From positions 1 to 34,034 of the forward strand of contig JAOZHB010000075.1 in assembly GCA_026015035.1 (NCBI GenBank): a DNA stretch of 34,034 bases, given 5' to 3'. The DNA is from Candidatus Bathyarchaeota archaeon. GTDB taxonomy: Archaea > Thermoproteota > Bathyarchaeia > RBG-16-48-13 > GCA-020355125. The position numbers and the translations under genes are program-made. How positions within the stretch are numbered: the first letter of the stretch is position 1; each line of letters starts with the position of its first letter. The notes beneath the pieces are model-generated. The model saw only the letters and a list, made by a program, of their open reading frames with translations, was not told the DNA's origin and made no database searches. Shown piece by piece: positions 1 to 34,034 of this stretch.

Positions 1-351
1 GGGTGGTTTGAAGAGGATTCCCTGCTTGGCGTGATGGGGATTCAACCCGTCAAAGACACCACTTTAATCAGACACTCCTACGTTCTTTATGGTTATCAAC
101 GACGAGGGATCGGTGGACTGTTACTGAAGCACCTGCTAAGCTTGGCCAAGACTCCTGACGTCTTAGTGGGAACTTGGGAAGACGTAGCCGGAGCCATTCA
201 ATTCTACGAGCAGCATGGTTTCACATTGGTTTCCCGACGGGAAACGGACCGGCTTCTTCGAAAGTACTGGAATATCCCTAAACGACAGATCGCAACTTCA
301 GTCGTATTAAAGTTCAACAAGCAGAGCCTAGCTAGCGAACCGAAAGAATAG
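1..351 (+). CDS. GNAT-family N-acetyltransferase, 3' part only
   Basis: The reading frame is open from base 1 and ends at TAG 349-351, so the N-terminus lies outside the window; the ATG at 31 is internal. The motif YQRRGIGGLLLKHL is the acetyl-CoA pyrophosphate loop (R/Q-x-x-G-x-G/A) of GNAT enzymes, followed by a typical beta4-alpha3 segment and an FYEQHGF motif (beta5/alpha4). The family transfers an acetyl group from acetyl-CoA to an amine; the substrate cannot be told. The last codons contain a copy of the CTAGCTAGC motif that recurs in this window's intergenic DNA. Family assignment is firm, specificity unknown. Confidence 0.85.
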   Translation, partial: GWFEEDSLLGVMGIQPVKDTTLIRHSYVLYGYQRRGIGGLLLKHLLSLAKTPDVLVGTWEDVAGAIQFYEQHGFTLVSRRETDRLLRKYWNIPKRQIATSVVLKFNKQSLASEPKE

Positions 352-465
352 ACTGCGAAAAACCTCTACTTTTTCTATATTACACTTTTCCATCTGACTA
401 TCTTGGTAAAACCTTCAAGTTAATGTTATATAGGATTACTTATTAGATTGTGGTGCGGAGATGAA

Positions 466-690
466 ATGCTGATGAAGAAGCGCGTGGATGCGTTGACTAT
501 AAAATCGGGTCCAACAGAAAGTGGAATTGAATCTGTTGGCGGAGATGTATTATCAGTTGACAAGCTTTCCCTCTTGCTCTCCCGTAGTTGGCTGCTGATA
601 CTGCTTTTATTGCTTCCTCTCAGCTTTGTACTTTATAAAAAACGGCACACGATCTTCAACCAACTCCTTCGACGTCTAAGGCCATACTGA
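466..690 (+). CDS. Small single-pass membrane protein, unknown
   Basis: A 74-residue ORF not recognised as a known family. Residues about 42-56 are a strongly hydrophobic Leu-rich stretch (SWLLILLLLLPLSFVLY) followed by a Lys/Arg-rich tail, which predicts one transmembrane helix with a cytoplasmic basic end. The ATG at 466 is preferred to an upstream TTG (448) because GGAG lies at 457-460. A TATA-like sequence (TTATATAG, about 426-433) lies upstream. It is convergent with the radical SAM gene. A real small membrane protein is likely, but no function can be assigned. Confidence 0.5.
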   Translation: MLMKKRVDALTIKSGPTESGIESVGGDVLSVDKLSLLLSRSWLLILLLLLPLSFVLYKKRHTIFNQLLRRLRPY

Positions 691-731
691 GTTACCTGTT
701 CTTCTTCCTCAACCGTTTCATGGTTAGGGAG

Positions 732-2069
732 TTAACTACATGCTGGATGGGGCGCAAAGGCGTCGTTGGCGTAGACATAGGGTAGGAGTCGACAATAGAC
801 GTCCCTGCACGTAGTCAGGTCTTTGCAGCTTCGGCATATCGGTAAGTCGCTGATCCTTACTCCACCCCTGAAGAACAGCCACTTCTTCGAGAACCAAATA
901 TCTGTCAGCGTCTCCTTTCGAAGGTTGCCCATGACCCATTGGGGGTCCGATAGGACGAGGTTGCAAGGGTAGACCGCGGCGTCGCTGTCGATCGCCATCC
1001 GGTTTTTTCCAGCTTTACAGGAAACGTATCCCCTCTTCCGCTCTTGAATGGACTCTTGGAGGGGATAGCAATGCAGAAAAACGTCTAGCGACACATCGAT
1101 TCGTTTTCTATATCGCGCTTTGACGATGAGTAAATAGTCAAATATGTTCTGATAGGCGCTCCAGGCTGGAACCCACTCTCTGTGCTTCTTCATTCTTCCT
1201 ACATCTTTCAAGTCTAGGAACGCAATTCGATCCGCTCCCTGTCGAATGGAAAGCTTGATGATGTCATCACATCGATTCAGGTTTCCCTTGTGTAAACAGC
1301 AGTTTATCCCGTATTGAACACCCTGTTTCTGCAGCAGATTGAGGGCGGTCATGGTGCGTTTAAAGGACCCAGCAACGCCGCTGAAGACATCATGCTCCTT
1401 GGCATTCACGTCTTCAAGTGAAACGGTTGGGATGACCCCCGCTTCTTTTAGACGGCGTACGTTCTCCTCATCCAGCTCCGTCCCATTTGTAATCAATACC
1501 TTGCGGAACCGCTTCTTTTGAATAATGGCGAGGAGCGTACGTACCTCCGGGTGTAGCAGGGGTTCCCCTCCCGTAAGTCTGACTTCCATCACGCCCATCC
1601 GCTCCAGTTGACTAAAAATCGATTCCATTTCCTGAACGGATAAGTCACGGGTTCCTTTGTCCTCTCGACTCGAGAAACAGTGAACACACCTCAAGTTGCA
1701 TCTGCTCGTTACAAATACGTCGACCGACGTCGGGGCAGACAGGAACGGGATGGGAAATTGGTCGTACAGCGCCGGGTCAACGGTAGCCCGTTCAGGCGGG
1801 GATTTCAACACCTCATCTACCGTCGTTACGTATCCCCCTTCGGCCATACGTTGGAGAAACTTGTTACATTTGTCGTAGTTCATTCGGGATACGGTGGAGA
1901 TTTCGCGTACATCAGCCGCTTTATCGTAGACATGCTGCAACGCTCGGTATTCCCGATCTGTCAAAAATGCTGTCCCCGAGGTCTTCCAGTCATATGCGGC
2001 GTACGTGTCGTAGTATTGGGGTTCAGTTCGGAGGATAACTGTGTCACACAGTGTCAGTTTTTGAGGCAA
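732..2069 (-). CDS. Radical SAM/SPASM enzyme with N-terminal PqqD-like domain
   Basis: 445 residues. Residues 1-85 resemble the PqqD-like/winged-helix recognition domain that binds peptide substrates. C124-x3-C128-x2-C131 (RCNLRCVHC) is the radical SAM cluster motif and TGGEP 166-170 the SAM-binding motif. The C-terminus has a SPASM-type cysteine set: C351, C369, C412, C415, C421, C426 for auxiliary [4Fe-4S] clusters. Such proteins usually modify ribosomally made peptides or make cofactors (PqqE, AlbA, anSME-like). The start is TTG with GGAG about 10 nt upstream; no in-frame ATG lies between the upstream stop and this TTG. No clear precursor peptide is adjacent, so the substrate is unknown. 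The enzyme class is confident. Confidence 0.88.
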   Translation of the reverse strand: MPQKLTLCDTVILRTEPQYYDTYAAYDWKTSGTAFLTDREYRALQHVYDKAADVREISTVSRMNYDKCNKFLQRMAEGGYVTTVDEVLKSPPERATVDPALYDQFPIPFLSAPTSVDVFVTSRCNLRCVHCFSSREDKGTRDLSVQEMESIFSQLERMGVMEVRLTGGEPLLHPEVRTLLAIIQKKRFRKVLITNGTELDEENVRRLKEAGVIPTVSLEDVNAKEHDVFSGVAGSFKRTMTALNLLQKQGVQYGINCCLHKGNLNRCDDIIKLSIRQGADRIAFLDLKDVGRMKKHREWVPAWSAYQNIFDYLLIVKARYRKRIDVSLDVFLHCYPLQESIQERKRGYVSCKAGKNRMAIDSDAAVYPCNLVLSDPQWVMGNLRKETLTDIWFSKKWLFFRGGVRISDLPICRSCKDLTTCRDVYCRLLPYVYANDAFAPHPACS

Positions 2070-2364
2070 CTTGACAGACTCCTGAGCGTCTCTAGTTAGC
2101 TAACTCTGGACCTAAGGAATTAAAAAGGTTACCACCCCAAATCAAAAACACGAATTTCATCGGGTAACTAGTTCACTTAGCTAGTTAAGAAATTCATGTC
2201 CCTTCTCCTGATGAGACATCGTCTCCATAGAAACCTTTTGGGCTGTTTGGTGGTGCTGCAGCAAGATCTCTTACATGAACTTCTACTCCCCTGCAGTCTT
2301 TCCGCTTTTCGGCATTCAATTTCCGCAGAAACCATCGCTTATCGCTAGCTAGCAGCGTTAATAT

Positions 2365-2775
2365 ATGGCTTACGATAATAGTCACGTAAAGATCTTTCCT
2401 TCGTATGTGGTGGGTGCCTTGGATATCACGAGCGTTGCTGATGAGAAGTATATTTACTTAACGACTATCGGTCGAAGAACGGGTCGTCCGCATACCGTTG
2501 AATTATGGTTTGCCGTTGCCCAAGGAAACCTCTACCTGAGCCACGAAGGAAAATACACGGATTGGATGAAGAACATCCTGAACAAGGACCGTGTTACCTT
2601 CACGATTAGAAGTCTTAACTGGGAAGGTACGGCTCGAATAGTGGGCGGTGGAGACACCTTTGAAACCGGAAAGTCCGCCCTCTACCGCAAATACTACGGT
2701 GACGCGCGTAAAGAAGTCATCGACGATTGGTTCTCGGAGTCAACTGTCATAGAAATTCTTGTTGACGCCGCCTAG
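2365..2775 (+). CDS. Split-barrel F420/FMN-dependent oxidoreductase (nitroreductase/DUF385-like)
   Basis: 136 residues, the usual length for the deazaflavin-dependent nitroreductase (Ddn)/pyridoxamine-oxidase-like split beta-barrel group. The stretch IYLTTIGRRTGRPHTVELWFAV (residues about 29-50) is the signature strand-loop-strand (TxGRKTG.) that binds the flavin or F420 phosphate. Members reduce small organic substrates with F420H2 or bind FMN/haem; the substrate here is unknown. The ATG follows a TTAATAT sequence with no clear Shine-Dalgarno, and the AGCTAGC motif sits 12-21 nt upstream. Archaeal context makes F420 plausible, but that is inference. Confidence 0.75.
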   Translation: MAYDNSHVKIFPSYVVGALDITSVADEKYIYLTTIGRRTGRPHTVELWFAVAQGNLYLSHEGKYTDWMKNILNKDRVTFTIRSLNWEGTARIVGGGDTFETGKSALYRKYYGDARKEVIDDWFSESTVIEILVDAA

Positions 2776-2860
2776 CGTCCCTCTCTTTATTTCGGGTTCC
2801 CACCGCGCCATTCCTGGGACGAATGTGGCTTATGGCTAGAACTTTTCGTTAAAATGTTCC

Positions 2861-3982
2861 TCAGCGGTCATCGATGTGTGTGAAGACTCTGTTTTCCTCG
2901 CCCACGTATTTCTGTAGCGGCCTGATTAGCTTGTTATTTTGATACTGATCCATTATGTGGGCGATCCAGCCAACAATTCTCCCCATGATAAACATGTTGA
3001 TAAATTGGTCGTCTGGGATCCCGAGGTTCGCGTAGATAGACGTGGCATAGAAATCGACATTTGAATAGATCCTTTTTTTCCGGTACACAATTTCAGCCAA
3101 CTCGTCGGAAAGAGCGAGCCAGTTATTACTTTTCACTGCGTCCAATTGTTTCGCGGCGTTCCTCAATTCTTCGACTCGAGGATCCATTGTCTTATACACT
3201 CGATGACCGAACCCCATGATGCGTTCGCCTGCTTGCAGCTTGTTTTCCACCCATTCTTCAATTTCTTGGGTATCTTTGTCCTTTAGCTCTCTGAGCATCT
3301 CGATTACTTTTTGGCTGGCGCCGCCATGCAGTGGACCGAACAGAGTGCCTGTTGCGGACACAACGCCTGCATACATGTCGGATAGGGTAGAGGCGGCTAT
3401 TCGCGCGGCAAATGTAGATGCGTTGAGGGTGTGTTCAGCGTGTAAAATTAAATCAAGGTCCAGCGCTCGTTCATCGATTTTATCGGGTTCTACGCCGTTA
3501 AGCATCCACAAGAAATTAGCCGCGTGCCCCAAATTTTTGTTTGGGTGGGTTAGGGGCTTGTCCTCTCTTATGTTTTGGTAGTATGCTATGATAGTCGGCG
3601 TCTTTGCGATGAGGTCGATGGCTTTTCTGCGACTTTCCTGAGGATTAATCATAAAAATGCTGTCATCTAGATCCCCTAGATACGAATACATGGTCCGTAG
3701 GATCACGGTTGGGTAGCTTATGGTTGGCAAATTGCACAATACGTCGATAATCTTTTCAGGGAGTTCTCTTCGCTCCGCCAGTTCAATTGTAAACTCGGTT
3801 AGTTCTGACTTCGTGGGTAAGTATCCGCTTAACAGAAGGAATACTACTTCTTCGAAGGACGAGTGTTGTGCTAAATCATGGATGTTATAGCCTCTGTACT
3901 CCAATATGCCCTTTGCGCCGTCTATTCTTGATATATCTGACTCGAGCGCGACAACGCCTCGTAATCCGTAATTTATGGACAT
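2861..3982 (-). CDS. gltA: Citrate synthase / 2-methylcitrate synthase
   Basis: 373 residues, typical of the short archaeal and Gram-positive type II-like dimeric enzymes. It condenses acetyl-CoA (or propionyl-CoA) with oxaloacetate. Catalytic residues are visible: His219 in GPLHGGA, His260 in MGFGHRVY, Asp310 in SNVDFY; HAEHTLN around 181-187 holds the substrate-binding His. The sequence alone does not separate citrate from methylcitrate activity. ATG start; an AT-rich stretch on the complementary strand at about 4030-4049 is a promoter candidate. It is a single gene, with the F420-like oxidoreductase convergent downstream. Confidence 0.95.
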   Translation of the reverse strand: MSINYGLRGVVALESDISRIDGAKGILEYRGYNIHDLAQHSSFEEVVFLLLSGYLPTKSELTEFTIELAERRELPEKIIDVLCNLPTISYPTVILRTMYSYLGDLDDSIFMINPQESRRKAIDLIAKTPTIIAYYQNIREDKPLTHPNKNLGHAANFLWMLNGVEPDKIDERALDLDLILHAEHTLNASTFAARIAASTLSDMYAGVVSATGTLFGPLHGGASQKVIEMLRELKDKDTQEIEEWVENKLQAGERIMGFGHRVYKTMDPRVEELRNAAKQLDAVKSNNWLALSDELAEIVYRKKRIYSNVDFYATSIYANLGIPDDQFINMFIMGRIVGWIAHIMDQYQNNKLIRPLQKYVGEENRVFTHIDDR

Positions 3983-4422
3983 CTTACGTTTCCTTGGGTG
4001 ATTGTTGGAATTGCTAGTATCAATGCAGCACTTTTATTTATTATTTTACAATGTCTACGCCCTGACTACCGCGCTTTTTCGTAGAAAGCTAGCTAGAGTG
4101 TTTCCGTACCAGAGTGGAGCCTGTTCAGGAAGACATTGATCAATGTGTTGACGCAATGAGAGCATACATTGAATAAAGCTTAAGCTTTTTCACGTTATAC
4201 TTTGTGTCCTACGCGTATTCTAGAGTGCTAGCGGATATCAAGTTCTTCGCGGAGGAAATCTTGCCCCATTTCCTCGACACCTAAAAAAGAGCTTCATTAC
4301 GGTCAGAAACAATCAAGACGCTTATAAAGATGATCCAGATCTATTTTATTCTCTTGAGTTTCACAATAAATTAATTTATATGACCTCGTCAATTATTTCC
4401 AAAAAAGAGAAGGATTTGTACC
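3983..4422. other. Intergenic region between citrate synthase and ferredoxin-AOR operon
   Basis: 440 bp of divergent promoter DNA. It holds an AT-rich TATA-like region for the citrate synthase side (4030-4049), a perfect AGCTAGCTAG at 4087-4096, a GCTAGC at 4228-4233, and an AT-rich box (AATTAATTTATATG, about 4369-4382) placed as the TATA element of the ferredoxin gene. No credible ORF or structural RNA was seen. Confidence 0.6.
4369..4382 (+). promoter_or_regulatory. TATA-like promoter of ferredoxin-AOR operon
   Basis: AATTAATTTATATG matches an archaeal TATA element; a start site 25-27 nt downstream would fall near 4403, giving a leader of about 20 nt before ATG 4423. Position-based inference only. 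Confidence 0.5.
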
Positions 4423-4941
4423 ATGAGTAGTATTTGGATTGTTAGGGATTACATTCGCTGTACCGGCTGTCAACGGTGTGAGGTAGTCTGCAGCCTTCAA
4501 CACGAAGGTCGGATCTGGCCTGAGGCGTCTCGCATTCGAGTCTTCATGCCCTTTCCAGGCGTGGAGGTACCTCATCTCTGTGCGCAATGTGACGACTATC
4601 CTTGCGTGGAAGCCTGTCCCGTCAATGCACTCTCTGTAAACGCGCAAACTGGCGCCGTGATCGTCGATGAAGGTGCGTGTACTTCCTGCGGTCTTTGTAT
4701 CAAGGCGTGTCCGGGAACCGTTCCACTCCTTCATCCGGACACCAACAAAGCGGTGATCTGCGATTTGTGTGGTGGAGACCCCGAATGCGTGAAAGTCTGT
4801 GTGGAAGCAGGGTACGACGCCCTGCGACTCGTTAAGGAGAACGTTGGTGCCCAAAAGAAGGTTCATTCCATTAGTCCCTTCGTCCTAGCCAAGGATCTTG
4901 CAGTGAACCTTTTTGGGGAAAAGGGAGAGGAGGTTATCTAG
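4423..4941 (+). CDS. Four-cluster [4Fe-4S] ferredoxin-like electron-transfer subunit of AOR
   Basis: 172 residues with sixteen cysteines in four complete sets: C13/16/19/23, C53/56/61/65, C86/89/92/96 and C113/116/122/126. This is the layout of DmsB/HycB/YdhY-type polyferredoxins that pass electrons to or from a molybdo- or tungsto-enzyme. There is no Tat or Sec signal, so it should be cytoplasmic. Its TAG is separated by one base from the ATG of the AOR gene, and GGAGAGGAGG at the end of this gene serves as that gene's ribosome binding site. It is therefore almost surely the redox partner subunit of the downstream oxidoreductase. Confidence 0.92.
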   Translation: MSSIWIVRDYIRCTGCQRCEVVCSLQHEGRIWPEASRIRVFMPFPGVEVPHLCAQCDDYPCVEACPVNALSVNAQTGAVIVDEGACTSCGLCIKACPGTVPLLHPDTNKAVICDLCGGDPECVKVCVEAGYDALRLVKENVGAQKKVHSISPFVLAKDLAVNLFGEKGEEVI

Positions 4942-4942
4942 T

Positions 4943-6790
4943 ATGCCAAGGGGATACGCAGGTAAGTTTCTCGATGTCGATCTAACGCGGGAGAAGATAC
5001 AGGACATTACAATACCGGAAAAGACCCTCTACCAGTACGTAGGGGGTCGTGGCTTAGCTGCTAAGGTTTTGTGGGATCGTCTTGGAAAGCAGTGGTCAAC
5101 AGTCGATCCGATGGGCCCTAAAAACATTTTAACGATCTTAACTGGCCCCCTCACGGCGATTCATCCGGGTGCGCGGGTCTGTATCTCCGGGAAGTCACCG
5201 TTAAGCAATGGTACAGTTGGCTCCACCACGAGCTCAGAGTTTCCCATGGAATTGAAGTGTGCAGGGTACGACGGTATTTTCGTCACCGGAAAAGCCAGTG
5301 ACCCCGTCTACCTCCTAGTCACCGACAACCAAGCTGAAATACGCGACGCCTCCCACCTCTGGGGAAAACTCGGTGAAGACACAATCAAGATCTTGAACGC
5401 AGAGGTACGAGAGGAGCTGGGGAAGCGTAAACCGAATGTCGGCTTATGGCGGGAACCAGGCATAATTTATGTGGGGCCTGCAGGCGAAAACCTGATGCGT
5501 AACGCCGCGGTCCTGACGAAAGTTGCCCACGCCGCTGGATACGGAGGATACGGTGCGCTGATGGGATCCAAAAATCTGAAAGCAGTAGTTGCCAAGGGAC
5601 GGGGCCCCCTTCCCGAGGTCGCCGCACCAAAAGCAATGGAAATTATGCTGCAGCGATACCATAAACGCTTAATATCAATGGATCGGATGCGTCGATGGGG
5701 CACCGGCTACGTGGGCTGGTATTTCGGCGCTGTGACGAGTTCGGAGCCGGTCAGGAACTGGCAAGAAGAATGGCATGACGAGAGAAGCATGACTGGACCC
5801 CGATACAGTTCTCGCTTCTGGGTGAAGCCTTATTGGGCGGACTTCAACTGTTCACGCAGTTGTATGAAGGTCTCCTGCATCAAGTCCGGACGCTGGAAAG
5901 GGGACATCACCGATATGCCGGACTATGAACTGGAAGCCTATTGTGGCACCAACCTCGGCATCTTCAACCCCGAAGACAACATCCACATCAGCGCCATCAT
6001 CGACAACCTCGGCATGTCCGGAATCAATGGACCTAACACCATGGGCTTCGCCGCTGAACTCTATCAACGCGGCATCTTAACGAAAGAGGACCTCGGATTT
6101 GAGTTGAAGTGGGGTGACACTGAAGCCTTCACCAAACTAGCGTGGTTAATCACTAACCGCGAGAAAATAGGTGACATCTTAGCAGAAGGCACCTATCGCG
6201 CAGCCCAAAAAATCACTAAACTGAAAGGCGTCGACGTGATGCCCTACGTCGTCCACGTCAAAGGCATTGAAATCGGAGCCCACGGCACACGAAGCAACCA
6301 AGACTTCACCAAAGACATCGCATACGCCGCGTCTGTTCAAGGCGGCGATCACACCTCCATCGTGAACGACGGCTACAATGATCTCTCCAGCGTCTTCATG
6401 GATTCCGCGGTATTCTGCTCATTCTGCGCTGTGCATGACCTCATGTGGGACTTTGCGCAGGTTGTGACCGGATGGGATCTTACAAAACATAAATTTTGTA
6501 CTGACCAGGGACAAAGAATCGTCACTCTCCAACGGACGCTTTTACTGCTGGGCGGACCCGACATCTTTTGGGACCCCGATAAAGACGACGATAACCCACC
6601 ACGATTCTATGAGCCCCTACCAACGGGACCCTACGCCGGGAAGACGACTGACAAGGCCTTCGTTGAACAAAAGAAACAGGAGTACTATGCAGCTTCAGGC
6701 TGGGATCACCGAGGTATCCCGACGACCGACACCCTTAAACGACTTGATCTAGCAGACTTGGAGAAGACGGTTAAAGGCTTGAGAAAGTAA
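4943..6790 (+). CDS. Aldehyde ferredoxin oxidoreductase family protein (tungsten/tungstopterin)
   Basis: 615 residues, the usual AOR size. The N-terminal domain carries GGRGLAAKVLW (34-44), TGPLTAIHPGARVCISGKSPLSN and ELKCAGYDGIFVTGKA, typical of the tungstobispterin-binding domain. Cluster ligands appear as C303, C307 and C312, plus C492 in DSAVFCSFC. The spacing CX3CX4C differs from the CX2CX3C of Pyrococcus AOR. The family oxidises aldehydes to acids, or reduces acids or aryl-CoA, with ferredoxin as partner; the substrate is not readable. Start ATG 4943 is chosen over an upstream in-frame GTG at 4913 because it sits right after the partner gene's stop with a GGAGG site. A T-rich run follows the stop. 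Confidence 0.92.
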   Translation: MPRGYAGKFLDVDLTREKIQDITIPEKTLYQYVGGRGLAAKVLWDRLGKQWSTVDPMGPKNILTILTGPLTAIHPGARVCISGKSPLSNGTVGSTTSSEFPMELKCAGYDGIFVTGKASDPVYLLVTDNQAEIRDASHLWGKLGEDTIKILNAEVREELGKRKPNVGLWREPGIIYVGPAGENLMRNAAVLTKVAHAAGYGGYGALMGSKNLKAVVAKGRGPLPEVAAPKAMEIMLQRYHKRLISMDRMRRWGTGYVGWYFGAVTSSEPVRNWQEEWHDERSMTGPRYSSRFWVKPYWADFNCSRSCMKVSCIKSGRWKGDITDMPDYELEAYCGTNLGIFNPEDNIHISAIIDNLGMSGINGPNTMGFAAELYQRGILTKEDLGFELKWGDTEAFTKLAWLITNREKIGDILAEGTYRAAQKITKLKGVDVMPYVVHVKGIEIGAHGTRSNQDFTKDIAYAASVQGGDHTSIVNDGYNDLSSVFMDSAVFCSFCAVHDLMWDFAQVVTGWDLTKHKFCTDQGQRIVTLQRTLLLLGGPDIFWDPDKDDDNPPRFYEPLPTGPYAGKTTDKAFVEQKKQEYYAASGWDHRGIPTTDTLKRLDLADLEKTVKGLRK

Positions 6791-7215
6791 CCTCTCCCCC
6801 CTTTTTCCTTTTTTTCTTAGTTATTGTAGATATGACTATTGAACAGATAACACGTGGCGTCCTTGCTTTATCTGACGTATTCACAGTAGTCGTTGAACCG
6901 TGTTTCTGTAAGAAATAATCTGTCGAACGATTCACTTGTACGTGTTGAGGATTTCCTGTAGCACGCGCGAAAATATGTAAATCAACAGACAGCTAGCTAT
7001 ATACGGCATTGGCTTAGCCGCCATGAATATGGAGGTTATTACACGCCGACGAGGTTCAAAGGATACCTCTCTCCATAACAGGAACGAACATCTTTTTCGA
7101 CCGAAAAAACTAGCCAACATCTCCGCTCACGGGTCCTCGATGCCTGCTTAGAAGCAAGATACTTGAGGACACTACTACGTTATATTCTGAGGCGGTTAAA
7201 CCCAGGGACTTATGG
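6791..7215. other. Intergenic region between AOR and MFS transporter genes
   Basis: 425 bp between convergent genes. It contains the T-tract noted above and AGCTAGCTAT at 6991-7000. A 62-codon minus-strand frame (6932-7120) and a 28-codon plus-strand frame (6832-6918) are open, but neither has a recognisable domain or a good translation signal. Nothing else was seen. Confidence 0.5.
6802..6817 (+). terminator. T-tract terminator after AOR operon
   Basis: A pyrimidine stretch with T5 and T7 runs starts 12 nt after the AOR stop codon, as expected for archaeal intrinsic termination. Confidence 0.6.
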
Positions 7216-8412
7216 TCAGTCGACATCAACATAAACCTTCAGAATGGCCAGTCCCAGAAAGGAGATACCAATTGACAGGAAGAAGATCGCGTCGAATCCG
7301 AAGGAAGACGCCACTACTCCTGCCAGTAAGGGGGCAATGGCTCCCATCAGGCTTCCTGGGAGGAAGTAAAGCGCGTATCCTAACCCTCGGTGTCTGCTGG
7401 GGGAGAGCTTCGCCATAATGGACGATCTCGCAGCCATGACGAGGGTGTTACAGAAGCCGGAGGCGACGTACATGCCGGTGAACCACATCACATTTGGCAC
7501 AGCGATTGAAAGGCCAAGGAATAGGTAGCTGAGGGCAAGAAGGCGTAGCAGCCATCTCTTCTCACCCACTCTCGCGGCCATGTATCCCCCGAGGGGGGCT
7601 GCGAGAAACCCCAACAAGGTTCTGCTGCTGGCTACCAAGCTTGCGAGAGCGATGCTCATCTGCTTAACGTCCTGTAAATACAGCACAATGAACGTGGTGA
7701 TCATCGATCCCGCCATCATCCTGAGTCCCGAAAAAACGAGAAACATGACTAGACTGGACGTTAGCAGGGACTCCCGATCCCTCGCGTTGGTTTTCACGGT
7801 GCCCTCATCCTCAGAGGTCGGGTCCGTATCCTCTTTTTTGATGAAGATCGTCGTTGCGATTCCCATGATCATGGGCCACGCTAAGAGGAAATAGACCTGT
7901 CGCCACTCGAAGGCCAAGAGCCCGATGAGGATGCTGACCAATAGGGGTCCCAGGGCGTGACCCAGCGTCCCACCTGCACCGTGTATTCCCAGCGCCTTGG
8001 GTAGGTCTTTTGACGTGAATAGTTTCGTTGTATAGCTGTACGAGGCGGGGTGGTAAATCGTGGTGTTCGCGTAGACGAGGCAGATGGCTATAATAAACAT
8101 GAGGGGATTAACGGCTTGACTCGCAAGCAGGGCTCCCAGCGTTGCGACGGCGAAGCTGATTACAATCATCTTCTTTGAGCCGATTCTATCGGAGAGTAAT
8201 CCTGTGGGGATGGCAAGGAGTGCCTGACAAAGCGGAGGAATAGCGGCGATAATGCCGAGTTGTTGCAGAGTCAAACTGAATTCGTCCCGTAAAACAGAGA
8301 AGACGGCTGTGTGAATTCCACCAAAAACGTGCGTGAGCACATGGGTCAGCGTCATCACCAGTAGACCATAGCTGAAGATAGTTGCAGCCCGTCGCTCCTT
8401 CGACCGATCCAT
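7216..8412 (-). CDS. Major facilitator superfamily transporter
   Basis: 398 residues with about twelve hydrophobic segments. A LLSDRIGSKKMIV loop between helices 2 and 3 is the MFS motif A, and the segment with YHPAS...GIHGAGGTLGHALGPLL in helices 4-5 recalls the fosmidomycin-resistance (Fsr)-like branch. It moves a small solute or drug across the membrane; the substrate cannot be inferred. The ATG at 8412 is preferred over two upstream GTG codons because AAGGTG lies 5 nt before it. The gene is monocistronic; its neighbours do not suggest a cargo. Confidence 0.88.
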   Translation of the reverse strand: MDRSKERRAATIFSYGLLVMTLTHVLTHVFGGIHTAVFSVLRDEFSLTLQQLGIIAAIPPLCQALLAIPTGLLSDRIGSKKMIVISFAVATLGALLASQAVNPLMFIIAICLVYANTTIYHPASYSYTTKLFTSKDLPKALGIHGAGGTLGHALGPLLVSILIGLLAFEWRQVYFLLAWPMIMGIATTIFIKKEDTDPTSEDEGTVKTNARDRESLLTSSLVMFLVFSGLRMMAGSMITTFIVLYLQDVKQMSIALASLVASSRTLLGFLAAPLGGYMAARVGEKRWLLRLLALSYLFLGLSIAVPNVMWFTGMYVASGFCNTLVMAARSSIMAKLSPSRHRGLGYALYFLPGSLMGAIAPLLAGVVASSFGFDAIFFLSIGISFLGLAILKVYVDVD

Positions 8413-8720
8413 CACCACACCTTCTAACGGAACTCCTTAAGAGTCTTCAAATGACTGATGCACTTCCTCTTTAAGACTACGGTAAAATATGTTTACGTGT
8501 CATCAGGAATGCAAATTAGTTATTTCACTATCCATTCAACTTTTTTTGGATAAATTTTATAATGAAATTGCTATCCTGTCATAAACTTATTTTTCGTTTT
8601 TAGCTAACTAGCTAAGCGCGCACGCTACGCTCTCTGAGACATCTAAAGAGCGTCTCTTCGATTAGGTTTCTAGATACCTATTCAACCTTCATAAAAGAAT
8701 TAACTCCAACCCTTGCACAA
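8413..8720. other. Intergenic region with palindromic TTAGCTA site
   Basis: 308 bp of divergent promoter DNA, AT-rich around 8500-8600. It includes the inverted repeat TTAGCTA-AC-TAGCTAA at 8600-8615 and a TATA-like CATAAAAG near 8691-8698 for the rightward gene. No other gene or structure was seen. Confidence 0.5.
8600..8615. repeat. TTAGCTA-AC-TAGCTAA inverted repeat (recurrent motif)
   Basis: Two perfect 7-bp half sites around a 2-bp centre. This is the most symmetric example of the AGCTAGCT/TTAGCTAACTAGC motif scattered through the window. Confidence 0.6.
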
Positions 8721-9248
8721 TTGGATTCACGGGGGTCAAAATCGACTGGTGCAGAAAGAGACATACCCGCTGCGGCCTCGCGCGCTAAGGCCCCTGCAAC
8801 CCAACTCGATTCAAAAATAATCTGTAAGGAGGTTAAAGTTAACGTGGAACGAAAAGACGCCGTAGAGGGCTTGACGTCCTTGGCAATCCAAGTGGATGAA
8901 AAGGGGCAGGTTCACTCCTTTACTGACGAAAACGCGACGTGGAAGTTCGTGGACCCAATAACCGTCGTTGACCTGGTTGATAGGTACAACGATCTCTTAG
9001 CCGAAACAACAGAGGGCTTGGCGTCCCTGGTAATCCAAGTGGATGAAGAGGGGCAGGTTCACTCCTTTACTGACGAAAACGCGACGTGGAAGTTCGTGGA
9101 CCCAATAACCGTCGTTGAATTAGTTGATAAGTACAAAATGCTCTTAGCGAATGTTGTCGTGGAACCCAAAGTCGTTACGAATAAAGTCTTTACAAAGACG
9201 TCATTGCCACCCCAAGCCAGTTCTGACCGGTTCTTCCTCAGACGGTGA
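8721..9248 (+). CDS. Unknown protein with tandem 49-residue duplication
   Basis: 175 residues from TTG 8721; not recognised as a known family. Two units of 49 residues follow each other (from EGLTSLAIQVDE.. at about residue 49 and EGLASLVIQVDE.. at about 98). Both contain GQVHSFTDENATWKFVDP then ITVV-x-LVD-x-Y. The unit looks like two or three beta strands plus a helix. There is no signal peptide or membrane segment. The start is uncertain: a TATA-like box at 8688-8698 would make TTG 8721 leaderless, whereas GGAGG at 8828-8832 stands 11 nt before an in-frame GTG (8844), which would give 134 residues without the low-complexity N-terminus. The frame over the repeats is clearly coding; the function is unknown. 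Confidence 0.65.
   Translation: MDSRGSKSTGAERDIPAAASRAKAPATQLDSKIICKEVKVNVERKDAVEGLTSLAIQVDEKGQVHSFTDENATWKFVDPITVVDLVDRYNDLLAETTEGLASLVIQVDEEGQVHSFTDENATWKFVDPITVVELVDKYKMLLANVVVEPKVVTNKVFTKTSLPPQASSDRFFLRR
8865..9158 (+). repeat. Two-copy direct repeat, 147-bp period
   Basis: Copies start at 8865 and 9012. A core of 70 bp is identical base for base (8902-8971 versus 9049-9118), including all silent positions, with divergence at both edges. This points to recent duplication or ongoing gene conversion. Confidence 0.9.
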
Positions 9249-9849
9249 GAGGGTTCTTCACCCCCTAATCTGTTACACAGTATTCCTATCGTAGTCAATT
9301 CCAGTGTTTCTCATCGTCTTTCTGACGCTTCGGCATTTCTTCATAGTTTTTCGTCGTCTTGTCCCTGAACTGGATAAATACGGTTTTTATACACATCTTT
9401 ACAGTAGCGAAGTGGGGCTTCACATCTAACCCTCCTTCCATCAAAATTTGAAGAGGAACGTTCCGTCCTATCTTTCCTTGCAGAGGCTGTGAGTAGCAAC
9501 GCGATACGTTTTCGCTGATTTACATAAACCTATATATCCTGAAAAAACTACCACGCTACGATGCCTTATCCAAGCCAGTTCTCACGCTTTCATAAGTCTC
9601 TCTACACTGCGCATGAAACGTGATGGAGAACTCGTGACGAGAAGGAACACCGAACCATCTGAGCTACACACTTTATTGACGCTCATGCTAAATCAGCTAC
9701 CTATCGGACTGAAGAACCCCGCTTTCCTTTGTTAAATGGATACGGCCACCACCGCTTCGCCGTCGTGGACAGGGCGCCGTTGAAGGCTCATGGGTTCTCG
9801 ATGATTAATCTTTTAAGTTCACGTGCGGTACTTATTATGTGGTGAAGTT
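9249..9849. other. Intergenic region, possible short transcript from 9560
   Basis: 600 bp without a credible CDS. A good TATA-like sequence (CTATATATCC, about 9530-9539) predicts a start near 9560, where only a 20-codon ATG frame (9561) is open. A second TATA-like TTTTTATACA lies at about 9386-9395, and TCTTTTAAGT near 9807-9816 probably serves the next gene. I found no tRNA fold or convincing snoRNA boxes. Confidence 0.45.
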
Positions 9850-10110
9850 ATGGCTCAAGGCAAATGGAGGCGTGTGGGTACGGTCGTCCATTACTATACG
9901 AAGATCGGTGTCGCCATAATTGACCTCAGGAATAGCTTGGTACTCGGTGACCAGATCAGTATAGAGGGCTCCACCACGGATCTTCAACAAACTGTGGACT
10001 CCATGCAGATAGAACATAAAACCGTTGAAAAAGCTGCGAAGGGCGACAGTATCGGGTTGAAGGTTGGAGGCCGCTGCCGCAAGGGCGACAAAGTCTACAA
10101 ACAGGTTTAA
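9850..10110 (+). CDS. EF-Tu domain-2-like small beta-barrel protein
   Basis: 86 residues. The sequence VGTVVHYYTKIGVAIIDL..L..GDQISIEG followed by a Gln-rich turn, ...SMQIEHKTVEKAAKGDSIGLKVGG, then GDKVYK matches the second domain of translational GTPases (EF-Tu_D2 fold), found in archaea as stand-alone proteins annotated as translation elongation factor-like. There is no GTPase domain. ATG 9850 is chosen because GGTGA lies 4-5 nt upstream. Its role is not established; an RNA- or ribosome-linked function is inference. Confidence 0.8.
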   Translation: MAQGKWRRVGTVVHYYTKIGVAIIDLRNSLVLGDQISIEGSTTDLQQTVDSMQIEHKTVEKAAKGDSIGLKVGGRCRKGDKVYKQV

Positions 10111-10332
10111 ACAACGCTTTTTACACGAACTGGATGCAACGACCTACACGCAAAATCGGACTCCAGCTTCCAAAACACTTGGTACTACTCTTCGCACGGC
10201 AAAACGTAAACGTCGCGCGTGAGAGGACGCTCTCTCAACCCGCTTCATCGACAATCCTTTAACCAACGTCCAGCTGCACCCACTCTATTTACGGAGAAAG
10301 ATACGGTACATTTTGTCTGGAGCTGATGAAGG

Positions 10333-10545
10333 ATGAATCCCGAAGACGCTTTAAGAAGAATGGTTAATCCGTCGTCTATAGCCGTCGTGGAGACCTCCCG
10401 AACGCCGGGAAAGGTCGGCTACTCCGTGGTGAAAAACCTCCTCGAAAGTGGATACACGGGCCCTGTCGTCTTCATGCTCGGTGGCCCTGTGACATGGTCT
10501 CTCGAAGAGGTTGCCCGACACAATTCCCGTCGAAGGAATACGTGA
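10333..10545 (+). pseudogene. Remnant of ADP-forming acyl-CoA synthetase alpha subunit
   Basis: The first 47 residues match the N-terminus of the CoA-binding alpha domain: NPSSIAVV..SRTPGKVGYSVVKNLLESGYTGPV. After that the frame runs into unrelated sequence and stops at residue 70, where a normal alpha subunit continues for about 400 more residues. The conserved VVGAS nucleotide-loop is VVETS here, losing the glycine. The intact beta gene begins 11 nt after this stop. The simplest reading is a large internal deletion of alpha plus decay; a functional 70-residue product is unlikely. Confidence 0.75.
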
Positions 10546-10556
10546 GGCATGGTATC

Positions 10557-11267
10557 ATGGTTGATCGGGTTTCTGAGATCATTGACGTCGCGCGGTTCGC
10601 GGGACGAATTGTCCTCCTCGAACCAGAAGCTAATCTGGTCTGCAAACTGTACGGGATTCCAGTAGCCCCGTGTAAACTCGCTGAGACGGTGGAGGACGCT
10701 GTACATCACGCCAAGGCGTTGGGTTATCCCCTCGTCCTCAAGGTGGTTTCACCAGAGATCCTGCACAAGTCCGATGTGGGCGGCGTCATCGTAGATCTGA
10801 AGACGCCGCGGGCGGTTCAAAACGCCTATCACACGATCCTTGAAAGCGTCCAGCAGTATCGACCTGACGCCAAGGTCCTTGGCCTCCTCGTCCAGAAGAT
10901 GGAGGCTTCCTCGACGGAGGTCGTTATTGGGATGACCAGGGATCCAAACTTCGGTCCCACGCTGATGTTTGGGTTGGGCGGCATCTTTGTTGAGGTACTC
11001 AAAGACGTCTCGTTTAGGATTGCTCCGATAACAGAGCGGGACGCGAGGGAGATGATCCGCGAGATTAAAGGGTTTAAGCTGTTGGAGGGCTTTCGAGGTA
11101 GAGAACCAGCAGACATTGAGGCCCTCGTCGACATTCTCCTCAAAGTCTCGAGACTGGGTGTTGAACGCGAAGCGATAGATCAGGTTGACCTGAATCCCAT
11201 CTTCGCATACAGCTCGGGTGCGATAGCCGTCGATACGCGCATTCTTCTCACAGAGCGGAGTACGTAA
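10557..11267 (+). CDS. ADP-forming acyl-CoA synthetase, beta (ATP-grasp) subunit
   Basis: 236 residues, the normal length of the separate beta subunit in Pyrococcus-type acetyl-CoA synthetase (ADP-forming). Visible features: LVLKVVSPEILHKSDVGGV (about 59-77, ATP-grasp nucleotide loop with the phosphate-relay His70), GMTRDPNFGPTLMFGLGGIFVE, and EVLKDVSFRIAPI. The enzyme makes ATP from acyl-CoA, ADP and Pi, using alpha for CoA transfer to phosphate. ATG 10557 has GAGG at 10544-10547. Because the adjacent alpha is broken, beta must pair with an alpha encoded elsewhere, or is on its way to loss. Confidence 0.9.
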   Translation: MVDRVSEIIDVARFAGRIVLLEPEANLVCKLYGIPVAPCKLAETVEDAVHHAKALGYPLVLKVVSPEILHKSDVGGVIVDLKTPRAVQNAYHTILESVQQYRPDAKVLGLLVQKMEASSTEVVIGMTRDPNFGPTLMFGLGGIFVEVLKDVSFRIAPITERDAREMIREIKGFKLLEGFRGREPADIEALVDILLKVSRLGVEREAIDQVDLNPIFAYSSGAIAVDTRILLTERST

Positions 11268-11314
11268 CCTCGCATAGGGACGACGTCTTCTTCTACATGA
11301 CACCTCGCAACGTT

Positions 11315-11321
11315 TTTTTCA
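11315..11321 (+). terminator. T7 run after acyl-CoA synthetase beta gene
   Basis: A seven-T tract 48 nt past the stop codon, on the coding strand; a plausible archaeal terminator. Confidence 0.4.
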
Positions 11322-11455
11322 AGGCTTCCCCTGAATCCTGCTTCAGACACGCCTCTTTGCAGCGTCTTCCTCCTGTTGAATTATGACTGTGAGGCTGGCT
11401 TTAATGTGGTGTATATGTATGTTTATTGTAGGCTTTTTTTCGGATGGGGCGTTTA

Positions 11456-11470
11456 AGCTAGCTAGCTAAC
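11456..11470. repeat. AGCTAGCTAGCTAAC copy of recurrent motif
   Basis: Three AGCT units plus AAC, located between convergent genes, so a promoter role for this copy is unlikely. Confidence 0.5.
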
Positions 11471-11598
11471 TGATGCGAACTGACGACGTATAAGCGAACA
11501 GCTCTTCCAACGATCTCTGCGGCTGAGCGTTCTTTCATCGGCTTTTGAAGACTTGTTGCCCATTCCCCTCCCGGGGCTTCTTCCGTCTTCGTTGTCCA

Positions 11599-12612
11599 TT
11601 AAAGGCTCCCAAACCGATGCCTCGCGAAGTCGACCGCCATCTTAATGGCTTCCATCATGCTGGTGGGATTGGCCACGCCTATTCCAGCTATGTCAAAAGC
11701 GGTTCCGTGGTCAACGGAGGTCCGGATGATGGGTAGGCCCAGGGTGATGTTCACTCCTCTGTCGAAGCCAAGAAGCTTCACGGGGATGTGGCCTTGATCG
11801 TGGTACATGGCTACGACGACGTCAAACGCGTTATTCGCGGCCTTGAGGAAGACAGTGTCGGGTGGAAGGGGTCCTTGCGCGTTTATCCCCAATGCGGTAG
11901 CTTCCTGAACAGCTGGCTTGATGTGGTTCAGCTCCTCCCCGCCGAAGAGACCGCTCTCCCCGGCGTGCGGGTTTAACCCTGATACAGCGATCCGCGGATT
12001 GGAGATGCCCATGGACGTTAATGTCTCGTGGGCTAAGACGATGGTTTTCAGAACTCGTTCCTTGTCGATCAAGTCACACGCCTCTCTCAGGGACACGTGA
12101 GTGGTCACGTGAATCACCCTCATGGAGCCTGCAGCGAGCATCATCGCGTAGTTACGTGTCTTAGTTAAGTGAGCGAGGATCTCGGTGTGGCCTTGGTAGT
12201 GATACCCTGCAAGATTGATGGCTTCCTTGTTGATGGGAGCTGTTGCGATGGCGTGGATCTCGTGGTTTAACGCAAGATCGACGGCCTTTTCCACGAATTC
12301 AACAGCTGCCTTTCCCGATGCTCGATTAACTGTTCCCACCTCAATCGACGGCAAATCCAGGTTCTTCAAGTCCAAGACATCCAGAACACCGAACTCGAAC
12401 ATGGCTTCCTGAACGTCGACCACTACTCTAAGCTTCACAGAGGCTTGAGTTGCTTTAACCGCCCGTGCAATGGACTTGGCGTCTCCGATGACGAGGGGAC
12501 AACAGATCTCGTAGGTTTCTCTCACGGCCAACGCTTTAACGATCACTTCGGGGCCGATGCCTGCTGCGTCTCCCATCGTTATCCCAATTATGGGTCTGAA
12601 TGTTCGGTTCAT
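11599..12612 (-). CDS. pdxA2: PdxA-family 4-phospho-hydroxyacid dehydrogenase (threonate/erythronate 4-phosphate type)
   Basis: 337 residues. TMGDAAGIGPE (12-22) is the family start motif; GHTE at 141-144 is the substrate phosphate/carboxylate loop; metal-binding His172 (VTTHVS), His216 (LNPHAGESG) and His271 (MYHDQG) are all present. PdxA enzymes oxidatively decarboxylate a 4-phosphorylated hydroxyacid. The ATG overlaps the TGA of the upstream DUF1537 kinase (ATGA), so the two are translationally coupled. Kinase-PdxA2 pairs are known to turn D-threonate or D-erythronate into dihydroxyacetone phosphate via the 4-phosphate. A vitamin B6 role is unlikely, since archaea normally use PdxS/PdxT. 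The exact substrate is inference. Confidence 0.9.
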   Translation of the reverse strand: MNRTFRPIIGITMGDAAGIGPEVIVKALAVRETYEICCPLVIGDAKSIARAVKATQASVKLRVVVDVQEAMFEFGVLDVLDLKNLDLPSIEVGTVNRASGKAAVEFVEKAVDLALNHEIHAIATAPINKEAINLAGYHYQGHTEILAHLTKTRNYAMMLAAGSMRVIHVTTHVSLREACDLIDKERVLKTIVLAHETLTSMGISNPRIAVSGLNPHAGESGLFGGEELNHIKPAVQEATALGINAQGPLPPDTVFLKAANNAFDVVVAMYHDQGHIPVKLLGFDRGVNITLGLPIIRTSVDHGTAFDIAGIGVANPTSMMEAIKMAVDFARHRFGSL

Positions 12613-13889
12613 CTCTGCTTCCTCAAGTATTCGATGGCTGTGACGAGGGCGTCTTCGTCGCCAAAGGCTCCTGCCTTCGTGACGACCCGGGTTCCACACG
12701 CTGGTCCTCCAACGATTGTGACCACGGGGATTCCTGGTAAGATCTCTTCCTCAACCCGCACCTCGAGGACATCGAGCGCCGTGTAAACGTTGAAGGCGGT
12801 TTCTCCCCCCGTCACCACCATCCCACACACGTTTTCCCTCGGCACGATGGCTTGCGACGTTCTACCAAGGATGTGACCCATCTGAGTCCTCATTTTCCGG
12901 TCCGATAACCCAAGGCCTCTGCCCGACTCCTTCGCCTCCTCTAAGGCGCTCAGGGACTCCGCCAGCCTGATGATGACGTCCATTCCGGCGTGAAGGGCTT
13001 TCTCCGCCTCGTCCACCACTCTGGCAACCTCAAGGCTTCCGGCCTCTTTCCCCCTCAGAACCCGGTGCACGTCGATGGTGACGACCTTTACGTTCAAGGT
13101 TTTCGCTGCCGTACGGATCTGCTGTGCCGTTACCTCACTCACACTGCCCGCGATTACTACGACGCATTCTCCTCCGTCCACGCCCAGCCCCAAGGCTTCT
13201 GGCAGCTCCTCCGCTAAACCACCTGACCCACACACGAGGACGGGCTGGTCAAGGCTCGCGATCGTCTGCGCTATGATCTTCAAATTCCTTTGCGAGACGG
13301 CGTCGACCACGATTATCTGGCTGCCTTCTTTCAGCTGTCTCACAACTTCGCCTTGAACCCTCTTCACTCCCCTTGAAACTATGCCGATGTCAATTAGGGA
13401 CACCCTTTTCCCGCTTTGACTTCGAATGAGAGTTGGGATGTGTGATTGTCTCACCGGCGACTCGGGGTCCTTCGCGACCTCGGTGTCTTCGATGAGGCTT
13501 TGATTCTTGAGGTGAAAACCTCCGACCGTGATTCTTCCATTTTTCGGATACGCTGGACAGAGGATGACTGCTGACACGACCAACGTGTCCATGGCTGCGT
13601 CAAGTTCAACACCCAAATTCCCCCTGAGGGTTGAATCAATCTTCTTGTAGAGAAGCTCTGCTCCCATCTTCTTGAATTCTTCGGAGGCCAACGCCACCTT
13701 CTCGTAGGCCACATCTCTTGTATCGCCTCGACTCTCCGTGTCAAACACGAGGACGTCCACTCTCTCCGCTATCTCCCCAATTCTCTTCAGATCCCGCACA
13801 ATCGTCGTTTTCAACCGCTTCTTCGCAAATTGTACACCGGTATCCGCAGCACCTGTGTAATCATCTGCTATTATGCCAACTCGAACCAT
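12609..13889 (-). CDS. Four-carbon acid sugar kinase (DUF1537 family)
   Basis: 426 residues, typical for the family. The N-terminal half has ADDYTGAADTG (8-18), the substrate-binding DDxTGA motif, and KKIDSTLRGNLG. The C-terminal half has GSGGLAEELPEALG, VVTGGETAF and GGPACGTRVVTKAGAFGDEDAL, the ATP-binding signature. Characterised members (DtnK, DenK, OtnK) phosphorylate D-threonate, D-erythronate or 3-oxo-tetronate at O4. ATG 13889 is preceded by GAGGT 7 nt away; the open frame further upstream has no coding character. It is first gene of the operon with the PdxA-like dehydrogenase, so threonate or erythronate is the likeliest substrate. Confidence 0.92.
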   Translation of the reverse strand: MVRVGIIADDYTGAADTGVQFAKKRLKTTIVRDLKRIGEIAERVDVLVFDTESRGDTRDVAYEKVALASEEFKKMGAELLYKKIDSTLRGNLGVELDAAMDTLVVSAVILCPAYPKNGRITVGGFHLKNQSLIEDTEVAKDPESPVRQSHIPTLIRSQSGKRVSLIDIGIVSRGVKRVQGEVVRQLKEGSQIIVVDAVSQRNLKIIAQTIASLDQPVLVCGSGGLAEELPEALGLGVDGGECVVVIAGSVSEVTAQQIRTAAKTLNVKVVTIDVHRVLRGKEAGSLEVARVVDEAEKALHAGMDVIIRLAESLSALEEAKESGRGLGLSDRKMRTQMGHILGRTSQAIVPRENVCGMVVTGGETAFNVYTALDVLEVRVEEEILPGIPVVTIVGGPACGTRVVTKAGAFGDEDALVTAIEYLRKQR

Positions 13890-14286
13890 CTCACTACCTC
13901 GACTTTTACAAATCAATACTCCGACAATTGATATGGAATGCTTAGACATAAAGAATGCTGCAGAACCGTATGCCAAGCAAGTGTAACTATCGCTCACTCG
14001 AGATGAAACAGAAATACATCGCGTCTTCAAGGAACTAACCCACACTCCATAGAGAAACAATTTAAATCCCACACTTGCTTATTCAACACCAGTAACCTCT
14101 TCCGTCAAAACCTCACCCCTTACACACATGCAATCGGTATAACGTGGTTTAACCTCAATCAGATAAGCCTACAAAAAATTGGTGCTCCACACTAGAATAC
14201 TATCCATATGATTCTACACCCTTAGAATCCGAGCTTAAGGCAAGTCTTAAAAGCTTCTCGACCACCCTACCTGATTGGTGAGCTTT
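13890..14286. promoter_or_regulatory. Divergent promoter region, acid-sugar kinase / MlrC-like gene
   Basis: 397 bp. On the rightward side a TATA-like TCTTAAAAGC sits at about 14245-14254. Just upstream lie TAGAAT (14193-14198), ATTCTA (14211-14216) and TAGAAT (14223-14228), an inverted pair plus a third half site that could bind a regulator. On the leftward side an ATTTAAAT near 14060 is a TATA candidate. No ORF was seen. Confidence 0.4.
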
Positions 14287-15789
14287 ATGCATGTCGTAAT
14301 TGGCTCCATAAGCCATGAAACAAACACCTTCTCAAACGTTCCTACAGGTCTTGACAAATTCAGAGAAAACCTATACCTTGGACAGGACATAGTCAAGGCC
14401 TTCAAGGGGAAGCATGCCATTGCATCGGCCTTCATACAAGTCGCTGAGGAGGAAGGCTTCGACCTCATTCCAACGCTTTGGGCCAGTGCGACGCCAAGTG
14501 GATTAGTGAAGGATGAAGCCTTCAACCATCTTCTCTCTAAAATGATCCAGCCGATAGAGTCCGCTGAAAAAGTGGACGGTGTCCTCCTACACCTTCACGG
14601 AGCCATGGTCACTCAAAGCATCGACGACCCTGAAGGCGAGATCCTTGAAGCAGTTAGAGGCGTAGTTGGCCACGAGGTACCCGTCATTTCCACCTTGGAC
14701 CTTCACGCGAATATTGCGGAGAGAATGGTTCGGGAGGCCGACGTCCTCGTAGGGTATGACACTTATCCCCACGTTGACCGATTCGATCGAGGAATTGAAG
14801 CCGCCGGGTTGATGGCGGAAATTTTGGGGGGTCGCTTGAAACCCACCATGGCGATGAAGAAGCCTCCCATGATTGTTTCACCTCAAAGGCAGAAGACGAA
14901 CTACTATCCCATGAATGCGTTGATCAACCTAGCCCATGAGATGGAGACAGACGAAAACATCGTTAACGTAACCGTTTCCGGAGGATATCCCTTTGCAGAC
15001 CTAGAATTCACTGGGATGACGATGGTTGTGACAACGAATAACCGCCAAGACGTCGCACAGGAAAAGGCTGATAACCTAGCAGCGCTGGCGTGGAAAATTC
15101 GGCGCGACTTCCTCGCAGACGTCATTCCCCCAAAGGAAGCTGTAGCAGAAGCCACGGTGACCCAAGGAGGCCCCGTAGTCTTAGCCGATCACGCAGACAA
15201 TCCTGGAGGCGGAGCCCCCTGTGACGGCACCGTTATCCTACAGACGCTGCTGGAACTCGGGGTGGAGAACGCGGTTCTAGCGGTGATGGCTGACCCGGAG
15301 GCCGTGAATAAGATGGTTAAGGCGGGAGTGGGCAAGGCGTTAACCCTCAATCTTGGCGGTAGAACCGATACGTTGCACGGTCCTCCCATACACGTTATGG
15401 GAACCGTTAAACTAATTTCCGACGGGAATTTTTTACCCTTGGGACCGATGTCATCGGGCCTGGAGAGTAATATGGGTCGAACGGTGGTTTTCACGTGTCA
15501 AGGCGTTGACGTAATCGTGACCGAAAAGCGTCTCCAGCCCACAGACCTTGAATTATATAGAAGCGTGGGCATAGAGCCGACGAGGAAAAAGATCATCGTC
15601 GTCAAATCAGCGGTTCACTTTAGAGCTTCCCACGAGCCCATCGCAAAGAAGATCATTGAAGTTGACACTCCAGGAATTCACAGCTCCCGATTATCTGCCT
15701 TTCAATACAAAAAGCTTCGACGACCCATTTTCCCGTTGGACGTGGAAATGCTTGGCATAGCCGAATTGAAGAAAAGTTTGACGGATTAG
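14287..15789 (+). CDS. M81 family metallohydrolase (MlrC-like)
   Basis: 500 residues, typical for MlrC/DUF1485-DUF1486 proteins. Conserved blocks: GSISHETNTFS (5-15), DGVLLHLHGAMV, STLDLHANI, VGYDTYPHVD in the first half and VVLADHADNPGGGAPCDGT, with its His/Asp likely metal-binding, in the second. MlrC was named for cleaving linearised microcystin in Sphingomonas, but most homologues occur where no microcystin exists, and their substrates are unknown. ATG 14287 has GGTGA 5 nt upstream. The gene is divergent from the acid-sugar kinase operon, suggesting shared control and perhaps hydrolysis of a related amide or ester (inference). Confidence 0.88.
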   Translation: MHVVIGSISHETNTFSNVPTGLDKFRENLYLGQDIVKAFKGKHAIASAFIQVAEEEGFDLIPTLWASATPSGLVKDEAFNHLLSKMIQPIESAEKVDGVLLHLHGAMVTQSIDDPEGEILEAVRGVVGHEVPVISTLDLHANIAERMVREADVLVGYDTYPHVDRFDRGIEAAGLMAEILGGRLKPTMAMKKPPMIVSPQRQKTNYYPMNALINLAHEMETDENIVNVTVSGGYPFADLEFTGMTMVVTTNNRQDVAQEKADNLAALAWKIRRDFLADVIPPKEAVAEATVTQGGPVVLADHADNPGGGAPCDGTVILQTLLELGVENAVLAVMADPEAVNKMVKAGVGKALTLNLGGRTDTLHGPPIHVMGTVKLISDGNFLPLGPMSSGLESNMGRTVVFTCQGVDVIVTEKRLQPTDLELYRSVGIEPTRKKIIVVKSAVHFRASHEPIAKKIIEVDTPGIHSSRLSAFQYKKLRRPIFPLDVEMLGIAELKKSLTD

Positions 15790-15991
15790 TCACAGCTCCT
15801 ATGATTAACGCCCACGGCTCACTCAAATATTCAGCTGTATCAACTCTCCTTTGCGGTGGAGTGTTTATGAACGCGTCACTTGTGACTTGATGGGAGAATG
15901 GGATTGGCTTCGCTGGGGAAGAATCGGACATCGGCGTGTAGACCCTTAAGACGTGTGGGCTTCACCCATGAAGGCTTAAGGCTTGCGAAAA

Positions 15992-16005
15992 GAAGGTTTT
16001 TAATA
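15992..16005 (+). promoter_or_regulatory. TATA-like promoter of rfcS
   Basis: GGTTTTTAATAGGG places a TATA element about 25 nt before a predicted start near 16023, giving a leader of roughly 35 nt. Confidence 0.45.
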
Positions 16006-16058
16006 GGGTCAGTTCAACCATAAGACACGGTTCGACGCGTCATTTGAAGGTTGAAGGA

Positions 16059-17042
16059 ATGACCTCTGTTCGACAGGAAGTGGGTTTGTGGGCGGAAAAG
16101 TATCGTCCAAGAACCCTCGATGACATCATAAATCAAAAGGAGATTGTTAACCGAATCAAGGGCTTTGTGAGAGCTCAGGCCATGCCCCACTGCCTCTTCG
16201 CGGGACCTGCGGGCACAGGCAAAACGACCACGGCACTCTGTCTGGCCCATGACATGTTTGGCACACGCTTCGCTGACTCCTTCTTCGAGTTAAACGCGAG
16301 TGACGAGCGGGGAATCAACGTCGTCCGGGAGCGGGTGAAGACTTTTGCGAGGACGCGGAGCCTCGGCGAGACTCCCTTTAAGATCCTGGTGTTGGACGAA
16401 GCTGACAACATGACCTCAGACGCGCAGCAAGCCTTGAGGCGGACCATGGAGCGGTATACAGAGACCTGCCGGTTCATACTGGTCTGTAACTACTCCCGAC
16501 GGATCATTGAGCCCATACAGTCCCGCTGCGCCCCCTTCCGGTTTTCTCCTCTAAGCGACGATGACATTCATGAACGGCTCTTCCACGTCGCTCAAATGGA
16601 GGGCGTAGCCTTAGCTGAGGACGGCGCATACGCCATCTTGGAGACGTGTCGAGGCGACCTCCGAAAGGCCTATAACACGTTGCAGGCCGCGGCTTCGTTT
16701 GGAGGTGGGGTAGACGAGGACACGATCTACACAGTTGTCGGCCGCGTGCACCCCAAGGAGGTGCAGGACATGCTTACCCTCGCCTTCAAAGGCGACTTTG
16801 TAGCGGCGAGAGACCGACTGCGACAGGTCCTCATCGAGTACGGGCTCTCCGCCTCCGACATCATCCAGTACGTGCACACCGAGCTTTTCCGCTTCAAGCT
16901 ACCTGAGCGTTGGAAAGCCCTTCTCGCAGACGCCATCGGCGAGGTGGACTTCAGGATCTCCCAAGGCGCCAACGATGAGGTTCAATTCAGCGCTTTGCTG
17001 GCCAAGTTTGCATTGGCGGGAGAAGACATACGCCGCAAATAA
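16059..17042 (+). CDS. rfcS: Replication factor C small subunit (clamp loader)
   Basis: 327 residues, standard for archaeal RfcS. Features: WAEKYRPRTLDDII (11-24, RFC box II), Walker A GPAGTGKT (49-56), LNASDERGI (79-87), Walker B DEAD (113-116), and the arginine-finger SRC motif (155-157), followed by the C-terminal collar domain. With RfcL it forms the pentameric ATPase that loads PCNA onto primed DNA. The start is ATG 16059; an in-frame TTG (16044) lies upstream. Unlike many archaea, rfcL is not adjacent but 4.3 kb downstream on the same strand. Confidence 0.96.
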   Translation: MTSVRQEVGLWAEKYRPRTLDDIINQKEIVNRIKGFVRAQAMPHCLFAGPAGTGKTTTALCLAHDMFGTRFADSFFELNASDERGINVVRERVKTFARTRSLGETPFKILVLDEADNMTSDAQQALRRTMERYTETCRFILVCNYSRRIIEPIQSRCAPFRFSPLSDDDIHERLFHVAQMEGVALAEDGAYAILETCRGDLRKAYNTLQAAASFGGGVDEDTIYTVVGRVHPKEVQDMLTLAFKGDFVAARDRLRQVLIEYGLSASDIIQYVHTELFRFKLPERWKALLADAIGEVDFRISQGANDEVQFSALLAKFALAGEDIRRK

Positions 17043-17137
17043 CTTCTATCGTGTTTACTGACTTACTCGCAATCATTAATACTTCCTTGACAGTTATGTT
17101 AAATTTGTATTGAAAAACATCTGAACGTGATTCCTTT

Positions 17138-17683
17138 ATGAACGCAGGTAAAGCAACACATCATTTTATTGCTAAAGATGGAAGAGAAGTCATTTTTAGG
17201 CCACCTCGATGGGAGGATTTAGACGATTTATTAGGCTTCATTAATTCTCTGGTTGAGGAAGGAGCCGAGATCCTTAGGAACCAAAAGGTCACGAGGGACG
17301 AAGAGGCGGATTGGTTGGGACGTAAATTAGCAGACATGGCGAAAGGTAACCTCTTTTGGTTGGTAGCCGAAGTTGACGGCACAGTAATAGCTAGCTCTGA
17401 ATTGAAGACTGGGACGGGGTATTCAAGTCACGTAGGGGAGATCGGTGTCGGTGTTAAGAGGGAATATCGAGATGTTGGTGTTGGCACCGAACTACTGAAC
17501 GCATTACTTTCTCATGCGAAGACGATTGGTCTCGAACTCCTAACGCTCACCGTATCTTCATCAAACAAGAGAGCCATCCACGTATATGAGCGAATAGGTT
17601 TCGAAGAGACGGGACGCATCCCCCATAACTTATTCAAGAATGGAACATATCGGGATAGCATCATCATGACTAAAATATTGTGA
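17138..17683 (+). CDS. GNAT-family N-acetyltransferase (RimI/RimJ-like)
   Basis: 181 residues. Motif A reads VGVKREYRDVGVGTELLNALL (about 105-125), with the Q/R-x-x-G-x-G/A loop as RDVGVG, and is followed by LTLTVSSSNKRAIHVYERIGFEETGR, the N-x-x-A-x-x-x-Y-x-x-x-GF signature of RimI-like enzymes. It likely acetylates an alpha- or epsilon-amino group from acetyl-CoA; the substrate is unknown. ATG 17138 has no Shine-Dalgarno but TTAAATTTGT (about 17099-17108) stands at the right distance for a leaderless or near-leaderless transcript. An internal TAGCTAGCT occurs near 17388. Confidence 0.88.
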   Translation: MNAGKATHHFIAKDGREVIFRPPRWEDLDDLLGFINSLVEEGAEILRNQKVTRDEEADWLGRKLADMAKGNLFWLVAEVDGTVIASSELKTGTGYSSHVGEIGVGVKREYRDVGVGTELLNALLSHAKTIGLELLTLTVSSSNKRAIHVYERIGFEETGRIPHNLFKNGTYRDSIIMTKIL

Positions 17684-17835
17684 AGTTCACTGAGGATTTC
17701 GTTGAAAACGAACGACTTTCCACCCCTCTGCAACGATTTTGGATAACCCTAATGATGGAGCATACTCTACATAATCGACTCTGTATAGAGTAAACAGGGG
17801 ACTCCGCATGAGCCTGGGGTTGTGAGGTGTATGTA

Positions 17836-18450
17836 TTATGGCCTTGGCAGTCTCTTTTGAATGGGTTTAGCGAGGATCTCCTGTACATCAAGATCGAAGA
17901 GACTGGTAGTGTTCGCTGATTTGATGACTATAGCGGTATCAGCACCCCGACCTTGACCCGCCACCGCTATCACGTTCTCACCAATCGGGATGACTCCCGC
18001 ATCGGCTGCCATGAGCGTGATCTCGAAGCAGACCTTCATACCTGCACAGAAGAGGCGAAGCAAGTTAGCAATGAGGTCGCCTGTCGACGGCACGTATGCA
18101 GGCCAATAGGGCGCAGGCCGTTGATCTCTAGGCGGGGATCGTCGTAGACTGCTCCCCACACCTCCAAAGGCGTGGGTGCAGGTGACGATCTTCACACCGA
18201 GCGCTTTCATTCTCTCCTCATGTTCCTCAAGTAATTCGGGACCCCGTGGACCGATTTGATGGGTCACGGCAACGACGTTTATTCCAGAGTCCTTAAAGAC
18301 TTCCCCAGCCTTGACTCCAGTTCCACCCCGAGTTGAGGCCACGACGACGTGTTTTATACCTTTTTCCCGTGCTTTCTCCTTGACAAGCGCTAAAAGGATG
18401 TCCGAGTTTTCGGCTTTGATTTCCTCGAAGTAGAGGATTGTACTTTCCAA
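17836..18450 (-). CDS. Stand-alone pyruvate kinase alpha/beta (C-terminal) domain protein
   Basis: 204 residues. The sequence STRGGTGVKAGEVF..INVVAVTHQIG at about 39-68 is the Rossmann-like core of the pyruvate kinase C-terminal domain, also found as a separate archaeal/bacterial family of unknown function. The second half has KVCFEITLMAADAGVIPIGENVIAVAGQGRGADTAIVIKSA, typical of that family. There is no catalytic pyruvate kinase barrel, so it is not a pyruvate kinase; ligand binding or regulation is possible. The start is TTG 18450 with a perfect GGAGG 7 nt upstream. Monocistronic, convergent with the GNAT gene. Confidence 0.82.
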   Translation of the reverse strand: MESTILYFEEIKAENSDILLALVKEKAREKGIKHVVVASTRGGTGVKAGEVFKDSGINVVAVTHQIGPRGPELLEEHEERMKALGVKIVTCTHAFGGVGSSLRRSPPRDQRPAPYWPAYVPSTGDLIANLLRLFCAGMKVCFEITLMAADAGVIPIGENVIAVAGQGRGADTAIVIKSANTTSLFDLDVQEILAKPIQKRLPRP

Positions 18451-18825
18451 CGTTTAACCTCCAACTGATTCTCGATGGGATATTACTAGATGATCTTGAT
18501 TATAAATGAATTGTTGGTACCAATATGTTTGGCAGTTCTCGACCCAGTTTTATAAATGTGAATAAAATTCGATCGGACCTGTATGCGTAGGCGACGCAGG
18601 CAAGAATTCATGAAGGCTCGTATCCACAGCTCTTTAGATTTCCTCGTTCGAGCTAGCTTGTCTACCAGATTTATCTTGGGACGATGAGACAGCTAGCTAC
18701 ATTTAAGTCTCAAATTCAAACCTGCAATACTTCATAAACTATGCCTTACGCAGAATGGGTGTAGGGGAAGCCTGGGATGAGCAGGATTAAGATCACACTC
18801 CGTTGGAGGGTGAAGTGAATCTGCA
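18451..18825. other. Intergenic region with two AGCTAGCT copies
   Basis: 375 bp. AGCTAGCTTG (18651-18660) and AGCTAGCTAC (18691-18700) lie 40 bp apart. AT-rich TTATAAATG near 18490-18560 on either strand could serve promoters. No ORF or RNA gene was recognised. Confidence 0.5.
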
Positions 18826-19485
18826 TCATCGTGACGATGGTGACGGTGCATCGTTAAGCGATTTAATTACTTCTTGAAAGTCGGTTATTTCGCGATGGGG
18901 TATGTTCTCCCTTTTGCACAGTTCTGCTAACTTCGAATCCTTAATTACAAACAAAAAATCGGCACGTCCAACTGCGTTAAAATCGGATAATCCATCTCCC
19001 ACATAGATGGTTCTGAATCCCTGTTCGTTATATTGTTTAACTAAGTCTTCTTTGAAATCGAGAGACGTACAATCGACGAGTTTGGGGAACGACAGTTCGA
19101 TTCCATCCCCTGTGATTCTGGATGTCGCTGAATAAACATGCACTCGCTTTTCCAGATCTTTGATCCTCAGAAAATGCTTTATGACAAAGTCTAAACCCCC
19201 ACTAACGACAACAAAACATATTCCTTTGGCATCACAAAGGTCCACTAGCTCCGTAAAATGTGGCCTGAACGACGTGACTTTCTCTAACGTCTTTAATGCC
19301 GTTTCCTCAGAAATGTTTAACATGTAAAGCTGTTTTCGCGTGCATTCTTCAAGAGTGATCTCTCCTCTCTCTAGAAAGGTGTTGAATGTTCTCCAATCTT
19401 CTTTAACAAACGTGTCTAAAAGAAATTCACAGGTATCCGTTGTCACTATGGTTCCATCAAAATCACACAAGAGAACCTGCTTCAA
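18826..19485 (-). CDS. HAD-superfamily phosphatase (SerB/MtnX-like)
   Basis: 219 residues. Motif I is CDFDGTIV with nucleophile Asp8 and acid Asp10; motif II is VVVSGGLDF (Ser95), and motif IV GDGLSDFNAV (163-172) supplies the Mg ligands. The SGG-type motif II and overall size resemble phosphoserine phosphatase and MtnX enolase-phosphatase; the helical cap (residues about 20-70) would set specificity. The substrate is unknown. The start is TTG 19485, with GAGGAG about 11 nt upstream and no in-frame ATG nearby. Monocistronic. Confidence 0.88.
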   Translation of the reverse strand: MKQVLLCDFDGTIVTTDTCEFLLDTFVKEDWRTFNTFLERGEITLEECTRKQLYMLNISEETALKTLEKVTSFRPHFTELVDLCDAKGICFVVVSGGLDFVIKHFLRIKDLEKRVHVYSATSRITGDGIELSFPKLVDCTSLDFKEDLVKQYNEQGFRTIYVGDGLSDFNAVGRADFLFVIKDSKLAELCKRENIPHREITDFQEVIKSLNDAPSPSSR

Positions 19486-20022
19486 CCGCCCTTACTCCTC
19501 TTCATACGTTGAGATTGCTCGTGTCTGAACACAAGAGTATCCATAATAAACATTTACTCCAAGTGCCTCGAACCGTATTAAACGGGATTAATTAACTTGA
19601 ATTATGATAACGAATTACCATTCAGGAAAGGATTGGCTAGCTACACAAGATTGAAGATATACCGCTAGACAAGTCTCAATCAAAATCAGTCCAACTCCCA
19701 AAAGGGGTGACATCATACGACCTATTCAGATCAATACCCGCACTCAGACTGCGTTATCCAAAAAGATATCTATGTTCAAGCTAGCTACCATCATTTGGCA
19801 TAAACAAACTCTACGAGCTAGCCGACTAACATGTAGACGTTCTAGCTAACTAGGTTAGAGGTGGCGTTGAAAAAAGCATCTGACAGGGTCCATGAGGTAG
19901 ATCATAAGAAATATTCTCATGTTATCTGGTTTATATTAATAAATCTCTAGGAATATTGAGATAAATCTTATCTATTTTATTTGACTGTTTTAACTTACGC
20001 GAAAAAATAGGAGGTGAGACGA
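19486..20022. other. Long AT-rich intergenic region with a cluster of AGCTAGC sites
   Basis: 537 bp of divergent promoter DNA. The motif occurs at 19636-19644, 19779-19787, 19816-19822 and 19842-19854 (CTAGCTAACTAGG), the densest cluster in the window. Near its right end is an AT-rich block (19930-19990), with TATTTTATTT about 19971-19980 as TATA candidate for the RGG/zinc-ribbon gene. No ORF over 25 codons with good signals was seen. Confidence 0.55.
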
Positions 20023-20643
20023 TTGAGGCGACGTGGATTCAGAGGAGGTGCCATGAGACGAGGTATGCGCGGCGGGTTCAGAAGAGGCCCAATGATGCGA
20101 GGGGGATTCAGAGGAGGCTTCAGACGTCCTTACGGGCGATTCTGGGGTAGGCCCTACAGGTCGTTTATGTGGTGGCGACCATTTTGGTGGTATCCGACCT
20201 GGTGGCGACCCCTCTATTGGATGCCCTGGGCCATGATGATGGGCGGATTCATGTATCTCCTCTATGATTCGATGGCGTACAAGTTGTATGACGACGATGT
20301 GGGACATGTAGAGCGAGAAACCGGAAAACCTGTAAAAGACCTGAGTGAGGAAGAACTCGTAGCTGCTATGAAGCGACTGGGTATCCAGAAACTTGAGGTC
20401 ACTCCAGACGATAGGAACATCATCTCAAAAGCAAAAAAACCTGTAAGAGACCTGAGTGAGAAGGAGATATTGGCCGCTATGAAGCGGCTGGGTATCCAGA
20501 AACTTGAGGTCACCCCAGAGGATAATGGAGCAATTTCGCATTCAACAACGAGGGAAGCTAGGTATTGCATTTACTGTGGAAACAAATTGTCCTCTGAAGC
20601 AGTATTTTGCGAACTATGTGGCAGAAAGATCGAACTGCGGTAA
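20023..20643 (+). CDS. RGG-rich, Trp-rich membrane-associated protein with tandem repeat and zinc ribbon
   Basis: 206 residues, not recognised as a named family. In order: an Arg/Gly/Met-rich RGG-like tail (1-40); an aromatic stretch with seven Trp in about 25 residues leading into a hydrophobic segment (MMMGGFMYLLY) that may dip into or cross the membrane; two 29-residue units with a 37-residue period (starting KPV-K/R-DLSE, both holding AAMKRLGIQKLEVTP); and a C-terminal zinc ribbon CIYCGNKL..CELCGRK. GGAGGTGA at 20010-20017 selects TTG 20023 with 5-nt spacing, rather than the GTG at 20014 inside that site. RNA or nucleic acid binding through the RGG tail is inference. Confidence 0.78.
   Translation: MRRRGFRGGAMRRGMRGGFRRGPMMRGGFRGGFRRPYGRFWGRPYRSFMWWRPFWWYPTWWRPLYWMPWAMMMGGFMYLLYDSMAYKLYDDDVGHVERETGKPVKDLSEEELVAAMKRLGIQKLEVTPDDRNIISKAKKPVRDLSEKEILAAMKRLGIQKLEVTPEDNGAISHSTTREARYCIYCGNKLSSEAVFCELCGRKIELR
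20326..20523 (+). repeat. Tandem repeat, 111-bp period, two copies
   Basis: Units at 20326-20412 and 20437-20523 match at 75 of 87 positions. The stretch coding MKRLGIQKLEVTP is nearly unchanged at the DNA level, so the duplication is fairly recent. Confidence 0.85.
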
Positions 20644-20720
20644 GGTACTCTAATCAATAACCCCCTTCTTTTTGTTGTAGTTCCAATTGGTTATGCTAGA
20701 CTGAATTACTTGTTTAAGTC

Positions 20721-20758
20721 AGCTAGCTAGCTTCACGACGGTTCTGTAGCTAGCTAAC
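20721..20758. repeat. Double copy of AGCTAGCT motif
   Basis: AGCTAGCTAGCT at 20721-20732 and TAGCTAGCTAAC at 20747-20758, about 26 bp apart. Confidence 0.55.
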
Positions 20759-20840
20759 TTCCTTCATCACGCTCGTTGTGTGTTCGGATTTGAGGGTAAA
20801 ACTTATTGCGGATGGTATATTATACCTACAGTCTCGATGA

Positions 20841-20870
20841 AAGGCGGGGGGTAAAGGGGGGCTCCGCCTT
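20841..20870. repeat. G-run hairpin element (copy 1)
   Basis: Stem AAGGCGG (20841-20847) pairs with CCGCCTT (20864-20870); the loop carries GGG-TAAA-GGGGGG. It resembles, in opposite orientation, the element at 32251-32280. Confidence 0.55.
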
Positions 20871-21380
20871 CTTCGAGCTCTTAGACAGGGTTCAGTTATA
20901 TCGACTCTCATTCTTGAGTCAGAAACACTCAGAATGATTCTTGAAATACCTCTAGATCTCCATGGACAGCGGGTAACCCTTTCCTTCTGTTAGTCCAACA
21001 ACGCTAACAATAAGGCTTCCTCATGTTGATGTGGTTTGAAGACGTTTTTTCGCCATTTTCTTGAGTTATGGGTTCCCAAATGGAACAGCAATGGCGTCGG
21101 TTGTATTAAGCGAGTTTGTTTATTACCTCCTTCCCTTAAAGCAGGTTTCAGGCAGAACCCACTTAGCGTGGTGCTGTGACTGGGTTGTAACAGTATACGT
21201 GGAATGAGGGGTTCTCAGGCGATACGGGACGTTCAATTCTGATGTTGCGTGACCCGCCCTCTTCGATTTGCATTTGAAAAGACCTATATAACGGAAATCC
21301 TTAAACCTCTTTGAAACTACGGCTTATAAACCGTCCTTTGTATAGCGTATGGTATTTCAACCGTCAGGATAGGTGGGTTG

Positions 21381-22610
21381 ATGGCTCTTCCTTGGACCGA
21401 AAAGTATCGGCCGACGAGTGTTACGGGGTTTGTGGATAATGGTAAGGCTCTTCGCCAATTGGACGAGTGGCTGACCTCGTGGACGAAGGGGACGCCGCGG
21501 AAGAAGGCGGCTTTTCTCCATGGTCCGCCAGGCGTTGGGAAGACGGTTTGCGTCGAGGTCTTAGCGAAGGCCCATGACTTTGATTTGATCTCCTTAGACG
21601 CCAGTAACTATCGGACGAAAAACGCTCTTGAACGCATCGTTGGAGCTGCTTCAAGTCAACGTCCCCTCTTCGGGGTGAAGGGGCGATTGATCGTTCTGGA
21701 TGAGCTGGAGGGCATGAGTGGCTCTCAGGACCGGGGAGGTCTGAGTACTATCGCTCGCCTGACGAAGACGACGGGTTGCCCCATGGTCTTGATTGCAAAC
21801 GACGTTTGGAACCCCCGATTTTCAAGCCTCAGAAGCAGCTGCTTCGTGATAAAGTTTCAACGTGTCCCTGCCCGAAGCATCATCGCCCATATACGTAAAA
21901 TCTGTGTTCGAGAAGGCGTTCTGGCTGAGGAGGAAGCTTTAAGCCTAATCGCGAAGCGGGCTAAAGGCGATTTGCGGTCAGCGATGATGGACATCCAAGC
22001 CCTATCTCAGGGCAAATCGTTCTTAGCGTATGAAGACGTTCGCTGGCTCGGGGACCGGGATCGCCAGGAGGCCATCTTCACCGTTTTAGGCCGCGTCTTC
22101 AACGCGAAGACTTGTTGGGAGGCGAGGCGGGCGGTGGATGTCGCGGACGTCGATTATGAGATGTTATTTGAGTGGATCTACGAGAATGCGCCCCACCAGT
22201 TATCAAACATTGAGGATTTGAGTGCCGCCTTGGATGCTTTGTCAAGGGCCGATATTTACTTCCGCCGTGTTAGAGCCTTTCGAGCGTGGAAGCTCTTGAA
22301 GTACGCCTTCGACCAGATGACTGCCGGGGTTGCCATGGCTAGGGAGAAGTCACCGCGTAGATGGGTTTCCTTCAAGTTTCCCCAGCGGATTTCGGTGATG
22401 TCGAGGACGCGGCGGACGAGACGACTTCGAAAGGAACTCGGACTTAAATTGGGGGCCACGCTTCACATGAGCGCTGACTCCGTCGTCCGTGATGTCCTTC
22501 CCTATCTGCGGATAATGTTCTCGAATGACGACGCCGCGGCGACGAAGCTGATGGACACCTTTGACCTTGACGAAACGTTAGTCGCGTATTTACGAGAATC
22601 GGGCGGATAA
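21381..22610 (+). CDS. rfcL: Replication factor C large subunit
   Basis: 409 residues. LPWTEKYRPTSVTGFVDN (3-20) is the RFC box, Walker A GPPGVGKT at 48-55, Walker B DELE at 107-110, and GDLRSAMMDIQAL the sensor-2 region; the C-terminal part is the collar domain. RfcL joins four RfcS to load PCNA. I see no C-terminal PIP-box or long lysine-rich tail, which many archaeal RfcL proteins have; this one ends in DLDETLVAYLRESGG. ATG 21381 follows GGTGG at 4-5 nt. It stops 15 bp before the convergent hisF end. Confidence 0.95.
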   Translation: MALPWTEKYRPTSVTGFVDNGKALRQLDEWLTSWTKGTPRKKAAFLHGPPGVGKTVCVEVLAKAHDFDLISLDASNYRTKNALERIVGAASSQRPLFGVKGRLIVLDELEGMSGSQDRGGLSTIARLTKTTGCPMVLIANDVWNPRFSSLRSSCFVIKFQRVPARSIIAHIRKICVREGVLAEEEALSLIAKRAKGDLRSAMMDIQALSQGKSFLAYEDVRWLGDRDRQEAIFTVLGRVFNAKTCWEARRAVDVADVDYEMLFEWIYENAPHQLSNIEDLSAALDALSRADIYFRRVRAFRAWKLLKYAFDQMTAGVAMAREKSPRRWVSFKFPQRISVMSRTRRTRRLRKELGLKLGATLHMSADSVVRDVLPYLRIMFSNDDAAATKLMDTFDLDETLVAYLRESGG

Positions 22611-22625
22611 TCATTGACCTGCCTG

Positions 22626-23441
22626 TCATTCCAGCCTGACTGGGATGCCGTGGGTGGCTAGGTACTTCTTTACCTTACGGATGGTGTATGTGCCGTAGTG
22701 GAAGATGCTGGCGGCGAGGACGGCGTCAGCCTTTCCCTCCGTTATGGCTTCCAGTATGTGTTCGGGGTTTCCCGCTCCACTGCTCGCGATGAGGGGTACC
22801 ATCACCCGCTCCGAGACTTCGCGGAGATAGATGTTGTCGTATCCCTGCTGCGTTCCGTCAAAGTCGAGGGAGGAGGCCACGATTTCTCCGGCTCCAAGGG
22901 CCGCTGCCATCTCAGCCCATTGGACGGCGTCGATGCCCACTGCTTCCCTCCCGCCATAGATGTACACGTCCCACCAACACTTTCCTGAGGGTGTGTCGAG
23001 GACGACCTTGCCAGGAGCCAACCGCTCGTCCTCGACGTAGACCCGTTTGACGTCGATGGATGCGACGATGCATTGGCTGCCAAACATCTCAGCTGCCTCC
23101 CGGATGAGAAAGGGCTCTTCCACCGCCGCTGTATTAACGGCGATCTTATCCGCTCCATGGTACAGGATCTCCCGAATGTCGTGGAGGGATCGAATCCCAC
23201 CGCCGACCATGAAGGGAATGAACAAAACTTCCGCCGTCCTCTTGACGACGTCGAGGAGGATGTCCCTTCTCTCATGGGAAGCGGAGACATCCAAAAACAC
23301 GAGTTCGTCGGCGCCCTCAGCATCGTAGTAGGCTGCGAGTTCCACGGGGTCTCCCGCGTCACGCAGGCGTTGAAAGCCCACGCCCTTGACCACGCGTCCA
23401 TCCTTCACGTCCAAGCAGGGAATGACCCTCGTCGCCAACAC
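22626..23441 (-). CDS. hisF: Imidazole glycerol phosphate synthase, cyclase subunit HisF
   Basis: 271 residues, a TIM barrel with both catalytic aspartates in canonical places: Asp11 in IPCLDV and Asp130 in [14 protein letters not shown] (79-85) and the C-terminal SGAG-NPEH loop bind the two phosphates. It uses ammonia from HisH to form imidazole glycerol phosphate and AICAR in histidine synthesis. The phosphate-loop region usually reading SxDRDGT is SSLDFDGT here, a mild deviation. GTG start with GGTGAT 6 nt upstream, 18 nt after the hisH stop. Confidence 0.96.
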
Positions 23442-23459
23442 CTTTTGATCACCATTTCT

Positions 23460-24083
23460 CTACCGTTTTACGACGTCAACGAAGTTCTTAAGGATTCGCA
23501 ATCCTGTTTTACCCGACTTTTCGGGGTGAAACTGGGTGGCGAAGACGTTTCGTCTTGAGACGATCGATGGGAAGTCGATCCCATACCGTGTCATCGCTAC
23601 CACCTCTTCTTCATTCTCCACCTGAGCGTAGTAGGAGTGGACAAAGTAGACGTAAGACCCGTTTTGGACGTCTCTGATCAGGGGGTTCCCTACGTCCACT
23701 ATCGTCAGGGTGTTCCACCCGATCTGGGGAACTTTACGACCTTTCGGGAACGGTAGAATCGTGCCTGAGAAGATATCCAGTCCCTCGTATGATCCTCCCT
23801 CTGTGCTCCACGTAAACATTAGTTGAAGGCCAAGACAAATCCCTAACAAGGGCACCCCTGACTCGACGGCGTCGCAGATCCCCTGTTTGAAGGGTGCGAG
23901 GTTGGCGATGGCGTCTTTGAAGGCTCCCACGCCAGGTAAAATGATGGCGTCGGCGGTTTTCAGATCGTCCTTATTCGTGATGATCCGCGTCGGCGATCCT
24001 GCCGCGTCGATGCCCCGTTGAACACTGCACAGGTTGCCCATGCCATAGTCGACGACCACAATGTCAGGCATATCCTTTGCCAT
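23460..24083 (-). CDS. hisH: Imidazole glycerol phosphate synthase, glutaminase subunit HisH
   Basis: 207 residues, class I glutamine amidotransferase. Catalytic triad: Cys83 (GICLGLQLMF), His186 and Glu188 (FHPEKS). PGVGAF at 50-55 is the oxyanion/interface motif. It releases ammonia from glutamine and channels it to HisF. ATG 24083 has no Shine-Dalgarno, but a TATA-like ACATAAAC on the minus strand (about 24112-24119) is spaced for a leaderless mRNA; an internal ATG at 24071 is less likely. First gene of the hisHF operon; no other his gene lies in the window. Confidence 0.96.
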   Translation of the reverse strand: MAKDMPDIVVVDYGMGNLCSVQRGIDAAGSPTRIITNKDDLKTADAIILPGVGAFKDAIANLAPFKQGICDAVESGVPLLGICLGLQLMFTWSTEGGSYEGLDIFSGTILPFPKGRKVPQIGWNTLTIVDVGNPLIRDVQNGSYVYFVHSYYAQVENEEEVVAMTRYGIDFPSIVSRRNVFATQFHPEKSGKTGLRILKNFVDVVKR

Positions 24084-24129
24084 GAAGATGTGTGAGCCCG
24101 CTACTAAATGAAGTTTATGTGGTCGTTTT

Positions 24130-24141
24130 AGCTAATTAGCT
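24130..24141. repeat. AGCTAATTAGCT palindrome
   Basis: A perfect 12-bp palindrome just upstream of the predicted hisH TATA; a variant of the recurrent AGCTA motif. Confidence 0.5.
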
Positions 24142-24467
24142 CTTTCTCTAATCTCCCATGATGTCAACGCTCTCTCGCATTCTTTCTTCCCGTGCCTCCT
24201 ATAAACTTGGACGTTGAATGCGGACTTACGTAATGATCTTTGTGTGTGAGTCCAATCGTGAGAGAGATGCGTCAACATCCTTCTCTCTCTGCTAGCAATA
24301 TGGCTGGAGAAGTGATTATTGTGTTAAGTATAAAGAAAGGACGGAAGTATGTATGCTTCTTAATCTACTACAGTCCTCTCTCTCTATATTGAACGTTTAT
24401 CTTGTTATAAAGATAATTTTTAAATAATTTTACATTTTATCCGATGTTTTTTAGATGATTAAATAGA

Positions 24468-24475
24468 TTTATATA
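24468..24475 (+). promoter_or_regulatory. glnA TATA box
   Basis: TTTATATA in an AT-rich stretch. A start site near 24499 would place ATG 24482 and 24488 upstream of the mRNA and leave ATG 24506 or 24512 as the usable starts. Confidence 0.6.
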
Positions 24476-24511
24476 CTTGGAATGACGATGTTTGCGGGTG
24501 GTGTAATGTTG

Positions 24512-25858
24512 ATGGCGAGAGATGACCTCAAAGTCGAGGTTCTGGCTGAAGCGAAGAAGTCCAATGTCCGGTTAATCGTCCTTCAATTCGTCGACATCCT
24601 CGGGAAGATGAAGAGTGTCACCCTTCCGGTGGAGCACTTGGAAGAAGCCTTAGACGAGGGCTATCCCTTCGACGGCTCTTCCATTGAAGGCTTCGTCCGA
24701 ATCTATGAAAGCGACATGGTGGCCATGCCCGATCCCGCGACCTTTAAAATCCTTCCTTGGCGGCCTCTTGAGCGTAAAGAAGCGAGACTGATCTGCGACA
24801 TTCAGAGACCTGGCGGAAAACCATTTGAGAGTGGTCCCCGACAGATCCTGAAACGAGCCCTACGAGACCTTGAAAAGGAGGGGTACGTGTTCAATGTGGG
24901 CCCTGAACTGGAGTTTTTCCTCCTCCAGATGAACGGGGAGCCCCTTACGACGCCTGTACCCCACGACTTCGGAGGCTACTTCGATTATTCACCCCTCGAC
25001 ATGGCTGTGGACATCCGGAGAGACGCGACCTTCGCGTTGCAGCAGATGGGGTTCGATATCTTAATGAGCCACCACGAGGTGGCGCCGGGACAACACGAGA
25101 TCGACTTCAAGTTTGAGGAGGCCCTAACCTCCGCGGATAAGGTGATAACCTTTAAGACGGTGATCAAGTCCGTCGCCTTAGCCCACGGGATCCACGCCAC
25201 CTTCATGCCCAAACCCTTCTTCGGCCAAAACGGCTCAGGCATGCATGTTCATCAGAGCCTGTACAACGTAAAGACGGGTGGCAACGCCTTCTTCAACCCA
25301 AAAGATAGATATAATCTGTCGGAAACAGCATACCACTTCATCGGGGGACAGCTAAAGCACATCCGAGAGATCGCTGGCTTCCTCGCGCCCACAGTGAACT
25401 CCTATAAACGTTTGACCCCGGGGTACGAGGCACCGGTATACATCTGCTGGGGTAGAAAGAACCGGTCTGCGCTGATCCGCGTGCCCGAGTATTTTCCGGG
25501 TCAGGAAGATGCGACCCGAGCGGAACTGAGGTGTCCCGACCCCTCATGTAATCCCTACCTCGCCTTCACCGTCATGTTGAAGGCGGGATTGGAGGGCATT
25601 CGACAGAAGATCGAGCCTCCCGACCCCGTTGAAGAAGACGTCTACGAGTTTGACGACCGCAAACTCGCCCAGTTTTACATCAAGACGCTGCCCTCTTCGC
25701 TGGGCGAAGCCATTGAGGAGATGCGTTCCAGTAGACTTGTTCGGGACGCCATTGGCGAATTCGCCTTCGAGAAATACATCGAAGCAAAGGATAGGGAGTG
25801 GGCCACCTACCGGCTTCACGTCACCGACTGGGAACTCAAACAGTACATCCGACTATAA
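24512..25858 (+). CDS. glnA: Glutamine synthetase, type I-alpha
   Basis: 448 residues, fitting GSI-alpha, which lacks the 25-residue insert of GSI-beta. Motifs: FDGSSIEGF (about 49-57), GPELEFFL, HHEVAPGQHEID, FMPKPFFGQNGSGMHVHQSL (ATP site and catalytic His), and ELRCPDPSCNPYLAF. It makes glutamine from glutamate, ammonia and ATP, and so feeds the HisH glutaminase encoded divergently. Of several in-frame ATG codons (24482, 24488, 24506, 24512), the last has GGGTGGTG at 24496-24503, 8 nt away, and begins MARDDLKVEV like other archaeal enzymes. Confidence 0.96.
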   Translation: MARDDLKVEVLAEAKKSNVRLIVLQFVDILGKMKSVTLPVEHLEEALDEGYPFDGSSIEGFVRIYESDMVAMPDPATFKILPWRPLERKEARLICDIQRPGGKPFESGPRQILKRALRDLEKEGYVFNVGPELEFFLLQMNGEPLTTPVPHDFGGYFDYSPLDMAVDIRRDATFALQQMGFDILMSHHEVAPGQHEIDFKFEEALTSADKVITFKTVIKSVALAHGIHATFMPKPFFGQNGSGMHVHQSLYNVKTGGNAFFNPKDRYNLSETAYHFIGGQLKHIREIAGFLAPTVNSYKRLTPGYEAPVYICWGRKNRSALIRVPEYFPGQEDATRAELRCPDPSCNPYLAFTVMLKAGLEGIRQKIEPPDPVEEDVYEFDDRKLAQFYIKTLPSSLGEAIEEMRSSRLVRDAIGEFAFEKYIEAKDREWATYRLHVTDWELKQYIRL

Positions 25859-25946
25859 TCTCATGACACGCGTATTGACCTCAACTGTAATCGAGGACGT
25901 AACCCCACTTACAAGGGACAGCGTAGAGCCTTTAGTTTAGGAGTGA

Positions 25947-26150
25947 CTAATCTGGCTCTCTTATTTTTGGCGTTTTAAAGACCATCTGTAAAAGTTTTTC
26001 GGCCTTAAGCTCCTTTATAATCAGATTTCTAACCCACTCCGAGGAGGTCAAACCTTCCCTCGACGCCTGCTGCTCAATGATCTCTTTAATGTACGGCGTA
26101 ACCCTCGTGGCAACTAAGGCCGTCTTCGTTTCAAAAGAGGTTTTAGGCAT
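25947..26150 (-). CDS. Small ribbon-helix-helix-like protein
   Basis: 67 residues. KTALVATRVTPYIKEIIEQQASREGLTSSEWVRNLIIKEL looks like a ribbon-helix-helix fold: a short strand, a helix, the GLTSSEWVR turn and a second helix, as in CopG/Arc-type regulators and antitoxins. A C-terminal extension follows. No toxin gene is adjacent, so a stand-alone DNA-binding regulator is more likely. ATG 26150 is used; an in-frame GTG at 26162 is an alternative. A TATA-like ATTATATG on the minus strand (about 26188-26195) supports expression of either. Confidence 0.7.
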   Translation of the reverse strand: MPKTSFETKTALVATRVTPYIKEIIEQQASREGLTSSEWVRNLIIKELKAEKLLQMVFKTPKIREPD

Positions 26151-26162
26151 ATTAAAAACCAC

Positions 26163-26484
26163 GCACCATCAATATCTACCGCTCAACATATAATCCTTTA
26201 GTTCGCCAACCATTCTAACTTAAGAGGAAAATTCGTAAACGCATTTTCGCGGGAGCTACTTAACGGTCTTCTTCGATGATCCCGCAATCTCGGAACGATG
26301 CTCCTCCTAGTAGTTCCTTGCGAGTCCGTGGAAACTGCAACGAGCCTAACACTGTAGGCTTTAAGCTGACAACGACAGGAAAATAAGGTTCCCACAAACC
26401 ACAGCGTGATGTCTACGTTGATAGCGTAACTGTCTCACTGTCCCATTTTGTTAACAAAAAGACGAATAATCGTGGTCAGGTGTC
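26163..26484. other. Intergenic region with short hairpin and palindrome
   Basis: 322 bp. It has a perfect hairpin AGCCTA-(6 nt)-TAGGCT (26343-26360) and a perfect 14-bp palindrome TTTTGTTAACAAAA (26446-26459) 26 nt past the stop of the KaiC-like gene, on its downstream side. A 65-codon minus-strand frame (26198-26395) shows no domain and is taken as chance. Confidence 0.45.
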
Positions 26485-27168
26485 CTAGGTCAATATTCTG
26501 ATTCCATCTTCCGTTATATCGTATTCGTGGGTTCGTTTGGAGTGATTTGTACTCCGCATTTTCAGGATGTGGAGCGTTCTCCTCAAATTTCCGTTTTCGT
26601 CGAACCGCGTCTGCATAAGAATGATTCCGTCGGCGATGAACTCTTCCACGCCGGAACCAATCGTCTGCGAGCCCCAAGGTGTGTCCGAAATCATGATGGT
26701 CGTGCAGCCCACACGCTGGAGAAATCTGTAGAGCAGGTGGATGAGAAACCGCACGTCTGTGGGTTCACTCAACGCCATGGAAAATGCGGTGAAGGAATCG
26801 ATTACCAATCTCTTCGCACTTAACTCGCTGATTGTATCCAGAATCAGGTTTAAATTGCTCTGGATGCCGGGCTCTTTCGTCGTTGACAAATCTAAAATGC
26901 CAATCATTCCCTCACGCTCAAGTTTTTCGAAGTCCCAGCCAAACCGTTGCAAATTACGCAACAGCGAGTCCCTAGTCTCGGCGAAACACACGTAGAGGCC
27001 TTTTTCACCGAATTTGAGGGCGCCCTCGAACATGAATTGGGCTGCAATGGTTGTTTTTCCCGCTCCTGGGCTGCCAGCAAACAGGATGAGGCTTTCTTGG
27101 GGGAACCCGTCCTCAATGAGGGCGTCAAATCCTGAGATCCCGGTTGGCACTCTCTGAATCATAGTCAT
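26485..27168 (-). CDS. KaiC/RadA-like RecA-superfamily ATPase, single domain
   Basis: 227 residues with one KaiC domain. VPTGISGFDALIEDGFPQESLILF leads into Walker A GSPGAGKT (32-39); FAET (62-65) holds the likely catalytic Glu64, and RLVIDS has Walker B Asp124. Such single-domain archaeal KaiC proteins are common and mostly uncharacterised; relatives include circadian KaiC, GvpD and the archaellum ArlH. The tail holds HILKMRSTNHSKRTHEYDITEDGIRI, the family's usual C-terminal strand set. ATG start; the small basic ORF 27390 and the winged-helix gene are divergent from it and might be functional partners (inference). Confidence 0.9.
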   Translation of the reverse strand: MTMIQRVPTGISGFDALIEDGFPQESLILFAGSPGAGKTTIAAQFMFEGALKFGEKGLYVCFAETRDSLLRNLQRFGWDFEKLEREGMIGILDLSTTKEPGIQSNLNLILDTISELSAKRLVIDSFTAFSMALSEPTDVRFLIHLLYRFLQRVGCTTIMISDTPWGSQTIGSGVEEFIADGIILMQTRFDENGNLRRTLHILKMRSTNHSKRTHEYDITEDGIRILT

Positions 27169-27389
27169 CCCTACTTCTTCAGCTCTCTTGGATTAAGAAG
27201 TTTTCGATGGCCGTCCCTTTTGGAGACATTTTCCTGCCTAAAAAAGGGGGTGGCCTATTCTTGCTAACATTTGTATAACGCTGAGCATACATTCAGTTCT
27301 TAAACGTTGTTAAAATCGTCTTTTAAGCTCGCCAGTCCAACACTGTATCACGGAAAACCACGATCAGTCACGGAGAAGCTGAGATCCCC

Positions 27390-27614
27390 ATGGGAACAAG
27401 TGAGTTATCTCCAAAGAAGGTATCGAGGCGTAAGAAGCAGGTTAAGAGGTTGAAGAGTAAACCGGAGCGCGATGACCCTTCCACGCTGGCCAAGAGGATT
27501 CTGGAAGAAGCCAAGAAAATCGCGGAAATGGAAGTCCAGAGAACAGCGATGGAGGTTCTTTCACAAGCCACCATTATCGCGAGGTGGGAGAGGAACCCCT
27601 TTTACATATCCTAA
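27390..27614 (+). CDS. Small basic helical protein, unknown
   Basis: 74 residues, not recognised. Residues 8-27 are rich in Lys/Arg; 31-66 (STLAKRILEEAKKIAEMEVQ and on) form a likely amphipathic helix or coiled coil, ending in RWERNPFYIS. This looks like a nucleic-acid-binding or scaffold peptide. A TATA-like TTTTAAGC near 27321-27329 gives a leader of about 38 nt. No strong Shine-Dalgarno (GGAG at 27372-27375 is rather far). Codon composition looks coding; the role is unknown. Confidence 0.5.
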   Translation: MGTSELSPKKVSRRKKQVKRLKSKPERDDPSTLAKRILEEAKKIAEMEVQRTAMEVLSQATIIARWERNPFYIS

Positions 27615-27903
27615 CGGCCACTTCAAACCCTGGTTCTGTACAAAGCAGTGGAAGCATACATTAGCAGTAGTCCGCGTCAACTTCCGCAACTCCTTGAGAA
27701 GATCCTTTTTCAACACGTTTCGTCCAAGCAATTATTAGCTTCAAAAACTGTCTATTTTAGAACGTAACAGAACTCTATACCTATCATTCCCTTTATTGAA
27801 CGGTAAGACTTGAAGCACAACGAGAGAATCCTCGAAGGCAAGATATTTATGGCAATGCATAACCTTGAATAATCAACCAGCAGAGAGGTTAGAGGGCATT
27901 TAC

Positions 27904-28554
27904 ATGATCGATAGCCTAGATCGGCAGATCCTCGAGGTCATTGAAAAGGCCCCGTCCATAGTCCGGTCGATCACGGAGAGGGAAATTGAACGCGGCGTCC
28001 TATTTCCTTCCGTCAGCACCATGGACATCAAGCGAAACCTCTCATACGATGTCAGCATCGAAATCATTGAGGGAAGGTTGAATTCCCTCGAACGCGAGGG
28101 TTACATTTACTTCGAACAAAAGCGCTGGTGGCTGACCCATAAGGGAAGGATCGTTATCGGCCGATCCGACGAAAAGACGGTTCTTCCAACCCAGTCTTCC
28201 AGGTCCATGCGAAAAATCCTGGAGGAAACCTTCTCTCGCTTTGAGGTTTCAAACAAGGACTCCCTGACGTCACGTCGGCATCCACCCGACTTCGCTGAAC
28301 TTGTTGACGAACGGAGTAAGGTGGAGGCCCTTCTTTCCGAGTTGAAACAGGGGGTCGCAGCAGGCCTCATCTCAAAGGATGAATACGCCCAAATGGCTGA
28401 ACGGATAACGACGAAGTTGAAGGATCTTGACATCCAAATCGAGACGCACGTCAGAAGTAGACGGAGCAGCCTCCTCCGAGAGATCACCGATTTAGAGGAG
28501 GCCCTAGCAAAAAAGAAGGCGGAGTTGGACCGCTTGAACCGAGTTTCATCCTGA
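27904..28554 (+). CDS. Winged-helix protein with SHOCT-like segment and C-terminal coiled coil
   Basis: 216 residues. Residues 1-85 form a winged-helix-like domain (DRQILEVIEKAPSIVRSITEREIE..., ..IIEGRLNSLEREGYIYFEQKRWWLTHKGR) resembling MarR/ArsR-type archaeal regulators. After a linker comes EALLSELKQGVAAGLISKDEY (about 138-158), SHOCT-like, then heptad-rich helices to the end. A transcription regulator or adaptor is likely. ATG 27904 is chosen for GAGGG 7 nt upstream, and a TATA-like ATATTTATGG (about 27841-27850) is well placed. Partner and target are unknown. Confidence 0.75.
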   Translation: MIDSLDRQILEVIEKAPSIVRSITEREIERGVLFPSVSTMDIKRNLSYDVSIEIIEGRLNSLEREGYIYFEQKRWWLTHKGRIVIGRSDEKTVLPTQSSRSMRKILEETFSRFEVSNKDSLTSRRHPPDFAELVDERSKVEALLSELKQGVAAGLISKDEYAQMAERITTKLKDLDIQIETHVRSRRSSLLREITDLEEALAKKKAELDRLNRVSS

Positions 28555-28590
28555 CAATAGATTTATGCTTATTGGGTTTCAGTCGCAGCC

Positions 28591-28597
28591 TTTTTTT
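28591..28597 (+). terminator. T7 tract after winged-helix gene
   Basis: Seven T residues 37 nt past the stop codon on the coding strand. Confidence 0.45.
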
Positions 28598-28779
28598 CGT
28601 CGTCTAGCACTCATTGAGGTACAACAGCCGTCTGGATCAAACCTGTCCCCTCTCAAACTACAAACCTGAGGATTTACAAATTCAATAAGCTGAAACGACT
28701 ATCTAGTCAGTCTACCCGGAAACATCTTCGTGATGAGTAAAACTTCGCTATTACGTTTCTCTTTACCGCCGCGTAATGG

Positions 28780-30012
28780 TTAAGTGTCGACCTGAGTGCT
28801 ATTCTTCCTCTTTCCAAAGAATGCCATGAAGAGCATACCATTGGCTGCGAGAAACGAGGCGCCTGTGAAAAAGGGCAGCGTGAGGCTGATGGTCTCGAAC
28901 ATGTATCCGGCCACGGTCGGTGCGATGGTTCGGACGCTCATCCGCGCGAAGTTACTTATCCCGATGGCCGTTGCGGTCTCGCGTGGCTCTACTAGACCCG
29001 CGGCGAAGGACTGCCTGATGGGCATGGTGAACATTAGCACCACTCTCATAACAACTATTAGAGCGATGGCTAACGGAAACCACGTCGTCAGAGAGAACAC
29101 CACGGATAAACCCGCTACTATGAGACGAGTGGCTGCAATGGTGGATACCGCTCCAAACCGATTCACAATCATGGGAACAAGAATGTAACTAAAGACTGAG
29201 AGAAACCGGGCTCCAGCGAATACCGGTCCAAGGACTTCACCGCCCACACCGAACTGAACATAAACGTACAGAGACAATAAGGAATCTATGAAACCCCACC
29301 CAACACCACTCGTCGCACGAATAAGGGAGAAGCGAGCAATAACCCCCCACGAGCGTGATTTCACCGGACTTTGCGGTTCCGCCTCTTCTGTAGTCCTAAT
29401 CGCCTTCACGTCCTTCAAAGGCAGAATAAACAGAAAGGACGCGAAGCCGCCAGCAGCGCCGATCCAGAAGAGCAGTGAGTGGGCTCCGACTACATCCAAC
29501 GCCAGAGTGCTTTGGAAGTACGTGGGCAACCCCGCCATCAGAGAGCCAGCCGAAGCGGCTAACGCGTTTGTGACTGCAAGAGTGCTGAAGATTGATGAGC
29601 GGTTCTCCACATTCGTTTTACCAGCGATGTACCCCGAAACGACGGGCTGACCCGCTCCTGCCCCCTCACCCATAGCCCCAACACCCTGACCTAGCGCCAG
29701 CATCCAGAAGTCTGAGCTGACTGCAAAGATCACCATCCTCAAGGTGGCGAAGATGCCGCCAATAACTATGAAAGGTTTACGACCGAACCGGTCGGAAAGG
29801 AAGCCGAAGCTAACACTATGAAGCGCGCTTACAAAAGTACCGATGGAGAGGAGGAGACCGATCTCTACGGGGCTGAAGCCGAGGAGAGCGAAGTAGATAG
29901 CCCTCACTACCTGGAGAAAGCCCATTGCTACACGCCTCATGGACATGGAGACTAGTAACAGCTTCAGGTCCCTATCGAATACCTCGGGAAGCCTAAGCCA
30001 AGAAGGCAACAT
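28780..30012 (-). CDS. Major facilitator superfamily transporter
   Basis: 410 residues, about twelve transmembrane helices. The loop GFLSDRFGRKPFIV between helices 2 and 3 is a textbook MFS motif A, and SGYIAGKTNVENRSS follows helix 4. It resembles drug/metabolite:H+ antiporters; cargo is unknown. ATG 30012 (MLPSWLRLPEV) has GGGGTG 9 nt upstream; an earlier in-frame start would add 17 poorly supported residues. Two tandem operator-like repeats (30057-30124) lie immediately upstream, so expression is probably ligand-controlled by a repressor or activator. Confidence 0.88.
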   Translation of the reverse strand: MLPSWLRLPEVFDRDLKLLLVSMSMRRVAMGFLQVVRAIYFALLGFSPVEIGLLLSIGTFVSALHSVSFGFLSDRFGRKPFIVIGGIFATLRMVIFAVSSDFWMLALGQGVGAMGEGAGAGQPVVSGYIAGKTNVENRSSIFSTLAVTNALAASAGSLMAGLPTYFQSTLALDVVGAHSLLFWIGAAGGFASFLFILPLKDVKAIRTTEEAEPQSPVKSRSWGVIARFSLIRATSGVGWGFIDSLLSLYVYVQFGVGGEVLGPVFAGARFLSVFSYILVPMIVNRFGAVSTIAATRLIVAGLSVVFSLTTWFPLAIALIVVMRVVLMFTMPIRQSFAAGLVEPRETATAIGISNFARMSVRTIAPTVAGYMFETISLTLPFFTGASFLAANGMLFMAFFGKRKNSTQVDT

Positions 30013-30315
30013 CAAACTGAGCACCCCACTACACGACCAATGGCGTACATAACGAGTTAGCAATAATGCACAAGTCAGTTGTGTAACCCATTAGCAATGA
30101 CGCACAAATCAGTTGTGAATCCCATTAATATGGCTTACGGTTCAGAAGCATTTACCTTTGTATCGCCGGGTTGGTGAAAAGGGTAGCTGAATCCTTTAGG
30201 TTTGAAAGCGCATACTGCAAAGAACATTCAATTGAGCAGGAGTGACCACGGTAGCCACCTCGTTTAGCTAACTAGCGGATCTCGACCTAATTTCAAGATA
30301 GTTAAAGAGGGAATT
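30013..30315. other. Intergenic region upstream of MFS transporter gene
   Basis: 303 bp. Apart from the tandem operators it holds TTAGCTAACTAGC (30264-30276), a copy of the recurrent motif, close to the end of the minus-strand GNAT gene. No ORF was recognised. Confidence 0.5.
30057..30124. promoter_or_regulatory. Two tandem 34-bp operator-like repeats
   Basis: Units 30057-30090 and 30091-30124 agree at 29 of 34 positions. Each holds an inverted repeat CACAA-5 nt-TTGTG (30069-30083 and 30103-30117), so symmetric sites recur 34 bp apart, about three helical turns. They lie 45-112 nt before the MFS start codon. Binding by a dimeric regulator is inference. Confidence 0.65.
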
Positions 30316-30831
30316 CTAAAAGTTGAATTGGAGGTCAAAGAGCTTCAGACCTTTCGTCCATTGTTTCTTTGATAAGTCCATGAAAAGCTCTACTTGACCA
30401 ATGTTTTTGAAACCCTGCTTATAAACGAATTTTATGGTCTCTAAGTTTCTTGCCACAGGTTTAACGCTCAAATAGCGTAGGTCGAGTCTTCGCACTTCAA
30501 CAATAACTGTCTCAATCAGTCTTCGTCCTATACCCCTATTACGGTAAGATTGACTAACTATTAGCGGCTCTATCTCAGCTTCTTCTTCCCCGACTATCAA
30601 TCCTACAAGCCCAACCACACAACAATCAACGAGAGCGACCCACAAACGATCGACTCCAACTTTTTTCAAATGATTGTTAAAGTAGTCCTCAGGATGAGAA
30701 CCGCCTATATGGGGGTCTCCATAAAGTTGACGATGCCACTCAGTTAATTCTCTCCACAATATCCGACAAGGTTCCTTATCGATAGGTCGATATTTTCGAA
30801 TTACAATCTTATCCGTCACTTTAAGAATCAC
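30316..30831 (-). CDS. GNAT-family N-acetyltransferase
   Basis: 171 residues. IRKYRPIDKEPCRILWRELTEWH is a typical GNAT N-terminus; SQSYRNRGIGRRLIE (about 108-122) is the acetyl-CoA loop, and NLETIKFVYKQGFKNIGQVELFM the C-terminal alpha4-beta7 signature. The substrate is unknown. The start is GTG 30831, with no strong Shine-Dalgarno; an AT-rich stretch around 30880-30905 could hold its promoter. Transcribed away from the pdxA-like gene. Confidence 0.85.
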   Translation of the reverse strand: MILKVTDKIVIRKYRPIDKEPCRILWRELTEWHRQLYGDPHIGGSHPEDYFNNHLKKVGVDRLWVALVDCCVVGLVGLIVGEEEAEIEPLIVSQSYRNRGIGRRLIETVIVEVRRLDLRYLSVKPVARNLETIKFVYKQGFKNIGQVELFMDLSKKQWTKGLKLFDLQFNF

Positions 30832-30932
30832 GTCTCTTGATGTATCCCGTACTGCTAGCTACGATTAAAGCTGAATTACTGATTTTTTAACGCTATCTTA
30901 TTTATACAGGTTTGTACCCCCTTATCTTAATA

Positions 30933-30940
30933 GTTTATAC
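30933..30940 (+). promoter_or_regulatory. TATA box of second pdxA-like gene
   Basis: GTTTATAC centred 27-28 nt before ATG 30965, which predicts a leaderless mRNA; the start codon has no Shine-Dalgarno. Confidence 0.55.
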
Positions 30941-30964
30941 TTGTCATACTTGATTGGATAATCC

Positions 30965-31969
30965 ATGTCAAACAATAAACCCAGAATTGGCCTTTTCATC
31001 GGCGATGCGACAGGGATTGGCCCCGAGATCACGGTAAAAGTCGTGGCTCAACGAAAAGCGTTATCCAACTGTTTTATCATAGGTGTTGGAGACCACCGCG
31101 TATTTCAGTTAGGCCAGAGGACGGCTCAATTAGCATTGGAGTACCCTGTCTACAATGACATCGATGAGGTGGACTCTTCAAAAGGAAATTTCGCCTTTTT
31201 AGATCTGAAAAGCCTCGATCCGAAGGAATTAACTCTGGGTCAGATAAGCCCTGTCTCAGGTAGGGCCGTCGGTGACTCACTGAAACTGATGGTCCAATTA
31301 GCTCTTACTAAACGAATAGATGCATTAGTTTATGCTCCCCTAAATAAGGAAGCCCTGTATCGGGGAGGATACCCGTACAAAGGAGAAATCGGCTTTTTAG
31401 CTCATCTATTGGGGGTCAAAGACGGCTTTGGAGAGATGAATGTTCTTGGCGAATTATGGACTTCCCGCGTCACCTCTCACATCAGCATCGCCGACGTTAG
31501 CAAAAATATCACCCGAAATAAAGTCTTAGACGCCATAACTCTTGCTGACTCCACGTTGAAGCGAGCCCATATAGAACATGCTAAGATCGCCGTCTCGGCG
31601 CTAAATCCACATGGTGGTGAAGGAGGCTTGTTCGGACGCGAAGAACAGGAAGCCATTGCCCCCGCTGTACAAGACGCTAAGAACCTCGGGATAAACGTAG
31701 TAGGCCCCTACTCAGCCGACACCATCTTTCTACGCATTTCGAAGGAGAAGTTAAACGCCATTGTTACCATGTATCATGATCAAGGGCAAATCGCTATGAA
31801 GCTGATGGGCTTCAACGAAGGCGTGACCGTTAACGCAGGCTTACCCGTAGTAATCACCACGCCTTCCCACGGCACTGCATTCGACATCGTTGGAAAAGGC
31901 GTAGCAAATCCAAACGCGTTAACGCAAGCCGTCGTGTTAGCCGCTAAAATGGCTTCTTGGCAATCCTAA
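30965..31969 (+). CDS. PdxA-family dehydrogenase paralogue with altered substrate loop
   Basis: 334 residues, aligning residue for residue with the first PdxA in this window over positions 140-280. The three metal-binding histidines are kept (His172 in VTSHIS, His216 in LNPHGGEGG, His271 in MYHDQG), as is GDATGIGPE at the N-terminus. The GHTE loop, whose His-Thr pair contacts the substrate in the family, reads GEIG here (Glu141-Ile142 by alignment). The enzyme is thus probably active in metal/NAD chemistry but on another substrate. No kinase is adjacent; the OFA-type transporter downstream might import the substrate or its precursor (inference). Confidence 0.88.
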   Translation: MSNNKPRIGLFIGDATGIGPEITVKVVAQRKALSNCFIIGVGDHRVFQLGQRTAQLALEYPVYNDIDEVDSSKGNFAFLDLKSLDPKELTLGQISPVSGRAVGDSLKLMVQLALTKRIDALVYAPLNKEALYRGGYPYKGEIGFLAHLLGVKDGFGEMNVLGELWTSRVTSHISIADVSKNITRNKVLDAITLADSTLKRAHIEHAKIAVSALNPHGGEGGLFGREEQEAIAPAVQDAKNLGINVVGPYSADTIFLRISKEKLNAIVTMYHDQGQIAMKLMGFNEGVTVNAGLPVVITTPSHGTAFDIVGKGVANPNALTQAVVLAAKMASWQS

Positions 31970-32022
31970 CTCGCTAACCAATTCATTTAGTTGGCCTGAA
32001 TACCTAGACAGAAATCAAGGCT

Positions 32023-32148
32023 TCACAATTCTGCTTCAAGAACTCGGATACGCTTCCTCCAGAAAACCGTGTCTTTCGGCGCAATCGTTCTTGCGTATTG
32101 CGTTCTGGCATGATCCAACATCTTTCGTACTTCAGCTTGACTAATCAT
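32023..32148 (-). CDS. Possible 41-residue helical protein
   Basis: ATG at 32148, TGA at 32023-32025, with an in-frame stop just upstream of the ATG. The product starts MISQAEVRKMLDHARTQY and ends WRKRIRVLEAEL: two amphipathic helices joined by TIAPKDTVF. The pattern (Y-x-R-T..P-x-D..FWR-x-RI-x-x-LE) looks like short archaeal helical proteins I have seen without known function. No clear Shine-Dalgarno or TATA box was found, so this could still be a chance frame. Confidence 0.4.
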   Translation of the reverse strand: MISQAEVRKMLDHARTQYARTIAPKDTVFWRKRIRVLEAEL

Positions 32149-32250
32149 TGTAGTACGTCCTACTCACGAGTTTGTTGCTTGGGCAGTCGTAGGTTGGTGT
32201 TCTTCGGATCCACGCTCCTTCGCTCTTTCCAGATACTTCGTGAATTGAAT

Positions 32251-32280
32251 GTAAGGGGCAAAGCCCCTTACTCCCCCCCA
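32251..32280. repeat. G-run hairpin element (copy 2)
   Basis: Perfect 9-bp stem GTAAGGGGC / GCCCCTTAC with an AAA loop (32251-32271), followed by a C8 run. Its reverse complement resembles the element at 20841-20870 (G6, TAA, G4-6, CT, two bases, GCC). Confidence 0.7.
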
Positions 32281-32575
32281 ACACCATGTTGTGCGATTGA
32301 CCAATTTAACGCTTTGGAAATCATTTTCTGAATTGGGACTCCATAAATAGCCAGAGACGTTTTCGGGGAGCCGTCTTCAGACGTGAAATTCCACACCCCC
32401 TCCTGTATCAACAGTCTTAATGGCGTTTTTCTCCTCAGCTTTCAGCCTTGCCTAATATAATTCGCGTTCTTTCATCCGCAAATTCGCTTTTTCTTAAGCG
32501 AGGCCCTTAACGTTGAATGTCCCTTAGCTAGTTACCATGCAAAGGCCTCTGTTCGCTGACTGTCCAGCTGAGTCT

Positions 32576-33811
32576 TTAACTGGGTTCTGGGCGTCGAGGT
32601 CTTTTGAGTATGTGGGGGAAGACTAATAGGGCTGAGGTGAATCCGAAGACCGAGGAGATGGCGATGGGCATCGTGAAGCTCTCGTACGTCGTCACCAGCC
32701 AAGCAACCACATACCCGCCAAACAAGCCACCCCACGCTTTCGCCGTGTAAGTCAATCCATAATTGGTGGTGGAGTTCTTTCGTCCGTAGTAGTCGGCGGT
32801 TATGGATGGAAAGAAGGTGAAGATGGGTCCCCAGCAGAGGCCGATGAGGCAAATGATCGTTATGAATGCGATTTCGTTTGAGCCGAGGAGTAGGAGGAGA
32901 AGGGCTGAAACGCCTTGGGAGGCGAAGAAGAGGGTCATGGTGACCTCCCTTCCCAGCTTGTCCGAGACCCAGCCGCCAAATATTCGTCCCAGGCCATTGA
33001 ATATGGGAAAGGCGATTGCGGCGGTCAGCACAATGCTTTGCGACAGGTTGAAGGCTTGTCCCATGGGATTTAATTGGGACGTGACCATGAGTCCCGTGCT
33101 CGCGGTGAGGAAAAAGGCCAGATATAGGTGCCACCACGCCCGTGTCTTGATCATGTCCCTTGGATTGAACTCATTCTCCGCTTCCGCCTTGGTGGCTTGG
33201 GACAAACGCTTCGACGTTGCTTCGTGGGGAAGCCAGTTTGATGGGGGATATCGCTTGATGAAGCTGAGAAGGAAGAGGGTGACAAGCATCACCCCCCCGA
33301 TGTACATGAAGGCCGCGCGAAAGTCCATGGATGTGATAATCCACGATATCGCTGGATTCAGGATGGCTGCGCCGAAGCCGTATCCGAAAGACGTGAAGCC
33401 GTTTGCTAAGCCCCTCCGCTCAGGGAACCACTTACTGGCCAAGCCAACGGACGTCGCGTAGGTCATTCCGACACCAATGGCCCCGAGACCGTACGTGAGG
33501 TAGAGGGCTTCAGGCGTTTCGGTGAAGGATGTGGCGACCCACCCCATTCCCGCCAAGACTCCGCCGAGAAGGGTGAGTTGCCTCGGCCCCCTCTTATCTG
33601 CGATATATCCTGCGACTGGCTGAGTCCAGGTCATGATCCAGACAAAGAGGGTGAAGGCGAGTTGAATCGTGTCCAGTCCCCAGCCGAATTTGACTTGCAA
33701 AGGCTTCACAAAGAGCGTCCAAGAGTACTGGTAGAGGCCGATGAGCATCATGGAGAGGGTAGCAGCTGCTAAAAGCATCCAACGAGATTTTCCTTGTTCT
33801 ACTTCCGTCAA
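32576..33811 (-). CDS. OFA-type MFS transporter (oxalate/formate antiporter-like)
   Basis: 411 residues, about twelve helices. MLLAAATLSMMLIGLYQYSWTLFVKPLQ with GWGLDTIQLAFTLFVW, AGYIADKRGPRQLT (motif A variant) and ATSVGLASKWFPERRGLANGF are hallmarks of the OFA family (oxalate/formate antiporters). Family members exchange small carboxylates, but many are uncharacterised. The start TTG 33811 is chosen because GGGGGGAG lies 4-5 nt upstream; the longer frame to 33868 adds a basic, poorly supported N-terminus. Downstream of, and convergent with, the second pdxA-like gene. Confidence 0.88.
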   Translation of the reverse strand: MTEVEQGKSRWMLLAAATLSMMLIGLYQYSWTLFVKPLQVKFGWGLDTIQLAFTLFVWIMTWTQPVAGYIADKRGPRQLTLLGGVLAGMGWVATSFTETPEALYLTYGLGAIGVGMTYATSVGLASKWFPERRGLANGFTSFGYGFGAAILNPAISWIITSMDFRAAFMYIGGVMLVTLFLLSFIKRYPPSNWLPHEATSKRLSQATKAEAENEFNPRDMIKTRAWWHLYLAFFLTASTGLMVTSQLNPMGQAFNLSQSIVLTAAIAFPIFNGLGRIFGGWVSDKLGREVTMTLFFASQGVSALLLLLLGSNEIAFITIICLIGLCWGPIFTFFPSITADYYGRKNSTTNYGLTYTAKAWGGLFGGYVVAWLVTTYESFTMPIAISSVFGFTSALLVFPHILKRPRRPEPS

Positions 33812-33944
33812 ATCTCTCCCCCCTTTCACAACTCTGAAAGCTATTGACCTTCGTTTTATCCTGTTCACGTTTTTCTCTTCGTTAAACCGACAATGTACGT
33901 TTCTCCTCTAATATCAATGCTTCTGTTTGAATCCCCATATTCTA

Positions 33945-34034
33945 ATGGAAACTAGACTGGGAAAAAGAGTTGCTGATGCCCTCCTACATCCCGAGCATAA
34001 ATGTCGTCCCAAATCTTACAACCTCGACTTCGTT
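33945..34034 (+). CDS. Possible start of a gene cut by window end
   Basis: ATG 33945 opens a frame that stays open for 30 codons to the last base. The product begins METRLGKRVADALLHPE and continues with a Cys and basic residues. No Shine-Dalgarno is visible. Too short to classify; reported as a possible partial gene. Confidence 0.3.
   Translation, partial: METRLGKRVADALLHPEHKCRPKSYNLDFV

Follow-up and report, generated by a model that had tools for sequence, protein, structure and literature searches.

A lineage-restricted protein family of Bathyarchaeia combining an Arg/Gly-rich tail, a conserved aromatic segment, tandem units and a zinc ribbon

The gene and its distribution

The gene at positions 20023..20643 on the forward strand of the 34,034-nt stretch of Bathyarchaeotal DNA analysed here (the window) represents a new, lineage-restricted protein family, whose range so far is one family of uncultured Bathyarchaeia. 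An earlier note on this DNA had described an RG tail, a Trp-rich segment, a hydrophobic segment, two 29-residue repeats and a ribbon, and all of these are present in the order given there. The combination is unusual, the parts themselves are ordinary.

The open reading frame runs from TTG to TAA and encodes 206 aa. The fact that homologues keep the order of the parts, together with whole-protein dN/dS values well below 1 (0.13 between the window protein and its homologue in genome G003, 0.24 between the window protein and that in G005, and 0.13 between G003 and G005), shows that this is a real protein. The most likely start codon is TTG 20023, since the alternative GTG that the ORF finder gives at 20014 falls within the ribosome-binding site AGGAGGTGA (20009..20017, forward strand), read directly from the sequence 5 nt upstream of the TTG, and since the ATG of the G003 homologue aligns with the TTG.

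Two Bathyarchaeota records came out of one scan across 84,980 species genomes, a search that can detect only close relatives. Of these, CP070659.1 (L009; genome G003) holds a complete gene and DAOVBJ010000003.1 (L010; genome G001) the C-terminal half, at a contig end. A further complete homologue, in G005 (L012), was added by a search of related genomes. The gene is found in four of the seven genomes searched from one GTDB family of Bathyarchaeia, the window genome included; the three genomes in which it was not found are 65–89% complete. A profile of residues 34–176 gave nothing strong outside the known members in 257 genomes of the class, and a broader profile searched against 398 genomes of the phylum gave nothing strong except its own input sequences. 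Matches to a single unit elsewhere in the phylum were judged to be due to chance, being located in unrelated enzymes. Both complete homologues keep the order of the parts, so the possibility, raised in the earlier note, that no homologues retain the architecture falls away; nor did any family with a defined function turn up as homologous, the other outcome that the note had named as refuting its reading.

The neighbourhood of the gene was considered as a clue and set aside, as nothing is shared beyond the genus. By sequence reading, the neighbours include rfcL within the genus of the window genome; those in G003 include an EamA-type transporter and a polysaccharide deacetylase, and those in G005 MFS and MscS-type genes. 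A viral or plasmid origin was likewise rejected, relatives not being found there.

The N-terminal half

Residues 1–35 (20023..20127, forward strand) form an Arg/Gly-rich tail with four RGG and three additional RG, modelled by AlphaFold at a pLDDT below 40. The two complete homologues have one and two RGG, and the Arg/Gly richness of the tail is kept in both while its length changes. RNA binding by this tail is no more than possible. Like the RGG/GAR tails of RNA-binding proteins, e.g. the N-terminus of fibrillarin, it appears as a disordered Arg/Gly-rich stretch with Phe between the repeats. It differs from them in being short, in its variable RGG count and in being followed by a Trp-rich segment, in a protein without an RNA-binding domain of known kind.

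The Trp/Tyr/Phe/Pro/Arg-rich segment that follows (residues 36–69; 20128..20229, forward strand) is a candidate interfacial membrane anchor. The 36 residues 34–69 include 16 aromatics (9 Trp, 4 Tyr and 3 Phe). Its identity is 95% between window protein and G003, 84% between window protein and G005 and 89% between G003 and G005, with dN/dS of 0.02, 0.09 and 0.02, respectively; units and ribbon are 55–70% identical in the same three comparisons. The strongest constraint in the protein thus lies on the aromatic part and the adjoining hydrophobic stretch. Searched alone, the anchor segment was found only within the same GTDB family (the G001 contig ends before it).

A short Met-rich hydrophobic stretch (residues ~70–85; 20230..20277, forward strand) adjoins this segment, with weak hydropathy for a transmembrane helix. 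The best 19 residues (63–81) reach a Kyte-Doolittle mean of only 0.83, whereas the Wimley-White interfacial sum of the best 19-residue span (residues 48–66) is −14.8 kcal/mol, and these values speak for anchoring at the interface rather than by a transmembrane helix. The membrane-surface association that had been suggested for the aromatic part thus gains indirect support, from the favourable computed energy and from this being the best conserved part of the protein.

Tandem units and zinc ribbon

The two units have 29-residue cores at residues 102–130 (K102–D130; 20326..20412, forward strand) and 139–167 (K139–D167; 20437..20523, forward strand). They are spaced by 37 residues and identical at 24 of 29 positions, and the DNA is 87% identical across 89 nt. 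In a nucleotide tree of the four genomes, unit 2 of every genome clusters apart from unit 1. This grouping indicates that the duplication predates the divergence of the family, and homogenisation of the two units within genomes was rejected on the same grounds.

Two AlphaFold models were built from the four sequences, one of the whole protein (mean pLDDT 46) and one of the C-terminal part (53). Both, at low confidence, predict two short helices in each unit. A fold search with the whole-protein model, itself poor, gave no match at E ≤0.001, and comparison of the unit with PDB sequences gave lysozyme-type chance matches only (best E 0.31). Weak matches of the units were found to UBA_3 and to LEM (PF03020). 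The likeness to LEM lies in a unit helix with the pattern LSEEEL...LG, but the match of the protein reaches 17 bits against a cut-off of 24 and covers just 18 of the 40 positions of the domain (positions 2–19); of the eight units compared singly, one matches at E 0.05.

The C-terminal zinc ribbon, CX2C...CX2C (residues 181–202; 20563..20628, forward strand), has its knuckles at Cys 182/185 and 196/199, and the four Cys are invariant across the four sequences. The match to PF13240 scores 24.5 bits in the window protein (E 2.2e-5), just under the cut-off of 25, and 26.4 bits in the G001 homologue; from these profile scores the family can be assigned to PF13240, with the window protein borderline. 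Zn_Ribbon_1 (PF13240), Zn_ribbon_3 (PF13248) and DZR (PF12773) all share the C-terminal CX2C...CX2C with the window protein but explain only ~22 of its 206 residues and nothing about the rest. Beyond the ribbon, no other curated Pfam family fits the window protein, and searches of NCBIfam, PHROGs and PADLOC gave nothing credible. The best PHROGs match (E 3.3e-4) was weak, as were all the others there, and to families without assigned function; those in PADLOC were weak too (Cas10, E 7.5e-5, 19.7 bits). Viral contigs and phages gave no match, and we found no sign of membership in a phage or defence system.

The upstream region and other features of the window

The gap 5' of the gene measures 537 nt, towards a divergent HAD-family gene. 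An A/T-rich stretch within it (19940..19990, forward strand), partly conserved in an upstream alignment of three homologues, is a probable core promoter. No structured RNA or tRNA was found in the region of the gene.

The earlier note had pointed to four AGCTAGC sites in this long upstream region. There are indeed four strand hits, but they fall at only three places, because AGCTAGC is palindromic. The motif occurs 28 times in the whole window, against 2.2 expected. Counts of AGCTAGCT against a reversed control are 584/41 in the window genome, 271/29 in G001, 212/35 in G003 and 36/11 in G005, and the remaining eight genomes of the order lie near the control level or lower; strong enrichment is thus confined to the window genome and its two relatives G001 and G003. 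In sampled stretches of the window genome, ~144 kb in total, GCTAGC is ~26 times denser between genes than inside them, at ~2 per kb whether the genes beside the gap are convergent, divergent or co-directional. Its flanks show only a fading extension of the four-base repeat (AGCT)n. Alternating GC runs, AGCGCGCG and GCGCGCGC, likewise belong to the most frequent intergenic 8-mers in the sampled stretches (window and L093–L100).

The 5.3-kb contig of the G005 homologue holds no AGCTAGC. A role of the motif as regulator of the 206-aa gene was rejected given this absence and the genome-wide intergenic distribution, and the significance for the gene that had been suggested does not hold. (AGCT)n / GCTAGC is instead a lineage-specific, genome-wide intergenic feature with hundreds of copies per genome.

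Elsewhere in the window, a gene at 8721–9248 (forward strand) encodes a 175-aa protein with two near-identical repeats of ~46 residues. Its relatives within the order are restricted to the same genus, and the window genome holds two more copies, one of them with internal stops. Two genes that are PdxA-like by sequence reading, at 11599–12699 (reverse strand) and 30965–31969 (forward strand), are also found in these 34 kb.

Possible function

On the most likely reading, to which we give an even chance, the window protein is an adaptor or scaffold peripheral to the membrane, on its cytosolic side. Here the Trp/Tyr/Pro/Arg segment and its short Met-rich hydrophobic continuation would insert at the membrane interface, the Arg/Gly tail would contact anionic lipid head groups, or RNA near the membrane, and both helical units, together with the zinc ribbon, would extend into the cytosol, where their partner would be a protein or a nucleic acid. 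Membrane attachment, the binding of a partner, a two-helix form for the units and, from the four-Cys zinc ribbon, the cytosolic placement are all inferred here. This reading draws support from the conserved architecture, from the aromatic segment being both the most conserved and favourable in interfacial energy, and from the two short helices that both low-confidence models predict per unit. Small Bathyarchaeial SHOCT proteins and the membrane role proposed for SHOCT-like domains, both described below, also speak for it, as do the C-terminal zinc ribbons that are frequent on membrane proteins in these genomes (loci L014, L017, L029 and L030, by sequence reading). The reading is weakened by the lack of a conserved neighbourhood that would indicate a partner, by a hydrophobic stretch whose weakness leaves a transmembrane helix unsure and models of low confidence, and by units that match neither SHOCT nor any Pfam family.

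It has been proposed that SHOCT-like domains tether a variety of domains to the inner leaf of the membrane (PMC11237479). Eight proteins combining SHOCT with double zinc ribbons have been reported, and SHOCT did not oligomerise on testing (PMC3581485). Among the small Bathyarchaeial SHOCT proteins, L046, L047, L050 and L051 carry an aromatic/Gly-rich hydrophobic segment and a short C-terminal SHOCT. SHOCT proteins, these among them, resemble the window protein in their small size, the Arg/Gly- or Trp/Gly-rich N-terminus, the short hydrophobic part and the small helical C-terminal module, but the units of the window protein are duplicated and the protein ends in a zinc ribbon instead of SHOCT. 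No match to the 28-residue SHOCT profile (PF09851) was found in the whole protein at E 0.1 or in any of the eight units at E 1. Genomes from a different family of Bathyarchaeia encode, at L042, L063 and L064, Arg/Gly-rich SHOCT proteins of ~99–110 residues. An RG-rich leader and a Met patch come first in these, then a segment matching TGKNPxxMSEDELNAAMxKTG, and last SHOCT (E 4e-6 in L042).

That the window protein is a divergent SHOCT-type small protein, its helical units serving in place of SHOCT and its zinc ribbon having replaced SHOCT at the C terminus, is possible though doubtful; this reading concerns descent and is compatible with the membrane adaptor. For it speak the shared series of parts, including one similar unit in the L042 group, and a profile-profile match (hhalign) between this unit and unit 1 that spans 42 columns, with a probability of 93% and a single-comparison P of 2.5e-7. 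The match was however selected from 257 genomes at E 0.003 per genome, similar E-values were obtained for a radical-SAM-type protein, a type IA topoisomerase and a LysRS-like protein (names by sequence reading), and the unit itself has no match to PF09851. Picked from a large search and equalled in unrelated enzymes, the sequence match alone is thus at chance level; the matching context of parts makes the kinship plausible, and the similarity of the two units is suggestive only.

Two further readings place the protein elsewhere. Phase-separating, RNA-binding behaviour is typically driven by Arg and aromatic residues, and the RG tail and the aromatic/Arg segment might together form a sticky region of an RNA-binding or condensate protein whose units and ribbon bind RNA or the ribosome, with no role at the membrane. 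The Arg/Gly tail of both complete homologues and the ability of zinc ribbons to bind proteins or nucleic acids are consistent with this, but the RGG count is not conserved (four, one and two), the Trp/Pro/Met-rich segment is conserved at nearly every position (95% in G003), which sets it apart from most disordered stickers, and a hydrophobic stretch comes after it; we consider this reading rather unlikely. The hydrophobic patch of residues 63–85, with Arg before and Asp after it, would by the positive-inside rule place the N-terminus inside and could belong to a single-pass transmembrane sensor or surface protein with units and ribbon outside, or the reverse. The low hydropathy over 19 residues, interrupted by one Pro and a Gly pair, the usual function of four-Cys zinc ribbons in the reducing cytosol and the lack of a visible signal peptide make such a topology quite improbable. 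We attach little probability to a further reading, a membrane–RNA tether of one Bathyarchaeia family, in which the RG tail would hold RNA, the Trp-rich anchor the membrane, and units and ribbon would serve as a docking arm.

The near-invariant Trp/Pro/Arg segment offers a compact motif for tests at the membrane surface. If the reading as a membrane adaptor is right, Bathyarchaeial genomes, a large part of which is uncharacterised, would gain a lineage-specific membrane-peripheral adaptor. This would suggest a shuffling of modules among small archaeal proteins, the modules being short aromatic anchors, helical units and zinc ribbons.
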